NCBI RefSeq assembly: GCF_003610195.1
Contig: NZ_RAPO01000001.1
Span: 744,001 to 808,000, forward strand
DNA length: 64,000 bases
DNA from: Halopiger aswanensis
GTDB taxonomy: Archaea > Halobacteriota > Halobacteria > Halobacteriales > Natrialbaceae
Direction of reading: 5' to 3'
The position numbers and the translations under genes were made by a program. This document shows positions 1 to 64,000 of the stretch, piece by piece. A model generated the notes under the pieces. It was given only the letters and a program-made list of their open reading frames with translations. It was not told the DNA's origin and did not search any database. How positions within the stretch are numbered: the stretch's first letter is position 1; every line of letters begins with the position of its first letter.

Positions 1-3
1 TAC

Positions 4-882
4 CTACGCCAGGGCGTCCTCGAGTCGCTCGATCAAATCAGCGTTGCCGACGTAGACCGGCGCCCGCTGGTGAATCTCCTCGGGATCGACGGCCAGCAGC
101 GACTGCTCTCCGTCCGAGGAGCGTCCGCCCGCCCGCTCGACGATGTAGCCGATCGGGTTCCCCTCGAACTGGAGCCGGAGCTTTCCCTCGGGACGGGACT
201 CGAGGCCGGGGTAGCCGAAGATGCCGCCGTAGGTGAGCACCTGGTTGACGTCACCGATCATCGCGCCGCCGTAGCGCAGTTTCAGTTCCTGCTCGATCTC
301 GCGGGCGTAGGACTCGAACTCGTCGGTCCAGTCGGGAACGCGACCGCCGAAGCCGTAGACGACCGGGTCGTCGGGAAGCTCGAGGTCGCGCTCGACGAGT
401 CGGCGCTCGCCGCCGGTCAGTTCGTACTCGGCGACGGTCTCTTCGGTCGCGATCACCATCGTCGTGATCGGGCCGTAGAGCACGTACCCCGCCGCAACGA
501 GCGTCTCGCCGCGGGCGGGCAGCGGGGCGTCGTAGATCCCGAAGATCGTCCCCATCGCGTTGTTCGACTCGAGATTCGAGGAACCGTCGAGCGGGTCGAC
601 CGCGACCGCGTAGACGTCCTCCGTCGCCGGATCGGGGCCGCAGTCGACGGCCTCGGGACGCTCCTCGCTGGCGTACTGCCCGACGCCCTCGAGCGAGGCG
701 AGGCGGTCGCCGAGCAGGTCGTCCGCCCAGACGTCGGCCTCGAGCTGGGTGTCGCCGGTCGGGTTTTCGCGCCCTTCCTCGTCGACCGCGCCGCGGCGGC
801 CGATCAGCCCCTGTTGGATCTCCGTCGCCGATCGGCTGATCGTCGCAACGATTTCTTCGACGACCGGATCGGAGACCGTCAT
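4..882 (-). CDS. fbp: Fructose-1,6-bisphosphatase, class I
   Basis: Hydrolyses fructose 1,6-bisphosphate to fructose 6-phosphate, the committed cytosolic step of gluconeogenesis. The 292-residue product carries the class I metal/phosphate signature DPLDGSSN at residues 96-103 and the sugar-phosphate-binding tail region with GGIFGYPG and GKLRL. Length is slightly shorter than bacterial class I enzymes but normal for haloarchaea. The ATG lies one base after the aldolase stop, so it is the second gene of an aldolase-fbp operon and probably has no promoter of its own. Family assignment is secure. Confidence 0.96.
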
Positions 883-883
883 C

Positions 884-1678
884 CTATTCGGTCGCCTCGA
901 GCGCGGCGTCGGCCGTTTCCTCCTCGTAGATGACCTTCTCGAGGGCGTCGAGGATGCGCGTGGGATCCTCGCGCTGCCAGACGTTGCGGCCGACGGCGAG
1001 CCCGCAGCAGCCGGCGTTGACGGCGGCTTCGACGGTCGAGAGGAACTCGTAGTCGTCGGTCTTCGAGCCGCCGCTCATGACGACGTTCATGTCACCGGCG
1101 GCCTTGCAGGCGTGTTGCATCGCTTCGGCGCTGCCGGGATACTTGACCTTCGCGATGTCGGCGCCGAGCTCGAGGGCGATACGAGTTGCGTACGAGATCG
1201 TCGAGGGCTTGGTGTCGTTTTTCAGCCCCTGGCCGCGGGGGTAGGACCACATGACGACCGGCAGGTCGTAGTCGCGGGCTTGCTCCTGGACCTCGCGGAA
1301 CTCCTCGAACATCTCGACCTCGTGGTTCGAGCCGCTGTAGACGGTGAACCCGACCGCGTCGGCGCCGATTTCGGCGGCGTAGTCGACCGACCAGTTGACC
1401 GGCGAGTCGGGTTCGCCCATCCAGAGGTTCGAGGTGCCGTTTAGCTTCGCCAGCAGGTTCACGTCGTCCTCGTAGCTCGGGTAGTACCCCTCGGCGATCC
1501 CCTTCTGGACGGCCATCGCGGTGACGGCGTCGTGGGTCGCCGTTTCGAAGACCGTCGACGGATCGAGTTTCTCGGGGACCTCCTCGAAGTCGACCGGGCC
1601 GTGTTCCAACCCGTGGTCCATCGCGAGAATCAGTGATTTGCCGTCGCGGACGATCGGGGAGTCGTCGATGGGAAGCAT
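884..1678 (-). CDS. fba: Class I (DhnA-type) fructose-bisphosphate aldolase
   Basis: Schiff-base aldolase that joins triose phosphates to fructose 1,6-bisphosphate, acting just before fbp. The protein is 264 residues from the internal ATG at 1678; the motif AKVKYPG places lysines at 177 and 179, and 177 is where archaeal class I aldolases hold the Schiff-base lysine. A longer frame to 1723 exists, but a TATA box at 1703-1708 puts the transcription start on the 1678 ATG, so I chose that start. Haloarchaea also have a DhnA paralogue used in aromatic amino-acid synthesis; the fbp neighbour argues for the gluconeogenic type here. Confidence 0.93.
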
Positions 1679-1699
1679 CTGATGGATCGTCCAACAGGC

Positions 1700-1711
1700 G
1701 AGTATAAATCT
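1700..1711 (-). promoter_or_regulatory. TATA box of the aldolase-fbp operon
   Basis: The reverse strand reads TTTATACTCG here. Its centre is about 27 bases upstream of the ATG at 1678, giving a leaderless transcript. This decides the aldolase start. Confidence 0.7.
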
Positions 1712-1734
1712 CTGGTGATCCAAATTATCGAAAT

Positions 1735-1751
1735 TACTTATTTTAGTAGTA
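1735..1751. promoter_or_regulatory. TrmB-like operator upstream of aldolase-fbp
   Basis: TACT, eight bases, TAGTA. It differs by one base from the published Halobacterium TrmB motif TACT(N7-8)GAGTA. It sits about 37 bp upstream of the TATA box, an activator position. The wider inverted repeat TTACT/AGTAA spans 1734-1752. The regulator itself is not in this window. Confidence 0.45.
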
Positions 1752-1806
1752 AGCGTCTCGGGTGGCGATTTTGACGCGGGCCGGAATCAACGTGATACCC
1801 AGGGGC

Positions 1807-1822
1807 AATTAACGAGTTAATT
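1807..1822. repeat. AT-rich inverted repeat in the 1724-1931 intergenic region
   Basis: AATTAAC-GA-GTTAATT is a perfect 7-bp inverted repeat in the 208-bp gene-free gap. It is followed by TATAAATCATT; read on the minus strand this gives TTTATAATTAAC, a possible distal promoter toward the aldolase. I see no coding potential in the gap. Confidence 0.4.
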
Positions 1823-1931
1823 ATAAATCATTGGGAACTTGCGCGTCGTGTACTCGCCGTCGCGCGAGCATCGATAACGGACTCGAGCCGAGTTTCGAAA
1901 CCGAAAGTAGCTCGCTCAGAACTCAGAGAAC

Positions 1932-2687
1932 TCAGAGCAGTTCCCGCGCATTGTGGCGCCACGTCCGGACGTGCAGGACGTTCAGGTCGAGCGCCTTCGC
2001 GATCTCGAAGGCGTTGATCGTCGCCAGCCGTTCCGCCGAGACGACGCCGGCCTCCGCCAGCGTTTCGGCGTCGTCGGGTCCGACGCCGGTGACGGCCGTG
2101 ACAGGGGTCGGTCGCGGCCACGGGCGTTCGCCGTCCTCGGCGTCCGAACGGTCGTCAATCTCGGAGACGGCTTCGTACTCGAACGCCTGCCACCCCTCGT
2201 CGCCGCTGACGGCGATCCACTCCCGTTCGGCGGCGCCGAGTCCGCGGATCTCGTTCGAGCGGCGCTCGAGGTCGTCGTCCCCGTCGCCCTCGAACGACCA
2301 CGGCAGGGAGAACCGTCGGCGCAGGGCGTCGGCAGTCGCCTCCTCGACGCCCGCGTCCAGCAGCATTCGGTAGGAGAACTCTTTCTCCAGGACGGCGTCG
2401 GGATCGACGTCGGCCGCCTCGAGCGCCTCCCGTTCGTCGGCCTCGAGCTCGCGCCGTCGCTCGCGGTCGGCGGTCGAGTCGTCGAACGGGCCCGAATCAG
2501 TGTCGGCGTCGGCCTCGAGCAGTTCGTCCTCGTCGTACGTGAGTTCGACGTGCTCGGCGTCGACGGCCGCAGGGTCGATATCGACCGCGATCCCGATGCC
2601 GATATCGACGGGCTCGTCCTTGCCGTCGCTTTCGTCGGCACTCCCCACGTCCACACCCGTATCGCTGACGACCTCTTTCTTACTCAC
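1932..2687 (-). CDS. Acidic protein with C-terminal helix-hairpin-helix domain
   Basis: Function unknown. The first ~100 residues are very acidic and low in complexity. The last ~60 residues contain TPVTAVTGVGPDDAETL followed by a second helical unit ending in WRHNARELL, a helix-hairpin-helix (Rad51-N/DNA-polymerase-X-like) fold that usually binds DNA or a protein partner. I prefer the GTG start at 2687 (VSKKEVVSD), giving 251 residues; an ATG at 2717 would add ten residues that look less natural. Three CTCAGA repeats lie at the 3' end (1914-1936). It stands alone between the aldolase operon and an SGNH hydrolase. Confidence 0.8.
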   Translation of the reverse strand: MSKKEVVSDTGVDVGSADESDGKDEPVDIGIGIAVDIDPAAVDAEHVELTYDEDELLEADADTDSGPFDDSTADRERRRELEADEREALEAADVDPDAVLEKEFSYRMLLDAGVEEATADALRRRFSLPWSFEGDGDDDLERRSNEIRGLGAAEREWIAVSGDEGWQAFEYEAVSEIDDRSDAEDGERPWPRPTPVTAVTGVGPDDAETLAEAGVVSAERLATINAFEIAKALDLNVLHVRTWRHNARELL

Positions 2688-2826
2688 GCAGTTCCACCGG
2701 TTATCGGTAGCTCTCACTGTCCGGTCTTGAAACTTGTCCCGTCGTTCTCGGCGTCGAATGCGCGACCGCTCGAGACGACGCCTGCCGTCTCGATGTCCCG
2801 GCGCGATCTCGCGGGTCGCCCGCCGG

Positions 2827-3864
2827 TTACGCCTCGAGCAACTCCTCGAGTTCCGCCGCGAGGTTCTCGCCCATCGTGATCATCGCGTTGTCCCCGGGAT
2901 GAACCAGATCGGTGGTGAGCCCCTCGATCGTCGGCAGCAGTTCGGGCCCCTCGAGCAGGTGGACGTTGTCGTGGGATGTCTCGGCGACGACAGCGCGCAG
3001 TTCCTCGCGGAACCGCTCGCACTCGTCGGCGTCGCCCGACTCACCGGCACCCTGGCTGACGTCCCACCCGTTCCGGAAGATGGTGATCGGGACGACCGGT
3101 TTCTCGGGGTGTGCGGCGGCGACCCGATCGATCAGGTGCTCGGCTCGCTCGCGGAACTCGTCGGTGGAGAACGTGCCGACCATGTTGATGGAGATCGAGA
3201 GCGTCGCGACGTCCCAGTCGTCGCGCCCGGCGATGTGATCGGCGATCGCCGCGTCGCAGTAGGCCGTCCCGCAGGAGCCGAGGTTGATCAGATCAGCGTC
3301 CAGCCGACGCGCCGTCTGTCCGACGTAGGTCAGGTGCTCCGCCGACGGAGCCTCGCCCTCGGTGATCGAGGTGCCGTACGCGAGGTACCGCCGGTCCGGT
3401 AACTCGTCCTCGCGGGGCGGGCGCACGTCGCCCTCGAGGCCGTGGTAGACCATCGGCCCGCCGCGGTGTTCGCCCGGCAGCCGGATCCGGCAGACGCGGG
3501 GATCGAACGCCAACTTCTCGCGGGCCGCGGGCTCGAGGTCGGCGAGCGTTTCGGGCGGCGAGACCTCGATGGTCGTCGGTTCCGAGCCGACGACGACCTC
3601 CGTCGTGCCCTGGATCGGCCCCCAGAAGACCTGGACGGTGCCCTCCGGGGCGCTCCCGCCGGGTACCGTCGAGAGCGTCACCGACGCGGTTCCATCGGGG
3701 ACGAACCGCAGTTCGACGCCTGCAGGGTGGCGCATCCGCGACTGCGCGCCGTCGTTGAGTTCGTGCCGGACCGCCTCCGGAACGCGTTGCAGCAGGTACC
3801 CCTCTCGGTCCTCGGCCGTCCGGGCCTCGCCGACGTTGTGGAACTGAATGCCATCGCGTTGCAT
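2827..3864 (-). CDS. SGNH/GDSL-family hydrolase
   Basis: Predicted esterase or lipase-like hydrolase of 345 residues. SGNH block I is YGTSITEG with nucleophile Ser166, block II is the GSCGTAYCD stretch, block III is the SISINM stretch, and the catalytic Asp-His pair is in DLVHPGDN near the C-terminus. The first ~150 residues form a beta-rich N-terminal domain of the kind seen in SsfX3-like SGNH enzymes. There is no signal peptide, so it is probably cytosolic. The substrate cannot be inferred. It is divergent from the hbd gene across 115 bp. Confidence 0.88.
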   Translation of the reverse strand: MQRDGIQFHNVGEARTAEDREGYLLQRVPEAVRHELNDGAQSRMRHPAGVELRFVPDGTASVTLSTVPGGSAPEGTVQVFWGPIQGTTEVVVGSEPTTIEVSPPETLADLEPAAREKLAFDPRVCRIRLPGEHRGGPMVYHGLEGDVRPPREDELPDRRYLAYGTSITEGEAPSAEHLTYVGQTARRLDADLINLGSCGTAYCDAAIADHIAGRDDWDVATLSISINMVGTFSTDEFRERAEHLIDRVAAAHPEKPVVPITIFRNGWDVSQGAGESGDADECERFREELRAVVAETSHDNVHLLEGPELLPTIEGLTTDLVHPGDNAMITMGENLAAELEELLEA

Positions 3865-3979
3865 GCCGGTACCAACGTTCGCGATAGCTTATAGGTCTGG
3901 TGTCGCTACGAAGGCGCTCGAGCGATCCCGGCCGGCCCCTAGCCCCCACGTTTACCACGCACAGCATCGAACGCGCGGT

Positions 3980-4834
3980 ATGGTACGCGATCGCATCGAT
4001 CGGATCGGCGTCGTCGGCGCAGGCACGATGGGCAGCGGCATCGCACAGGTCGCCGCCACCGCCGGCTACGACGTCCGAATGCGCGACGTCGAGCAGGAGT
4101 TCGTCGAGAACGGCTTCGAGACCATCCGCGACAGCCTCGAGCGGCTCGCGGACCGCGACGACCTCGAGGAAGACCCCGAGACGATCCGCGGCCGAATCGA
4201 AGGCACGACTGACCTCGAGGCGTTCGCCGACTGTGATCTGGTGATCGAAGCCGTGCTCGAGGAACTCGACGTGAAGCGGGAGGTGTTCGCCGACCTCGAG
4301 CGCGTCTGCGACGACGACGTCCTGCTCGGGACGAACACGAGCACGCTCTCGATCACCTCGATCGCCGGCGACCTCGAGCACCCCGAGCGCGTGATCGGCC
4401 TGCACTTCATGAACCCGGTCCCGATCATGGAGGGGGTCGAGGTCGTCGTCGGCGAGAAGACGAGCGACGAGGCGACCGCTCTGGCCCACGAAATTGCCGA
4501 GGATCTGGAGAAGACCACCTGGGAGGCCGACGACAAGCCTGGCTTCGTCACCAACCGGATCCTGATGCCGTGGATCAACGAGGGCATCCGCGCCTTCGAC
4601 GAGGGCGTGGCCACGAAGGCGGACATCGACCGCGGGATGGAACTCGGCACGAACGTCCCGATGGGGCCGCTGCGGCTCGCGGACCACATCGGGCTCGACA
4701 TCTGCCTGCACGCTTCCGAGACGCTCCACGAGGAACTCGGCGACCGGTACCAGCCGGCTTACCTGCTCAAGCGGAAGGTCGAGGCCGGCGACCTCGGGAA
4801 GAAGACGGGCAAGGGATTCTACGAGTACGAGTAG
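3980..4834 (+). CDS. hbd: 3-hydroxyacyl-CoA dehydrogenase
   Basis: NAD-dependent oxidation of (S)-3-hydroxyacyl-CoA to 3-oxoacyl-CoA in beta-oxidation or short-chain acyl-CoA metabolism. The N-terminal Rossmann motif GVVGAGTMGSGIAQ starts about residue 9, the HCDH signature around GLHFMNPVP follows, and the C-terminal helical domain ends KKTGKGFYEYE. At 284 residues it is the stand-alone bacterial-Hbd size without an enoyl-CoA hydratase domain. The ATG at 3980 is used; the frame is open further upstream, but that extension is basic and unlike the protein. Nearby acyl-CoA ligase and dehydrogenase genes fit fatty-acid use. Confidence 0.95.
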   Translation: MVRDRIDRIGVVGAGTMGSGIAQVAATAGYDVRMRDVEQEFVENGFETIRDSLERLADRDDLEEDPETIRGRIEGTTDLEAFADCDLVIEAVLEELDVKREVFADLERVCDDDVLLGTNTSTLSITSIAGDLEHPERVIGLHFMNPVPIMEGVEVVVGEKTSDEATALAHEIAEDLEKTTWEADDKPGFVTNRILMPWINEGIRAFDEGVATKADIDRGMELGTNVPMGPLRLADHIGLDICLHASETLHEELGDRYQPAYLLKRKVEAGDLGKKTGKGFYEYE

Positions 4835-4901
4835 CGAGTACGCCGCCACGGACGGTCGCGACTCCGAATCTTCTTGCCGCGCACCGTCTTCGTCTCGAGC
4901 A

Positions 4902-6131
4902 ATGAATCGGTCGTCCGCCCCCGACGCCGAGCCCGGAACCGAGTCGGATCGGCTCGCCGAACGCGTCCGCGAGATCGAGCCCCAGCAGATCCGCGTGATG
5001 TTCGAACTCGCGTCCGAGTACGAACGCGAAACGCCCGACAGCGACCTCGTCCACCTCGAGTTCGGCGAGCCGGACTTCGATACGCCTGACCGCGTCGTTC
5101 AGGCGGCGGTCGAGGCCGCTCGGAACGGCGCGACGAACTACACCTCGAACGCCGGGCTGCCGAAACTCAGGGACGCAATCGCAGCAAAACTCTCGAGCGA
5201 GCGGAACCGTGCCGTCGACCCGGACTCGGAGGTCGTCGTCACGAACGGCGGCGTCGAGGCGCTGCACCTCGCGATCCACGCGGTCGCCGATCCCGGCGAG
5301 GAGGTCGTCGTCCCGACGCCCGCGTGGCCGAACCCGATCTCGCAGGCGAAACTCGCCGCCGCGGTGCCCGTCGAGGTGCCGATGCCCGCCGACCGGGGAT
5401 TCGAACCCGATCCCGAGCGGATCGTCAACGCGATCGGCCCGGATACTGCGGCCGTCCTGCTGACTTCCCCGTCGAATCCGACCGGCCGAGTGTTCCCCGC
5501 GGAGGCCGTCGAGCGCGTCGTCGCGGCCGCGGCCGACCACGGCGCCTACGTCCTCGCCGACGAGGTCTACCGCGAACTGGCCTACGCGGAACTGCCGCCT
5601 CGCGCCGCGGCCCTCACCGACCGCGACGAGTGGGTGCTCTCGATCAACTCCTGTTCCAAGACCTACGCGATGACCGGCTGGCGCGTCGGCTGGCTCTCCG
5701 GGCCCGCAGACGTCCTCTCGCAGGTCGAGACGATCCACGAGAGTACGACCTCCTGCGTGAACACCCCCGCGCAGTACGCCGCCGTCGAGGCGCTGACCGG
5801 CCCGCAGGAGCCGTTCGAGGAGATGCGAGCCGCCTTCCGCGAGCGCCGCGACTACGTCGTCGACCGCCTCGAGTCGATTCCCCACGTCTCCGCGGCCGAA
5901 CCCGAGGGCGCCTTCTACGCCTTTATCGACGTGAGCGCGTTCGATGGCTCGAGCGCGGAGATCGCGAAGCGGCTGCTCTACGACTACGAGGTCGTCGCGG
6001 CGCCGGGGACGGCCTTCGGCGCCGGCGGCGAGGGCCACCTCCGACTGAGTTTCGCGAACGATCTGGCGCGCCTCGAGACGGGGCTGGACCGGCTCGAGAA
6101 GATGGTACAGACCGAACTGAACGGCGAGTGA
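4902..6131 (+). CDS. PLP-dependent class I/II aminotransferase
   Basis: Fold-type I aminotransferase of 409 residues, probably using aspartate or another amino acid with 2-oxoglutarate. Visible motifs are the N-terminal FGEPDFDTP, the cofactor-contacting SPSNPTGRVF, ADEVYREL, and the Schiff-base lysine in SCSKTYAMTGWR near residue 245. Substrate specificity cannot be read from the sequence. It follows hbd by 67 bp on the same strand, but the pairing does not suggest a pathway. Confidence 0.92.
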   Translation: MNRSSAPDAEPGTESDRLAERVREIEPQQIRVMFELASEYERETPDSDLVHLEFGEPDFDTPDRVVQAAVEAARNGATNYTSNAGLPKLRDAIAAKLSSERNRAVDPDSEVVVTNGGVEALHLAIHAVADPGEEVVVPTPAWPNPISQAKLAAAVPVEVPMPADRGFEPDPERIVNAIGPDTAAVLLTSPSNPTGRVFPAEAVERVVAAAADHGAYVLADEVYRELAYAELPPRAAALTDRDEWVLSINSCSKTYAMTGWRVGWLSGPADVLSQVETIHESTTSCVNTPAQYAAVEALTGPQEPFEEMRAAFRERRDYVVDRLESIPHVSAAEPEGAFYAFIDVSAFDGSSAEIAKRLLYDYEVVAAPGTAFGAGGEGHLRLSFANDLARLETGLDRLEKMVQTELNGE

Positions 6132-6210
6132 GTGGCCGCTCGCCCGGCCGAGAACCGGTAATACGAACGACGACCAAATTTTATGTATTTGACATTCGAA
6201 CGCCGAAGGG

Positions 6211-7506
6211 ATGCCCCGTTCCCGCTTCGCCGCGATCGCCCTCTGCTGTCTGATCGCCCTCGCGAGCGCCGCTGTCGCGGGCGCACCCCCGCCGACGACG
6301 CTCTGTGGCAGCTGCGCCGACGGCGTTCCCGGCGCGACGGAACCCGGGACGCTCGACGTCTACGTCGACGCCGACGGCGACTCCCGCTGGATCGAGCGCG
6401 TCCCCGTGAACGACTCCACCGCCGTCCGATACCGCGAGAACGCCACCGCCCTCGAGCGCGAAGTTGATCCGACGGGAACCTACTACCACGTCATCGACGA
6501 GGACGTCGACCGAGCGATCGCGCTCGAGAACGGCACCGTCACGGTGACCTACGCCGTCGAAAACGTTTCCCGACCCGGCGTTCGGGATACCCGAGTCATC
6601 GATTACTTCGTGCTCGAGAACCCGCGAGACCGGTACTGGCTGGAGGCCGACCGCGTGACGATCCACTCCCCCGAGGGAACCGTCGTGACGAACGATCCGC
6701 CGGGGGCGGGCGTCGACGGGAATACGGCGACGTGGACCGGCGAGAGCGAGTTCGGCGACCGGACCTACATCACGTACGGCTCGAGCAACGCATCCGCGCT
6801 CGTCGCCACCGCGAGCGCATCCGCGACGATCGGACTCGAGATCGGTCCCGCGGCGCTCGAGCAGGGCGTTCGCGCCGGCCTCGTTCCGGGTGCGCTGCTC
6901 GCGGTCGCCGGAATCGCCGCCGGTCGCGTCGACTGGGGCCGCGACGCGTTCGATCTCGCCGCGCTCGAGCGGTTACTCGTCGGCGTCGGCGCGACCGGTG
7001 CGGTCGGGCTGGTCGTCGTGAGTACGGCGGCGACCGGACGGCCGTTCAACCCCGTACTCGGTGCGCTGAGTGCGTTGGGCGTCGGGTACGCCGCACTCGG
7101 GCTCGGGGTTCGCCGCGGCGGCCGCCGCAGTACCCGTGACGTGATCGGCCTCGCGGCGCTCGTCGCGCTGTCGACCGGCGCGCTGCTGTGGTTGCTCGGC
7201 GGTCCGGCGTCGCTGACCGCGCTTCCGTTCGGACTGGCCGCCGCGTGCTTCTTGCCGCTCGGGTACACTGCCGAACGCCACTCGAGTGGTATCGTCCCGC
7301 TCGCTTTCGCCGCGTGTGCGGCGATTTTCCTGATCGGCGGCGCTGTCGCGCTGTCGCTGTTCGTCACGCCGGCCGGACTCGGCGTGTTCGTCTTCTGGTT
7401 CGTCCTGGGCGGCTGGGCCGCGATAGTCGCGGTCTTCGGCTACCCGCTGGCGCTCGTCGGCCGGCTCGTGGCGACCGACGCCGACTCGGCTGACGGAGCG
7501 GTGTAA
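6211..7506 (+). CDS. Secreted/membrane protein with N-terminal ectodomain and about eight TM helices
   Basis: Not recognised as a named family. A signal peptide occupies residues 1-23 (LASAAVAGAPPP cleavage region). A beta-rich extracellular domain follows to about residue 205, with several N-glycosylation sequons and a CGSC motif. The rest is hydrophobic with roughly eight helices. A TATA-like TTTTATG at 6178-6184 is about 30 bases before the ATG, so the mRNA is probably leaderless. The architecture suggests a membrane-anchored sensor or assembly factor; no function is claimed. Confidence 0.83.
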   Translation: MPRSRFAAIALCCLIALASAAVAGAPPPTTLCGSCADGVPGATEPGTLDVYVDADGDSRWIERVPVNDSTAVRYRENATALEREVDPTGTYYHVIDEDVDRAIALENGTVTVTYAVENVSRPGVRDTRVIDYFVLENPRDRYWLEADRVTIHSPEGTVVTNDPPGAGVDGNTATWTGESEFGDRTYITYGSSNASALVATASASATIGLEIGPAALEQGVRAGLVPGALLAVAGIAAGRVDWGRDAFDLAALERLLVGVGATGAVGLVVVSTAATGRPFNPVLGALSALGVGYAALGLGVRRGGRRSTRDVIGLAALVALSTGALLWLLGGPASLTALPFGLAAACFLPLGYTAERHSSGIVPLAFAACAAIFLIGGAVALSLFVTPAGLGVFVFWFVLGGWAAIVAVFGYPLALVGRLVATDADSADGAV

Positions 7507-7539
7507 GGATCCGATAGAAGACGAGGTCTTTCGAGCAGC

Positions 7540-8586
7540 TTACTGGTGGAGCGGCTGTTCCGCCATCTTCCGGCGCAACTCCTCGAGACGGCTTCGTGAA
7601 ACGCCGTCCTCGAACTGCTGGATGAGCGTATACACTTCCGCTCGAGAGACCTTCACGTCGCCCTCGCGGACGACGTCCTCGGGGCGAGCCTGCAGTTCGC
7701 GCATCGTGCCGACCGCGAGCAGGTAGGGGATCGCCCACGCCGACAGGCGGTTGCCGTGTCGCTCCGGGACGATCTCGAGGTAGCGCTGGGCGTCGTCGAG
7801 GTACGTCTCCGCACGATTTGTGACGCGCTTGATGACGTTCGTGACGCCGCCGTGGTTGGCTTCGTGGGTTACGGCCTCGGCGTCGACGTTCTCCTCGGCG
7901 AGCCACTCGGCGGGGAGGTAGACGTTGTTCTCCTCGTGATAGTCGTCCTCGACGTCCTTGGCGATGTTGACCAGTTGGAGCAGGAGGGCGAAGGAGCGGG
8001 CGTTGTTCCGCATCTCCGTAGCTCGTTCCTCCGAAGCGCCGCGGGCGACCAGGCCCGTAATCAGGGTGCCGACGGTGCCGGCGGCGTACCAGCAGTACTC
8101 CTCGAGTTCTTCGAGGGTCTGCAGGCGTAGCCCGCCCTCGTCGGCGTAGCGGTCGGTGAACATGGCCATCCCGTCGACGAGTTCGCGGACGGGTTCGCGC
8201 ATGATCTCGCGGGGTTCCTCGTCGAGCGAGTCGAAGGTGCGCAGGACGCGAGGAGTCTGGGCGACGACCTCCCAGTCGTCGGTTCGCTCATCGGGGATCC
8301 AGGGCTCGACGTCGTCCATGAACGCAGCCACCGGCTGCTCCGCGTCGGGATCGAGGAGTCGATCGTACGTCTCGAGGAGGTCGGTCTGCGTTTCCGGCGG
8401 GATGTGGCCTGCGTCCTCGATAGTGTCTGCAACACGACAGAGGAGATACCCCACGCAGATGTGTCTGGACATCGGCTCCTCGAGCCGATCGATCGTGATC
8501 GAAAAGGTCCGCGAAACACCGTGAACCGCGTCGTAACACCACTCCAGGTCGGCGTCAGTTGTGCAATCGTGCTGGCCGGTGGTCAT
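7540..8586 (-). CDS. Squalene/phytoene synthase family protein
   Basis: Trans-isoprenyl diphosphate synthase that condenses two prenyl diphosphates head to head, feeding squalene or carotenoid synthesis. The two Mg-diphosphate motifs are visible as DTIED in CRVADTIED and DVEDD in NIAKDVEDDY. It is 348 residues, normal for the family. The sequence looks more like the farnesyl-diphosphate farnesyltransferase (squalene synthase) branch found beside CrtB in haloarchaea than like CrtB itself, but I cannot prove which product is made. A TATA-like GGTATTTTTCC lies about 30-40 bases upstream. Confidence 0.9.
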   Translation of the reverse strand: MTTGQHDCTTDADLEWCYDAVHGVSRTFSITIDRLEEPMSRHICVGYLLCRVADTIEDAGHIPPETQTDLLETYDRLLDPDAEQPVAAFMDDVEPWIPDERTDDWEVVAQTPRVLRTFDSLDEEPREIMREPVRELVDGMAMFTDRYADEGGLRLQTLEELEEYCWYAAGTVGTLITGLVARGASEERATEMRNNARSFALLLQLVNIAKDVEDDYHEENNVYLPAEWLAEENVDAEAVTHEANHGGVTNVIKRVTNRAETYLDDAQRYLEIVPERHGNRLSAWAIPYLLAVGTMRELQARPEDVVREGDVKVSRAEVYTLIQQFEDGVSRSRLEELRRKMAEQPLHQ

Positions 8587-8793
8587 CTACTCGCGTTTTC
8601 TTTGTCGCCACGCCGGAAAAATACCGTGGTCGGTTTATGTAGGGTGAGTTACACCTGTCGAGGATAGCGACAGTCGTCTCAACCGAGAGGTCGACGATAG
8701 TATCCGGCGTGACGCGCCGATCCGACGCTTCGCCGGTGGGGTGCCGGCACGGCCCGGCGAAACCTCTTTTCTGAGCAGGACCGAACCGTCCGT

Positions 8794-9444
8794 ATGAACG
8801 ACACCGTACTCGTTGCCGGCTCGCACGGCCCGACCGGTCAGCACGTCACGCGACTGCTCGCCGAACGCGACCGCACGCCGCGGGCGATGATCCGCGACGA
8901 CTCGCAGACCGAGGAGATGGAATCGCTCGGCGGCGACCCGGTCGTCGCCGACCTGACCGAGCCCGACTCGCTCGAGCCCGCCGTCGAGGGCTGCGATGCC
9001 ATCGTCTTCGCCGCGGGCTCCGACGGCGAGGACGTTTACGGCGTCGACCGCGACGGCGCGATCAACCTGATCGACGCCGCCGAGGACGCGGGCGTCGACC
9101 GGTTCGTCATGCTCAGTTCGATGGGTGCCGACGATCCCGAGTCGGGACCCGACCCGCTGTGGGACTACCTCATCGCGAAGGCCGAGGCCGACGAGTACCT
9201 CCGGCAGAGCGACCTTTCGTACACTATCGTCCGCCCCGGCGAGTTGACGACCGCGGACGGCACTGGCGAGATTCGAGCCGCCGACAGCCTCGAGATGGCC
9301 GACGGCGATATCCCGCGGGAAGACGTCGCCCGCGTACTCGTGACCGCGATCGACTTCGATCCCGTCTACGGCGAGACGGTCGAGATTCTGTCGGGCGACG
9401 AATCCATCGAATCGGCGCTCGAGGCGGTCGGGACGGCCGAATAG
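8794..9444 (+). CDS. NAD(P)-binding atypical SDR (NmrA-like)
   Basis: Small Rossmann-fold protein of 216 residues. The dinucleotide motif AGSHGPTGQHV (GxxGxxG type) begins at about residue 8, a central FVMLSSMGAD segment follows, and YTIVRPGELT is the usual atypical-SDR motif. The classical YxxxK pair is not clearly present, as in many NmrA-like redox sensors and epimerase-like proteins. It may be a reductase, epimerase or NADP sensor; the sequence does not decide. A T5 stretch at 9493-9497 may terminate its transcript. Confidence 0.9.
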   Translation: MNDTVLVAGSHGPTGQHVTRLLAERDRTPRAMIRDDSQTEEMESLGGDPVVADLTEPDSLEPAVEGCDAIVFAAGSDGEDVYGVDRDGAINLIDAAEDAGVDRFVMLSSMGADDPESGPDPLWDYLIAKAEADEYLRQSDLSYTIVRPGELTTADGTGEIRAADSLEMADGDIPREDVARVLVTAIDFDPVYGETVEILSGDESIESALEAVGTAE

Positions 9445-9484
9445 CGGAGGTGTCGTCGGTCGGATAGTGACTGCGGCGGCAGCT

Positions 9485-9500
9485 CGCGCTTCGTTTTTCC
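9485..9500 (+). terminator. Possible poly-T terminator after the SDR gene
   Basis: Run TTTTT at 9493-9497, about 50 bases after the stop. Archaeal termination often needs only a U-tract. There is no strong stem. Confidence 0.3.
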
Positions 9501-9569
9501 GGTCTCTCCGTGCTGTGCGATCCGCAGCGAGTGGTACAACGCGTATCGTGATGCTGTATATCAACCCGC

Positions 9570-9592
9570 ATATGGAAAGAGTAATACCATAT
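9570..9592. promoter_or_regulatory. Inverted repeat over the acyl-CoA ligase promoter
   Basis: ATATGG, eleven bases, CCATAT, a perfect 6-bp inverted repeat that overlaps the AT-rich TATA region (AGTAATACCATATA) just upstream of the ATG at 9614. The geometry fits an operator that would block TBP. No regulator gene is adjacent. Confidence 0.4.
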
Positions 9593-9613
9593 ATTCATGA
9601 TTAAACAGTTGGT

Positions 9614-11266
<1,653 letters not shown>

Positions 11267-11378
11267 AACTGAATCTCCCCACGGTCGGCGTCCAGTTTTT
11301 GCCGATCGGATCGACCGCGACGGAAACGGATAGCTATCGGAACGAACAGTAAAGGGCCACGGTTCCAAATACCACGGT

Positions 11379-12524
11379 ATGGACTTCGCGCTCTCCCCCG
11401 AGCAGCAACAGATCCGGGACATGGTCGCCGAGTTCGTCGACGAGGAGGTCGTTCCCATCGCCGACGAGATCGACCACGACGACGAGTTCCCGCAGGATCT
11501 CATCGACGAGATGGCCGATCTCGGCCTCATGGGCATGCCGTTCCCCGAGGAGTACGGCGGCGCCGGCCTCGACTACCACTCCTACGCGATCGGCCTCGAG
11601 GAGATCTCCCGCGGCTCCGGCGGGCTGGGAACGATCGTCGCGGCCCACACCTCCCTTGCGGGGAACATGCTCTACAATTTCGGGACCGAGAGCCAGAAGG
11701 AGGAGTACCTCGTGCCGCTCGCGGAAGGACGCGACATCGGCGCGTTCGCGCTCTCGGAGGCGGGCGCGGGCAGCGACGTGCCGGCGATGGAGACGACCGC
11801 CGAAAAAGATGGCGACGAATACGTCGTCAACGGCGGCAAACTCTGGATCTCCAACGGCTCCGTCGCGGACACGATCACCCTGTTCGCGAAGACCGATCCC
11901 GAGGCGGGCAACAAGGGAATCTCGTCGTTCGTCGTCCGCCCCGAGGAGGACGACGGCTTCATCGTCGAGAACACGGAGGAGAAACTCGGCGACAAAGGGT
12001 GTCCCACGGCCGAGTTGCGGTTCGACGACATGCGCCTGTCCGAGGACCGCCTGCTCGGCGAAGAAGGCGAGGGCTTCGTCCAGGCGCTGAAGACCCTGAA
12101 CGGCGGCCGCATCACGATCGCCGCCCGCGGCGTCGGCATCGCCCGCGCCGCCTTCGAGGCCGCCCGCGACTACGCCAACGAGCGCGAGCAGTTCGGCCAG
12201 CCGATCGGCGAGTTCCAGTCGATCAAGCACAAGCTGGCGGACATGGACACGAAGATCCAAGCCGCCAAGATGCTGATGCACAAGGCCGCGGACAAGAAGA
12301 TCCGCGGCGAGAACTACATCAAGGACGCCGCCCAGGCCAAACTCTACGCCTCCGAAGTGAGCCGCGAGGTGGCCAACGAGGGCATCCAGATCCACGGCGG
12401 CTACGGCTACACGAAGGACTTCCCCGCCGAACGGTTCTACCGCGACGCCAAGCTCAACGAGATTTACGAGGGAACGAGCGAGGTGCTGCGGAACACGATC
12501 GGCGATCAGTTACTCGAGGAGTGA
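11379..12524 (+). CDS. Acyl-CoA dehydrogenase
   Basis: FAD flavoprotein that makes the first double bond in acyl-CoA beta-oxidation, passing electrons to electron-transfer flavoprotein. The 381 residues cover the N-terminal helical, middle beta and C-terminal helical domains. Signatures are ALSEAGAGSD (FAD/substrate) and the catalytic glutamate in IYEGTSEV near the C-terminus. It lies 112 bp after the acyl-CoA ligase; GTAAAGG near 11350 sits about 27 bases upstream of the ATG and may be its promoter. Confidence 0.96.
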   Translation: MDFALSPEQQQIRDMVAEFVDEEVVPIADEIDHDDEFPQDLIDEMADLGLMGMPFPEEYGGAGLDYHSYAIGLEEISRGSGGLGTIVAAHTSLAGNMLYNFGTESQKEEYLVPLAEGRDIGAFALSEAGAGSDVPAMETTAEKDGDEYVVNGGKLWISNGSVADTITLFAKTDPEAGNKGISSFVVRPEEDDGFIVENTEEKLGDKGCPTAELRFDDMRLSEDRLLGEEGEGFVQALKTLNGGRITIAARGVGIARAAFEAARDYANEREQFGQPIGEFQSIKHKLADMDTKIQAAKMLMHKAADKKIRGENYIKDAAQAKLYASEVSREVANEGIQIHGGYGYTKDFPAERFYRDAKLNEIYEGTSEVLRNTIGDQLLEE

Positions 12525-12592
12525 CCGGCGACAACGCGGTAAGCGATCGAAAACGGCGATTGCGACCGCGGTGATGCGGTCGCACTACCGCG

Positions 12593-12751
12593 TCACATCC
12601 CCGCGAGGAGGATGTAAAAGAGTAGCACGACGGCAACGCCGAGCGCAACGTGACCTGCAACCCCGATCGCCGCGATGACGCCGGTGACTGCCCTGGTGAT
12701 CGGGTGAATCTGTTCGCCGAAGACGTCCCGTTCGATGTCGGCGACGGCCAT
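12593..12751 (-). CDS. Small membrane protein, 52 residues
   Basis: Unrecognised. From the ATG at 12751 the product has an acidic N-terminus (MAVADIERDVFGEQIHP) and then one long or two short hydrophobic helices to the end (TGVIAAIGVAGHVALG, VVLLFYILLAGM). A longer reading from 12793 would add 14 residues that look noncoding. A hairpin-forming CCCC..ACGT/ACGTGGGG sequence occupies 12758-12778 just upstream. The clean hydrophobic helix and acidic head support a real small protein. Confidence 0.62.
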   Translation of the reverse strand: MAVADIERDVFGEQIHPITRAVTGVIAAIGVAGHVALGVAVVLLFYILLAGM

Positions 12752-12932
12752 TGTGAATCCCCTCACGTGGAACGTGGGGCTACGCACGGACAAACCCCGC
12801 CGCTAATTCCCAGCGCGCGGAAGTTCGCCGGACTAGTCCCACGATATCAGGGGGATATATTAGCGACGCCGCAGGGTCACCGCGGCATCGAGCGCGATCG
12901 AGGGACCGCAGCGGATTCGGGATCGGTAGGCG

Positions 12933-13244
12933 TTAGGAGTCGACCGTCTCGCTCGAGGCGTCCGACTCGAGACACCCCCGGAGCCACTCGTAGTGGTCCT
13001 GCACCCGTCGCTCACCCTCGTCAGTAAGCCGATAGACGTCGTGAATGCCCTCCGTTCGTTCCTCGACGAAGCCCGCCTCGACCAGCGCCGAGAGCGACCC
13101 GTAGAACGACTTCGGGTCGATGCGGCCGTCGTAGTGGGACTCGAGGCGGGACTTCAGTTGCTGCCCGCGGAGCTCGCCGTCCTCGGCGGCGGAAAGCAGG
13201 ACGCACATGTCTCGACGGCGGCCGCTCTGGAGCCACTTGCTCAT
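12933..13244 (-). CDS. PadR-like winged-helix regulator
   Basis: Predicted DNA-binding protein of 103 residues from the ATG at 13244. It has the PadR/MarR-like winged-helix layout: MCVLLSAAEDGELRG, a recognition helix region KSFYGSLSALVEAGFVEE, and the wing VYRLTDEGERRV. A longer frame upstream is arginine-rich and rejected. It sits 88 bp from the metalloprotease gene on the same strand. Its target and ligand are unknown. Confidence 0.85.
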   Translation of the reverse strand: MSKWLQSGRRRDMCVLLSAAEDGELRGQQLKSRLESHYDGRIDPKSFYGSLSALVEAGFVEERTEGIHDVYRLTDEGERRVQDHYEWLRGCLESDASSETVDS

Positions 13245-13332
13245 AGTGGTTGAGTCGCGGGGGCGTCGCTCGAGCGTTACGGTTTCCGGTCTCGGTCGCA
13301 CGACTCGGGGGGTTCGTCGGTGTCGCCGTCCG

Positions 13333-14253
13333 TCACTCGAGTTCACCGCGAGCGGCCGCCACGAGCGTCCGCACGATCCCGCCGACGGCGGCGACCGCCA
13401 GCACGGACGCGGCGCCGATCTCGAGGTGGGCGTCCCCGTTGACGCCGAGTTCGTGCCGGAGGAGGAACCACCGGCCGTCGGGGTGGCCGATTACGACGTC
13501 GCCCGAGCCGACCGCGAGCGAGCCCAGTACGGCGACGATGCCCAGTCCCACGAGGATCGCGAGCGTCCCGGCGGCGCCCGCGAGCAGCGTTGTGAGGACG
13601 ACTGCGACGGGACGGCACTCGAGGGAGGAGGGCTGTCCGTCCGCGTTTTGGTCCGGTTCCGGGCCGTAGATCGCGAATCCCTGCACGCCGTCGCCGTCCG
13701 GAAGCTCGGTGACTCGGACGTCCGCGGGATACTGCAGCAGCGTCGCGGCCATCCAGAGATCGCCGATCGAGCCGGCCGCGTTCGTCGCGAGCGGGATCAG
13801 CCACACTGACGACGGGTAACCCAGCATGGCGGCGACGCCGAGGGTCGTGATCGAGACGAACGGCGCGAGCAACATCGCGAGCAGTTGATTCCGCGTAAAG
13901 TCGCCCCGCGTCTCGGCGTAGGCGTACGGCAGCACGAAGTACGAGACACCGATTCCGAAGCCGGGTGAATCGCCGTACCGGGTCATAACCAGCCCGTGAA
14001 GCGCTTCGTGGAGGACAATGACGAGCGCCACGAGACCGAGCGAGACGAGGAGCCAGAAGTGGACGGCCGGCGGCGTCGCCCGGATCACGATCGGCTCGAG
14101 GGAGTGGCCGCGGATCGCCGCCAAGACGCGAGCGAAGCAGTACGCGAAGACGAAGAAGCCGACCACCGCGGTCCCGAGCCACTGGAGGGCGACGCGTCGG
14201 GTGAGCCGAAACTCGGCGAGCGGGCGGGACCTGACGGACGCCGTCCGGGACAC
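13333..14253 (-). CDS. M50-like/DUF3267 membrane zinc metalloprotease
   Basis: Integral membrane protein of 306 residues with the zinc-binding motif HEALH at residues 82-86 in a hydrophobic stretch, the arrangement of DUF3267/M50-like intramembrane proteases. About six membrane helices are predicted by eye. There is no ATG; the best start is GTG at 14253 (VSRTASVRSRPLAEF), and the open frame continues far upstream only as noncoding shadow. Whether it is an active protease is not certain, since the distal aspartate motif is not obvious. Confidence 0.82.
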   Translation of the reverse strand: MSRTASVRSRPLAEFRLTRRVALQWLGTAVVGFFVFAYCFARVLAAIRGHSLEPIVIRATPPAVHFWLLVSLGLVALVIVLHEALHGLVMTRYGDSPGFGIGVSYFVLPYAYAETRGDFTRNQLLAMLLAPFVSITTLGVAAMLGYPSSVWLIPLATNAAGSIGDLWMAATLLQYPADVRVTELPDGDGVQGFAIYGPEPDQNADGQPSSLECRPVAVVLTTLLAGAAGTLAILVGLGIVAVLGSLAVGSGDVVIGHPDGRWFLLRHELGVNGDAHLEIGAASVLAVAAVGGIVRTLVAAARGELE

Positions 14254-14345
14254 GTCTCCGACTCCCGACGGGGGCGAAAAAGCGGTATCGATCTCGCCTC
14301 GCCGGAACCGACAGTTTCCCGGTTCTGGACTCGCGAGTACGACCC

Positions 14346-14723
14346 ATGACCGAGTCGGAGGACGAGGCGGAATCTGGTACGGAGACGGGAACGGAAGCGG
14401 CCGCCGAAGGCGAGTCGAACGGTACCGACGCCGACACGCGAACCGCCGAAACCGACGGGATCGCAGCGACCTACGAGGAGACCGGCGGCGAGCGAATCCT
14501 CGCGTTCGAGCGCACGGGCGCCGGCACCGGGCCGCGCGCGACCGCGGCAATCGCCCAGAACATCGAGGGCTACGCCATGCTGAAGGTCCGCCCGAGGCCC
14601 GACGGCGACGAACTCGAGCGCTACTACGGGTTCGACATGGCGCTCGACCACGCCGCGGAGCTACTCGGGGTCTCGCCGCACGACCTCCCGATCCCCGAAG
14701 CGGCCGAGGATATGGGAATGTGA
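14346..14723 (+). CDS. Conserved-looking acidic hypothetical protein
   Basis: Unrecognised 125-residue protein. Residues 1-40 are low-complexity and acidic (Glu, Thr, Gly), typical of haloarchaeal disordered tails. Residues 41-125 look folded, with AATYEETGGERILAFERTG, a central IAQNIEGYAMLKVRP and a C-terminal helix ending LPIPEAAEDMGM. No transmembrane or signal segment. It stands between the divergent M50-like gene and the heme synthase gene and may be an independent housekeeping protein. Confidence 0.78.
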   Translation: MTESEDEAESGTETGTEAAAEGESNGTDADTRTAETDGIAATYEETGGERILAFERTGAGTGPRATAAIAQNIEGYAMLKVRPRPDGDELERYYGFDMALDHAAELLGVSPHDLPIPEAAEDMGM

Positions 14724-14773
14724 GAGTCACGCACACCGACTGAATCGGGGGAAAGCGGGGGCGAAAGCGGGAA

Positions 14774-14782
14774 TCATAAATA
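14774..14782 (+). promoter_or_regulatory. TATA box of ctaB
   Basis: CATAAATAC, centre near 14778. It places the start of transcription at about 14805 and so excludes the upstream TTG as start codon. Confidence 0.6.
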
Positions 14783-14814
14783 CGCAGAGTCGAACGTTGC
14801 AGACGAGAATAGCC

Positions 14815-16242
14815 GTGGCAACCGACTCGTTTCCCCGCCCGATCGGGACGCACCGACGCTTCTCCGCACTGCTTACAGCGACCGCACTCGGCGTCTACCT
14901 CCTGTTGATCATCGGCGCGACGACGTCGATTACGGACGCCGCGTCGGCGTGTTCGACGTGGCCGACCTGCCACGCGCCGACCGACCCGCTGAACGAGACG
15001 CAACTCGCGATCGTCTGGGGCCACCGCATTGCGGCCCTCGTCGTCGGGCTGCTCGTCGCCGCGACGGCCGCCGTCGCCGTACTCGGCGACGCCACCGCCC
15101 GCGTTCGACGAACGCTGTTCGCCGCCGCCGCACTCTACGTGGTCCAGGTCGGCGTCGGCGCGGCCACCGCGACGCTCGGCGCCGACGCCATCGCACCCGG
15201 ACTCCACCTCGGACTCGGCGTCGTCATCTTCGCCGGCGTCGTCCTCGCGCTCGCCTGGGACCTCGAGTTGACCACCGGCCGGGACGACGACGCGATCGCG
15301 ACCGATCCGAGTATGGCGCCCGAACCGCTCGAGGAGAACGCGAGCGAGAAACGGGAGCTCCCCTCGAGTCCGCTCGCTCGCGCCCGGCTGACCGCGTACG
15401 CCTACTTCAAGATGATGAAGCCGCGGCTGATGTGGCTGCTCTGTCTCGTCGCCGCCGCGGGGATGGCCCTGGCCGCCGGCCCGTCGCTGGACGCGTACAC
15501 GATCGTCGCCACGCTCGGCGGCGGCGTCCTTTCGATCGGCGCCTCGGGGACGTTCAATCACGTCCTCGAACGCGACATCGACCGGCGGATGTCCCGGACC
15601 GCGGATCGACCGCTGGCGACGGATCTGGTGCCGGTCCGGAACGCCTTGGCCTTCGGCGGCCTGCTGACGGTCGCCTCGCTCGGCGTCTTCCTGACGATCA
15701 ACCGGCTCGCGGCGGCGCTGGGACTGGCCGCAATTTTGTTCTACAGCGTGGTCTACACGCTGCTTCTCAAGCCGAACACCGTCCAGAACACGGTCATCGG
15801 CGGCTTCGCCGGCGCGCTACCGGCGCTGATCGGCTGGGCGGCCGTCACCAACGAGATCGGGATTCCGGCGCTGGCGCTCGCGGGCGTCATCTTCCTCTGG
15901 ACCCCGGCGCACTTCTACAACCTCGCGCTGGCGTACAAGGACGACTACGCCCGCGGCGGCTTCCCGATGATGCCGGTCGTTCGCGGCGAGACCGAGACCC
16001 GGAAACACATCGTCTACTACCTCGCCGCGACGCTCGTGAGCACGGTCGCGCTCGCGTGGCTCACCGACCTCGGGGCGATCTACGCCGCGACGGTCGCGAT
16101 CTTCGGCGGAATCTTCCTCTGGGCGGCCGTCGTCCTCCACTTCGAGCAGACCGAAGCCGCCGCGTTCCGGTCGTTCCACGCTTCGAACGCCTTCCTCGGG
16201 GCGGTACTGGTCGCGGTACTGGTCGACGCGCTCGTACTGTAA
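14815..16242 (+). CDS. ctaB: Heme O synthase with fused CtaA-like N-terminal domain
   Basis: Farnesylates heme B to heme O for heme-copper oxidases in the membrane. Residues ~10-140 form a four-helix CtaA/COX15-like half with the CSTWPTC cysteine pair and histidines in GTHRR, WGHR and GLHLG; the rest is a UbiA-type prenyltransferase with NHVLERDIDRRMSR and a second motif YKDDYARGG. I use GTG at 14815: the TATA box at 14774-14782 predicts transcription from about 14805, downstream of the TTG at 14797. Only one half of the usual tandem CtaA repeat is present, so it is probably a structural or heme-delivery module. Confidence 0.92.
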   Translation: MATDSFPRPIGTHRRFSALLTATALGVYLLLIIGATTSITDAASACSTWPTCHAPTDPLNETQLAIVWGHRIAALVVGLLVAATAAVAVLGDATARVRRTLFAAAALYVVQVGVGAATATLGADAIAPGLHLGLGVVIFAGVVLALAWDLELTTGRDDDAIATDPSMAPEPLEENASEKRELPSSPLARARLTAYAYFKMMKPRLMWLLCLVAAAGMALAAGPSLDAYTIVATLGGGVLSIGASGTFNHVLERDIDRRMSRTADRPLATDLVPVRNALAFGGLLTVASLGVFLTINRLAAALGLAAILFYSVVYTLLLKPNTVQNTVIGGFAGALPALIGWAAVTNEIGIPALALAGVIFLWTPAHFYNLALAYKDDYARGGFPMMPVVRGETETRKHIVYYLAATLVSTVALAWLTDLGAIYAATVAIFGGIFLWAAVVLHFEQTEAAAFRSFHASNAFLGAVLVAVLVDALVL

Positions 16243-16321
16243 CTCACCCGCTCGCCCCGGCTTTGGCTCCGAGGCGCGCGTTGCGATGCTCCTAACTCGC
16301 TTCGCTCGCTAGAGCCGGGTA

Positions 16322-16966
16322 ATGCATCGCCGTTCGTTTCTCGCCGCAACCGCCGGCACCGCCGCTGTCGGGCTCGCCGGCTGTACGTCGTTCCTCGAGG
16401 CGTCGATCCCCAGCGAACTCGAGGACGTCGACGCCGATCGCCAACTTCCGGTCCCGACGCTCGGCGACGGCGACGTCCCCGTCACCGTCTACGAGGACCT
16501 GGGCTGTCCCCACTGTCAGGAGTTTCAGGCCGACGTGTTCCCCACGCTCGAGTCCGACTATATCGAGCCGGGCGAGATCGAGTACCGCCACCGCGATTTC
16601 GTAGTGATGGCGTCGGAATCGTCCGCGGCACGGGCGAACGCCGCCCGCGCGGTACAGGCCGCCACTCAGACAGACGACGATCCGAACGGCCGATTTTTCG
16701 AGTACAAGCGCACGGTGATGCGCGACGATATCGGCAGCGCGGACGAACTGGCCGCGGCCGCCGAGGATGTCGGTGTCGACCCGTCGACCGTGACGGAGGC
16801 CCTCGAGGACGACACTTACTACCCGACGCTGGTCGCGGACTGGGAGCACGGCGAGGCGGAGGGAGTCGAGGCGACCCCGACGGTGTTCGTGGACGGCGAG
16901 CCGGTCGACGATTCGCAGGACGGAGAGTCGGTCGTCGCGGCGATCGAGGACGCGCTCGGCCGGTAG
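16322..16966 (+). CDS. DsbA-like thiol oxidoreductase lipoprotein
   Basis: Exported thioredoxin-fold protein of 214 residues. The N-terminus has twin arginines (HRRSFLAATAG) and a lipobox LAGC with Cys21, so it is likely Tat-exported and lipid-anchored outside the membrane. The active site is CPHC at residues 62-65, with the cis-proline loop in EATPTVF. This DsbA/DsbG-like fold forms or isomerises disulfides. It follows ctaB by 79 bp on the same strand, which suggests a role in oxidase or cytochrome maturation, but that link is inference. Confidence 0.92.
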   Translation: MHRRSFLAATAGTAAVGLAGCTSFLEASIPSELEDVDADRQLPVPTLGDGDVPVTVYEDLGCPHCQEFQADVFPTLESDYIEPGEIEYRHRDFVVMASESSAARANAARAVQAATQTDDDPNGRFFEYKRTVMRDDIGSADELAAAAEDVGVDPSTVTEALEDDTYYPTLVADWEHGEAEGVEATPTVFVDGEPVDDSQDGESVVAAIEDALGR

Positions 16967-17002
16967 CAGTCTCCGGGTCGCATCTCTGCCCGGTCGGCTC
17001 GG

Positions 17003-18619
17003 TCACTCCACGGCCGACTCGAACGCGTTGATCGCGTCGTCGTCGCCCGCGAGCAACAGGCTGTCGCCAGCCTCGAGCGTGAACGTCGGCGACGCGTCGG
17101 GGTAGACCTCACCGGAGCGTTCGACGGCGATGAGCGTGCAGTTCGTTTCGGCGAGGGGAATGTCGGCGACTGTTCGTCCCGTAAGCGCCGGCGATTCGAA
17201 CCGAACGATCTTCAGCTGGCGGTCGTAGGAGACGATCTCCTCGCGGAGGACGTCCAGCGCGAGCAGTCGGCCGCTGATGTCGGGCAGCGTGAGGACGTAG
17301 TCGGCGCCCGCTCGCCGAGCCTTCACCTCGTTGTCGGCGTCGTTCATCCGAACGATGATATCGAGGTCCGGCGCCAGTTCTCGAGCGACGAGCACCGAGA
17401 GGATCGCCGCCGCGTCGTCCTTGATCGCGACGACGAACGTCGTCGCGTCCTCGATCACGGCCTCCCGAAGGACGTCCTCGTCCGTCGCGTTGCCCACTAC
17501 GTCGACACCCGCCTTCTCCTCGACGTCGACGACCGTACAGTCGACGTCGGTCGCACGCAGTTGCTCGCTGACCGTCGACCCGACCTCGCCGTGGCCGGCG
17601 ATAACCACGGTTCCGTTCCGGCCGTGACTCGCGTAGGTCCGGGCCTCGAGGTCGCGCAACTCCCGTTCGCCGCCCGCGACGAGCAGGGTCGTTTCGTCGG
17701 TGATCACGGTGTCGGGCGCGGGCGAGCCGACGAACTCGCCGCCGGCCCAGAGGCCGACGATGGCCGCCGACTGGTTGTCGATCAGCCCGGCCTCCGCGAG
17801 CGTCATCCCGCAGATGGGGCTGTCCTCGAACACCGTGATCTCGACGAGTGCGAAGTCGTCCCCGAGGCTCGTCACGTCGCTCAGCCGCGGGTTGAGTTCG
17901 GTCTGGATCCGCTCGGTGATCCGCTGGGCCAGCAGGTGCCGCGGCGTCATCACGTCGTCGGCGCCGGCGTACCGCAGCGGCCGCTCGAGTGCGGGATCCT
18001 GACAGAGGGCGACGACCTGGATGCGTTCGGCACACTCTCTGACGGCGAGGACGGTACTCGCGGCGTCTTCGTCGCTGGTGTCGACGACGACCGAGGTCGC
18101 CGCGTCGACGGCGGCGCGCTCGAGCGTCTCGACGTTGTCGGGGTCGCCGTGAATCACCGAGACGCCAGCGTCGTCGAGGTCGAGCACCTCGTCGCGCGAT
18201 TCGACGATGACGACGTAGTCGACGTCCCGCGTTTCGAGTTCGTCGATCAGCCGCTCGCCGCGGGCGCTGTAGCCGCAGACGACGACGTGGTCCTCTAACT
18301 CGACCGAGCGCGGAACCGTCCGAGAGAGCGACTGCTCGAGGATCGGCTGGAAGACGTACGGAAACACGATAAAGAGGAACAGAAACGTGCTCAGATCCAT
18401 CACCATGACGAAGAGGTTGCCCAGCGGCGTCTCCCAGGGAGAGTCGGAGCCGTAGCCCGTACCGGTGAAGGTCTCGATGACGACCTGCGTCGAGTGAAAG
18501 TAGCTCTGGGACCGGCCTTCGACGAACGCCATCGCGTTGTGGTACAGCAGCGAGACGACGAGGATGAGCACCGCGACGCCGCCGAGCGTCTTCGCCGCGC
18601 GACGTTGCCAACGCTCCAT
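17003..18619 (-). CDS. Two-TM potassium-channel-like protein with two RCK (TrkA) modules
   Basis: Membrane ion channel or channel-like protein of 538 residues. Two helices flank a pore loop with TGTGYGSD at residues 52-59, followed by two TrkA-N/TrkA-C modules beginning VVVCGYSARGE and VVIAGHGEVGS. The filter keeps GYG, but the threonine before it (KcsA Thr75 position) is Gly53. RCK domains usually sense ligands or nucleotides. The TATA-like TTGATTTAGA near 18645 gives it its own leaderless promoter although it follows its paralogue by only 57 bp. Confidence 0.92.
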   Translation of the reverse strand: MERWQRRAAKTLGGVAVLILVVSLLYHNAMAFVEGRSQSYFHSTQVVIETFTGTGYGSDSPWETPLGNLFVMVMDLSTFLFLFIVFPYVFQPILEQSLSRTVPRSVELEDHVVVCGYSARGERLIDELETRDVDYVVIVESRDEVLDLDDAGVSVIHGDPDNVETLERAAVDAATSVVVDTSDEDAASTVLAVRECAERIQVVALCQDPALERPLRYAGADDVMTPRHLLAQRITERIQTELNPRLSDVTSLGDDFALVEITVFEDSPICGMTLAEAGLIDNQSAAIVGLWAGGEFVGSPAPDTVITDETTLLVAGGERELRDLEARTYASHGRNGTVVIAGHGEVGSTVSEQLRATDVDCTVVDVEEKAGVDVVGNATDEDVLREAVIEDATTFVVAIKDDAAAILSVLVARELAPDLDIIVRMNDADNEVKARRAGADYVLTLPDISGRLLALDVLREEIVSYDRQLKIVRFESPALTGRTVADIPLAETNCTLIAVERSGEVYPDASPTFTLEAGDSLLLAGDDDAINAFESAVE

Positions 18620-18676
18620 ACGTAATCCGTTGACTGTCAGTCTAAATCAATTCCGGCGGCTCCGGCGTCACTTCGT

Positions 18677-20302
18677 TCACTTCGCGACGGAGATGAACCG
18701 GTTGACCGTCTCGTCGCTGCCGGCGACGATGAGCGTGTCCCCGGTGCGAATCGTGAATTCCGCGCCGAGGTTCGTCAGCAACTCGCCGTCCCGCTCGGCG
18801 GCGACGACCGTGCAGCCGAGCCGCGCGCGGACGTCGACCTCGCCGAGGCTCCGGCCGACGAGTGCGGGCGCCGTCGTCCGGATGATCTCGAACTGCGTCT
18901 CCGGCGTCAGCACCTCCTCGTCCTCGAGCAGCAGCGAGGAGAGCATCCGTCCGGTCACGGTCGAGAGCGCGAGGACGTACTCGGCGCCCGCGCGGTAGAG
19001 CTTGCGGACGGTTTCGGTCTCGTTGGCCCGCGCAATTACCTCGACGTCGGGTGCGATCTTCTCGAGAACCAGCGTCGCGTAGATCGCTGCCGTATCGTCG
19101 TCGAGCGCGAGGACGATCGAACGGGCGCTTTCGACATCGGCGTTGACCAGCGTGTCGGCGTCGGTGACGTCGCCGACGATGTCGATCGCCTCCTCGTCGC
19201 CGTCGTCGACGATGGTGTGGGGCACGCCGGACTCGGCGAGGGTTTCGCTGACGGTGTGGCCGACCTCGCCGTAGCCGCCGACGATCACGCGGTACGGGCC
19301 GCCGGTCGGCGACACCGTTCGAGTCGTTAGCTCGGTCAGCGTCTCGTGCGAACCGGCGACGAGCAGGATCGTGTTCGGGTCGATGACCATGTCGGGATCC
19401 GGCGCCGGGGCGAACTCGCCGTCGATCCAGGCGCCGATCACGTTGACGCCCATCCGATCGCGCATGTTCGATTCGCCGATGGTCCGACCGGCGAGGTCGC
19501 TCCCGCGGCCGATGCGAAGTTCGGTGATCTCGAGTTGGTCCCCCAGTTCGATCGTTTCCTGAAGCTCCGCCGTAACGGACATCGCGGCCTTCCCGGCGAG
19601 GCTGCGCCCGAGCACCTGCCGGGGCCGGACGACCTCGTCGGCGCCGGCGTAGCGGTGGTAGGTCGCGACCTCGCGGTCCTCGGCGACGCTGATGGTCCTG
19701 ATGTCGTCGCGAAGCTCCCGCGCGGTGAGGATGACCTCCGGGTTGGCTTCGTCGGAGATGTCGACCACCAGAGCGCGGGCGGCGTCGATGTTCGCCGCCC
19801 GAAGCGTCTCCTCCTGTTCCGGATCGCCGAGCATCGCCTCGATCCCGTCGTCGATCAACGCCGTCACCGCCTCCGGTTCGTCCTCGATGAAGACGGAGGG
19901 CACGTCCGCGGCCTCGAGTTCGTCCCGGAGCACGTCGGCCCGCTCGGTGTGCGAGCAGATGATGACGTGGTCGGTGAGCTCGGTCGACTCCGGCGGCTGG
20001 GTCTCGAGGGCCTGCTGGAAGAGCGGGACGACGACGATCGGCAGCGCGAGAAAGACGAGCAACACCCCGCTCATGTTCATCGCGATGACGATGAGGTTCA
20101 TCCCGGGGGTGGTCCAACTCCCCGAGTCGCCCCCGAAGCCGGCGGTCGTCAGGATCTCGATGACGATCTGGGCCGACTTGATCAGGGAACGCTGCTCGCC
20201 CTGAAAGGTCGCCATGCCCCAGCGGTAGAGTCCGGCGTAGGCGAGGACGATCGCGAAGAGGGCGACGAGCGAGAGACAAATCCGTCGCCACCACGTATTC
20301 AT
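18677..20302 (-). CDS. Paralogous two-TM channel-like protein with two RCK (TrkA) modules
   Basis: 541-residue paralogue of the downstream channel protein with the same layout: TM helix ~10-30, pore loop TTAGFGGD at 52-59, second helix ~70-92, then two TrkA-N/C modules (VIICSHTERAD, VIVGGYGEVGH). The filter has Thr53-Ala54-Gly-Phe-Gly, so it keeps the threonine missing from its neighbour but has Phe in place of Tyr. The first RCK nucleotide motif is degraded (CSHTERAD instead of CGxGxxG). The two may form a hetero-oligomer. A TATA-like GGTACATTA lies near 20331. Confidence 0.92.
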   Translation of the reverse strand: MNTWWRRICLSLVALFAIVLAYAGLYRWGMATFQGEQRSLIKSAQIVIEILTTAGFGGDSGSWTTPGMNLIVIAMNMSGVLLVFLALPIVVVPLFQQALETQPPESTELTDHVIICSHTERADVLRDELEAADVPSVFIEDEPEAVTALIDDGIEAMLGDPEQEETLRAANIDAARALVVDISDEANPEVILTARELRDDIRTISVAEDREVATYHRYAGADEVVRPRQVLGRSLAGKAAMSVTAELQETIELGDQLEITELRIGRGSDLAGRTIGESNMRDRMGVNVIGAWIDGEFAPAPDPDMVIDPNTILLVAGSHETLTELTTRTVSPTGGPYRVIVGGYGEVGHTVSETLAESGVPHTIVDDGDEEAIDIVGDVTDADTLVNADVESARSIVLALDDDTAAIYATLVLEKIAPDVEVIARANETETVRKLYRAGAEYVLALSTVTGRMLSSLLLEDEEVLTPETQFEIIRTTAPALVGRSLGEVDVRARLGCTVVAAERDGELLTNLGAEFTIRTGDTLIVAGSDETVNRFISVAK

Positions 20303-20482
20303 GACCGCGGCCTACTCACTCGAGGCTCTGTAATGTACCGGTTTGGTGGCGGCCACAGTTTGTTTCGACTGACCGATCGATTTACGGACACACAGCGTCC
20401 ATTCTTCCGGTATCACTCCCGCCGAAGTGCGCGTGCACGTGCAGGCGACGCCATTCTCCGCCTCGGCCCGATAGCACGCGGG

Positions 20483-20860
20483 ATGGTCTTCGTCACCACC
20501 TTCGTCGCCAGTTTGCTCACGGGCGGACTGGGGGTGTATCTCGGCGCTCGAACCGTGGTCGATTCGCACGACTACGTCAACGCCGCGATCACCGGCCTGA
20601 TCGGCGCACTTGTCCTGGTCGGCGGCGGTTTACTCTTCGGCTGGGTACCGCTACTCGGACAAGCCCTGTTGTTCGCCGTCTACGTCGGCCTGATCGGCCG
20701 GCGGTATCCCGGCGACTGGCTGGACGCCGCGAAGATTGCGGCGATCGCCTGGCTCACCGTCCTCGTCGTGCTCGCGGTCCTCGCCGGTCTCGGGTTCGTC
20801 ACGCTCGAGGTGATCGGCGTCCCCGGATCGGGCGGATCGCTTCCGGAGTTCCCGTCGTAG
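20483..20860 (+). CDS. Small integral membrane protein
   Basis: 125-residue protein of unknown function with about four membrane helices, a glycine-rich first pair (MVFVTTFVASLLTGGLG, AITGLIGALVLVGGGLLFGW) and a short proline/glycine tail GVPGSGGSLPEFPS. I use ATG 20483; an in-frame ATG at 20333 would add a basic, unlikely 50-residue extension. No AT-rich box lies exactly 27 bases upstream of 20483; CGATTTACGG at 20388-20397 could drive it with a ~60-base leader. Confidence 0.72.
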   Translation: MVFVTTFVASLLTGGLGVYLGARTVVDSHDYVNAAITGLIGALVLVGGGLLFGWVPLLGQALLFAVYVGLIGRRYPGDWLDAAKIAAIAWLTVLVVLAVLAGLGFVTLEVIGVPGSGGSLPEFPS

Positions 20861-20947
20861 CGCGACGCACCGTCCCGCGGTCATCGATACGACTATCTCG
20901 CGCGTGCCGGCCGCATCGTTATCCCGCCCACGCTCGTCGGTCACTCC

Positions 20948-21118
20948 ATGGGAGACACGAAACAGGGGCGAGACAAGCAAGCGCGCGACGCGGAAGACCG
21001 CCAGCGAGAGCGGGAACTCGAGGAGGCGATCGATCGCACCGACGAAGCCGAACCGCGCGACGACCGCGACGACGAAGCGGACGACGGACGCGACGAAGCC
21101 GAAACGGCGGATTCGTAA
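20948..21118 (+). CDS. Very small, highly charged protein (56 residues)
   Basis: ATG at 20948 to TAA at 21118. The product starts MGDTKQGRDKQARDAEDRQ and is almost entirely Asp, Glu, Arg, Lys and Gln; it would form a solvent-exposed helix or stay disordered. It has the acidic, haloarchaea-like composition of a real gene rather than the Arg/Ser-rich look of a shadow frame, and it faces the aldo-keto reductase gene convergently with a 36-bp gap. No function can be given. Confidence 0.6.
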   Translation: MGDTKQGRDKQARDAEDRQRERELEEAIDRTDEAEPRDDRDDEADDGRDEAETADS

Positions 21119-21154
21119 CTGCCGGCAGCCGTCCCGGGCCGTTCCTTTTGACCG

Positions 21155-22153
21155 CTACTCGTTCGTCGCTCGAGCCGCCTCGATGCGCTCGAACTGCTCG
21201 TCGGAGAGGTCGAGTTCGACCGCGCCGACGTTCTCCTCGAGTTGGTCGGGCGTCCGCGCGCCGACGATCGGGACGCACGTGAATCGATCCTGTTCCATCA
21301 GCCAGCGCAGCGACACCTGCGCCGGCGTCGCGTCGAGTTCGTCGGCGACGCCCTCGACGGCCTCGAGGACGTCCCAGGCGTTCTCCTGGACGTACCACTC
21401 GTCGAACATCTCGTCCAGACTGCCGCGCGAGCCGTCGGGGGCTTCGATGCCGCCGTCCGCGGTGCGGTCGTACTTGCCGGTGAGGAACCCGCCCGCGAGC
21501 GGCGAATACGGACAGACGGCCAGATCCTGGTCCGCACAGACGTCGAGGTAGTCGGCTACCTCGTCGTACTGGACCGCGTTGACCATCGGCTGGGTGACGT
21601 CGAACCGCTCGAGCCCCTCGACGTCGCTCGTCCAGAGCGCCTTGGTGAGCTGCCAGGCGGCCATCGAGGAGGCGCCGAGGTATCGCACTTTCCCCTCGCG
21701 GACGAGCTGGGTCAGCTCGGAGAGAGTCTCCCGGATCGGCGTGTCCTCGTCCCAGCGGTGGATGTAGTAGACGTCGAGGTAGTCCGTCCCCAGCCGGTCC
21801 AGCGTCCCTTCGATCTGGGCGCGGATGTGCTTGCGTCCCAGCCCGGAGTCGTTCGGCCCGGGTTCGCCCCAGCCGTCGAAGGGGAAGTAGACCTTCGAGG
21901 CGATGACGAAGTCCTCGCGGTCGTGGTCCTCGAGCCACTCGCCGATCCACTCCTCGCTGGTGCCGTTGGGATCGCCGTAGACGTTGGCGGTGTCGATGAA
22001 GTTGATCCCGTTCTCCCACGCCGTGTCCAGCAGGTCGTGGGCCTCCTCGCGGTCGGTTTCGACCACGCCGTCGCTCTCCATGGCGAAGCGCCAGGTGCCG
22101 AAACAGAGCTTCGATACCGTCGTGCCCGTGTTACCGAGTGTCGTGTACTCCAT
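21155..22153 (-). CDS. Aldo-keto reductase
   Basis: TIM-barrel NAD(P)H-dependent oxidoreductase of 332 residues, cytosolic. The AKR catalytic tetrad is visible: Asp and Tyr in FIDTANVYGD, Lys in FVIASKVYF, and His in VYYIHRWDED. The C-terminal cofactor-binding segment CVPIVGARTPDQLEENV is present. It belongs to the AKR11/YajO-like group common in halophiles; physiological substrate unknown. TATA-like CATTTTAGCGG near 22184 predicts a leaderless transcript. Confidence 0.94.
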   Translation of the reverse strand: MEYTTLGNTGTTVSKLCFGTWRFAMESDGVVETDREEAHDLLDTAWENGINFIDTANVYGDPNGTSEEWIGEWLEDHDREDFVIASKVYFPFDGWGEPGPNDSGLGRKHIRAQIEGTLDRLGTDYLDVYYIHRWDEDTPIRETLSELTQLVREGKVRYLGASSMAAWQLTKALWTSDVEGLERFDVTQPMVNAVQYDEVADYLDVCADQDLAVCPYSPLAGGFLTGKYDRTADGGIEAPDGSRGSLDEMFDEWYVQENAWDVLEAVEGVADELDATPAQVSLRWLMEQDRFTCVPIVGARTPDQLEENVGAVELDLSDEQFERIEAARATNE

Positions 22154-22266
22154 TCCGTGTCGGGGTTCTCGAGGGACCGCTAAAATGGGTCGGAAACCGG
22201 CGAGTCGGTCGGCCTTTCGCCCCCTCGAACGCCGTTCCCGACGCTCTCGAGACCGCTGACGACTCG

Positions 22267-23928
22267 TCAGTCGAGGTAGTACCAGTCGAACCGCTCAACT
22301 GCGTAGCGGTAGGAGACCAGCGGTGCGACCAGTCCGACGACCAGGACGATCCAGGCCGCGACGGTGATCGTCTGGGCGGAGATCGCCAGTTCCGGCCCCG
22401 GCGTCCACGCCGACACCGTCGCGATGAGATCGGCGATCAACTCCGGCGCCTCGAGGTAGAGCACGACGGCGGCCGCGGCGGGCAGCGCGATCGAGAGCGT
22501 GTAGACGAGGAAGGCCGTCTTGCTCGGCATCACGGCCTCGCGGTTGTTCGTCACCTTGACGCTGCCGAAGCGGGGGAACGCCGAACCGACGCCGGTCGCC
22601 AGCGCCGGCGTGGCGACCGCGCCGACGGCCGTTCCGGCGACCAGCGCGGCGGTGTGCTCGAGCGAGAGCGGGCTGACGAACCCGAGCACCGCGGACGCGA
22701 CGATCGCGATCGGGACGCCGACGAGCGCGCCGGCGAGGACGCGGCCGCGGATCGCCTGCCGTCCGGTCAGCGTCGAGGTCAGGACGGCGGGCAGCCCCGG
22801 GCCGAGGTCGCCCAGCGGGTTGAGGGTAAAGAGGACGCCGGCCGCCCAGACGACGTAGAGGCTAAAGAGGACGGCCAGATACGACGGCACCGTCCCCAGT
22901 TCCATAATCTGCTGGACGAACCCGAGGGTCCCGAGCAGCGGGTAGCCGGCGTAGGCCAGCCGGATCGGCGAGCGCTTCGCGCGGCGGATCGCGGTCACGG
23001 TCTCCGTCCGGACCGGCTGCGAGACCGTCCCGGAGAGGAGGTCGGCGAGTCGATCGGAGGAGGTCTCCTCGTCTATTTCTTCGTCCTCGAACCGGGCCGG
23101 ATCGGCGAACCAGTGGAGCCGCGCCGAGGGAATCCCGACGGCGACCGCGGCGCCGACCAGCAGCGCCGAGCCGACGAGCGCCCCGCCGACGCCGACCGTC
23201 GAAGCGTCGATCCCGGGGATGCCCAGCAGCAGGAGGTGGCCGGGCCAGCCGAGCGGACTGGCCTGCAGGTGGGTAAACAGCGTCGTCATGACGGCGTCGA
23301 GGCCACCGGTCGCGACCGCGCCGAAGTAGACGATCCAGAACGCGGCGAACAGCACCAGTCGGTAGCGGGCGATCGGCTCGTAGACGGTGATCAGGTGGCG
23401 AATCGCGATCCCGACGACGAACGCGACGGGGACGGCGGTGACGAGCAGGCAGACGATCAACAGCGGCGCCGCGAGAACCGGCAGGACCGTCCCCGCGCCG
23501 TAGGCGAACGCGGCGGCAAACAGGATCGCGGGCGGGACCACCCAGACGCCGATCAGCACGGTTTCGGCGGCGATAACGCCGACGACGGTGTTCCGAATCG
23601 GGGTCGACAGCAGGAGGAACGCCGGCTCGTCGATGTCGCCGACCGTCGTCACCGTCCGCAGTATCGCCATGAAGGTCAGAAACAGCCACAGGACCGCCGT
23701 TCCGCCAGTAACGTAGCTGGTAATCGTCTCGGCGGTCTCAGGGGTTACCGTTCCGGCGGCCGCTTCTTCGCCCAGCGACGGGAGGATCGAGAGGCCGACG
23801 AACGTGATCGGTCCGAGCGCGAACAGGGCGACCGCGGCCATCATGAGCAGTTTCGTCTTGTTCCCGACGAACGTCCGAGCGGTCCGTCGGAGTTCGAGGT
23901 GCGCGACGGTGGCGGGTGCGGCGCGCAT
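22267..23928 (-). CDS. ABC transporter permease
   Basis: Polytopic membrane protein of 553 residues with about twelve hydrophobic segments, starting with a short amphipathic N-terminus (HLELRRTARTFVGNKTKLL) as in ABC-2-type export permeases. It is divergent from the ATP-binding subunit at 24097, which is its likely partner. The start is fixed by an in-frame TGA nine bases upstream of ATG 23928. The ATG overlaps the stop of a 22-codon leader ORF. Substrate unknown. Confidence 0.86.
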   Translation of the reverse strand: MRAAPATVAHLELRRTARTFVGNKTKLLMMAAVALFALGPITFVGLSILPSLGEEAAAGTVTPETAETITSYVTGGTAVLWLFLTFMAILRTVTTVGDIDEPAFLLLSTPIRNTVVGVIAAETVLIGVWVVPPAILFAAAFAYGAGTVLPVLAAPLLIVCLLVTAVPVAFVVGIAIRHLITVYEPIARYRLVLFAAFWIVYFGAVATGGLDAVMTTLFTHLQASPLGWPGHLLLLGIPGIDASTVGVGGALVGSALLVGAAVAVGIPSARLHWFADPARFEDEEIDEETSSDRLADLLSGTVSQPVRTETVTAIRRAKRSPIRLAYAGYPLLGTLGFVQQIMELGTVPSYLAVLFSLYVVWAAGVLFTLNPLGDLGPGLPAVLTSTLTGRQAIRGRVLAGALVGVPIAIVASAVLGFVSPLSLEHTAALVAGTAVGAVATPALATGVGSAFPRFGSVKVTNNREAVMPSKTAFLVYTLSIALPAAAAVVLYLEAPELIADLIATVSAWTPGPELAISAQTITVAAWIVLVVGLVAPLVSYRYAVERFDWYYLD

Positions 23929-23996
23929 CAGGGGTCACCTCGAGGAGCGCTCGAGCGGGGCGGACTGGGACGGAGACGAGCGAACGGGACGTACAT
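23928..23996 (-). CDS. Candidate 22-residue leader ORF before the ABC permease
   Basis: ATG at 23996 reads MYVPFARLRPSPPRS and on to a TGA at 23928-23930 that shares its A with the permease ATG (TGATG). TTTACTA at 24019-24025 puts the predicted transcription start on this ATG, so it would be the leaderless first ORF with the permease translated by termination-reinitiation. It could be chance; no conservation data. Confidence 0.35.
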   Translation of the reverse strand: MYVPFARLRPSPPRSSAPRGDP

Positions 23997-24096
23997 GGTC
24001 GAATCCGCACCGCGCTCGTAGTAAACACTTTGGATCCTTGTCATCACGGCGCAGAAAATGACACGGGTTTAATACGATTCGTCCGGAATGGCCGGT

Positions 24097-24882
24097 ATGC
24101 GCCCCGCCGACGCCCCCGCCATCGAGACCGACGGCCTGACGAAACGCTACGGCGAGACGACCGCCGTCTCGGACCTGACGATGTCCGTCGATCAGGGGGC
24201 CGTCTACGGTTTCCTCGGACCCAACGGGGCCGGCAAGACGACCACGATGCGGATGCTGACGACGCTGACGAAGCCGACGTCGGGGTCCGCCCGGGTCGCC
24301 GGCCACTCGATCGCCGAGCGCGAAGCCGTCGCCCCCCACATCGGCTACCTCCCCGAGGATCCGCCCGTCTACGACGAACTCACCGGCCGCGAACAACTCG
24401 AGTACGCCGCCGGCCTCCGCGATATCCCCGAGGACGAGGCCGACGAGCGAATCCAATCCCTGCTCGAGCGGTTCGACCTGCGGGCCGACGCCAACAAGCG
24501 CATCGAGGACTACTCGAAGGGAATGCGCCAGAAGGTCGGGGTCATTCAGGCGGTCCTCCACGAGCCGGCCGTCGCCTTCCTCGACGAGCCGACCAGCGGG
24601 CTCGATCCCCGGGCCGCGCGGACGATGCGGGACACCATCGCCGATCTGGCCGATCGGGAGATGACGATCTTCCTCTCGACGCACATCCTCCCGGTCGTCG
24701 ACGAACTGGCCGACGAGATCGGCGTCCTCCACAACGGCGAACTCGTCGCCGAGGGCGACCCCGAGACGCTCAAGTCCCGCGCCGAGACCGGCGACGCGCG
24801 GAGCCTCGAGGACGCCTTCCTCGAGGTGACTCGCGAAGAGCCTCAGCACGAGGGGGCGACGGCGGAACCGCCGCTGGAGTAA
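24097..24882 (+). CDS. ABC transporter ATP-binding protein
   Basis: Cytosolic ATPase subunit of 261 residues that likely drives the divergently encoded permease. Walker A is GPNGAGKTTT, the signature motif is in the YSKGMRQKVG segment, Walker B is VAFLDEPTSGLD, and the switch histidine is in STHILP. It belongs to the CcmA/NatA-type exporter group. An ATG at 24088 would add three residues; TTTAATA at 24068-24074 points to 24097 as a leaderless start. Confidence 0.94.
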   Translation: MRPADAPAIETDGLTKRYGETTAVSDLTMSVDQGAVYGFLGPNGAGKTTTMRMLTTLTKPTSGSARVAGHSIAEREAVAPHIGYLPEDPPVYDELTGREQLEYAAGLRDIPEDEADERIQSLLERFDLRADANKRIEDYSKGMRQKVGVIQAVLHEPAVAFLDEPTSGLDPRAARTMRDTIADLADREMTIFLSTHILPVVDELADEIGVLHNGELVAEGDPETLKSRAETGDARSLEDAFLEVTREEPQHEGATAEPPLE

Positions 24883-24924
24883 CGACGCGGACGCCTATCC
24901 GTTCCAGTATCTCACCCACACACG

Positions 24925-25743
24925 ATGGCCCGTCTCTCACCCGCGACGCTCGCGATCGCAGCACTCGTCGGTCTCGCGAACGTCGGCGTCGTGTTCGCCC
25001 TGTACGCTCGCGGCGACTATCCCGCTCTCGAGCCCACCGCCGAACTCGCCGTCCTCGCGCTGACGACGTTCGTCGTCGGAGTCCTCCCCTGGTTCGCCTC
25101 GGCGCACACGCGTCTGGTGACGCCCGCGCTTGGCTTCCTCGGCGCACTCGCCGGCACCGTCTTCCTCGAGCTCACGACGCCGGCACCCGAGTGGAGCCGA
25201 CTCGGCGAGTACGTCGTCGTCGACGGGCCGACGCACGCCTCGAGTTACGCGAACGCCTGGTACGTCTGGCTGGCTCTGCTGACGGTCGCCGGCGTCCTCG
25301 AGTTCGCGATCAGGCGAGGGTACGGAATCGGCGACGACCGGCTCCGGAACCTGCCGACGCTGCCGTTTTCGCGCGATCGGCTCGTCCGAACGGTCGGCGC
25401 CGTCGCTGCGCTCGTCGGCCTCGCGGCGACGCTGCTGGTGCTACGATCCGGTATTCGGCCGCCTGCTGCCGCGGCCGTCGTATTCCTCTTCGCCGCCGTC
25501 GTCACCGCGATCCCGCTCGCGGCGCTGCTCGCCCGCGGCATCGTGGCACCGACGGTGCTGTTCGCGCTCGTCCCGTACTTCCTTATCTACGAGGTGTTCG
25601 TCACGACCGACAGCCCGCTCCACATCCTCCTGTTCGGCCCCTACGCCGTCGTTCTCGCGCTCGCGTGGGCGCTCGAGGAAGCGATCCGCTCGCGACTGGG
25701 CGGCTGGAACGGCGGTCGGTTCGCCGGTCAGAAGCCGGCATGA
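24925..25743 (+). CDS. Polytopic membrane protein of unknown function
   Basis: 272 residues with about eight hydrophobic segments and no recognised motif. A short loop with WSRLGEYVVVDGPTHASSY lies between helices three and four, and a basic C-terminus (RLGGWNGGRFAGQKPA) probably faces the cytosol. It follows the ABC ATPase by 42 bp, so it may be co-transcribed, although CCTATCC near 24895 could serve as a separate promoter. No function is claimed. Confidence 0.8.
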   Translation: MARLSPATLAIAALVGLANVGVVFALYARGDYPALEPTAELAVLALTTFVVGVLPWFASAHTRLVTPALGFLGALAGTVFLELTTPAPEWSRLGEYVVVDGPTHASSYANAWYVWLALLTVAGVLEFAIRRGYGIGDDRLRNLPTLPFSRDRLVRTVGAVAALVGLAATLLVLRSGIRPPAAAAVVFLFAAVVTAIPLAALLARGIVAPTVLFALVPYFLIYEVFVTTDSPLHILLFGPYAVVLALAWALEEAIRSRLGGWNGGRFAGQKPA

Positions 25744-25806
25744 CTGTCCCGACGCGCGAAGATATTCGGGACAGCGATTATCGGTCGATCCTTCGGACCG
25801 TAGCAC

Positions 25807-26667
25807 ATGGGTTTAGGCAGGCCTAAACCGTTTGCTCGACTCCCGCGCATCGGAGCGGCGCTGCGACCACTTCGACCGCGGGTCGTCCTCGCCCTGTTGC
25901 TGTTCGCGTCGCTTGCGGGGTGTTGGATCGTCGGCAGCCGCGGCGGCGATCCTGCGGCGGTCGTCCGCGAGTGGATCGTCCTGCTCGGGCTCGGCGCGAC
26001 CCTCGGCGGCGTCGGCTGGCGCCTCGTCCTGTATCCGGGTCGCGTCCCGGCCGACGAGGCGTGTCGCTCGTTCGTCGACCTGCGGTACGCGCTGATCGAG
26101 CTGCTGGCCGTCGTCGGGGCCGCGGTCGGCGCCGCAAGCGCCGTCGCAGGGACGATCTCGAGCAGCGGCGGCCCGCACACTCCGCTCCGACCGCTGGCCC
26201 TGAGTACGATCGTTCTCGCGCTCGCCGTCGACAGGGTCGGCGACGGGACAACGGACCGCTGGTGGCGGTTCCTCGCCGTTCTCGGCGGCGCGAGCGCGCT
26301 CACCGTAACCGCCGCCGACCACGTCCTGTCAGTCGGCGGCGGCCCGGTCGACGTCGCGGTTCGCGTCGGCCACCTCGGGGCGTTCGCCGTCTGGTTCGGC
26401 GGCGCACTGTGGCACAACGTCGTGGTCGTCGGTGTCGCCCGCCGCTTCCCGGACAGCCGGGAGCCGCTCCGCGCGCAGGCATTTGCCTTCCGCCGCGTCG
26501 TCGCCGTCTTGCTCCCCGCGGTCGTGCTGACCGGCCTCGAGCAAGCGGCGACGTTCGTAGGAACGACAAGCACGGTCTACCTCGAGACCGTTCCCGGACG
26601 GCTGGTCGTCGCGAAGGCGGGCGTGATCGCCGCGCTGGCGCTTATCGCGGCCACGGCGCGAAAATAG
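25807..26667 (+). CDS. CopD-like membrane protein
   Basis: 286-residue membrane protein with about eight helices resembling the CopD (copper resistance D) family: histidines in the membrane-adjacent segments TAADHVLSV, VGHLGAFAVWFGGALWHN, and a final VPGRLVVAKAGVIAALALI. CopD proteins are linked to copper import or periplasmic copper handling. The ATG at 25807 is supported by TTATC at 25778-25782, 27 bases upstream. Codons 2-8 (GLGRPKP) overlap a repressor-type palindrome, so the operator is part of the coding sequence. The CopD call is moderate. Confidence 0.75.
   Translation: MGLGRPKPFARLPRIGAALRPLRPRVVLALLLFASLAGCWIVGSRGGDPAAVVREWIVLLGLGATLGGVGWRLVLYPGRVPADEACRSFVDLRYALIELLAVVGAAVGAASAVAGTISSSGGPHTPLRPLALSTIVLALAVDRVGDGTTDRWWRFLAVLGGASALTVTAADHVLSVGGGPVDVAVRVGHLGAFAVWFGGALWHNVVVVGVARRFPDSREPLRAQAFAFRRVVAVLLPAVVLTGLEQAATFVGTTSTVYLETVPGRLVVAKAGVIAALALIAATARK
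25810..25829. promoter_or_regulatory. DtxR/SirR-type palindromic operator, copy 1
   Basis: GGTTTAGGC-AG-GCCTAAACC, a perfect 9-bp inverted repeat. It starts three bases after the predicted leaderless transcription start of the CopD-like gene, so a bound protein would block initiation. The core TTTAGGnnnnCCTAAA resembles sites of metal-dependent DtxR/SirR-family repressors. Confidence 0.65.
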
Positions 26668-26679
26668 CCGGTGGTCGAT

Positions 26680-27051
26680 TCAGGGGTCGAACACGCCCCG
26701 TTTCAGCCCCTCGCGGACGGGGTCGTGCTCGGCGTCGGTCGGCGGCGGACTGGTCACGAGCAGCGCCTCGAGGCGCTCGTCCTCGCTCGCCCGGACGCCG
26801 CGGTCGACGTCGGCGGGGACGGTGACGACGTCGCCGGGTTCGACCGCGTGCTCGGCGTCGCCGTCGCGGACGACGCCGGTTCCGGAGCGGACGTGGACGG
26901 CGACGTCGCTGCCCGGCGCGTGGACCGGGATGAACTGTCCGGGTTCGAAGTAGCCGCAGACGACCTTCATGCGATCGGTCTCGAAGACGGTCCGTGCGGA
27001 GAATTTGTCCTCGTTGTACTCCCGTTCGGCGTCGAAGTCAGTTGCTGGCAT
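26680..27051 (-). CDS. Single-domain cupin protein
   Basis: 123-residue beta-barrel (cupin) protein. Cupin motif 1 is approximated by PVHAPGSDVAVHVRSGTG and motif 2 by AVEPGDVVTVPADVDRG. One or two histidines (PVHA, AVHV) could bind a metal. It points toward the CopD-like gene with a 12-bp gap between the two 3' ends. Its upstream region carries the same palindrome as the CopD-like gene, so both are probably controlled by one metal-responsive repressor. Enzymatic role unknown. Confidence 0.85.
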   Translation of the reverse strand: MPATDFDAEREYNEDKFSARTVFETDRMKVVCGYFEPGQFIPVHAPGSDVAVHVRSGTGVVRDGDAEHAVEPGDVVTVPADVDRGVRASEDERLEALLVTSPPPTDAEHDPVREGLKRGVFDP

Positions 27052-27063
27052 GGCTAATCATCT

Positions 27064-27085
27064 CGGTTTAGGGTAGCCTAAACCG
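27064..27085. promoter_or_regulatory. DtxR/SirR-type palindromic operator, copy 2
   Basis: CGGTTTAGG-GTAG-CCTAAACCG, a perfect 9-bp inverted repeat. The minus-strand half TTTAGG lies about 27 bases upstream of the cupin start and may itself be the TATA element. With copy 1 it shares the 14-base flank CCTAAACCGTTTGC on the plus strand. Confidence 0.65.
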
Positions 27086-27241
27086 TTTGCGTTAGACTGT
27101 ACGTGCCGACGGGATCGATCTTCTCCCGAACGTGTCCGGTCCGCGCTCGAGTGCCGAACGGCGGCGTTCGCGTGAAACCGGCCGGCGGCGGGCGAAACCC
27201 GAGTCCGACACCCTAAAGCGGGCGGACTCTGTGGTTCGGAT

Positions 27242-29725
27242 ATGGAGTATCACGAGGCGGCGGACGCGCTTTTCGGTCTGCGACGGTTCCGCCCGAAACC
27301 GGGGACGGAGTCGACCGCCCGACTCCTCGCGCACCTCGGGAACCCACACGAGGACGTCGATTTCGTGCAGGTCGCCGGCTCCAACGGGAAGGGGAGCACG
27401 GCGCGGATGCTCGAGCGGACGCTCCGCGAAGCCGGACTTTCGGTGGGACTGTACACCTCGCCGCACCTCGAGGAACTGCGCGAACGGGTGCGGGTCGACG
27501 GGCGCAAGATCCCCCGCTCGGCCGTCTGCGAGTTCGTCGACTCGGCGCATGACTACATCACCGACCGGGCCGCCGACGGGGAGTCGCCCACGTTCTTCGA
27601 GACGATGACCGCGCTGGCGATCTGGCAGTTCGACCGCGAGGACGTCGACGTGGCCGTCCTCGAGGTCGGCATCGGCGGGAAGTACGACGCAACGAGCGTC
27701 GTCGATCCGATCGCGAGCGCGGTCACCAGTGTCACCTTAGAGCACACGGGCATCCTCGGCGACACCGAGGAGGAGATCGCCCGCGATAAGGCTCACGTCG
27801 CGCCCGACGACGCGCCGCTCGTGACCGGCGTCTCGGGCGAGCCGCTCGAGGCGGTTCGGGACGTCGCCGGAGACGTCGTCACCGTCGGATTCGCGGACGA
27901 CGAGCCCGAACCCGACGTCCGCGTCGAGTACGGCGGCCGGACGAACCACACCGAAGCGGCCGTCTCGATCGACGCCGGCGACTGGGACCTCGAGACGCGC
28001 GTGCCGCTGCCGGGCGAGCACCAGGCCGAAAACGCCGGCATCGCCGCGACGCTCGCGCGGCAGGTCGCCGACGTCTCGACCGACGATATCGCTCGCGGCC
28101 TGCGCAGCGCCCACTGGCCGGGCCGGTTCGAAGTGATCGACACCGAGCCGCTGGTCGTCCTCGACGGCGCGCACAACCCCGGGGCCTGCGAGACGCTCGC
28201 GTCGACGCTCGAGACCTACGAGTACGACGACCTCCGCGTCGTCTTCGGGGCGATGCACGACAAGGACCACCGGGAGATGGCAGCGGCGCTGCCGACCCCC
28301 GACGCCGTCGTCACGGCGGAACCGGCCCTCGACCGCGCCGAGGAGCCGGCCGTCCTCGCCGACGTGTTCGCGGACGCCGGCGTCGCGGATGTCCGGACTG
28401 GGGGTGCCGTACAGGCCGCCCTCGAGGCCGCACTTACCGAGGCCGACGCTGACGACTGCGTGCTCGTCACCGGCTCGCTGTTCGCGGTGGCCGAAGCGCG
28501 CCGGCGGTGGACCCGCACCGAGATCGCGAAGCAGATTCGCGACCGCTCGGACGCCCGCGCGGCGCTCGCGGGTGCGAACGTCCCCGAGGCCAGCGTCCGA
28601 CAACTGAGCGGACAGGGCGTCCACCGCGTCGTCCGCACCCGACTGCAGCGCCGGCAGGCGACGCTGGTGAAGGAGGAACTGCTGCGCGTCGGCGGCGACT
28701 GCGCGCTCTCGGGACTGCAGCGAGACGACGAACCCGTCGACGCCGTCCTGATGGGGACGCTCGCGCAGTTCGAGCGCCTCGTCGATCGTCTCGAGTCCGA
28801 CGCCGACGCGCAGTCGCTGGGGCTCGCCGAACTCGCCGCGGAACTGCGGGGAACGCTCGAGATCGACGCCGCGGACGGCGGCGGTTCGACGGCCGACTCG
28901 GCGGCGTCTCGGTGGCCGTGGTTCGACCGCACCGCCGTCATGGGGATCCTGAACGTCACGCCCGACAGCTTCCACGACGGCGGCGAGTACGACGCCGTCG
29001 ACGACGCGGTCGCCCGCGCGGAGGCGATGGTCGAGGCCGGCGCCGACGTGCTCGACCTCGGCGGCGAGTCGACCCGCCCCGGCGCCGACCCCGTCTCGAC
29101 CGAGGAGGAGATCGACCGCGTCGTCCCCGTCCTCGAGCGCATCCGCGACCTCGAGGTCCCGATCTCGATCGACACGCGCAAGGCCGCCGTCGCCGACGCG
29201 GCCCTCGAGGCCGGCGCCGATATCATCAACGACGTCTCGGGGCTCGAGGATCCCGAGATGCGCTTCGTCGCGGCCGAGCACGACGCGGGCCTGATCGTGA
29301 TGCACAGCATCAACGCGCCGGTCGTCCCGGGACAGGAGGTGACCTACGACGACGTCGTCGAAGACGTCGTCGACCAGCTCTCCGAACGCGTCCTGCTCGC
29401 GGAGAAGGCGGGCGTCGACCGCGAGAACATCGTCGTCGATCCCGGGATCGGCTTCGGCAAGTCGGCCCGCGAGAGCTTCGAGATCCTCGACCGCCTCGAG
29501 GAGTTCCGCGCGCTCGGCTGTCCGGTCCTCTTCGGTCACTCCCACAAGTCGATGTTCACCCACGTCGGCAGCGAAGCCGGCGACTGTCTCGACGCGACGG
29601 TCGCGGCGAGCGCGCTCGCGGCCGACCGCGGGGCCGACCTCGTCCGCGTCCACGACGTCCCCGAGAACGTCGCCGCGGTCCGGACGGCGCTGGCGACGCG
29701 GGACCCGGAGCGCTTCGAGTGGTAG
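27242..29725 (+). CDS. folCP: Bifunctional folylpolyglutamate synthase / dihydropteroate synthase
   Basis: Fusion of two folate-pathway enzymes in one 827-residue protein. Residues 1-~430 are FolC (Mur-ligase fold; P-loop GSNGKGST at 46-53), which adds glutamate to folates. Residues ~430-560 are the extended N-terminal region of archaeal/clostridial-type dihydropteroate synthases (QATLVKEELLRVGGDCALS). From about Met567 (MGILNVTPDSFHDGG) comes FolP, which joins p-aminobenzoate to the pterin. CCTAAAG at 27212-27218 predicts a leaderless start at the ATG. FolC-FolP fusions are known in haloarchaea. Confidence 0.95.
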   Translation: MEYHEAADALFGLRRFRPKPGTESTARLLAHLGNPHEDVDFVQVAGSNGKGSTARMLERTLREAGLSVGLYTSPHLEELRERVRVDGRKIPRSAVCEFVDSAHDYITDRAADGESPTFFETMTALAIWQFDREDVDVAVLEVGIGGKYDATSVVDPIASAVTSVTLEHTGILGDTEEEIARDKAHVAPDDAPLVTGVSGEPLEAVRDVAGDVVTVGFADDEPEPDVRVEYGGRTNHTEAAVSIDAGDWDLETRVPLPGEHQAENAGIAATLARQVADVSTDDIARGLRSAHWPGRFEVIDTEPLVVLDGAHNPGACETLASTLETYEYDDLRVVFGAMHDKDHREMAAALPTPDAVVTAEPALDRAEEPAVLADVFADAGVADVRTGGAVQAALEAALTEADADDCVLVTGSLFAVAEARRRWTRTEIAKQIRDRSDARAALAGANVPEASVRQLSGQGVHRVVRTRLQRRQATLVKEELLRVGGDCALSGLQRDDEPVDAVLMGTLAQFERLVDRLESDADAQSLGLAELAAELRGTLEIDAADGGGSTADSAASRWPWFDRTAVMGILNVTPDSFHDGGEYDAVDDAVARAEAMVEAGADVLDLGGESTRPGADPVSTEEEIDRVVPVLERIRDLEVPISIDTRKAAVADAALEAGADIINDVSGLEDPEMRFVAAEHDAGLIVMHSINAPVVPGQEVTYDDVVEDVVDQLSERVLLAEKAGVDRENIVVDPGIGFGKSARESFEILDRLEEFRALGCPVLFGHSHKSMFTHVGSEAGDCLDATVAASALAADRGADLVRVHDVPENVAAVRTALATRDPERFEW

Positions 29726-29820
29726 CTGCTTCTACCGCAGCTACGCCACCGTCGACGCCACCGCCGCTCCCGCTCGTCGACTACACTTTTGTATCGACCG
29801 CCCGACGTGTGTCGTGTAGG

Positions 29821-29901
29821 ATGCGCTACCGGAAAACCGACCGCGGGACCGGCGCTCGACCTCGAGCCCGCTCGTCTGCCGTCACCGCGAGGGACCGATG
29901 A
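29821..29901 (+). CDS. Candidate 26-residue leader ORF before the DUF418 gene
   Basis: ATG at 29821 reads MRYRKTDRGTGARPRARS and on to a TGA at 29899-29901 that overlaps the DUF418 ATG as ATGA. TTTTGTA at 29787-29793 predicts transcription from about 29817, so this would be the first ORF on the mRNA. The product is very basic, unlike typical halophilic proteins, so a regulatory rather than protein role is more likely. May be chance. Confidence 0.33.
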   Translation: MRYRKTDRGTGARPRARSSAVTARDR

Positions 29902-31169
29902 GCGACACTGCCGGCACCGGGCCGACCGCGCCGTCGGAGCGGATCGTCGCGCTCGACGCGCTGCGGGGTTTCGCGCTTCTGGGCATCCTGATCATCAACA
30001 TTCGGGTGTTCGCGATGCCCGAAGCGACGCTCGGCAATCCGACGGTCTACGGCGATTTCACCGGCGGCAACTACTGGGCCTGGGTCGTCGGCCACGTCTT
30101 CGCCCAGCAGAAGTTCATCACGATCTTTACCTTCCTGTTCGGCGGCGGCGTCGTGCTGTTCACGCAAAAGGCCGAACAGCGCGGGCGATCCGTCTTCGGA
30201 CTGTACGCCCGCCGCAACGGCTGGCTCGTCGTCTTCGGACTCGCCCACGCCTACCTGCTGTGGTACGGCGACATCCTCGTCGCCTACGGCGTCTGCGCGT
30301 TCGGCGTCGTCCTCCTGCGCGACCTCGAGCCCCGCACGCTGGCCGGTCTCGGGTTCGTGCTGGTGGCCGTCCCTTCGCTCATCGAGGGGCTGGCCGGGCT
30401 CGTCATGGATCCCGCCGCTATCGCGAGCACGTGGCACCCGTCCGAGGCAGCGATTCAGGCGGAACTCGAGGCGTACCGCGGCGGCTGGCTCGAGCAGCTG
30501 AGCCACCGCGTTCCGTCGTCCCTGAGCCGGCAGACGACCGGCTTGCTCGGCTACACCGGCTGGCGGGTGTCTGGATCGATGCTGCTCGGAATGGCGCTGT
30601 TCAAGCGGGGCGTGCTAACGAACGATCGGTCGACCCGATTCTACCGCCGGCTGGTCGCCGTCGGCGCGAGTAGCGGGCTCGCCGTGATCCTCGTCGGCGT
30701 CTGGTACATCGAGGCCAACGACTGGGCGGCCGGCGTCGCGCTGCTCTGGCGGCAGTTCAACTACTGGGGTAGTTTCGCGCTCGCCGGCGCGTACATCGGC
30801 CTGGTCATGCTGTACTGTCGGCGGCGGCCGAACGGCCCCGCGACGCGGGCGCTGGCCGCCGTCGGCCGGACCGCCTTCAGCAACTACATCCTCCAGACCG
30901 TCCTCGCGACGTCGATCTTCTACGGCCACGGGCTCGGTCTGTTCGGCTCCCTGACGCGCCTCGAGTTGCTCGGCGTCGTCGTCGCTATCTGGGCGGTGCA
31001 GGTGCCGCTGTCGGTGCTCTGGCTGCGGTACTTCCGGTACGGGCCGCTCGAGTGGCTCTGGCGGGTGCTCACCTACGGGCAATGGCAGCCGCTGCGAGCG
31101 GATCGAACCGCGGACGACCGCAACCGCGACCGTCGCCGGTCGGTCGAGTCCGCCGACGAACGCGAATAA
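29898..31169 (+). CDS. DUF418 (YeiB-like) membrane protein
   Basis: 423-residue integral membrane protein with about ten helices. The N-terminus RIVALDALRGFALLGILIIN is the hallmark of DUF418/acyltransferase-3-like proteins, and the C-terminal GRTAFSNYILQTVL and YGPLEWLWRVLTYG are DUF418 signatures. The biochemical role of the family is not settled; it may transfer acyl groups at the membrane. A GAGG stretch just upstream of the ATG could act as a ribosome-binding site, and a 26-codon leader ORF overlaps the start. Confidence 0.92.
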   Translation: MSDTAGTGPTAPSERIVALDALRGFALLGILIINIRVFAMPEATLGNPTVYGDFTGGNYWAWVVGHVFAQQKFITIFTFLFGGGVVLFTQKAEQRGRSVFGLYARRNGWLVVFGLAHAYLLWYGDILVAYGVCAFGVVLLRDLEPRTLAGLGFVLVAVPSLIEGLAGLVMDPAAIASTWHPSEAAIQAELEAYRGGWLEQLSHRVPSSLSRQTTGLLGYTGWRVSGSMLLGMALFKRGVLTNDRSTRFYRRLVAVGASSGLAVILVGVWYIEANDWAAGVALLWRQFNYWGSFALAGAYIGLVMLYCRRRPNGPATRALAAVGRTAFSNYILQTVLATSIFYGHGLGLFGSLTRLELLGVVVAIWAVQVPLSVLWLRYFRYGPLEWLWRVLTYGQWQPLRADRTADDRNRDRRRSVESADERE

Positions 31170-31202
31170 CGCTTCGATGCCGTTCGCTCGAGTCGCCGCT
31201 CC

Positions 31203-32522
31203 TCAGTTCCGCAGACAGTATCCGGCCACGTCGAACCCACACTCGCCGACGGCATGGAGGTTTCCGTGGCTTGTGCCCAAGAACACGAGATCGGACGTGA
31301 TCGCTGGCGTTGCCGTATCAGCGTTCTCGTTTCGCCCGAGTTCTACCCGTCCGAGTTCGTCTCCCGTGGCGGCGTCGACGACGAACAGATGGCCGTACAT
31401 CGTATCGCGCTGGATATGTCCGGGTGCGTAGACCGCGTCACCGGCGACAACGGGGGTGGATCTGAGATCGAACTGCGGTCCGACTACCTCCTCTCCGTCG
31501 TGTTCGCCGCCGAACCGCCAGATCTGCTCGCCGGTCTCGAGGTCGCGCGCCTCGAGGCCGAAATCCGCCATCAGAAAGACGCGATCGCCAACGACGGTCG
31601 CTTCCGCGTCGGCCCACCGGGATCTGAACGGGACTTCCCAGCGAATCGACCGATCGTTCCGATCCAGCGCGGCGAGGGCGGGCTCATCCCGGTCTTGGTG
31701 GTAGAGCGGGACGAGGAGCGTCTCCTCGAGGACGGTCACCGTTCCGTTGATCGGGCCGTCCCACCACCACCGTTCGTCGCCGCTTGTCGTCTCGAGCGCG
31801 GCGAGCCCGGACCCGTTGAACGGAACGTAGACGGCGTCGTCGGTTCCGGACAACTGCCACATATCGTCGCGATCGGGGAACGCTGTCCGCCAGCGTTCGT
31901 CGCCCGTCGCGGGATCGATACCGTAGACGATCTCGCGTTGGCCCTCGTCGACGTCGGAATTGTAGGTTCCCGTTACGACCGTGTCGTCGGTGACGACCGG
32001 GGGAACGACGTCCGGGGTTTGCTGTCCGCGGTAGAGGTTATCGAACGTCCATTCTACCGTTCCATCGGTCGTCAGCATCGTCAGTCCCGGTTTCGTCTGC
32101 ACGAACAACCGGTCGTTGTCGCCGTCAACGACCGTCGAATCCGAGTGGTAGAAGTAGTGGAACTCGTCGGTCCGAAAGAGTTCGGTCGTCCACAGGGAGT
32201 CGCCGGTCCCCGCGTCGAACGCTTCGACCCACGCGCCGCCCTGCCCGTCGCCCATCGCCTCCTGCGAGTAGGCGAAGTAGACGACGCCGTCGTCGACGAC
32301 CGGTGACGGTTTCGCTGCGGACCGGCCGGGTCGATCTCGAGTCCAGACCGCGTGCAGATCCGTCGTCGGGCCATCGGTCGGCGCGTATCCGGTCCGCTCG
32401 TCGTCTACCGTTCGACGCGTCCAGGTGCCGTCGACATTCGGATCCGCAGACGATAGACAACCTGCGAACGAACCGAGTCCCGCGGCACACGCCACGAGAA
32501 ACGATCGGCGAGTGGAGGGCAT
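31203..32522 (-). CDS. PQQ-like beta-propeller lipoprotein
   Basis: Exported protein of 439 residues. The N-terminus has twin arginines (STRRSFLVACAAG) and a lipobox FAGC, so it is probably Tat-exported and lipid-anchored. The body is a beta-propeller of repeated blades containing motifs such as AFDAGTGDSLWTTE, GIDPATGDERWRT and VDAATGDELGRV, the tryptophan-docking pattern of PQQ-like repeats. There is no evidence for actual PQQ binding. Such haloarchaeal proteins are surface binding or assembly proteins of unknown ligand. Confidence 0.92.
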   Translation of the reverse strand: MPSTRRSFLVACAAGLGSFAGCLSSADPNVDGTWTRRTVDDERTGYAPTDGPTTDLHAVWTRDRPGRSAAKPSPVVDDGVVYFAYSQEAMGDGQGGAWVEAFDAGTGDSLWTTELFRTDEFHYFYHSDSTVVDGDNDRLFVQTKPGLTMLTTDGTVEWTFDNLYRGQQTPDVVPPVVTDDTVVTGTYNSDVDEGQREIVYGIDPATGDERWRTAFPDRDDMWQLSGTDDAVYVPFNGSGLAALETTSGDERWWWDGPINGTVTVLEETLLVPLYHQDRDEPALAALDRNDRSIRWEVPFRSRWADAEATVVGDRVFLMADFGLEARDLETGEQIWRFGGEHDGEEVVGPQFDLRSTPVVAGDAVYAPGHIQRDTMYGHLFVVDAATGDELGRVELGRNENADTATPAITSDLVFLGTSHGNLHAVGECGFDVAGYCLRN

Positions 32523-32638
32523 CGTTCCGCCGTGCTCGTGGCAGCAGAATGTACTTTTTGATCGACGGGTCGGTGAACGGCGCCGGACGGCGTCCGCAGT
32601 AGAGACCCGCGCCGAACTTGTCGGTGGCGTGCTACCGG

Positions 32639-33628
32639 TTACCAGCGGTGGTGGACGTGCTCCGCGACGTACTCCTCGTAGACGTCCCGCGCCGCGCCGT
32701 CGGTCTGGTGCGAGAGCGAATCGAGGTCCGAGACCGCGGCGTTCGACTCGACGTGGTCCGGCGAGGTCGTGCCCGGGATAACCGTCGAGACCGCCTCGTG
32801 GTCGAGGATCCAGCGCAGCGTGAACTCGGCCATCGTCAGGTCCTCGGGCACGTGGGGCTCGAGCGCCTCGACGGCGTCGTGACCGGTCTCGTAGGGGACG
32901 CCGGCGAACGTTTCGCCGACGTCGAAGGCCTCGCCCTGGCGGTTGAAGTTGCGGTGGTCGTCCTCGGGGAACTCCTGATCGCGCTCGAGCGCGCCCGTCA
33001 GCAGGCCGGAGGCGTAGGGAACGCGGACGATGACGCCGATATCTTCCTTCTTCGCCTGCTCGAAGAACAGGTCCTTCGGGCGCTGGCGGAACGGATTGAA
33101 GATGATCTGGACCGTCTCGACGACGTCGTACTCGATGGCCTTCAGGGCCTCCTCGACCTTCTCGACGCTAACGCCGGCGCGGGCGATCTTGCCCTCGTCT
33201 TTGAGGCGCTCGAGGGCCTCGAAGGTGTCGGGCTGGTAGTAGGCCTCGGTCGGCGGACAGTGCAGTTGCACGAGATCGAGGGTGTCCTCGCCGATGTACT
33301 CGCGGCTCCGGTCGACGAACTCGGAGAGGTTCTCGTAGTTGTAGCGGTCGGCCTCGTGGGGGTCGAGCCGGCGGCCGGCCTTCGTCGCGACGGTGACGTC
33401 GTCGTGGGCCTCGCGCTCGTCGAGCACGTGGCCGATGTGGCGCTCGCTGCGGCCGTCGCCGTAGACGTCCGCGGTGTCGATGAAGTCGATGCCCGCATCG
33501 AGTGCAGCGCGGACGACCTCGCGGCCGGTTTCGTCGTCGACGTCGCCCCAGTCGCCGCCGATGTTCCAGGTGCCGAGTCCAACTTCCGAGACGTCGTAGC
33601 CGGTCGAACCGAGTCGTCGATGGTTCAT
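32639..33628 (-). CDS. Aldo-keto reductase
   Basis: 329-residue TIM-barrel reductase from the ATG at 33628. Catalytic residues: Asp and Tyr in FIDTADVYGDG, Lys in TVATKAGR, His in VQLHCPP. The C-terminal segment TVIPGTTSPDHVESN contacts NADPH. It is a different subgroup from the aldo-keto reductase at 21155. Its upstream neighbour on the same strand is a Bat-type HTH regulator 89 bp away, which may control it. An open frame extending to 34162 is shadow. Confidence 0.93.
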   Translation of the reverse strand: MNHRRLGSTGYDVSEVGLGTWNIGGDWGDVDDETGREVVRAALDAGIDFIDTADVYGDGRSERHIGHVLDEREAHDDVTVATKAGRRLDPHEADRYNYENLSEFVDRSREYIGEDTLDLVQLHCPPTEAYYQPDTFEALERLKDEGKIARAGVSVEKVEEALKAIEYDVVETVQIIFNPFRQRPKDLFFEQAKKEDIGVIVRVPYASGLLTGALERDQEFPEDDHRNFNRQGEAFDVGETFAGVPYETGHDAVEALEPHVPEDLTMAEFTLRWILDHEAVSTVIPGTTSPDHVESNAAVSDLDSLSHQTDGAARDVYEEYVAEHVHHRW

Positions 33629-33717
33629 GTGTGATCGATGCGGATAGTCTCGGGTATGCCTTGCCTTCGGGGCAATCCGCACGGCCGACCCGCGCGGTCC
33701 GAGACCGGGAAGTGCAC

Positions 33718-34380
33718 TCAGAACGGCCCGCCGCGGACGAGCCCTTCCATGACGGTTCGTTCGGCCCGCCGGAGCAACTCTCCCGCCGTCCCGCTCGAGC
33801 AGTCCAGCCGATCGGCGACGTCCTCGAGGGACCCGTCTCGGGTCGCGCGGTAGTAGCCGCAGTCGACGGCCGCGGAGACGGCTTCGAACTGACGCCGGGT
33901 CAGATCCGCCCGCGTGTCGATTCGCCCGGCGCAGTACGATCCGACCGAGCGGACGTCGACGCGCGCCGTATCGGCCACGTCGTCGACCGCCGTCTGGATC
34001 GCCTCGTCGGGACCGACCGCCGTCAGTCGGATCGTCCCGTCGTCGCGGAACGTCACCGGCGGAATGATGATCAGCCCCGGTTGTTCGACCGCGTCCACGA
34101 ACGTTCGGTCGGCGCCCGTCAGCGACTCCCGCACGTACAGGTAGAAGGCGTCGTCGCGACACGGGGCGAGTTCGTAGTCGAGCACCGTGGGCGCGTCCTC
34201 GAGGGCGCCCTCGTAGGGGTCTCGCGGCCCGTCGACGTAGAACAGCATCGCGTACTCGTCGCCGTACTGGTGGCCGTAGAGCAGCCTCGATGCGGTGTAC
34301 CCCTCGCGTTCGACGATGAACTGGTGCATCGGATGCTGCTCGACCGGCGGCCGCCGCAGGGTCACCTCGAGGTAACGCAT
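33718..34380 (-). CDS. Bat-type HTH transcriptional regulator
   Basis: 220-residue member of the haloarchaeal bacterio-opsin activator (HTH_10) family. Residues 1-~155 are the N-terminal sensor-like domain without an obvious ligand motif; the C-terminal HTH_10 domain reads LTRRQFEAVSAAVDCGYY, then LEDVADRLDCSSGTAGELLRRAE. It is divergent from the RnfC-like gene across 173 bp and precedes an aldo-keto reductase on its own strand; either could be a target. Confidence 0.9.
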   Translation of the reverse strand: MRYLEVTLRRPPVEQHPMHQFIVEREGYTASRLLYGHQYGDEYAMLFYVDGPRDPYEGALEDAPTVLDYELAPCRDDAFYLYVRESLTGADRTFVDAVEQPGLIIIPPVTFRDDGTIRLTAVGPDEAIQTAVDDVADTARVDVRSVGSYCAGRIDTRADLTRRQFEAVSAAVDCGYYRATRDGSLEDVADRLDCSSGTAGELLRRAERTVMEGLVRGGPF

Positions 34381-34487
34381 GTCGCTGCTCGAGATACGTC
34401 CGCTGTCGCCTACAAACTACCGTTTCGACGGATCGGCGAGCGGCGGATAACGGGTGGAGGACGGCGGACCGAACGCCGCGACGGGGA

Positions 34488-34498
34488 GTTATAAACGC
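34488..34498 (+). promoter_or_regulatory. TATA box of the RnfC-like gene
   Basis: GTTATAAACG. Transcription would start near 34520, giving a short 5' leader of about 34 bases. Confidence 0.55.
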
Positions 34499-34553
34499 CC
34501 CTCATATATGCGGAGCAAGTCGAACGCTCGTTCCGGCCGACGCTCCGTATGTC

Positions 34554-35669
34554 ATGACGACTCCACGAATGCAGCCGACTCGAGCCGCGGAGTGGCCGGA
34601 TATTCGAGCGCAGGGGAGTGACCTGATCCGGGCGGCCGGCGTCGCTGGCGCGGGCGGCGCCGGCTTTCCGTCCTACGCGAAGTGGACGGCCCTCGAGGAC
34701 GTCGACGCGCTCCTCGTGAACCACCAGGAAAGCGAACCGAACTACCGCATCGACAAGTGGCTCGGCAAAACGAAGGCGGAGACGTTCGCCGCGCTGTTCG
34801 ACGCGCTGCTCGAGCAGGCGGTCGACCTGATCGTCGTCAGCGCGAAGTGGAAGGACCGCGACGAGTACGTGCGGGCCCTCGAGGCCGAAACCGACGGGAC
34901 GGTGCTCCCGCCGGAAGAACTGCCCCTCGACCGGGACGCGGAATCCGGCGTCGTGTTCGCCTACACGGAAAACACGTACCAGTACGGGATGGAGAGCGTC
35001 CTCCTCAAGACCGTCGACGGGACCGTCATCGGAAACGACCTCCCCACCGATCACGGCTGGCTCGTCCAGAACACCGAAACGCTGTACAACATCTCTCGCG
35101 CGCTCTCGGACGGCGACCCCGTGACCCGCAAGTACGTCCACGTCAGCGGCGACGTGCCGCGCGACCGGTTCCTCGCGGTGCCGATCGGGACGCCCGCGAG
35201 CGAACTGTTGCGAGCGGCCGACTGCCCGCCCGAACTGCTGCCGGCCGACGCCGTGATCGCCGACGGCGGGCCGGGCTGGTGCTTCCCCGTCGACGCGCCG
35301 CTCGACGAGTACGGCGTCCGCAAGCACACGAACTGCCTGCTCGTCCTCGACGAGGAAACCGTCGCGGAAAATACGTACGGCGAGGACCGGATCGACGTCC
35401 TCGAGGCCTACGAGTGGACCGACCGGGAGATAGAGTCCGAGCCGACCGCGGCGCTCGAGCCGTCCCGCGTTCGGATTCCGCTCGCGACGAACCCGGAACC
35501 CGACGTCGTCGACCCCGCCGAGCCGATCGTCGCGGTCGGCGACCGCGTCGGCGTCGGCGATCCGATCGCGAAGCCGAGTTCCGACGGGATCAGTAACCCC
35601 CAACACGCCTCTATCGCCGGCGAGGTGACGGCGGTGTCCGCGTCGGCGGTCGAGATCGAGTCCCGGTGA
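34554..35669 (+). CDS. RnfC/NuoF-like flavin-oxidoreductase subunit without Fe-S domain
   Basis: 371-residue soluble protein. The N-terminal GAGGAGFPSYAKW and the acidic ESEPNYRIDKWL correspond to the FMN/NADH-binding segments of RnfC and complex I 51-kDa subunits. An SLBB-like region follows, and the C-terminal VAVGDRVGVGDPIAKPS...HASIAGEVTAV is the RnfC lipoyl-like barrel. The CxxCxxC clusters that carry 4Fe-4S centres in RnfC and NuoF are absent, and no other rnf or nuo gene is near. It could pass electrons from NAD(P)H to an unknown partner. TTATAAA at 34490-34496 is the likely promoter, with a ~34-base leader. Confidence 0.8.
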   Translation: MTTPRMQPTRAAEWPDIRAQGSDLIRAAGVAGAGGAGFPSYAKWTALEDVDALLVNHQESEPNYRIDKWLGKTKAETFAALFDALLEQAVDLIVVSAKWKDRDEYVRALEAETDGTVLPPEELPLDRDAESGVVFAYTENTYQYGMESVLLKTVDGTVIGNDLPTDHGWLVQNTETLYNISRALSDGDPVTRKYVHVSGDVPRDRFLAVPIGTPASELLRAADCPPELLPADAVIADGGPGWCFPVDAPLDEYGVRKHTNCLLVLDEETVAENTYGEDRIDVLEAYEWTDREIESEPTAALEPSRVRIPLATNPEPDVVDPAEPIVAVGDRVGVGDPIAKPSSDGISNPQHASIAGEVTAVSASAVEIESR

Positions 35670-35702
35670 GGCGCCGCCGTGAGCGGCGCTCACACCGTCG
35701 CG

Positions 35703-36659
35703 TCAGCTGAACGACGGTAGCACTTCCTCCTCGTAGAACGCGATCGCCTTCTCCTGTTCGTCCCCGACTTGGTGGAAGTAGACGTGGTCGTAGCCGGCGT
35801 CGACGGCCTGCTCGAGGCTGTCGATGTGGTCCTGCGGGTCCGGACTCGTCGTGGTCCCCGCTTCGGCGATGTCCTCCTTCTCGACCATCTGGGCGGCCTG
35901 CTCGAAGTGAGCCGGCGTCGGGAGTTCCTGGCCCAGTTCGCCCGGTATCGAGCCGTTGGGCCACTTTTCGTATATCGTCTCGACCGCCTCCTCCTCGCTG
36001 TCGGCGTAGCAGCCGTGCAGTTGCGTGTACTTCGGCCCGTCGCCGCCCGCGTCCTCGTAGGCCTCGACCGGCTCCCCCTTCGGCCCGGAACACCAGAGGC
36101 CGTCGGTGTTCTCGGCCACCCACTCGGCGGTCTGGGGGCCGAACGCGCTCCCGACCGTCGTCGGCTGCTCGTCGGGACAGGTGTAGAGGCGCGCATTCTC
36201 GACCGTGTAGTGTTTCCCGTGGTGGCTCGTCGTCTCGCCGGTCCAAAGCTTCCGCATCACGTCCATCGCCTCGTCGAGCATCTCGAGGCGCACGTCGTGT
36301 TCCGGCCAGCGCTCGCCCGTAACGTGTTCGTTCAGGTTCTCGCCGGTGCCGACGCCGAACGTAAAGCGGTCGCCGAACAGTTCGTCGATCGTCGCGACGG
36401 CGTGGGCGACGTTGACCGGGTGGATCCGGATCGTCGGGCAGGTGACGCCGACGCCGACCTCGATCTCGTCGGTCGCGTTCGCGATCGCGCCCAGCGTCGA
36501 CCAGACAAAGGGCGACTCGCCCTGGGCCGATACCCAAGGGTGGAAGTGGTCCGAGATCGACAGGAAGTCGAAGCCGGCCTCCTCGGCGCGTTCGGCGATC
36601 TCGACGAGCCGCTGCGGGCCGTGTTCCTCGCTCGAGAGGGTGTATCCGATCCGTGGCAT
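35703..36659 (-). CDS. F420-dependent LLM-class oxidoreductase (G6PDH-like)
   Basis: 318-residue TIM-barrel enzyme of the luciferase-like monooxygenase superfamily, the TIGR03557 group related to F420-dependent glucose-6-phosphate dehydrogenase. Visible features are the N-terminal IGYTLSSEEHGP, FLSISDHFHPW with the histidine of the active-site region, and GVGTGENLNEHVTGERWP. It probably transfers hydride to or from cofactor F420; the substrate is not known and need not be a sugar. Start ATG 36659; the open frame further upstream is shadow of the GNAT gene. Confidence 0.92.
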   Translation of the reverse strand: MPRIGYTLSSEEHGPQRLVEIAERAEEAGFDFLSISDHFHPWVSAQGESPFVWSTLGAIANATDEIEVGVGVTCPTIRIHPVNVAHAVATIDELFGDRFTFGVGTGENLNEHVTGERWPEHDVRLEMLDEAMDVMRKLWTGETTSHHGKHYTVENARLYTCPDEQPTTVGSAFGPQTAEWVAENTDGLWCSGPKGEPVEAYEDAGGDGPKYTQLHGCYADSEEEAVETIYEKWPNGSIPGELGQELPTPAHFEQAAQMVEKEDIAEAGTTTSPDPQDHIDSLEQAVDAGYDHVYFHQVGDEQEKAIAFYEEEVLPSFS

Positions 36660-36724
36660 TCCCGGCCCGCTACCACGAACCGGCGGGTAACGGTTGACCC
36701 TGCGAGGGCAAGAACGCCGACCGC

Positions 36725-37828
36725 TCAGTCCTTTACCTCGAGGAAGGAGAGACACCAGTTCGACGAGTCGGCGAGCGCTCGGCGCGAGAACGGGAGCGAT
36801 TCGCCGCCGTCGTCGCCCTCCCCCGCAAGCGGCCGCACGGCCATGTAGGTGGGATCGCAGAACCGCGAGATGACCGGCGTCTCGTAGCTGACGAAACCGA
36901 AGCGGGCGAGCAACGTCGACGGGAGCGTGTGGGCGGTGACCGCCAGCACGTCGGCGTCGGCGTTGTCGGCGACGACCGCCGCGAGCAGGTCGGGGAAGGC
37001 CTCGTGGGCCGACCCCAGCGGGACCGCGTCGAAGAGCAGTACCTCGCCGCCGTCGGCTCGCGTGAGGAGCGCGGCGACGGGGCGGCCGCCCCGTCTGGCG
37101 ACGTACGCCGTGTGGTCGACCGACGGCGCCTCGAGCAGCCACCGATAGTACCGCGCCTCGCGGTGGGCGTGGAACGCGTTGGGGATGCGGGAGTCGTAGA
37201 TCGACGCGAGAAGATCGGCGGGCGGTGATTCGTACCGTTCGATCTCGTAGTCGCCGTCGGACGGCGAGAACCGATCGCACAGCCCTAGCGCGGAGTCCGC
37301 AGCGACGTCGGCCACGTCCGCCAGCGGGCCGACCGATCGTTCTTCGGGCAGCAACTCGCCGGGTCGCTGAACCCGGTAGTACATCGAGACGACCGTCACC
37401 TCCGACCAGCCGAGTTTCTCCTGTGCGCCCAGCGACGCCTCGTTCGGGAAGTTGAAGAACAGCGCCGCCTCCCGGTCGCGGTACCGCTCGATTCCCAGTT
37501 CCGTAATCCGAGAGTACAGCCCCTGTCGGCGGTGGTCGGGATGAACGACCGCGTCGACCGGTTTCAGCGCCCGGACGATCCGGCCGCCGCGCCGGAGTCG
37601 GCAGGGAACGTACCCCTGCACGGCGACGATCTCGCCGGCCTGCTCGGCGAGCGTGATCGGAACGTGCGAGAGGTACGGATCGTCGACGTACTTCCAGTCG
37701 AACCAGTCGGTCCCGGGTCGATACCCCCACTGGGTCTCGAACAGCGAGAGCACGCCGTCCCGATCACCCGACTCGTACGTTCTGACCCTGTACTCGTCCG
37801 ACTCGACAGGTTGCTGTTGGGACGCCAT
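36725..37828 (-). CDS. GNAT-family N-acetyltransferase
   Basis: 367-residue protein with an N-terminal GNAT domain (VRTYESGDRDGVLSLF; acetyl-CoA-binding VVHPDHRRQGLYSRI near residue 95) and a C-terminal half resembling a second, degenerate GNAT fold. I use ATG 37828 rather than 37873 because GTATAACG at 37858-37866 predicts transcription from about 37834. The acyl acceptor is unknown. It is divergent from the second ABC exporter across a structured 291-bp region. Confidence 0.88.
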   Translation of the reverse strand: MASQQQPVESDEYRVRTYESGDRDGVLSLFETQWGYRPGTDWFDWKYVDDPYLSHVPITLAEQAGEIVAVQGYVPCRLRRGGRIVRALKPVDAVVHPDHRRQGLYSRITELGIERYRDREAALFFNFPNEASLGAQEKLGWSEVTVVSMYYRVQRPGELLPEERSVGPLADVADVAADSALGLCDRFSPSDGDYEIERYESPPADLLASIYDSRIPNAFHAHREARYYRWLLEAPSVDHTAYVARRGGRPVAALLTRADGGEVLLFDAVPLGSAHEAFPDLLAAVVADNADADVLAVTAHTLPSTLLARFGFVSYETPVISRFCDPTYMAVRPLAGEGDDGGESLPFSRRALADSSNWCLSFLEVKD

Positions 37829-37959
37829 TTCGATCGAACGGCGACGGATCGCCCCTTCGTTATACGGATCCATTGGTAATCCGCGCACACTCTTCGGTTG
37901 TGATCAAACGCGATATGCGCAGGATACCGCGGGAAGATCGGCTGTAAATACACCGTACC

Positions 37960-37976
37960 TCGAGACAGAGTCTCGA
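37960..37976. promoter_or_regulatory. Inverted repeat in the GNAT/ABC intergenic region
   Basis: TCGAGAC-AGA-GTCTCGA, perfect 7-bp arms. It lies about 27 bases downstream of the plus-strand TATA-like TGTAAATA (37943-37950), at the predicted transcription start of a long leader for the ABC operon. Possible repressor site. Confidence 0.4.
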
Positions 37977-37979
37977 TCG

Positions 37980-37999
37980 GAACAGTACCGAACAGTACA
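37980..37999 (+). repeat. Tandem 10-bp direct repeat
   Basis: GAACAGTACC followed by GAACAGTACA, two tandem 10-bp units one helical turn apart, directly after the inverted repeat at 37960-37976. One turn spacing suits cooperative protein binding. Confidence 0.4.
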
Positions 38000-38043
38000 G
38001 AGTTCAGCAGTGCAACTCGAGTGAGCCGGCTGAACCGACGAGC

Positions 38044-38066
38044 CGTGCGAGCCGTACGGCCGCACG
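38044..38066 (+). other. Strong hairpin in the ABC-operon leader
   Basis: Arms CGTGCG (38044-38049) and CGCACG (38061-38066), with GCCGTACGGC, itself a palindrome, between them. It is 54 bases before the ABC ATPase start and has no following T-run, so it is a leader structure rather than a simple terminator. Confidence 0.35.
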
Positions 38067-38119
38067 AACCGAACGCCGGAATCGAACCCCTTACCCGCGC
38101 CGCGTCGAAACCCGCCGGT

Positions 38120-39109
38120 ATGGAAGCCGTAGTCGAGGCGACAGAACTCGAGAAGACCTACGGCGAGACCGTCGCGCTGTCGGGGGCCACCCTGACGATC
38201 GAGCGCGGCGAGGTCTTCGCGCTGATCGGCCCGAACGGGGCCGGGAAGACGACGCTCGTCCGCGCGCTGACGGGGACGACCGACCCCGACGCGGGTGAGG
38301 CCCGCATCCTCGGCGACGCACCCCGCGCCGTCGACCGCGACCGGCTCGGCGTGCTCCCGCAGGACTTCTCCCCGCCGGACCGACTCACCGCCCGCGAACT
38401 GCTCGACTACTACGCCGGGCTCTACGACGGCGCCCGGAATCCCGAGACCGTCCTCGCCGACGTCGGACTCGTCGACAGCGCCGACACCTGGTACGAGGAC
38501 CTCTCGGGCGGCCAGCAGCGCCGCGCTTGCGTCGGCGCGACGCTGGTCAACGACCCCGACCTCCTCTTTCTGGACGAGCCGACGACGGGGATCGACCCCG
38601 CCGGCAGGCGGACCGTCTGGCGGTTGATCGAGGAGCTCGCGGCCGGCGGGACGACCGTCGTCCTCACCACCCACGACATGGCCGAAGCCGAGCGGCTGGC
38701 CGACCGCGTCGGCCTGCTCGCCGACGGCTCGCTCGTCGCGCAGGGGACGCCCGACGCGCTCATCGCCGAGCACGGCGGCTCGAGCCGGCTGGCGATCGAC
38801 ACCGACGCCGAGCCGGCGGCGTTCGACGACCTCGAGTTCCCCGTCGAACGGACGGCCGATCGCGGCCGGAACCGGAACGCGGGGGTCGTCGTCCGCGAGA
38901 TCGAGCCCGAGGCGATCGGCACCGTCGTCGACTACCTCGAGGACCGCGGGCTCGCCTACAGCGGGCTCTCGTGGACCGAACCCGACCTCGAGACGGTCTA
39001 CCTCGAACTGGCGGACGCGACGGAACGCGAGCGGACGGGGCGACTCGAGGGGGGAGACGACGACGCGACCGCCGACGCCGACCGCACTCGTGCGGGTGAG
39101 ACGGCGTGA
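38120..39109 (+). CDS. ABC transporter ATP-binding protein
   Basis: 329-residue exporter ATPase (DrrA/CcmA-like). Walker A GPNGAGKTTLV near residue 38, signature LSGGQQRRACVG, Walker B LLFLDEPTTGID, switch His in TTHDMAEAERLA. The last ~90 residues are an accessory C-terminal domain that ends in an acidic tail. ATG 38120 is the natural start after a GC-rich leader. Its stop overlaps the start of the permease gene (GTGA), so the two are translationally coupled. Confidence 0.94.
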   Translation: MEAVVEATELEKTYGETVALSGATLTIERGEVFALIGPNGAGKTTLVRALTGTTDPDAGEARILGDAPRAVDRDRLGVLPQDFSPPDRLTARELLDYYAGLYDGARNPETVLADVGLVDSADTWYEDLSGGQQRRACVGATLVNDPDLLFLDEPTTGIDPAGRRTVWRLIEELAAGGTTVVLTTHDMAEAERLADRVGLLADGSLVAQGTPDALIAEHGGSSRLAIDTDAEPAAFDDLEFPVERTADRGRNRNAGVVVREIEPEAIGTVVDYLEDRGLAYSGLSWTEPDLETVYLELADATERERTGRLEGGDDDATADADRTRAGETA

Positions 39110-39879
39110 GCCGCCTCGGCCGCATCGGCGCCGAGACGAACGCCGGCTGGCGCTCCTTTATCCGCCGGCGGACGGCGGTCTTCTTCACGTTCTTCTTCCC
39201 CGTCATCCTGATCGTGATCTTCGGCGCGCTGGTCCGGACGGATCCGACGGGCGAGGGCCTGTTCACGGAGCCGCCGGCCTACTACGTGCCGGGCTACCTC
39301 GCCGTCGTCGTCCTCTTCACGCCGCTCTCGCGGATGGGCAGCGAGGTCGCGCGCCACCGCGAGGGGAACCGCTTCGAGAAACTGGCGACGACGCCGCTGA
39401 CGCGGGCCGAGTGGCTGCTCGCACAGACCGTCGTCAACGCCGTCATCATCGGGCTGGCGAGCCTGCTGATCCTCGCGCTCGTCGTCCTATTGACCGGCGC
39501 CGAGATCGCGTTCTCGCCCCTGCTGGTGCCGTACGTGCTCGTCGGCGTCGTCTGCTTCTGCGGCGTCGGCGCGATGCTGGGCAGCTACACCGACTCCCAG
39601 GACGGGGCGGTCACCGCGAGCAACGCCATCGGCCTCCCCCTGCTGTTCCTCTCGGAGACGTTCATCTCGCTCGAGCAGCTGCCCGGCTGGTTCGAGCCGC
39701 TGGTGAACCTCTCGCCGCTGACGTACTTCGCTCGCGGCGTCCGTGCGGCGACGTTCCCCGAGGCTGACGCAGCCGCCGTCGCCGGCGTCGATGCCACGCT
39801 GGCGAACCTCGCGATTCTGACGGTACTCGCCGTCGTCGCGTTCGCGCTCGGCGCGCGGTCGATTCCGCGGACCGACTGA
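39106..39879 (+). CDS. ABC-2 type transporter permease
   Basis: 257-residue membrane subunit with six helices of the ABC-2 export fold: N-terminal amphipathic GWRSFIRRRTAVFFTFFFPVIL, the extracellular segment TEPPAYYVPGYLAV, and the C-terminal LPLLFLSETFISLEQLPGWF/LSPLTYFARG motif typical of DrrB/YadH-type permeases. The GTG start at 39106 overlaps the ATPase stop by four bases. Probably exports a lipid, drug or polymer; substrate unknown. Confidence 0.93.
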   Translation: MSRLGRIGAETNAGWRSFIRRRTAVFFTFFFPVILIVIFGALVRTDPTGEGLFTEPPAYYVPGYLAVVVLFTPLSRMGSEVARHREGNRFEKLATTPLTRAEWLLAQTVVNAVIIGLASLLILALVVLLTGAEIAFSPLLVPYVLVGVVCFCGVGAMLGSYTDSQDGAVTASNAIGLPLLFLSETFISLEQLPGWFEPLVNLSPLTYFARGVRAATFPEADAAAVAGVDATLANLAILTVLAVVAFALGARSIPRTD

Positions 39880-39900
39880 CGAGCGTCGCCGCCGTCGGCC

Positions 39901-42015
39901 TTACTCGTCCGCCGACGCCGGCCGCAGCGTAAACGAAAACGTCGTGCCGTCACCCGGCTCGGAGTCGACCCAGATATCACCGCGGTGGCGTTCAACGATG
40001 CGCCGACAGAGGGCCAGTCCGATACCGTTTCCATCACGCTCACCGGTGCCGTGGAGCCGCTCGAAGACGCCGAAGATCCGCTCCTGATCGTCGGGATCGA
40101 TCCCGACGCCGTCGTCGCTGACCGAAATTACCCAGTCGCCGCTCGGCGCGCGCTCGCTCGAGACCTCGATCTGCGGCGGCTCGTCGCCGCTGTACTCGAT
40201 CGCGTTCGACAGCAGGTTCTGAAACACCTGCCGCAACTGGTTCCCGTCGCCCTCGACGCGGGGCAGCGACTCGGCCGCGATGTCGGCGTCGCTCTCCTCG
40301 ATACAGACGCTGAGGTCCTGGCGCACGTCCTCGAGCACCTCGTCGAGCTCGACGGGTTCGAAGGGTTCGCCCTGCGTCTCGACCCGGGAGAACTCGAGGA
40401 GGCCGTCGATCATCTCCCGCATGCGCTCGGCGCCGTCGACCGCGTAGTCGATGAACTCGCGGCCGTCCGCGTCTAACTCGTCCGCGTAGCGGTCTTCGAC
40501 GAGCTGGAGGTAGCTCGTGACCATCCGCAGCGGTTCCTGCAGGTCGTGGGAGGCCGCGGAGGCGAACTGCTCTAAGCGTTCGTTCGACGCCTCGAGTTGC
40601 TGCTCGTACGCCTTGCGCTCGGTGACGTCGCGGAAGTACACCGAGAGGCCGGTTTCGGAGGGGTAGACGCTCACCTCGAACCAGGCGTCGATCGGCTCGT
40701 AGTAGTGCTCGTAGCTCGTCGGCTCCTGGGTCTCCATCGCTTTCTGGAAGCTCTCCCGGACGGCGTCGTCGTCTTCGGCTTCGGGGAACCGGTCCCAGAG
40801 CCGCTCGCTGAGCAGTTCCGATTCGGACTGGCCGAGCAGCTCTTCGGCGCGCTCGTTGACGTGGGTGTACCGGAGGTCCGTATCGAAGGCGCAGATCGCG
40901 TCGTCGACCCGACCGAGGATCTCCTCGAGCCGGCTCTCGAGGTGTTTGCGCTCGGTGATGTCCCTGAAGGCGTAGACGGCCCCGTCGAACTCCCCGTCCG
41001 CGTCGAAGATCGGGTTGCAGTGCATCGAGACCCACACGCGCGTCCCGTCGGGCCGTTCGGCGCCCACGATATCGTCGTACACCGGCTCGCCGGTTTCGGC
41101 GACGGTCGAGAGCGGCAGATCGTCGCTCTCGATCGGGTCGCCCCGTTCGTCGATGAGGTTCCACCGCTCGTCGTCGTGGGTGTAGGTCCGCAGTTCCTCG
41201 GCCGAGCGGCCGAGGATCTCCTCGGCGCGGTCGTTCGAGAACACGTTTTGACCGTCGGCGTCGATCAGCGTGATGCCGACCGGACTCGTCTCGAGGATCG
41301 TCCGTCGGAGCGACGCCTCCTCGCTCCGGCGCTGGTCCGCACGGAGGCGCTCGACGGCCGAGGCGAGCGCGCTCGCGACGCTTCGCAGGAACGTGACGTC
41401 CGCGTCGTCGAACCGGTCCCGCGCCGTCGCGTGGAGGCTCAGAACACCCCACGGGTCGTCGGCTCGACCGATGACGACGCTAACCGCACTGTGTGCCCGC
41501 TCGAGCGGCGGATCAGGGCCGCGGAATCGGTCGTCCGCGCGCAGGTCGTCCACGACGATCGGGTCGCCGGTACGGAGCGCGCGTCCCGCGTGGGAGGTTC
41601 GGTCGACGGGAAACATCGTTTTGTCGTCGCTGCCGTCGACGGGCGGCGACCGGCCGACGACCTCGCGGCCACCCGCCGCGCGGTCGGCTCGCTCGCGGAG
41701 CCGGAACCGATCCACGTCCGGAAGCGCCTCGAGGACGGTACAGGTGTATATCGGTGGCGACTCGGGTTCGGTCTCCGACCGTTCGGGTGCGGGTCCGTAC
41801 GACGACGCCCGTGACTGCGATCCTGGTCCCGAATCCACGCCGTCTGTCGCCACGTCCGTCTCCTCAGCGACGGTCGCCACGACCGTTCGTGCGGCCCGGC
41901 AACAAAGGGACTCGCGGTCGTCCGCCTCGAGCGCGCGCTCGCCGAACTCCGCGGCGGCCTCCTGTCGGCGGACGCGGCGCTCGAGCGCTCCGTTCGAGGT
42001 CCGGGACGAATTCAT
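39901..42015 (-). CDS. GAF-PAS-PAS sensor histidine kinase
   Basis: 704-residue cytosolic sensor kinase from ATG 42015. In order: an N-terminal coiled start, a GAF domain (~100-240), PAS (~255-380), PAS (~385-475), HisKA with phospho-His490 in SHDLQEPLR, and a HATPase domain with DDGVGIDPDD and GNGIGLALC. There are no membrane helices. A TATA-like CTTTACAAC (42041-42049) predicts a leaderless start. The kinase core is nearly the same as in the kinases at 51342 and 59295. No response regulator is adjacent. Confidence 0.93.
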   Translation of the reverse strand: MNSSRTSNGALERRVRRQEAAAEFGERALEADDRESLCCRAARTVVATVAEETDVATDGVDSGPGSQSRASSYGPAPERSETEPESPPIYTCTVLEALPDVDRFRLRERADRAAGGREVVGRSPPVDGSDDKTMFPVDRTSHAGRALRTGDPIVVDDLRADDRFRGPDPPLERAHSAVSVVIGRADDPWGVLSLHATARDRFDDADVTFLRSVASALASAVERLRADQRRSEEASLRRTILETSPVGITLIDADGQNVFSNDRAEEILGRSAEELRTYTHDDERWNLIDERGDPIESDDLPLSTVAETGEPVYDDIVGAERPDGTRVWVSMHCNPIFDADGEFDGAVYAFRDITERKHLESRLEEILGRVDDAICAFDTDLRYTHVNERAEELLGQSESELLSERLWDRFPEAEDDDAVRESFQKAMETQEPTSYEHYYEPIDAWFEVSVYPSETGLSVYFRDVTERKAYEQQLEASNERLEQFASAASHDLQEPLRMVTSYLQLVEDRYADELDADGREFIDYAVDGAERMREMIDGLLEFSRVETQGEPFEPVELDEVLEDVRQDLSVCIEESDADIAAESLPRVEGDGNQLRQVFQNLLSNAIEYSGDEPPQIEVSSERAPSGDWVISVSDDGVGIDPDDQERIFGVFERLHGTGERDGNGIGLALCRRIVERHRGDIWVDSEPGDGTTFSFTLRPASADE

Positions 42016-42175
42016 TTCGAGCGGTTTAGTCGCCCGCCGGTTGTAAAGCCTCTTATTGTGACGGAATAGCATCACATGGCCAATTTCGAGACGAACGGAC
42101 AACGAGACACGCGTTCGTGCTCGAAAAGAGGCTATCTAGCCGTCGCCGGGCAGCGGTGGCGTCGTCTGTCGTCGG

Positions 42176-42778
42176 TCAGAGCGCCGGAACGAGCATCGCT
42201 GCGAACTCGTATCCGTAGACGTGATTGAGCAGGAGATAGGTGACGACGCCGAGGACGAGACTGAGGATCCACGAGCCGGCGGCGATCCGGCCGACGCGGG
42301 CGTGGGCGGTGTTTCGCAGCTCCGCCGGCGTGTGCGTCAGGCCGAGGATCAGCGCGTAGAGGACGATCGGGACGGCGACGATCGAGAGGAGAATGTGGAT
42401 CGCCAGCATGAGCAGGTAGGCGGACCGCACGAGCGGCGGGCCGACGAACTCCTTGGTACCGCCGCCGCCGACGCGGAACAGGTACACGACCAAAAAGAGG
42501 ATGATCGTCACGAACCCGCTGATCATCGCACGGCGATGGTTCTCGATATCTCCCTGTCGGATCCAGTACCAGCCAAGGACGAGCAGGATCGTCGTGACCG
42601 TATTGATCACCGCGATCGCGTGGGTGAGGAGGTTGATCTGGCCGGTCGTCAGATCCGGATAGATCGGCACGTCGAGCACGAACGTGCCGATAACCAGCGC
42701 GTAGCCGACTATCGTCAACAGAATCGTTGCGCCGATCGGCCGATTCCGAAGCCGCCGTCTCGCGTCCGCGGTTGCCAT
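42176..42778 (-). CDS. DUF420 (CtaM/YozB-like) membrane protein
   Basis: 200-residue protein with about five or six helices and conserved histidines inside or next to the membrane segments (LTHAIAVINTV, IENHRRAMISGFV, AIHILLSIVAV, LTHTPAELRNTAHARVG). This is the DUF420 family, whose bacterial members (CtaM/YozB) are needed for heme-copper oxidase maturation. A role together with the heme O synthase at 14815 is plausible, although the genes are 26 kb apart. Confidence 0.92.
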   Translation of the reverse strand: MATADARRRLRNRPIGATILLTIVGYALVIGTFVLDVPIYPDLTTGQINLLTHAIAVINTVTTILLVLGWYWIRQGDIENHRRAMISGFVTIILFLVVYLFRVGGGGTKEFVGPPLVRSAYLLMLAIHILLSIVAVPIVLYALILGLTHTPAELRNTAHARVGRIAAGSWILSLVLGVVTYLLLNHVYGYEFAAMLVPAL

Positions 42779-42863
42779 TATGGGACGTTAGGAGAGTCGT
42801 CGTATCTGTCTTGCTGTTCCGGAACCGGTCTACACCGCTGCTGGCGGTCCGACGCCGGCCTCG

Positions 42864-43160
42864 CTACTCGGACTCGTCGCCCTCGAGCGGCTCGAGAGAG
42901 ACCGAACTGTCGGCGGCGACGGTAACGCGGTAGCCGCAGTAGTGAAACGAGGTGGAGCCGTGCGATCGCGGCGAGCCGTTGGCCCGCTCGTCGAACAGCG
43001 AATCGAGCGCCTCCGGATCGACCGCCGCGTGTAGCGGCTCGTACTCGGGTGGCCGCAGTTCGGTCGGCGCCACTCCTTCAGCGTCCGCAACAGCTTCGAC
43101 GACCGCACGACTCGGCGTTTTGCGAACCGTCCCATCGACACTATCGCCGCCACCCTTCAT
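42864..43160 (-). CDS. Stand-alone HalOD1 domain protein
   Basis: 98-residue protein from ATG 43160, chosen because GCTTTATTCG at 43183-43192 lies about 27 bases upstream; a longer frame to 43256 would begin before that transcription start. Nearly the whole protein is the halobacterial output domain 1 (SRAVVEAVADAEGVAPTEL, EALDSLFDE, then FHYCGYRVTV). HalOD1 domains act as outputs of haloarchaeal signalling proteins; a free-standing copy may be an adaptor. Function is inferred only. Confidence 0.85.
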   Translation of the reverse strand: MKGGGDSVDGTVRKTPSRAVVEAVADAEGVAPTELRPPEYEPLHAAVDPEALDSLFDERANGSPRSHGSTSFHYCGYRVTVAADSSVSLEPLEGDESE

Positions 43161-43182
43161 ATACCACCCAATTCCAAGTCCG

Positions 43183-43192
43183 ATCGAATAAA
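43183..43192 (-). promoter_or_regulatory. TATA box of the HalOD1 gene
   Basis: Reverse strand GCTTTATTCG, about 27 bases before ATG 43160; it decides between that start and the upstream one at 43256. Confidence 0.6.
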
Positions 43193-43324
43193 GCTGTCCT
43201 TCCGAGGTCGACCCCCTGACACGTACGATACGGCTCCCTTCGATATCGAAGGTCAATAGAAAACCCCCTCACGCCACTGTTTTCGATCGGTGAACTATTT
43301 AGAAAAGCCGTCGGTTATGCAATC

Positions 43325-43357
43325 GTACTAGATAAAAGACAAAAACAGCGGCTGTTA
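43325..43357 (-). terminator. Terminator of leuS
   Basis: On the minus strand, hairpin AACAGC-C-GCTGTT (43343-43355) begins inside the leuS stop codon and is followed directly by TTTTTGTCTTTTATC, a U-rich tract. The stem plus T-run is one of the clearest terminators in the window. Confidence 0.65.
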
Positions 43358-46054
43358 GGTGATGCGGATCGCCGGCTTGCTCGGTCGCGCCTTCGTCGCC
43401 AACTCGTCGTCGCCGGTCGCCCGTCGCACCGTCACGTCGGCGCCGAACTCGTCGGTCACGAGCCACGCAGCGCGCTCGAGCAGGTCGCGCTCGCGGTCGG
43501 CATCGAGTGCCGGTTCCGTTCCCCGGCCCGTCCGATCGGCCCGCTCCGCGAGGAAGGTCGCGACCGCATCGCGGTCGACGTCGGCGTCGACGGCCTCGAG
43601 AACGCTCTCGACGTCGGCGTCGCTTCCGTCCTGTTCGCGGAGGGAGTCGGCCGCGCGGTACTTCCACTCCTCGGCGACGACCAGTTCGATCCGCTCGGGT
43701 TCGTCGATCGCGGCGACGTCGAGGATGTCGCGAACGTCCTCGAGGGTTCGTTCGACCAGTCGCCGCTCCCGGCGGTAGTCCTCGACGTCGGCCTCGGGTT
43801 CGGGCCAGTCGGCCTCGACGACCAGTCCCTCGCCGCGAAGTTTGTTCCAGCACTCCTCCCCGAGGTGGGGCGCCATCGGCGCGATCAGCGCCGCAAGCGT
43901 CAGCAGCCCGCGGCGGTAGATCTCGTCGTGCGGGCGGTCGTACTCGCGGTAGCGCCGGAGCAGCCGGGCGAGTTCCCGGATTTCGGTCGCGGCGCGGTGG
44001 AACCGGAACCGCTCGTACTCCCCGGTCACCGCGGCGATCGTGCGGTCGATCTCCCGGGCGACGTACTCGTCGTGGGGGCGGCGCTCGAGGCGAGTGTCGC
44101 CGTCCTCGACGAACGCGGTCGCCATCGAGTAGAGGTCCTGCTGGAGGTCGTAGGCGCCCCGAACGTTGTTCGCGGTCCACTCGAAGTCCTGTTCGGGGTG
44201 GGCCGCCGAGAGGACGAACAGCCGCGTGGTCTCGGCACCGTACTCCTGCGGAGCGACGGCGTTACCCTTCGAAGCGGACATCTTCTCGCCGTCGTACAGC
44301 ACCGTCCCCTGGCTGACGAGTTCCTCGACGGGTTCTCGGCAGTCCAGCAGGCCGAGATCCGACAGCGCCCGTGCGAAAAACCGGATGTACAGCAGGTGGA
44401 GCACGGCGTGCTCGTCGCCGCCGACGTAGACGTCGATCGGCATCCACTCCTCGGCCCGGTCGGTGTCGAAGGGGCCCCCGTCGAAGTCGGGCGAGAGGAA
44501 CCGCAGGTAGTACCACGAGGAGTCGACGAAGGTGTCCATCGTGTCCGTCTCGCGGCGAGCCGGCTGCCCGCACTCGGGACACGCCGTCTCGCGGAACGAG
44601 TCGTGCTCCTCGAGCGGGTTTCCGGTCGTGCGGACGAACTCCGGCAGTTCGACGGGCAGGTCCTCGTCAGGCACCAGCACGGGGCCGCAGTCGTCGCAGT
44701 GGACGACCGGGATCGGCGTCCCCCAGTAGCGCTGGCGGGAGATCAGCCAGTCGCGCAGGCGGTAGGTGACGTCCTCCTCGAGCGCCTCGTGGTCGGCGAC
44801 GAGTTGCTCGCGAGCCGTCTCGCTCTCGAGTCCCGAGTAGTCGCCGCTGTCCTCGAGGATGCCCTCGCCCGTGTACGGTTCGCGCTCGAGGTCGACCTCG
44901 CGCGCGGCGTCCGTCGGCGCGATTACGCCCTCGATCGGCAGGTCGTGCTCGCGGGCGAAGGCGTGGTCGCGCTCGTTGTGCGCGGGGACGCCCATCACGG
45001 CGCCGGTACCGACGTCCTCCAAGACGTAGCCGGCGACGTAGACCGGCAGTTCCTCGCCGGTCAGCGGGTGGGTCGCCGTCGCGTCAGTTTCGACGCCGGC
45101 GAAGCCGACCTCGTCCGGATCCTGCTCGCGGACGGTATCGACGTACTCGGCGACGGCCTCGTCCGCATCGGCGAGGTCGCGGGCCAGTTCGTGGCCCGGC
45201 GACACCGCGAGGTAGGTCGCGCCGTAGACCGTGTCGGGGCGGGTGCTGAACACGTCGACGGCGTCGGTCGTCTCACCGCGCTCGACGTCGAACGTGATTC
45301 GAACTCCCTCCTGCCGGCCGATCCAGTTGCGCTGAATCTCGCGGACCCCGTCGGGCCAGCCCTCGAGGTCCTCGAGGCCCTCGTATAGCTCGTCGGCGTA
45401 GTCGGTGATCGTGAAGAACCACTGGTCGAGTTCGCGGCGGCCGACGGGGGTCTCGCAGCGCCAGCAGACGCGGTCGCCGCCGCTGCTCGCGGCGTCGCCG
45501 CTCGCCTGCTCCGAGGACTCACTGCGTTCGTCCTCGCGCTCTGCAACCTGCGCATCGGCCAGCACCGTCTCGCAGTCCGGACACCAGTTCACGGAGGCCG
45601 CCTCGTACTCGACTAACCCCTCCTCGTAGAACCGCTCGAAGAGCCACTGGTTCCACCGGTAGTACTCCGGCTCGCAGGTGGTAATCTCCCGGGACCAGTC
45701 GTAACCGAAGCCCATCGTCTCGAGTTCCTCGCGCATCCGGCGGATACAGGCCTGGGTCCACGACTCGGGGTCGCTGGCCCGCTCGTAGGCGGCGTTCTCT
45801 GCGGGAAGGCCGAACGCGTCCCACCCCATCGGGTGGAGGACGTCGTCGCCCTGCATTCGTCGATAGCGGGCGTAGGCGTCCGTGATCGCGTAGTTGCGGA
45901 CGTGGCCCATGTGGAGCGTCCCCGACGTATAGGGAAACATCCCGAGGACGTAGGTCGGATCCGCGGCGTCCTCGTCGAGTTTGTAGACGTCGTCGCGCTC
46001 CCAGACGTACTGCCAGAACTCCTGCACCTGCGCGTGATCGTAGTGACTCGTCAT
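43355..46054 (-). CDS. leuS: Leucyl-tRNA synthetase, bacterial type
   Basis: Charges tRNA-Leu in the cytosol. 899 residues from ATG 46054; GATATAG near 46101 predicts transcription from ~46074, so GTG 46084 is rejected. Class I motifs are HMGH at 48-51 and KMSAS at 591-595. The CP1 editing domain has [19 protein letters not shown]. The overall pattern ([38 protein letters not shown]) is of bacterial rather than archaeal/eukaryal LeuRS. The first zinc knuckle (CPDC...CWRC) is interrupted by a low-complexity acidic insert (~residues 178-200). Confidence 0.96.
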
Positions 46055-46207
46055 TGGCGTGGGGTCCGTTCCGTTGTCCACCACTGGGCGCGCCCGCTAT
46101 ATCATTGTTCGGCCGCCGGGAGGGACGATCGGCTCGAGGGACGGGGATGCCGGACGCGATCGGCTACATCGAAAGGCCGAACCCGATCCCGCGATTCCGC
46201 ACCGACG

Positions 46208-46639
46208 ATGGGAGCCTTCGAAACCCACAGCGGACGGATCCCCGACTCGTATCTGGACATCCTCGAGACGGAATCGTTCGGCCACGTCGCGACGCTCGGA
46301 TCGGACGGCCACCCCCACAGCAGCCCGGTCTGGGTCGACCACGACGACGGGGAGGCCGTGCTGTTCAACACGCTTCGGGGCCGCACCAAGGAGCGCAACA
46401 TCCGGTCTGACTCGCGGGTCTCGATCTCGGTCGTCGATCCCGACGATCCCTACCGCTACGTCTCGGTTCGGGGCCACGCTGAACTCATCGAAGAGGGGGC
46501 CGACGACCACATCGACGAGTTAGCCCGTCAGTACCTCGACGTCGAGGACTACCCGCACCACGACGAGGAAGACGAACCGCGCGTTATCGTTCGAATCCCC
46601 GCCGAGCACGTCGTTACCCGCGGCCGCGAGTACGAATAG
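46208..46639 (+). CDS. PPOX-class F420/FMN-binding oxidoreductase
   Basis: 143-residue split-barrel flavoprotein of the pyridoxamine-5'-phosphate-oxidase-like family. Motifs are GHVATLGSDGHPHSSPVWV at the N-terminal strand pair, LFNTLRGRTKERNIRSDSRVSISV and YVSVRGHAEL. The group is often F420-dependent in actinobacteria and archaea, so F420 is the likely cofactor, but FMN or heme cannot be excluded. ATG 46208 is used; earlier in-frame starts lie in the leuS promoter region. Confidence 0.9.
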   Translation: MGAFETHSGRIPDSYLDILETESFGHVATLGSDGHPHSSPVWVDHDDGEAVLFNTLRGRTKERNIRSDSRVSISVVDPDDPYRYVSVRGHAELIEEGADDHIDELARQYLDVEDYPHHDEEDEPRVIVRIPAEHVVTRGREYE

Positions 46640-46684
46640 AAGGCGGATTCCGATCGGCAGGTCAATCAGTCCGATTTACTGCCG

Positions 46685-48226
46685 TCACTGCTGATCGTCG
46701 TCCCGGCGCAGCCACTCGAGCGCGACCGCTCCCGCGCCGCCGGCGAGCCCGACTCCGGCGGTGAATCCGGGGATCGAATCGTCGCTCTCGTCACCGGCGT
46801 CGTCGGTCGCGTTGGAACTGTTGGTCTCGTCGGTCGTTCCGCCGCCGTCAGTACTCGGCCCGCTCGGCCCGCCGGTCGACGCGTCGTCGGTCTCGTTTTC
46901 TTCCGGGGGCTGGACGTCGAACTCGAGGTCCTCGGGATCGGTCAGCGACGGCGGATCGGCCTGCTCTCCGTCTCTAATCGGGAGCGTGTAGAGCGCACCC
47001 GTCGTCGGCGAGTTCGGGATCAGTGGCGTACTGGTTGCGACGAACGTTTCCGGGTCCTCACCCTCGGGCTCGAGGACGCGAGCCGTCCAGAACCCGGCCT
47101 CGGCGGGGTCGCGCCACGAGGTAATTTCCTCTGGCTCGCTGGGATCACTAACGTCGTGGATCTTCACGCCGCCCTGATACCACGCCGAGTAGAGCCGGTC
47201 GTTCCGGAGTTCGAAGTTGTGCGCGGTCGTCCAGAGCCCGCCGCGGTACCGCTCGTTGACGGCTCGCGGCGCGTCGATCGTCGCCTGATGGGCCGGTTCG
47301 GCGGGGTCGCTCACGTCGTAGAGGTCGATGCCGCCCGGCCGGTCGGGCTCGCCGCTGCCGGTCGCCCACGCCTCGCGGCCGACCGCCAGCAGGTCGCCGG
47401 TCTCGTCGACCGCAGCGTAGTGGTCGTTCCCCGGCAAGCCGACCTGTCCGTTGTTCCCGCTCTCGGCCTCGCGATCGAGTTGCTCCTCGAGGCTCTCCTG
47501 CTGCACCCGGGAACGGAACTCGGGCTCGCCGGGGTCGCTGACGTCGACCAGATAGGTGCCGGCGTCCCAGTGGGAGAGGTACGCGATCCCGTCCTGCACG
47601 TAGACGTCGTGTAAGTACCGCGCGAGCCAGAAGACTTCCTCCCAGCCGGGTTCGTGCTCGAGCAGCGACCAGCGGCCGACCTCCTCGATCCCGTCGGCGA
47701 TATCGTAGATGACGAGCGGATTCGCGTCCTGTCCGTTGCCGACGATGTAGCACAGGTCGCCCTCGAGGTAGCAGTTGTGGATGTGCGCGCCGGTCTCGTA
47801 GGTGTCGAGCAGTTCGGGTTCGGCGGGATCGCTCACGTCGTAGACGGCGAAGCCGTGGAAGAAGGTGTCCGCGGACGGGTTCGCCGGACCGGCGATGACC
47901 ATGCGGTCGCCGTCGACTTTGGCATCGAGGAGTTCGTTCGCGCTGGCGTCCTCGAACGAGAGCCGCCGTTCCTCGGCGAGTATTTCGGGTTCGCCGGGAT
48001 CGCTGACGTCGACGGTGACGAAGCCGGTCGTCGCGGCGACGTAAGCCGTCTCGCCGTCGTCGCCGACGACGACTTCGGCGGCGTTGTCGATCGGCAGGCG
48101 GGCGAGGGGCCCGTAGGCGTCTTCGTCTTGCATCGGCGTAACTCGCGTCCGACCGGCGGCGATCCCGGGTGCGGCCAGCGCGGCCGCGCTCAGGCTTCCG
48201 GCGCGGAGGAGGGCTCGTCGGCGCAT
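46685..48226 (-). CDS. Secreted LVIVD-repeat propeller protein with C-terminal anchor
   Basis: 513 residues. N-terminal twin-arginine signal (RRRALLRAGSLSAAALAAPG) directs Tat export. The body is a beta-propeller with repeated LVIVD-type units such as VYDVSDPAEPELL, LVDVSDPGEPEF, LYDVSDPAEPAH and IHDVSDPSEPEE. A Thr/Ser/Asp/Gly-rich stalk (~residues 430-485) precedes PGFTAGVGLAGGAGAVALEWLRRDD, a PGF-CTERM-like sorting tail, so the protein is probably fixed to the cell surface. Ligand unknown. ACGTTATTTGTCG near 48255 gives a leaderless start at 48226. Confidence 0.93.
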   Translation of the reverse strand: MRRRALLRAGSLSAAALAAPGIAAGRTRVTPMQDEDAYGPLARLPIDNAAEVVVGDDGETAYVAATTGFVTVDVSDPGEPEILAEERRLSFEDASANELLDAKVDGDRMVIAGPANPSADTFFHGFAVYDVSDPAEPELLDTYETGAHIHNCYLEGDLCYIVGNGQDANPLVIYDIADGIEEVGRWSLLEHEPGWEEVFWLARYLHDVYVQDGIAYLSHWDAGTYLVDVSDPGEPEFRSRVQQESLEEQLDREAESGNNGQVGLPGNDHYAAVDETGDLLAVGREAWATGSGEPDRPGGIDLYDVSDPAEPAHQATIDAPRAVNERYRGGLWTTAHNFELRNDRLYSAWYQGGVKIHDVSDPSEPEEITSWRDPAEAGFWTARVLEPEGEDPETFVATSTPLIPNSPTTGALYTLPIRDGEQADPPSLTDPEDLEFDVQPPEENETDDASTGGPSGPSTDGGGTTDETNSSNATDDAGDESDDSIPGFTAGVGLAGGAGAVALEWLRRDDDQQ

Positions 48227-48318
48227 ACTCGCCGTTCGACTCCCGACGACAAATAACGTCGGTCGTCGTTTCGAGGGCCGACGACGCTCGAGCGCGGCCG
48301 TCCGACCGTCGCCCGCAG

Positions 48319-49296
48319 TTACCCCTGGAACCGTCGCCGGTCGCCGGTCCCCTCGGTCATCGCGCTCGCGAGGGCGCCCTCGAGGACGACGTCGTCGCCG
48401 AGATCGGTCACGCGGATCTCGGGGACGTTGCTCATCACCATCTCCGAGACGCGCTCGCGGATCGGTTTTACGACGAGCTCCTCGTTGTTGAGCGCGACGG
48501 CGCCGCCGAAGGAGACGACGATCGGGGCGAACGAGTGGACCACGTTCGCCACGCCCATCGCGTTCCAGTGGGCCAGTTGGTCGATCGCGTAGTCGGCCAG
48601 TTCGTCCTCGCCGGCCAGTTCGAACACGTCTTTCGCGGTAAAATCGGGGTCGTCGAGCGGCAGGTCGGTCGAAATCGTCGGATCGTCTTCGGCGAGCAGT
48701 CGGACGTAGTCCGGGATCCCGTTCCCGGAACAGTACGCCTCCCAGTGGCCGTCGTGGCCGCAGCCGCAGGTGAGCCGCCCGCGCGGGTCGACGATGCAGT
48801 GGCCGACCTCGCCGGCGTTGCCGTCCCAGCCGGCCAGAATCTCGCCGTCGCAGCAGACGCCGGCGCCGATCCCCGAGGAGATGGTGATGTACACCATGTC
48901 GTCGGGGTTGCGGTCGGCGTGGAACCGTTCGCCGATGACGCCCGCGGCGGTGTCGTTGTGGAGGTAGACCTCGTCGCTGTCGATCAGTTTCTCGATGGGG
49001 CCGGTCAGGGGAATGCGATCGATCGAGTCGGGCAGGTTGGCCGGATCGATCACCGCCCCTTCGGCGAGGTCGAAGGGGCCGATCGAGCCGATTCCCGCCG
49101 AGACGATCTCGTCCGGGTCGATCCCGGCGTCGGTGCAGGCTTCCCGCAGCGTCCGGAGGACTCCCTCGGTCACGTCGATGCCCGTCGGGCCGCGCGGCGT
49201 GGCGCTCCGGCTGACGCCGATCGTCGTCCCGTCGTCCTCGGCGACGGCCGCCCGTACGTTCGTCGCCCCGAGGTCGACGCCCGCGTAGTAGACCAT
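48319..49296 (-). CDS. glk: ROK-family glucokinase
   Basis: ATP-dependent sugar kinase of 325 residues, likely phosphorylating glucose. N-terminal phosphate-1 motif YAGVDLGATNVRAAV, catalytic Asp in LHNDTAAGV, and ROK segment GEVGHCIVDPRGRLTCGCGHDGHWEAY. The ROK zinc site is normally CxCGxxGCxE; here the third cysteine is histidine (CGCGHDGHWE). A perfect TrmB-motif palindrome lies 49 bp upstream of the start, next to the TATA region, so expression probably responds to sugar. Start ATG 49296. Confidence 0.94.
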   Translation of the reverse strand: MVYYAGVDLGATNVRAAVAEDDGTTIGVSRSATPRGPTGIDVTEGVLRTLREACTDAGIDPDEIVSAGIGSIGPFDLAEGAVIDPANLPDSIDRIPLTGPIEKLIDSDEVYLHNDTAAGVIGERFHADRNPDDMVYITISSGIGAGVCCDGEILAGWDGNAGEVGHCIVDPRGRLTCGCGHDGHWEAYCSGNGIPDYVRLLAEDDPTISTDLPLDDPDFTAKDVFELAGEDELADYAIDQLAHWNAMGVANVVHSFAPIVVSFGGAVALNNEELVVKPIRERVSEMVMSNVPEIRVTDLGDDVVLEGALASAMTEGTGDRRRFQG

Positions 49297-49344
49297 GCTG
49301 TGTACCTAGGGACAACTCACCGGCCTACTTAACTACACATATTG

Positions 49345-49360
49345 TACTCGCGAGCGAGTA
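49345..49360. promoter_or_regulatory. TrmB-consensus operator upstream of glk
   Basis: TACTCGC-GA-GCGAGTA: a perfect 7-bp inverted repeat and an exact match to the published haloarchaeal TrmB motif TACT(N7)GAGTA. It sits directly upstream of the candidate TATA elements (minus strand ACAATATG at ~49340, TTAAGTA at ~49330). Confidence 0.65.
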
Positions 49361-49458
49361 GTATTCACACGCGATACGGGCTCGTTACTCCGATTATGCG
49401 ACCCGAAAGCGATCCGGGCCTGTCACGTCTGCCCTCGAGCGGGCAGCAACGGCGCTGC

Positions 49459-49965
49459 TTACTCGATACGGTCCGTCGCGTCCGCGACGTCCGCGCCGGG
49501 GCCGCCATCAGTCCCGAGCGGAGCGAGCGGCACCAGCGTCGAAATCCGCGCGTTCTCCTTCAACTCGAGGCCGCCGTCGGCGACCGACAGCGGGAGCAGC
49601 GGGAGATGCGAGTCCACCCGTACCGAGGGATGGGAGCCGCCGCGGGCCAGCAACTCGTTTCGGGGCTGGAGCAACAGCGGCACCTCCGGATCCGTCAGGA
49701 ACTCGTTGAGCTGGACGACGTACTGGCCGGCCTCGAGGGTCCACCAGCCGTACTCGTCGTCGGGATTCCGGAGTTCGGTGTCGACGGGCTCGAGGTCGGC
49801 GTCCTCGAGTTCGTCGCCGCCGAAGTCGATTCGACCCGGCGCGGCGACCTCGTAGACGGCGCCGGCCGTCAGGTCGACGCCGTGCTCGTGGACCTGTACC
49901 GGCTCGTACACCAGGTTATCGACGAACTCGGCGAGCGGATTCTGGTTCGAGTTTTCGGCGGACAT
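49459..49965 (-). CDS. dUTPase/dCTP-deaminase-fold protein
   Basis: 168-residue protein from ATG 49965. The central segment WWTLEAGQYVVQLNEFLTDP...LLQPRNELLARGGSHPS is the pattern of the dUTPase/Dcd trimeric fold (ligand-contacting RNELLARGG with a strand on each side). Typical Dcd is ~190-200 residues and has a catalytic glutamate in a RSSLGRxG..E context; the exact site is altered here (RNELLARGG), so nucleotide specificity is doubtful. It could be a dCTP deaminase-related enzyme or a non-catalytic relative. Confidence 0.8.
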   Translation of the reverse strand: MSAENSNQNPLAEFVDNLVYEPVQVHEHGVDLTAGAVYEVAAPGRIDFGGDELEDADLEPVDTELRNPDDEYGWWTLEAGQYVVQLNEFLTDPEVPLLLQPRNELLARGGSHPSVRVDSHLPLLPLSVADGGLELKENARISTLVPLAPLGTDGGPGADVADATDRIE

Positions 49966-50089
49966 GTCGGTCGTACTGACGGTTGCGAGCGCCAAAAAGG
50001 ATGCTGTGTCGGTGCGCTCGCGCCGCATCGGTTTACGATCGCACTCGATCGAGTCCGTCGAAAGCGAGCAAAAACGTCAACGACCCGGA

Positions 50090-50100
50090 ACTCTATATGC
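50090..50100 (+). promoter_or_regulatory. TATA box of the O-methyltransferase gene
   Basis: CTCTATATGC centred near 50095, 27 bases before ATG 50121; indicates a leaderless mRNA and fixes the start. Confidence 0.65.
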
Positions 50101-50120
50101 TCCTCGCCGTAGTCCCGCCT

Positions 50121-50798
50121 ATGGTCGACGTACTCAGCGACGAGATCGAACGCTTCGTTCGCGCCGCCGGACCGAGTCCCGACGAGACGCTCGCCGAGAT
50201 GGACGACTACGCCCGGTCGCAGGGCTTCCCGCACGTCGGACCCGAGGTCGGCGCCGTTCTCCGATTCCTCGCCCGCGCGAGCGACGCCGAACGGATCTTC
50301 GAGTTCGGCTCCGGCTACGGCTACTCCGCCTACTGGTTCGCCGAAGCCTTGCCCGACGACGGCGAGATCGTCCTCACCGAGGTCGACGAAGATGAACTCG
50401 AGCTGGCCCGCGACTACCTCTCCCGGGGCGGCTACGACGACCGCGTGCGGTACGAACTCGGCGACGCGCTCGAGACGATCGAGCGCTACGACGGCCCCTT
50501 CGAGACCGTGCTGATCGACCACCAGAAGCATCGCTATCCGGAGGCGTTCGAGGCCGTCCGCGAGAAGGTGCCCGTCGGCGGCGTCATCGTCGCGGATAAC
50601 GCGATCACGGCGGGCTCGATCGTCTTTGACGACCTGCTCGCTACGCTCGAGGGTGACGAATCCGTCGACAAAGGTGACCTGAACGAATCGACGCGCGGCA
50701 TCGTGGACTACCTCGAACGGGTCAAGTCTGATCCGGCGTTCGAGACGATCATCCTCCCGTTGGGGGAGGGCATCGCGGTGAGTTACCGCGTCGAGTAA
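50121..50798 (+). CDS. O-methyltransferase (COMT-like)
   Basis: 225-residue SAM-dependent methyltransferase. Motif I is FEFGSGYGYSAYW near residue 57, motif II VLTEVDEDELELARDYL, and the metal-associated segment LIDHQKHRYPEAF followed by GGVIVADNAI fits the class of cation-dependent O-methyltransferases (MdmC/COMT type). The acceptor is unknown. The 3' end overlaps that of the convergent membrane-protein gene by 16 bp. Confidence 0.93.
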   Translation: MVDVLSDEIERFVRAAGPSPDETLAEMDDYARSQGFPHVGPEVGAVLRFLARASDAERIFEFGSGYGYSAYWFAEALPDDGEIVLTEVDEDELELARDYLSRGGYDDRVRYELGDALETIERYDGPFETVLIDHQKHRYPEAFEAVREKVPVGGVIVADNAITAGSIVFDDLLATLEGDESVDKGDLNESTRGIVDYLERVKSDPAFETIILPLGEGIAVSYRVE

Positions 50799-51235
50799 TC
50801 GGACGTGTCGCCCTCGAGGTAGTCGTCGGGGGCGTGGGTCTGCGAGGCGCCGTACTCGCGGAACCCGAGGAACGCGGTCGCCGTGCTGGCGGTCAGGAAG
50901 GTCGCCCACGTGACGGCGGTCAGCGACTGGACGACGGTCCCGGCTGGGCCCGGCACGGCCGCGCCGACCGTCTCGAGGCCGACCGCGTGCAGGCCTGCAA
51001 TCGCGAGAAAGCCGATCCAGAGGGCCAGCGACAGGTGCGCGAGCGTCCGGCGGCGGACCCGGCTTGCGTACTGTGCGAGGCTGTAGACGGCGACGACCGC
51101 GAGTGCGGTCGCCCCGATGGTCGCACCCGTCGCGTCGGCGGCCGCGGTCGCGAGGCCGGCGACGGCGAAACAGGCGAACGAGGCGGCGAGCAGGAGCCGA
51201 TCCGAACGGGCGTACGCGTGGATCACGTCGGACAC
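50783..51235 (-). CDS. Small four-TM membrane protein
   Basis: 150-residue protein of unknown function with four hydrophobic segments (~14-34, ~40-56, ~66-86, ~98-122) and an acidic cytosolic or external tail (HAPDDYLEGDTSDYSTR). No motif recognised. Its last 16 bp overlap the end of the O-methyltransferase gene on the other strand, so both transcripts must read through each other. Confidence 0.83.
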   Translation of the reverse strand: MSDVIHAYARSDRLLLAASFACFAVAGLATAAADATGATIGATALAVVAVYSLAQYASRVRRRTLAHLSLALWIGFLAIAGLHAVGLETVGAAVPGPAGTVVQSLTAVTWATFLTASTATAFLGFREYGASQTHAPDDYLEGDTSDYSTR

Positions 51236-51341
51236 TGCTTTGCTGGCACGTATAGCCGGTCGAATATATAGCTGTTGGTGGCGTCCATCGTAACCGGTTC
51301 GTTCGGCCCAGGTACCGCTCTATGCCGCCGAACTTGCCGGT

Positions 51342-54260
51342 TCACTCGGTCTCGGGTTCGGTGTCGCTCTCGCCTTTACCCTCGTCATCCTCCTGACCGT
51401 CCTCGGCCACGGCGGGAAGCGTCACCGACACCGTCGTCCCCTCGCCGGGGCTCGAGTCGATCCGGATCTCGCCGTCGTGGCGTTCGACGATCCGCTTGCA
51501 CAGCGTCAGGCCGATCCCCGTTCCGGCGTGTTCCTCGCGGCTGTGGAGCCGCTGGAACACCTCGAAGACCCGGTCCGTCTCGTCGGGATCGATGCCGATC
51601 CCGTCGTCTGCGACCGAGAGCCGCCACATCGCCCCCTCACGAGTCGCCGAAATCTCGACCGTCGGCGCCCCGTCGCCGCTGTACTCGATCGCGTTGTCCA
51701 GCAGGTTCTGGAACACCTGCCGCAACTGGCCGGCGTCGCCGCGAACGCGGGGCAGCGACTCGGCGACGATATCGGCGTCGCTCTCCTCGATCCGGAGGCC
51801 GAGATCCTGACGGACGTCCGCGAGCACCGCCTCGAGATCGACCGGCTCGAGCGGTTCGCCCTGCGTTTCGATCCGCGAGTACTCGAGGAGGCCGTCGATC
51901 ATCTCGCGCATGCGCTCGGCGCCGTCGACCGCGAACTCGATGAACTCCTGGGCGTCGTCGTCGAGGTCGTCCGCATACCGATGCTCGAGGAGTTGGAGGT
52001 AACTCGTGACCATCCGCAGGGGCTCCTGGAGGTCGTGGGAGGCAGCGTAGGCGAACTGCTCTAAGCGCTCGTTCGACGCCTCGAGTCGGCGCTCGTACCG
52101 CTTGCGCTCGGTGACGTCCTGGCCGATCGCCATCCCGGAGAGGATAGTGCCGTCCTCGTCGGTAATCGGCGCCGTCTGCACGCGCCACACCTGCCCCTCG
52201 TACTCGATCTTCCGGACGAGTCGCTCGCCGTCGAAACTTTTCGCGAACATCTCCTCGAGTTCGGCGGCGACCGGCGTCGGGAAGACTTCGGACGGCCGCT
52301 GGCCCTCGAGGTCGGCCGCCGACTGCGGGATGTCCTCGAAGGCCTTCCCGTCGGCCAGCGTGTACCGCAGGTCCTCGTCGTACAGCGTGACGACGCCGTT
52401 CGGGAAGTTCTCCGCGAGCGTTCGGTACCGTTGCTCGCGCTCCTCGAGTTTGCGCTGGCGCTCCCGGCGCTCGGTGATATCGCGGAAGTACACCGAGAGC
52501 CCGGTCTCGGAGGGATAGATCTGGATCTCCATCCAGATGTCGAGCGATCCGGAGTAGCGTTCCCACGAGATCGACCGCTGGGTCTCCATCGCCTCGTGGT
52601 ACCGGTCGATGAGTTCCGATCGGGTGCCGCCGGGGAAGACGTCCCAGACGACCTCGCCGACGAGTTCTTCGCGCGGATACCCGAGCAGTTCCTCGGCGCG
52701 CTCGTTGACGTGCGTGAACCGCCACTCCTCGTCGAGCGCGTAGAAGCCGTCGGAGATGCGCCCGAGGATTTCGCTCAACTCGGTCTCGAGATCGTGTTTA
52801 CGTCGCTGCAGTCGGCGTTCGGTTTCGATGCGATCGAACGCCGCCTCGAGACTCGACGCGGCGATCGCCGCGAGCGAGAGGTCGCCCTCGTCGAACGCGT
52901 CCCGTTGTCGCGAGCCGGCGATGACGACCCCGTAGTCGCCGACCGGCAGGACGAGTTCGCTCCGAATCGGCGTGTCGGGGTTGTAGACGTCGGGATCCGA
53001 TCTGACGTCGGCGAACAGTTCGGGCTCGCCGGACTCGAACACGCGCCAGGCGATGCCCTCCCCGCGCTCGAACGTCGGCGGTTCCTCGAACAGGTTCGCC
53101 GCGGGTTCGGACTGTCGCAGCGGCCGGAGCGCGTCTCGCTCGGAATCGTAGGTGAAGACGCCGTTGATCTCGAGGCCGAGCGTCTCCCGCAGACTCCGGC
53201 AGGCCCGTTCGGCGGCCGCCTCGTTCGAATCCGCCTCGATCCAGTCGCGGACGGCCGCGTTCAGCCGTCGCAACTGGTCGATGCGGCGGTGGCGGTCGGT
53301 CACGTCGTAGTAGCATTCGATCCGCCCGCCGGCGTACGGGCCGGACTCGATCGGCCGGCTGCGGTGCTCGAGCCAGCGCTCGTCGCGGTCCTCGCCGGCG
53401 GTCACGCGACACTCGAATCGCTCGCGGTCGGTCCCGTCGTAAGTCGCGAGGACGGTGTCGCGAAACCCCTCGGGATCCGCGGTCCGGTCCCGGATCGACT
53501 CCTCGACGACCCGGAGCTTGTCCCGGCCGAGCAGCGCCGCACGCTCGAGGCCGAAGTACTGCTCGATCGTCTCGTTAGCCCACGCGACCTGCCGGTCGGC
53601 GTCGAGGACGAAGATGCCGACGTCGGCTTCGTCCAGAACCGGCACGAGCGAGCCCGGATCGTCCGGGACGGGCGTCGTCGCTGCGTACTCCTGCGCGTCG
53701 TCGTGCCGGTATTCGACGCCGTCGTCGCCCTCCTCACCCGCGCGCTCGTCCCGTTCGCGGACGATTCCAATAACTGCGCGTCGACGATGGCGGGATTCGT
53801 TTGCATCCCCCTCGTGCCGCTCGTTTTCGGACTGCGAGTCCGATTCTCCCTCGTCGATCCAGAACACGTTGAGCCGAACTTCGCAGGGAACGGTCGCGCC
53901 GTCGACGGTCCGGAGATCGAGCTCGAGGGTCGCGACGGATCTCCCGTTCGCGCCGGCGCCGGCGGTTTCGCTTTCGGGTTCGCGGTCGTCGGCCTGTGCT
54001 CGCACGCGGCGCTCGAAGTGGGGAACAGCGTCCGTCTCGAGCAGCACGGAGACCGGTTCGTCGAGGACGGCCGCCCGGTCGTGGCCGGTCAACTCGAGGA
54101 GCACGTCGTCGATCGCGACCAGCCGGTTCGCGCCGTCCAACTGGAAGACACCGCCGTCGACGGCGTCGACGAGCGCCCGGTAGTACTGACTGCCCGGGTG
54201 CTCGCCGCCGTCCGCCCAGAACGCCGGTGTCGGTTCCGTCGACGGTGCCCGTTCGCTCAT
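51342..54260 (-). CDS. Multi-PAS/GAF sensor histidine kinase
   Basis: 972-residue cytosolic kinase from ATG 54260; ACTTATGCG near 54289 puts the transcription start at that codon. Domain order: PAS (~25-155, interrupted by an acidic insert), PAS (~205-325), GAF (~330-490), PAS (~495-610), PAS (~620-730), HisKA with His742 in SHDLQEPLR, HATPase with DDGIGIDPDE and GTGIGLTLC. A Glu/Asp tail ends the protein. The kinase core is almost the same as in the two other kinases of this window, but the sensor part is different and larger. No partner regulator is adjacent. Confidence 0.94.
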   Translation of the reverse strand: MSERAPSTEPTPAFWADGGEHPGSQYYRALVDAVDGGVFQLDGANRLVAIDDVLLELTGHDRAAVLDEPVSVLLETDAVPHFERRVRAQADDREPESETAGAGANGRSVATLELDLRTVDGATVPCEVRLNVFWIDEGESDSQSENERHEGDANESRHRRRAVIGIVRERDERAGEEGDDGVEYRHDDAQEYAATTPVPDDPGSLVPVLDEADVGIFVLDADRQVAWANETIEQYFGLERAALLGRDKLRVVEESIRDRTADPEGFRDTVLATYDGTDRERFECRVTAGEDRDERWLEHRSRPIESGPYAGGRIECYYDVTDRHRRIDQLRRLNAAVRDWIEADSNEAAAERACRSLRETLGLEINGVFTYDSERDALRPLRQSEPAANLFEEPPTFERGEGIAWRVFESGEPELFADVRSDPDVYNPDTPIRSELVLPVGDYGVVIAGSRQRDAFDEGDLSLAAIAASSLEAAFDRIETERRLQRRKHDLETELSEILGRISDGFYALDEEWRFTHVNERAEELLGYPREELVGEVVWDVFPGGTRSELIDRYHEAMETQRSISWERYSGSLDIWMEIQIYPSETGLSVYFRDITERRERQRKLEEREQRYRTLAENFPNGVVTLYDEDLRYTLADGKAFEDIPQSAADLEGQRPSEVFPTPVAAELEEMFAKSFDGERLVRKIEYEGQVWRVQTAPITDEDGTILSGMAIGQDVTERKRYERRLEASNERLEQFAYAASHDLQEPLRMVTSYLQLLEHRYADDLDDDAQEFIEFAVDGAERMREMIDGLLEYSRIETQGEPLEPVDLEAVLADVRQDLGLRIEESDADIVAESLPRVRGDAGQLRQVFQNLLDNAIEYSGDGAPTVEISATREGAMWRLSVADDGIGIDPDETDRVFEVFQRLHSREEHAGTGIGLTLCKRIVERHDGEIRIDSSPGEGTTVSVTLPAVAEDGQEDDEGKGESDTEPETE

Positions 54261-54323
54261 TAGCCGTGAAAGGCCGCATGGACGCATAAGTCCAGCGGCG
54301 GTGGGAACCGAGTCGTCGGTGGG

Positions 54324-54770
54324 CTACTCGTCGTCGGCGAGGAGACGCGCTTCGGGCGACGGCCGTCCGGGGTGGATGCCGTAGCGCGCGAAGCCGTACA
54401 GCACCGTCAGGGCGACTGCACAGCAAACCAGCGCACCGACGATCGACTCGAGGGCGAGGCCGACGACCGGTCCGGCGAACGCGTCGCCGGCGGCCGCGGC
54501 AGCGTCGCTTTTCGGGGCCGTCGCAAGCGCGTACGGGAGGAAGGCGACGAACGCGAGCGCCCACCACCGTTTCGCCGCGATGCGGAGTCGGTCGACGCCG
54601 TACTCGCGAGCGGCGTTGGTGACGCCCGCGATTCCGACGGCCAGTAACAGGAGTGCGGGAACCAGTCGGGACGGCGAGTTCAACACCGTATTAACCGCGA
54701 CGCCGGCGGCGGCGAGCGCGACGGAACCGACGAGGGACGCCGAGGTGGGGACCGAGATCGATCGAGTCAT
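54324..54770 (-). CDS. Membrane protein with about four helices
   Basis: 148-residue protein from ATG 54770 (MTRSISVPTSASLVG). Hydrophobic segments at ~8-30, ~36-50, ~68-85 and ~100-128; the tail GIHPGRPSPEARLLADDE is soluble. A much longer open frame upstream is Arg/Ser-rich shadow. Family not recognised. Follows the large sensor kinase on the opposite end with 63 bp between it and the kinase start. Confidence 0.78.
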   Translation of the reverse strand: MTRSISVPTSASLVGSVALAAAGVAVNTVLNSPSRLVPALLLLAVGIAGVTNAAREYGVDRLRIAAKRWWALAFVAFLPYALATAPKSDAAAAAGDAFAGPVVGLALESIVGALVCCAVALTVLYGFARYGIHPGRPSPEARLLADDE

Positions 54771-54872
54771 CGCTGCGGACCGGTAGCGAGCCCTTGGACA
54801 AAACTCTCGCGAATCGCTCGCGCTTCCGCGTCGCGCCGCGGTCCGCCGCTCGAGCGCGGCCGACAACAAAGA

Positions 54873-55005
54873 ACGTATTACCGGCGGCGACGAGTCGAAC
54901 GTGAGAACGAATGAGGACCAGGGCACGGGCGGGGCAGGCGAATCGACCGTTCGCTGATACGGGTGCAGCAGCCGCACCCCGACTGCGGCTCGAGAGGGGT
55001 GAACC
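54873..55005 (+). promoter_or_regulatory. Leader with three mutually exclusive hairpins and a strong ribosome-binding site
   Basis: GTATTAC near 54878 predicts transcription from ~54905, giving a ~100-base leader. H1: GGGTGC (54961-54966) with GCACCC (54974-54979). H2: AGCCGCA (54970-54976) with TGCGGCT (54984-54990). H3: CACCCC (54975-54980) with GGGGTG (54996-55001), which masks the Shine-Dalgarno GAGGGGTGA (54994-55002) before GTG 55006. All three use bases 54975-54976, so only one can form. This could be a translational switch. Confidence 0.45.
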
Positions 55006-55413
55006 GTGCAGTTCCTAACGCGACTCTGGAAACGACACGTTCGCGGGGAACCCGACGGCTACCGGGCGTACGTCTCGCTGCCGACCGCCGACCGGTCGTT
55101 CGGCGAGGTTCACGACTGTATCGAACGCCTCGAGCACGTCTTCGAGGGACGAGTCGACGTGTACGCGCGCGTCGACGGCGTCGCGGCGGTCTCCGATTGC
55201 GTCCCCGCCGACCAGTTCGACGGCGACGCCTTCGAGGCCGCGCTCGAGCGCCTCGAGTCGTGCTACGCCGAGACCCACTCGGTGGCGCGCCTCGAGAAGT
55301 GGCGGCGGATCGACGGTCGGCTCGTCAAGTCCTACGTCGTCGTTCCGGTCAAGCCGCTCTTTCCGCGCGATCGGACGGACGACGCGCCGGCGATCCGATC
55401 GCCTGCGGAGTGA
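55006..55413 (+). CDS. Unrecognised protein of 135 residues
   Basis: GTG start at 55006 set by the Shine-Dalgarno GAGGGGTGA ending at 55002. Residues 1-20 are basic (MQFLTRLWKRHVRGEPDGY), then an alpha/beta segment with YVSLPTADRSFGEVHDCIERLEHVF, two cysteines (C37 region and C87 region) and LEKWRRIDGRLVKSYVVVPVKPLFP. Soluble, no signal peptide. The unusual leader means that this gene is probably regulated at translation. No function can be given. Confidence 0.75.
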   Translation: MQFLTRLWKRHVRGEPDGYRAYVSLPTADRSFGEVHDCIERLEHVFEGRVDVYARVDGVAAVSDCVPADQFDGDAFEAALERLESCYAETHSVARLEKWRRIDGRLVKSYVVVPVKPLFPRDRTDDAPAIRSPAE

Positions 55414-55465
55414 CGAGCGCGAGAAAAGCAGGACGGCGATGGCGGTCGTCGCGCGACGCAGTGAC

Positions 55466-56278
55466 TCAGTCGTCGTCGCTCGGGCCGGGACCGGCGCCGG
55501 CTCCGGGCTCGCGGTCGGACCTAGAGGAGGGACTGCCGGATCGATCACGGCCGGCCGATTGGCCGCCAGACTCCTCGTCCGGCGCGACGGAGGCGGTCCG
55601 TCCCATCCAGCTGTCGATGTTGTCGGCGACGTAGTCCTTGCCGCCCCAGCCGAACGCGACGCCGGCGCCGATGGCGACCGCCGCGGCGAGTCCCCACGCG
55701 AGCGCTCTCGCGAAGACGTAGAGGACGCCGACGTCGATCCCCATCGTGTCGAGCCCGATGACGATCGCGGTAAAGTAGAGGAACATCCGCGCCCCGTTGG
55801 CGAACCAGCTGGCGTAGACGGTCTCGGCCGCCGCGCGCGTCCGTTCGATCACGTCGCCGATGAAGTCCGCGACGACGAACCCGATGACGATGACGAGCAG
55901 GCCCGCGATGAAGGCCGGCAGGTACGACATCGCCGTCGAGATCCACTCCGATAGCAACTGGATCGCGAGGGCGTTTGCAGCCGCCAGGATGGCGAGACCG
56001 TAGACGAACCACTTCGCGAGCGAGCCGAACGTACTCGAGACGGCTTGCTCCGTGCCGCCCATGATCCGTCCCAGCGGCGTCTCGAGGACCATGCGATCGA
56101 GTTCGATCCCGTCGGCGAGTCGTCGGACGGCCCGTGCAGCGATCCGGCCGACGATCCAGCCGATAAAGAGGATCACCAGCGCGCCGACCAGCCGCGGCAG
56201 GAACGTAACGAGTTCCGCAGCCGGTTCCTGTAACCAGTCGGGCACCTGTACTTGTTGAGCAGGTTGTGGCTGTACCAT
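55466..56278 (-). CDS. MscS-related conserved TM-helix protein
   Basis: 270-residue membrane protein with five to six helices, containing two copies of the conserved TM-helix repeat found in mechanosensitive-channel relatives: LPRLVGALVILFIGWIVGR and LPAFIAGLLVIVIGFVVAD. The MscS beta domain is absent; instead a Gly-rich segment GVAFGWGGKDYVADN and an Asp/Ser/Pro tail follow. It is probably a channel-like or scaffold protein. AATTACG near 56307 gives a leaderless start at 56278. Confidence 0.88.
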   Translation of the reverse strand: MVQPQPAQQVQVPDWLQEPAAELVTFLPRLVGALVILFIGWIVGRIAARAVRRLADGIELDRMVLETPLGRIMGGTEQAVSSTFGSLAKWFVYGLAILAAANALAIQLLSEWISTAMSYLPAFIAGLLVIVIGFVVADFIGDVIERTRAAAETVYASWFANGARMFLYFTAIVIGLDTMGIDVGVLYVFARALAWGLAAAVAIGAGVAFGWGGKDYVADNIDSWMGRTASVAPDEESGGQSAGRDRSGSPSSRSDREPGAGAGPGPSDDD

Positions 56279-56820
56279 GTCCAGCCCTCGTGGTCCACGG
56301 CGTTTCGTAATTGCGTGCCTATCAAAGTGTAGTGAAATCAATCAGTGATGGGCGGCGATCGCGAGCCGATTGAAGTGTCCGTTATCCCGAATTGCGACTC
56401 GAGCGATCCGTGGCTGATCGATCTCGATCTCGAGCCGCCGATTGGATCACGTCGACGGCAGCGGCGCGATGACCGTCGCGCAGTCGTGCGATAACCGTGT
56501 GTTGGTACGACTCGGGAAACTCGGCCAACGGTCGACGCATTCGCACCGGCAGCACTCGAGCGGGCCGCCGGCCCGTAGCTACCGAGTTTCATTCATGATC
56601 CTCGCCGCCGGAGCGGAACAGCGGTTTGTCGCGTCCGGTCGAAACCGTCCGTACGAACGGAGCGACGACGCAAGTCTATCCCGCGTCCTCGAGAGACGAG
56701 CCGTACAGCGGTTCGAACCGTCCGCCTACGGACGCGGTAGCAGTCGGTGATCGGCCGATCTCCCCCGCTCAGGTAATGTCGGATTGTGTAGCCGGCCGTC
56801 GCTGTCGATCGGACGGACCG
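56279..56820. other. 542-bp gene-free region
   Basis: No open frame here has haloarchaeal protein character; the longer ones are Arg/Ser-rich. It holds the promoter of the TM-helix protein (56300-56312) and small palindromes such as CGGTTCGAACCG (56711-56722) and GTCCG-CCTA-CGGAC (56723-56736). I find no tRNA or other RNA gene that folds convincingly. Confidence 0.5.
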
Positions 56821-57612
56821 CTAGCGCTTGCGATCCGAGCGCGGCTCCACGTGCGACTCCGGCAGCAGATCCTCGAGCGGCTGTTCGTCGAGCCACTCGA
56901 GCAGCGCGACTAGTTGGTCGGTCGCGGCCTCGAAGAGCCGCTCACCGATCTCGGGCGTCGCGTCGGTCTGGTCGCCGAAGACGCCGTTCGGACTGTTCTC
57001 GATCGCGTCGTAGAAGGTCGTCGCGCCGTGAACTCGCTCGGCGTCGTAATCGAAGACGACGCCGCCGTCGCGGGCTTCCTCGAGGCGGTCCTCGTGGACG
57101 AGTTCCTCGGCGATGTGCATGATCATCGCGGTCTCCTTGGGACCGCCGTGAGGGCCCGGGGTCTCGAAGACCTCATCGATCAGGTCGGGAATCGACTCGT
57201 CCCACATCCACTCGATGGCGTAGGCGGTGCCGTCCTCGTGGAGCCGCCGGCCGACCTCCCGGAGGTGGGCGACGTTGCCGCCGTGGGCGTTGACGTAGAC
57301 GATCCGATCGATGCCGTGGTAGGTGAGGTTTCGCGAGAGGCTCTCGACGTAGTCCCGAAAAACAGGGGCGTCGACCCACATCGTCCCGTGGAACTGACGG
57401 TGGTGGGAACTGACGCCGATCGGGATCGGCGGGGTACAGAGGAAGCCGGTCCGCTCGGTCGCCTCGCGCGCGAGCGCCTCGGCGATCATGTGATCCGTGC
57501 CTTCGGGGAGGTGCGGCCCGTGTTGCTCGGTCGACCCCAGGGGGACGACCGCCAGCGACTCGTCGGCGACGTAATCGGCCAGGTCGGGCCAGGCCCGGTT
57601 CGCGAGGTACAT
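56821..57612 (-). CDS. Creatininase-family amidohydrolase, possibly ArfB
   Basis: 263-residue metal-dependent hydrolase. Metal ligands are visible in [22 protein letters not shown] and in [12 protein letters not shown]. In archaea this family includes ArfB, the iron-dependent formamide hydrolase of riboflavin and F420 synthesis, and the length and motifs fit; creatinine use itself is unlikely. It is divergent from the NikR-like regulator with 135 bp between starts. ACATAACG near 57645 is the likely promoter. Confidence 0.85.
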
Positions 57613-57714
57613 AGTCGCTCCTCTCGTTGGAGTCGGAAAACGTTATGTGCCGATCGGGCGGGCACAACCGCCGCGAGACGACACCTCGCTGACGGCGCGT
57701 CGCCCTCGATAGCA

Positions 57715-57726
57715 AATATTAATATT
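57715..57726. promoter_or_regulatory. AT palindrome / TATA box of the nikR-like gene
   Basis: AATATTAATATT, a 12-bp perfect palindrome centred near 57720, 27 bases before ATG 57748. It serves as the TATA element and could also be an autoregulatory operator. Confidence 0.5.
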
Positions 57727-57747
57727 CCAACGCCGCCGAGTTATTAT

Positions 57748-58176
57748 ATGGCAGTCGTAAGCGTCTCGATGCCCGACGAGCTCCTCGAGCGGCTCGACCA
57801 GTTCGCCGACGAGCACGGCTACACCGGCCGCAGCGAGGTCGTCCGCGAGGCATCCCGAAACCTGCTGAGCGAGTTCGAGGACACGCGACTCGAGGATCGA
57901 GATCTGATGGGGATCGTCACCGTCCTCTTCGACTACGAGACGACCAGCGTCGAGGAACAGATGATGCACCTGCGCCACGAACACGAGGATCTGGTCGCCT
58001 CGAACTTCCACAGTCACGTCGGCGACCACCACTGTATGGAACTGTTCGTCCTCGAGGGCCAACTCGAGGACATCTCGACGTTCGTCGGAAAAATCCGGGC
58101 GACCCAGGACGCGCTGACGATCGACTACTCGGTGACGCCGGTCGACGGCTTCGATCCGATCGCCCAGGACAGGTAA
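57748..58176 (+). CDS. nikR: NikR-like nickel-responsive ribbon-helix-helix regulator
   Basis: 142-residue repressor. Residues 1-45 are the ribbon-helix-helix domain ([16 protein letters not shown]); the rest is the NikR ACT-like domain. The four nickel ligands of E. coli NikR (His76, His87, His89, Cys95) match His77, His88, His90 and Cys96 here (RHEHEDL, FHSH, HHCMEL). So the metal site is intact and it likely represses nickel uptake or nickel-enzyme genes; none is in this window. Leaderless start at 57748. Confidence 0.93.
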
Positions 58177-58272
58177 CGGCCCCGGTGACGGTCGTCCCCG
58201 ATCGCATTACGAGTCGCTGGCAGAATGCGGCCGAACACCTAGCTTTACTGGGTGCCCCACGAATATCGCGGT

Positions 58273-58650
58273 ATGTCCTACCGGAAAGTCAACTACGAAG
58301 ACGTCGAGCAGGTCTCGAGCGCGATGCACTTTCTGTCGGATCCGCTCGAGACCGAGCAGGTCGGCGTGACGGTCGCGCGCTGCGATCCGGGGTGGAACAG
58401 CAAGCCCCACGACCACACCGACAACGACCACGAGGAGGTCTACGTCCTCATCGAGGGCGAGGCGACCGTCGTGATCGACGGCGAACCGGTCGAGATGGAG
58501 GCCGGCGACGCGCTCTGGATCCCGCCGGAGTCGACGCGCCAGATTCGCAACGGCGACGAGGAAAGCGCCTTCGTGCTCGTGAGCGCACCCAGCATCGGCG
58601 AAGAAGACAGCGACGACGGCGAGTGGCTGCTTTCGGGCTTCGCCGGCTGA
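58273..58650 (+). CDS. Single-domain cupin protein
   Basis: 125-residue cupin from ATG 58273; CTTTACTGG at 58244-58252 puts the transcription start there, so the upstream GTG 58252 is rejected. Cupin motif 1 is PHDHTDNDHEEVYVLIEGEA with the canonical His-His-Glu metal ligands, and motif 2 is EMEAGDALWIPPESTRQI. Unlike the cupin at 26680, this one has a complete metal site. Function unknown; it is 96 bp after nikR on the same strand. Confidence 0.9.
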   Translation: MSYRKVNYEDVEQVSSAMHFLSDPLETEQVGVTVARCDPGWNSKPHDHTDNDHEEVYVLIEGEATVVIDGEPVEMEAGDALWIPPESTRQIRNGDEESAFVLVSAPSIGEEDSDDGEWLLSGFAG

Positions 58651-58805
58651 GGGCGCACTCGAGGCGACCGATTCGCCGGCGCCGTCCGATTCGCTCGAGA
58701 CGGCCTGTGACCACCCGCGAAACGCGACCGGCCGCTCGCCGATCTCTCGAGACCGGCGGGACGGTTTAGTAACTCGCCGTCGTCGTCGAAATCGGGTGAG
58801 TCTCG

Positions 58806-59276
58806 ATTTACTCGAAACACCACGCAGTCGTGTCGCTCGTCGTCGCCGGCGCGCTGGCGTACGCGCTCCCGCCGGTCGAGGTTGCCGGCATCTCGATCCC
58901 CGCCGCTCTCATCGTCGCTTACGGGGTCGCCCTCGGCGTGTTCATCGATCTCGATCACTTCCTCATCGCTCGATTCAAGACCGGATCGTGGGACGCGGTC
59001 CGATTCTGCCTCTCGAACCCCGGTGCAGCCGTCGCCGATCAGGACCGGATCTTCGGCCGCGGCGACGTCGGCGTCCTCTCGCGGCTCCTGAGCCACCTGC
59101 TGCTCGTCGGGGTCCTCGTCCCGCTCCTGGCGCTCGCCAGCGTCCCGCTCGCGATCCTGACGGGGACGGTGCTGTACGTGCACATCGTCTGTGACGTGAT
59201 CTGGGACATCTGGCGACTGGATCATCACGCCGACGCGGCCGCGAACGAGGACGAACTGCTGCGCGCGCTGCGGTGA
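58806..59276 (+). CDS. Membrane protein with non-ATG start, possibly ATT
   Basis: About 148-156 residues. The conserved-looking frame contains SKHHAVVSLVVAG, two or three hydrophobic helices, IDLDHFLIARF and a last YVHIVCDVIWDIWRLDHHAD. The His/Asp pattern (HH, DLDHF, HIVCD) resembles YdjM/DUF457-type membrane metal proteins. The nearest usual start is GTG 58830, which would cut off SKHHAV; ATT 58806 keeps it. TTTAGTAA at 58765-58772 predicts transcription from ~58796, and GTG 58796 there is in a different frame. Confidence 0.62.
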   Translation: MYSKHHAVVSLVVAGALAYALPPVEVAGISIPAALIVAYGVALGVFIDLDHFLIARFKTGSWDAVRFCLSNPGAAVADQDRIFGRGDVGVLSRLLSHLLLVGVLVPLLALASVPLAILTGTVLYVHIVCDVIWDIWRLDHHADAAANEDELLRALR

Positions 59277-59294
59277 GACGAGCGGTCGCCGCGT

Positions 59295-60575
59295 CTAGTC
59301 GTTCTGCCGGCTGTTCCGCTCCGAATGCGCGTTGGATTCGCCCCGCTGCGAAACGATACCGGGAGCGGACGCGTCGGGTCCCTCGCCACGGGGCGGAAGC
59401 GTGAACCGAAACGTCGAGCCCTCGCCGGGTTCGGAGTCGACCCAGATGTCGCCGCCGTGGCGCTCGACGATCCGCTCGCACAGCGCGAGCCCGATTCCCG
59501 ATCCCTCCTGTTCGTCGGCGGAGTGAAGGCGCTGAAAGACGCCGAAGACTCGGTGGGCCTCGTCGGGATCGATGCCGACCCCTTCGTCGCGGACCGAAAT
59601 CGTCCACGCCCCCTCGACCCCCTCGCGTTCCGCCGACACGTGGACTCGCGGCGACTCGTCGCCGCTGTACTCGAGCGCATTCGATACGAGGTTCTGGAAC
59701 ACCTGCCGCAACTGCCGGCCGTCGCCCTCGACGGTCGGCAACGACTCCCGCGTGATCGTCGCGTCCGTCTCTTCGATTTTGAACTGGAGGTCCGTGCACA
59801 CGTCCTCGAGAACCGCGTCCAGATCGACGGCATCGAACGAATCGCCCTGCGTATCGACGCGGGAGTACTCGAGGAGGCCGTCGATCATCGCGTCCATGCG
59901 TTCCGCGCCGTCGACGGCGAACTCGAGGAACTCCGTGCAGTCCTCGTCGAGGTCGTCGCCGTACCGTCGCTCGAGGAGTTGCAGGTAGCTGGTCACCATC
60001 CGCAGGGGCTCTTGCAGATCGTGGGAGGCGGCGGCGGCGAACTGCTCGAGTTGTTCGTTCGACGCCTCCAGCTGCGTGACGGCCTCCTCGAGGCGCTGCT
60101 CGGTGCGTTTCAGCTCCTCGTTTTGGACCGCGAGGGCGTCGGCGCGGATGAGCGCCTGCGCTTCGTGGATGCCGATACCCAGTCCCGCGATCGAGCCGAT
60201 CGCTAACAGCACCGCCTGGGTGCCGAACGTGAACTGCACGGTAACGCCGGGGTGGAGGACCCGGAGTCCGAGCACGATTCCCATCACGACGATACCGCCG
60301 GCGACCCAGCACAGGATACGCGGATAGAATTCGGCCCGGATCGACGTGTTCGGCAACCAGACGCCGATGTACAGCACGACGGTGCCCACCGAGCCCACAA
60401 GCAGCAGATCGAGCACGGCTTCCAGCAGGAGTCCGCTGTCGGCCAGCGTGAGCGCCGCTTTGGCGATCGCGCTGAAGAGGATCACCACGCCCAGCGCGGG
60501 AATCACGCGATACCAGTAGCCCCGCTCGCCCTCCGACACGAGGGCCTCACCGAACTCGAGGGAACGCCCACTCAT
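59295..60575 (-). CDS. Membrane-bound sensor histidine kinase
   Basis: 426-residue kinase with six N-terminal membrane helices (~25-145) instead of PAS or GAF domains, a short coiled linker, HisKA with His185 in SHDLQEPLR, and HATPase with DEGVGIDPDE and GSGIGLALC. The start ATG 60575 has a strong Shine-Dalgarno AAGGAGGA (60580-60587), unusual here. The Bat-type regulator gene lies 57 bp upstream on the same strand; a TATA-like TATACTAAAAAG near 60617 allows separate transcription. Confidence 0.94.
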   Translation of the reverse strand: MSGRSLEFGEALVSEGERGYWYRVIPALGVVILFSAIAKAALTLADSGLLLEAVLDLLLVGSVGTVVLYIGVWLPNTSIRAEFYPRILCWVAGGIVVMGIVLGLRVLHPGVTVQFTFGTQAVLLAIGSIAGLGIGIHEAQALIRADALAVQNEELKRTEQRLEEAVTQLEASNEQLEQFAAAASHDLQEPLRMVTSYLQLLERRYGDDLDEDCTEFLEFAVDGAERMDAMIDGLLEYSRVDTQGDSFDAVDLDAVLEDVCTDLQFKIEETDATITRESLPTVEGDGRQLRQVFQNLVSNALEYSGDESPRVHVSAEREGVEGAWTISVRDEGVGIDPDEAHRVFGVFQRLHSADEQEGSGIGLALCERIVERHGGDIWVDSEPGEGSTFRFTLPPRGEGPDASAPGIVSQRGESNAHSERNSRQND

Positions 60576-60631
60576 AGGTCCTCCTTACGACCGTCTCTCC
60601 GTTCAGGGGCGCTTTTTAGTATACAACTCGT

Positions 60632-61300
60632 TTAAGTATCCTCGCCGGACGAGGCCGTGAATTCGGGGAGCGAACTCTCGAGGATCCGGTCGATACCGCG
60701 CCGGAGTCGGGACGCGACGGCCTGCTGCGAAATGCCGAGTTCGTCGCCGAGTTCCGCCATCGTGACGTCCCGCGGCGTGTTGAAGTAGCCCCGATCGTAG
60801 GCGAGCACCAGCGCCTCCCGCTGCGGGTCCGTAAGCGCCCGCTCGGTATCCGTCTCGATCGGCGTGAGCGCGTGCAGTTTCGTCAGCGTGATGGGAATGT
60901 CCAACTCCCGGCAGCGCTGCTGAAACGCCGCGATGTCGCTGCGATCGTCCCCGCGGATGTCGAACGTCCACCGCCGACTCGTGCCGACCGCCTTGACGAG
61001 CGGCACCTTCGTTTCGGTCAACGTGCTCAACACGCCGTCGTACTCTAGCGTCCACTCGACGCGCAACAGGTACTCGTCCGCGACGGAATCGATGAACTGA
61101 ATGTCCGTCACGCCCGGATGCTCGGCGAACGCGGTCTCGATGTCGTCGACGGCGGTGCCCCGAACCCAGAAGTACGGCACCACCACGTCCCGCGCCGGAA
61201 TGATGCGCTCGAGTTCGACGGTGACGTCCGGCAGTCGTTCGAACACGCTCCCCAGGGGAAATTCGTCGGCCGGCACCGTAAACGTCGCTTCAGTCGCCAT
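60632..61300 (-). CDS. Bat-type HTH transcriptional regulator
   Basis: 222-residue member of the bacterio-opsin activator family. Residues 1-~150 form the BAT GAF/HTH-associated sensor domain, and the C-terminal HTH_10 domain reads LTDPQREALVLAYDRGYF, then MAELGDELGISQQAVASRLRRG. It precedes the membrane kinase on the same strand, so the two may act in one pathway, although Bat proteins lack a receiver domain. Its TATA region shares CTTTACAACCGGC with the kinase promoter at 42041. Confidence 0.92.
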   Translation of the reverse strand: MATEATFTVPADEFPLGSVFERLPDVTVELERIIPARDVVVPYFWVRGTAVDDIETAFAEHPGVTDIQFIDSVADEYLLRVEWTLEYDGVLSTLTETKVPLVKAVGTSRRWTFDIRGDDRSDIAAFQQRCRELDIPITLTKLHALTPIETDTERALTDPQREALVLAYDRGYFNTPRDVTMAELGDELGISQQAVASRLRRGIDRILESSLPEFTASSGEDT

Positions 61301-61422
61301 ATCAGGTGGACGTAGGCCGGTTGTAAAGTCCTGTCACCACCCTCGCCGCCAACTCCTCGAGTCGTGTTCGCCTGCGAACAGAAACCATCGCCTATATTCG
61401 GGTTGCAATCAACTGACAAGGC

Positions 61423-62577
61423 ATGGATCTGCTCGACGACAGCATCGTCCCGGAGCACGCCCGCGACGTCAAACAGGAAGCCCGCGAGTTCGCCCAAGAG
61501 TATATCGAACCCAACGCCCAGGAGTACTTCCAGTCCGGGGAGTATCCCCACGACATTCTCGAGGCCGGCCAGGAAGCCGGGTTAGTCGCCCAGGACATCC
61601 CCGAGGAGTGGGGCGGGCGCGGTTTCGACCTACCCCAGCTGCTCGCGCTTACCGAGGAGTTCTACCGCGCGGACGCCGGTATCGCCCTCACCCTACAACT
61701 GGCGAGTTTCGGCTGCGAGATCACCTACGAGTACGGCTCCGACGAGCAGTGCGAGGAGTACATCCGTCCGGTTGCGGCGGGCGAGCAACTCTCCGGACTG
61801 GCCGTCTCGGAGCCCGAGACCGGCAGCGACCTCGCGGGAATGCAGACTCGCGCGGAGAAAGACGGCGACGAGTGGGTCATCAACGGCGAGAAGTACTGGA
61901 TCGGCAACGGCGTCGAGGCCGACTGGGTCACCGTCTACGCCCGCACCGGGGACAACGAGGACAACCGCTACAACAACCACTCGCTGTTTATCGTCCCGAC
62001 GGACGCCGACGGCTACGAGGCCGAACACATCCCCGAGAAGATGGCGATGCGCGCCTCGAAGCAGGCCCACATCACGTTCGACGACTGCCGCATCCCCGAG
62101 GAGAACCTGATCGGCACCGAGGGTGCAGGCTTCTGGATGATCTCCGATTTCTTCAACCACGGCCGCGTCGCCGTCGCGGGTCACGGACTCGGCATGGCCG
62201 CCGCCGCCATCGAGGAAACCTGGGAGTTCACCCACGACCGCGAGGAGTTCGGCCGAACGATCAACGAGTTTCAGGCCGTCCAGCACGGCCTCGCGGACAT
62301 GTTGCTCGAGTTCGAGAGCGCCCGGACGCTCACCTGGCGCGCCTGCGAGAAGGTCGCGAACGACGACCACGCCGGCTACTGGGCGGCGCTCGCGAAGACG
62401 AAAGCGACCGAGGCTGCCGTCGACGTCTCCGAACAGGGGATGCAGTTCCACGGCGGTCGCTCGGTGTTGGACGAGCGACGAATCGCCCGCGTCTACCGCG
62501 ACGCGCGGATTCCGGTCATCTACGAGGGTGCAAACGAGATCCAGCGGAACCTGATCTACAGACAGTCACCGCAGTAG
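61423..62577 (+). CDS. Acyl-CoA dehydrogenase
   Basis: 384-residue FAD enzyme of the same superfamily as the gene at 11379 but clearly a different paralogue. Signatures are GLAVSEPETGSDLAGM and the catalytic glutamate region VIYEGANEIQRNLI. Chain-length or branched-chain specificity cannot be read. CCTATATTCGG at 61391-61401 gives a leaderless start at 61423. It is divergent from the Bat-type regulator gene across 122 bp and might be its target. Confidence 0.95.
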   Translation: MDLLDDSIVPEHARDVKQEAREFAQEYIEPNAQEYFQSGEYPHDILEAGQEAGLVAQDIPEEWGGRGFDLPQLLALTEEFYRADAGIALTLQLASFGCEITYEYGSDEQCEEYIRPVAAGEQLSGLAVSEPETGSDLAGMQTRAEKDGDEWVINGEKYWIGNGVEADWVTVYARTGDNEDNRYNNHSLFIVPTDADGYEAEHIPEKMAMRASKQAHITFDDCRIPEENLIGTEGAGFWMISDFFNHGRVAVAGHGLGMAAAAIEETWEFTHDREEFGRTINEFQAVQHGLADMLLEFESARTLTWRACEKVANDDHAGYWAALAKTKATEAAVDVSEQGMQFHGGRSVLDERRIARVYRDARIPVIYEGANEIQRNLIYRQSPQ

Positions 62578-62672
62578 CGCTGTCGCGAGGCGGTGACAGG
62601 AGACGGTGTGAGACGATCGCTGATCCGATACCCGATGTACCGATAGAAAACGCGACTCCCGAACGGGCCGAC

Positions 62673-63104
62673 TCAGCCACGAGTACGAGTGCGGGCCCGT
62701 GCCGGGATATCCGCCTTGTTGTTCGCGTAGGCGCTGTACGCCGCGAGGAGCGCGACGGCCAGCCCCGAGATCGCCGTCCCCGTTGCGAGCTCGCTACTGC
62801 CCATCTCGATGACGGCAGGCGAGATGAGCGCCCAGAGCCCGAGCAGGACGGTTAGACCTGCGGCGCCGACGTTCGCCAGCCGGTCCTTCGACAGCCGGTA
62901 GAAGTTGTAACCGGCCAGCAGGAAGATGCCCGTTCCGACGAGCGTATCGTTCCAGGTCGCCGCGTCCGTCGACTCGAGGATGAACGGCGAGGCGACGATG
63001 TACAACCCGATCAGCGCAATGAGGGCGCTCAGCCACTGCATCGTGTCCGTGTTCAACGCGTTCCGGTTCCGATCGGTCGCCGTATCGGTTGTTGCATCAC
63101 TCAT
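62673..63104 (-). CDS. SPW-repeat membrane protein
   Basis: 143-residue protein with four helices in two SPW-type repeats: ALIGLYIVASPFIL then WNDTLVGTGIFLLAGYN, and LLGLWALISPAVIEM then LATGTAISGLAVALLAAYSAY. SPW repeats pair with short Ser-Pro-Trp-like motifs at the membrane edge. Role unknown. ATG 63104 chosen; the frame is open a little further upstream without a better start. Confidence 0.88.
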   Translation of the reverse strand: MSDATTDTATDRNRNALNTDTMQWLSALIALIGLYIVASPFILESTDAATWNDTLVGTGIFLLAGYNFYRLSKDRLANVGAAGLTVLLGLWALISPAVIEMGSSELATGTAISGLAVALLAAYSAYANNKADIPARARTRTRG

Positions 63105-63376
63105 GCTACATGTACAGTAGCTCTCGACGGGCGAAAACGAGCGTGCCTGCACCTGTCGGGAACCCAGTCGGCGCTAATGTCCACCTACAATTGACGGTCA
63201 TCCCTCGTGTCTCGCGGTAGTCGGACCGAACGGACGGTCGATCACGGAGTGTGTATCCGACCGCCGACTCGAGACTCGCGGTTGACTGCCGAGCGTGATT
63301 ACGGCGGGAGAATCGGGACGCGGGAGACGGGAGCGGGAGGGTCGAGTGGAATCGAACCCAATCTGCGCCGACTGGC
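63105..63376. other. 272-bp intergenic region
   Basis: Between the SPW protein and the response regulator. No credible small ORF. A GGGTTCGATTCCAC stretch (minus strand, 63348-63361) resembles a tRNA T-loop, but the five-base stem does not pair, so I do not call a tRNA. Confidence 0.4.
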
Positions 63377-63949
63377 TCAGTTCTCGGTCTGGAGATCTTG
63401 AAACGCCCCCACGAACTCGTCGTGGGAGGACATGCTCGTTACCGTCTCGTCGACAGCCTGCTCGAGTTCGCTGACGCGGTCACAGAGATCCTGGTACTCC
63501 GCGTTCTGTTCGAGTTCTCGCTCCGCTTTCTCGGACTCGAGCAGGGCCTTCTTGGAGACGAGCGCGTAGTACTCCTGGATCGCCGACTCGTAGTCGGACC
63601 GCCCGGAGACGTCGTCGACCATCTCGAGGAGTTCGTCCTTCGAGACCGGTTTGACGAGGTAGTCGTCGAATCCCATCTCGATGATATCGAAGTCGGGATC
63701 GACCGCCGTGACCATGACGACGCGGCAGTCGTACCCCGCCTCGCGGAGCCGCTCGAGGACGTCGTCGCCCGAGAGGCCCGGCATCCGCCGGTCTAAGAGG
63801 ACCACCTCGACGGAGTCGGCCATCTTCTCGAGGGCTTCCTCCCCGTCGTAGGCGGTGTCGACGGCCCAATCGGACTGCAGCCACGCGGCGAACAGGTCAG
63901 CGAGGCGGGACTCGTCGTCGACGACGAGCACCTCGGTCCCCTCACTCAT
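63377..63949 (-). CDS. Response regulator with HalX domain
   Basis: 190-residue protein. Residues 1-~120 are a receiver domain with acidic pocket Asp11/Asp12, phospho-acceptor Asp53 (LLDRRMPG) and Lys in LVKPVS. Residues ~120-185 are the HalX coiled domain (YYALVSKKALLESEKAERELE). No DNA-binding domain, so it probably passes a signal by protein contact. Its ATG overlaps, as ATGA, the stop of a frame that enters from the right edge. Confidence 0.94.
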   Translation of the reverse strand: MSEGTEVLVVDDESRLADLFAAWLQSDWAVDTAYDGEEALEKMADSVEVVLLDRRMPGLSGDDVLERLREAGYDCRVVMVTAVDPDFDIIEMGFDDYLVKPVSKDELLEMVDDVSGRSDYESAIQEYYALVSKKALLESEKAERELEQNAEYQDLCDRVSELEQAVDETVTSMSSHDEFVGAFQDLQTEN

Positions 63950-64000
63950 CGGCTGACCCCTCCGTTCCCTTCATCACCCATCATCGATTCCAGCCACGCG
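63946..64000 (-). CDS. Possible 3' end of an upstream gene, cut by the window edge
   Basis: In the frame that ends at TGA 63946-63948 the last residues read AWLESMMGDEGNGGVSR. The ATGA overlap with the response-regulator start is typical of co-translated gene pairs, and acidic halophilic composition fits. A sensor kinase would be a natural partner, but too little is visible to say. Confidence 0.4.
   Translation of the reverse strand, partial: AWLESMMGDEGNGGVSR

Follow-up and report, generated by a model that had tools for sequence, protein, structure and literature searches.

Predicted DtxR-type iron boxes at a cupin gene and a CopD-like gene of Halopiger aswanensis, one of them combined with a denitrification-type site

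We propose that two matching palindromes in a 64,000-nucleotide stretch of the Halopiger aswanensis genome (the window, hereafter) are iron boxes of the DtxR family, through which a cupin gene and a CopD-like gene would be repressed when iron is sufficient; that the promoter of the CopD-like gene also carries a NarO-type site; and that the arrangement of the window is a recent one. This reading, which is drawn from sequence comparisons, we hold to be quite probable. The features on which the argument turns are as follows.

24088..24882, + strand: ABC transporter ATP-binding protein; conserved neighbour, given for context only
24925..25743, + strand: 272-aa membrane protein with no Pfam match; conserved neighbour, given for context only
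25757..25768, no strand: denitrification-type site CGAAGATATTCG, an exact CGAA-N4-TTCG that differs from the published CGAAYATDKTYG by one mismatch; -50 relative to the CopD-like ATG
25777..25782, + strand: ATTATC, a putative TATA-like element picked out by eye, at about -30 to -25 of the CopD-like ATG
25807..26667, + strand: CopD-like eight-helix membrane protein, 286 aa; N-terminus MGLGRPK, probably from an operator-bearing transporter-gene start
25810..25829, no strand: predicted iron box at the CopD-like gene, with its core at 25812-25827 (+5 relative to the A of the start codon); it supplies codons 3-7 (L-G-R-P-K)
26680..27051, - strand: Cupin_2 protein, 123 aa, under the second predicted iron box
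27064..27085, no strand: DtxR-type palindrome, the predicted iron box of the cupin promoter; its core, TTTAGG-N4-CCTAAA, occupies 27067-27082 (-31 to -16 of the cupin ATG)
27242..29725, + strand: fused Mur-ligase-type (FolC-like) and pterin-binding (FolP) gene (folCP), 827 aa, divergent from the cupin gene; conserved neighbour in the family

The cupin palindrome, CGGTTTAGGGTAGCCTAAACCG, has perfect 9-bp arms about a 4-bp centre, and its partner at 25810-25829 reads GGTTTAGGCAGGCCTAAACC. Both are present where the initial annotation placed them, and they bracket the CopD-like and cupin genes, which are convergent with 12 bp between them. The shared TTTAGGNNNGCCTAAA occurs exactly at these two places only in the window; with up to three mismatches there are six matches, against a shuffled mean of 1.65. 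The flank CCTAAACCGTTTGC is indeed present at both sites, but the special meaning given to this 14-base identity falls away, since among 2,964 pairs of box flanks taken from the genome, 4 share eight bases beyond CCTAAA. For a leaderless gene in haloarchaea, one expects the TATA box at about the position of the cupin box core, in agreement with the proposed overlap of operator and TATA region.

Across the whole genome (4.87 Mb), TTTAGG-N4-CCTAAA is found exactly at 23 sites against 1 for the reversed, composition-matched control, and with at most one mismatch at 39 against 3. The earlier remark that no other copy was noticed is thus right for the window, but it does not extend to the genome. 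When two mismatches are allowed there are 49 matches and 62 in the control; because the count does not exceed the control, a two-mismatch site proves nothing alone, and the wider search was dropped as stand-alone evidence. The order-wide count, over 117 genomes, is 779 exact boxes against 15 in the control, with at least one box in 110 of these genomes. Gene starts around the boxes were predicted by a simple gene caller made for this analysis, and for 36 of the 39 boxes such a start lies at -40 to +250 nt relative to the box centre; the other three have no predicted start nearby, and none of the 39 lies well inside a predicted gene. The initial annotation had named random placement in the genome as the outcome that would speak against an operator, and with 36 boxes near gene starts and none well inside genes, many of them at iron-uptake genes, placement is not random.

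The neighbours of the boxes point to iron. A Pfam scan of 20 chosen box-neighbour proteins returned six siderophore-type binding proteins (Peripla_BP_2), along with FecCD, ABC ATPases (one of them FecCD's), SBP_bac_6, ferritin, a DtxR-family regulator, ScdA/hemerythrin and a halocyanin-type copper protein; genes not concerned with iron were also among them, namely DUF proteins, a methyltransferase, a glycosyltransferase and a sensor kinase. For the ferritin gene itself, the upstream box is no better than a two-mismatch one. The predicted gene of the DtxR-family regulator (C2:1209558-1209968) is preceded by two exact boxes, and a third follows past its 3' end; its product matches PF01325 and is one of three PF02742 proteins in the genome, of which a single one, another, scores above the cut-off. 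On these sequence grounds, the palindrome is a haloarchaeal DtxR-type iron box, and the cupin and CopD-like genes are further predicted members of its regulon. The proposal that a metal-regulator-type operator is common to both genes is upheld; a copper response is not indicated by the operator. The likeness to the haloarchaeal DtxR-family iron regulon (Idr1/Idr2, SirR, TroR) lies in palindromic DtxR-type boxes at siderophore and iron ABC transporter genes and in the DtxR-family regulators encoded, and the iron role of these regulators is cited in the available text of PMC11349517 and PMC11218638. In the papers on this regulon that our search covered we found no cupin or CopD-like targets and no operator in first codons; the main publications on the regulon (Leyn and Rodionov 2015; Martinez-Pastor 2017, 2024; Schmid 2011) may list such genes.

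Four sites in this genome may be noted individually. A Dps/ferritin gene and the DtxR-family gene face each other with their 3' ends, and the exact box between these ends, at C2:1209465 (L031:5466-5481), is not close to any predicted start. Another exact box (C1:520849; L039:3350-4911) stands directly before a gene for a DUF5059-plus-plastocyanin (halocyanin-type) copper protein, which would place a copper electron carrier in the iron regulon. In locus L035 (C5:116000-126000), the gene for a 146-aa DtxR-like regulator (C5:118284) and a NirK gene (C5:124402-125313) are some 6 kb apart, and the stretch that separates them contains an iron box with one mismatch at C5:123151. Finally, TTTAGGGGTAGACGGGGCTAAA stands upstream of a SirR-like gene (226 aa; L041, C2:132000-135500); it is a variant of the box in its spacing, which the search pattern did not pick up.

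The box of the CopD-like gene was described earlier as lying upstream of the reading frame. It begins instead 5 nt after the A of the ATG and is in frame; since the ATG precedes it, the box encodes residues 3 to 7 (LGRPK). Relatives of the CopD-like protein (E<=1e-10) are found in 16 of 125 genomes of the family, and the only one more than 50% identical (54%) is encoded in Halopiger goleimassiliensis (genome G140, locus L102), where the ABC ATPase, the 272-aa protein and folCP surround an iron box followed by SBP (NMT1_2), permease and CopD genes, without a cupin gene. Window positions 25749-25784 match the promoter of this SBP gene in 30 of 36 columns; none of 2,000 shuffles and none of 4,000 random segments from haloarchaea scored as high, and the alignment of the CopD body to H. 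goleimassiliensis resumes from 25867. In Haloarcula salina (L125), an SBP gene beside a broken CopD relative starts like the Halopiger SBP gene. The box-encoded starts are MGLGRPK in the window, MNLGSPK in Halopiger and MVLGKPK in Haloarcula, so that LGxPK comes in each case from an iron box 2 nt after the ATG. By contrast with these loci, the one in the same-genus genome G251 has a boxed cupin gene (exact TTTAGGATAGCCTAAA at -32) and neither CopD nor SBP.

We propose that the iron-boxed cupin gene beside folCP was there first. The CopD-like gene would have joined it later, either bringing along or capturing the promoter, start codon and initial codons of a transporter gene under iron control; the transporter genes that belong to this promoter are missing in the window. 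A search of the genome for a copy of the transporter SBP gene found none, an empty answer that shows nothing, as the search lacked a positive control. An operator inside the start of a coding sequence would constrain the protein N-terminus in an unusual way.

The same promoter has a second element, which the initial annotation had missed. The -50 site, the ATG and the +5 box have identical spacing in the window and in the Halopiger and Haloarcula SBP genes. Compared with the published CGAAYATDKTYG, the window site has one mismatch, the Halopiger site (GGAAGATGTTCG) two and the Haloarcula site (CGAACATGTGCG) one. Upstream of the CopD gene of Natronomonas sp. LN261 (L104), the published motif stands without mismatch at exactly -50, and an iron box at -23. 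Of two further CopD-like loci, L044 has a degenerate site of this type at -54 and a box at -28, and L046 a degenerate site at -53 and a box at -27; the same position test found no denitrification-type site in L045. The chance of CGAA-N4-TTCG with at most one mismatch at one given position is 0.0014; the exact form occurs at -54 to -46 in 1 of 58 predicted window genes and within 90 nt of 3 of the 39 genome iron boxes. As published, CGAAYATDKTYG is a haloarchaeal denitrification motif linked to NarO-type control (PMC11218638, available text). A site of this type lies at -50 of the CopD-like ATG and at -49 to -51 in 22 of 57 cupin orthologs; the window site differs in its one mismatch and in being combined with an iron box, a combination not described in the available text of that paper. 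The genome encodes three NirK-family proteins (TIGR02376 matches over the cut-off), and among the matches listed the exact motif is found 18 times, counted strand-wise. These data suggest that the CopD-like promoter is a dual iron/denitrification promoter. No earlier report of such a promoter was found in the freely accessible literature searched.

The product of the cupin gene belongs to Cupin_2 (PF07883; 37 bits, cut-off 27.2), and its PDB relatives, 1v70 and 2q30, are both uncharacterised. Classic metal-binding cupins have the ligands HxH...E and a second-motif histidine. In an alignment of 10 relatives of the window cupin, the HxH of motif 1 reads H-A-P, and only His44 of the classic ligands is invariant among the 10 sequences, so the protein departs from the classic metal-binding type. 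Orthologs (E<1e-40) occur in 77 of 243 genomes of the order (78 matches), and the promoters of 70 were examined, 13 divergent from folCP, all of these in the Natrialbaceae, the family of H. aswanensis, and 57 others. An iron box with at most two mismatches lies at -28 to -39 in 8 of the 13 folCP-linked cupins and in 0 of the 57 others. Five of the eight boxes are exact, one has one mismatch and two have two mismatches; these last are weak because two-mismatch boxes are no commoner than the control. The remaining five folCP-linked cupins have no iron box. In a survey of 32 loci in the family, 13 had a box, 12 of them among the 20 folCP-linked and 1 among the 12 others.

The denitrification-type site shows the reverse distribution. 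CGAA-N4-TTCG occurs within 150 nt upstream of 28 of the 57 other cupins (at -49 to -51 in the 22 already mentioned) and of 0 of the 13 folCP-linked ones, against a background of 5.8% per window of the same size. A NOR, multicopper (NirK-like) or DUF2249 gene lies within 1.5-2 kb on either side of 27 of the 57, against 0 of the 13. Moreover, within the 57, such a neighbour accompanies 21 of the 28 cupins with the CGAA site and 6 of the 29 without it. In a tree of 72 cupins, built on few columns, the 13 folCP-linked sequences group with one other Natrialbaceae cupin (SH-aLRT 81), and the group stands next to a cupin with the CGAA site (support 85). The cupin data thus suggest, and fit, one handover from denitrification-type to iron control. 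Three cupin promoters (L082, L089 and L098) have a degenerate box, CTTCGGCGAGCCCGAA, conserved in position at -36; it may be a decayed iron box or one of changed specificity.

The -50 site of the CopD-like promoter could still be a chance or inherited but dead sequence, with the iron box alone at work, and we regard this as a possible though rather doubtful account. The mismatch to the published motif favours it, as do the two mismatches of the Halopiger version and the degenerate sites of L044 and L046; the exact -50 spacing in four promoters, and the 22 cupin promoters with the site at -49 to -51, speak against it. A broader proposal may be made, on which we are nearly evenly divided, with a little more doubt than trust: the iron regulon would have recruited two accessory proteins with denitrification-serving relatives. 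The cupin beside folCP would have swapped its -50 denitrification-type site for an iron box, and the CopD-like gene would have kept both, with the operator in codons 3 to 7 (MxLGxPK). The resulting AND gate of nitrate or anoxia and iron shortage would couple iron and denitrification in cis, and may serve, for example, copper or electron supply to copper enzymes when iron is short. Iron-uptake genes are reported to fall under denitrification by RNA-seq in the available text of PMC11218638, where the link is called an open question; a dual promoter of fixed spacing, together with a gene family that changed from one site to the other, would make this link testable.

How the boxes would act can be outlined. 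When iron is sufficient, a metal-loaded DtxR-type repressor would bind both; at the cupin gene it would cover the TATA/TFB region (-31 to -16) and block TBP/TFB, and at the CopD-like gene it would sit on the start of a probably leaderless transcript (+5 to +20) and block initiation. Scarcity of iron would release both genes, and the CopD-like promoter would in addition need, or gain from, a NarO/denitrification-type activator at -50. With both elements in place, we infer that this promoter is probably active when denitrification signals and low iron coincide.

Haloarchaeal Idr proteins can both activate and repress, and box positions vary from gene to gene, so the box might be an activator site for the cupin and CopD-like genes; we consider this unlikely, since repressors usually act where these two boxes lie, over the TATA region or the start of the transcript. 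An MntR/TroR-like regulator that senses manganese or some metal other than iron is quite unlikely, given the siderophore-type and ferric transporters beside the boxes, even though the DtxR family includes manganese regulators and the genome has three candidates.

A functional two-gene metal-response island, as the initial annotation had it, is likewise improbable. Exact boxes do stand at both genes, and a cupin ortholog is present in 23 of 32 genomes with CopD against 54 of 211 others, so the co-occurrence exceeds chance; it need not, however, reflect a metal-response pair, because relatives of both genes occur with denitrification-type genes. In another three genomes (Natrialba aegyptia, L107/L190/L202; XH8, L113; G289, L200), CopD-TusA and cupin genes also lie convergently side by side, but these pairs belong to other subfamilies, and the L107 and L190 cupins have no iron box. 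Furthermore, the operator is one of 39 in the genome, and the CopD-cupin pairing is not conserved: G251 has the boxed cupin without CopD, and the H. goleimassiliensis CopD gene lies in an operon without a cupin at that place. Lastly, chance palindromes without function have practically no standing, for while two-mismatch matches are at control level, the 23 exact sites against 1 and the conservation in cupin promoters of other genomes refute chance for the exact sites as a class.

We return to the predicted regulon member whose own nature is least clear, the CopD-like protein. Its similarity to CopD (PF05425) is weak, covering residues 228-285 at 20.6 bits, below the 32.1-bit cut-off. Like CopD, it has an invariant His189 and a WxGG motif; it differs in that its predicted fold bears a borderline resemblance to membrane haem-b bundles. 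The model is an eight-helix bundle (pLDDT 84.5, pTM 0.77) for which Foldseek gave no match at E<=0.001, the best being cytochrome b561 (E 0.077), and VIA-align gave cytochrome bd (Z 13.6, 233 residues, rmsd 4.3), values that are borderline for helical bundles. Copper resistance proteins are absent from the fold-search listing, which excludes nothing, and no solved structures were found for the CopD-like profile up to E 10. A haem- or copper-linked redox role would be a guess from this model. Neither the CopD-like protein nor the cupin matched anything over the NCBIfam cut-off, and the 272-aa neighbour had no family in NCBIfam or Pfam (E up to 1).

More widely, an iron-type box (at most two mismatches, within 150 nt) is found in 31 of 54 promoters of CopD relatives, some genomes being counted twice. 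Many of these boxes are the variant TTT[CT]GG-N4-CCTAA[AT] at about -36 to -42, upstream of CopD-TusA pairs, and many boxes of distant relatives are weak because two-mismatch boxes are no commoner than the control. In L047, L051, L105-L119 and others, the variant stands at about -40 of CopD-TusA(-FmdE-like) clusters and perhaps represents a sister DtxR specificity linked to denitrification. In L044, L045 and L053, a CopD-like gene is divergent from a small gene of DtxR-family type with a Cys-rich tail (Pfam basis, L045), and an iron box lies between the two.
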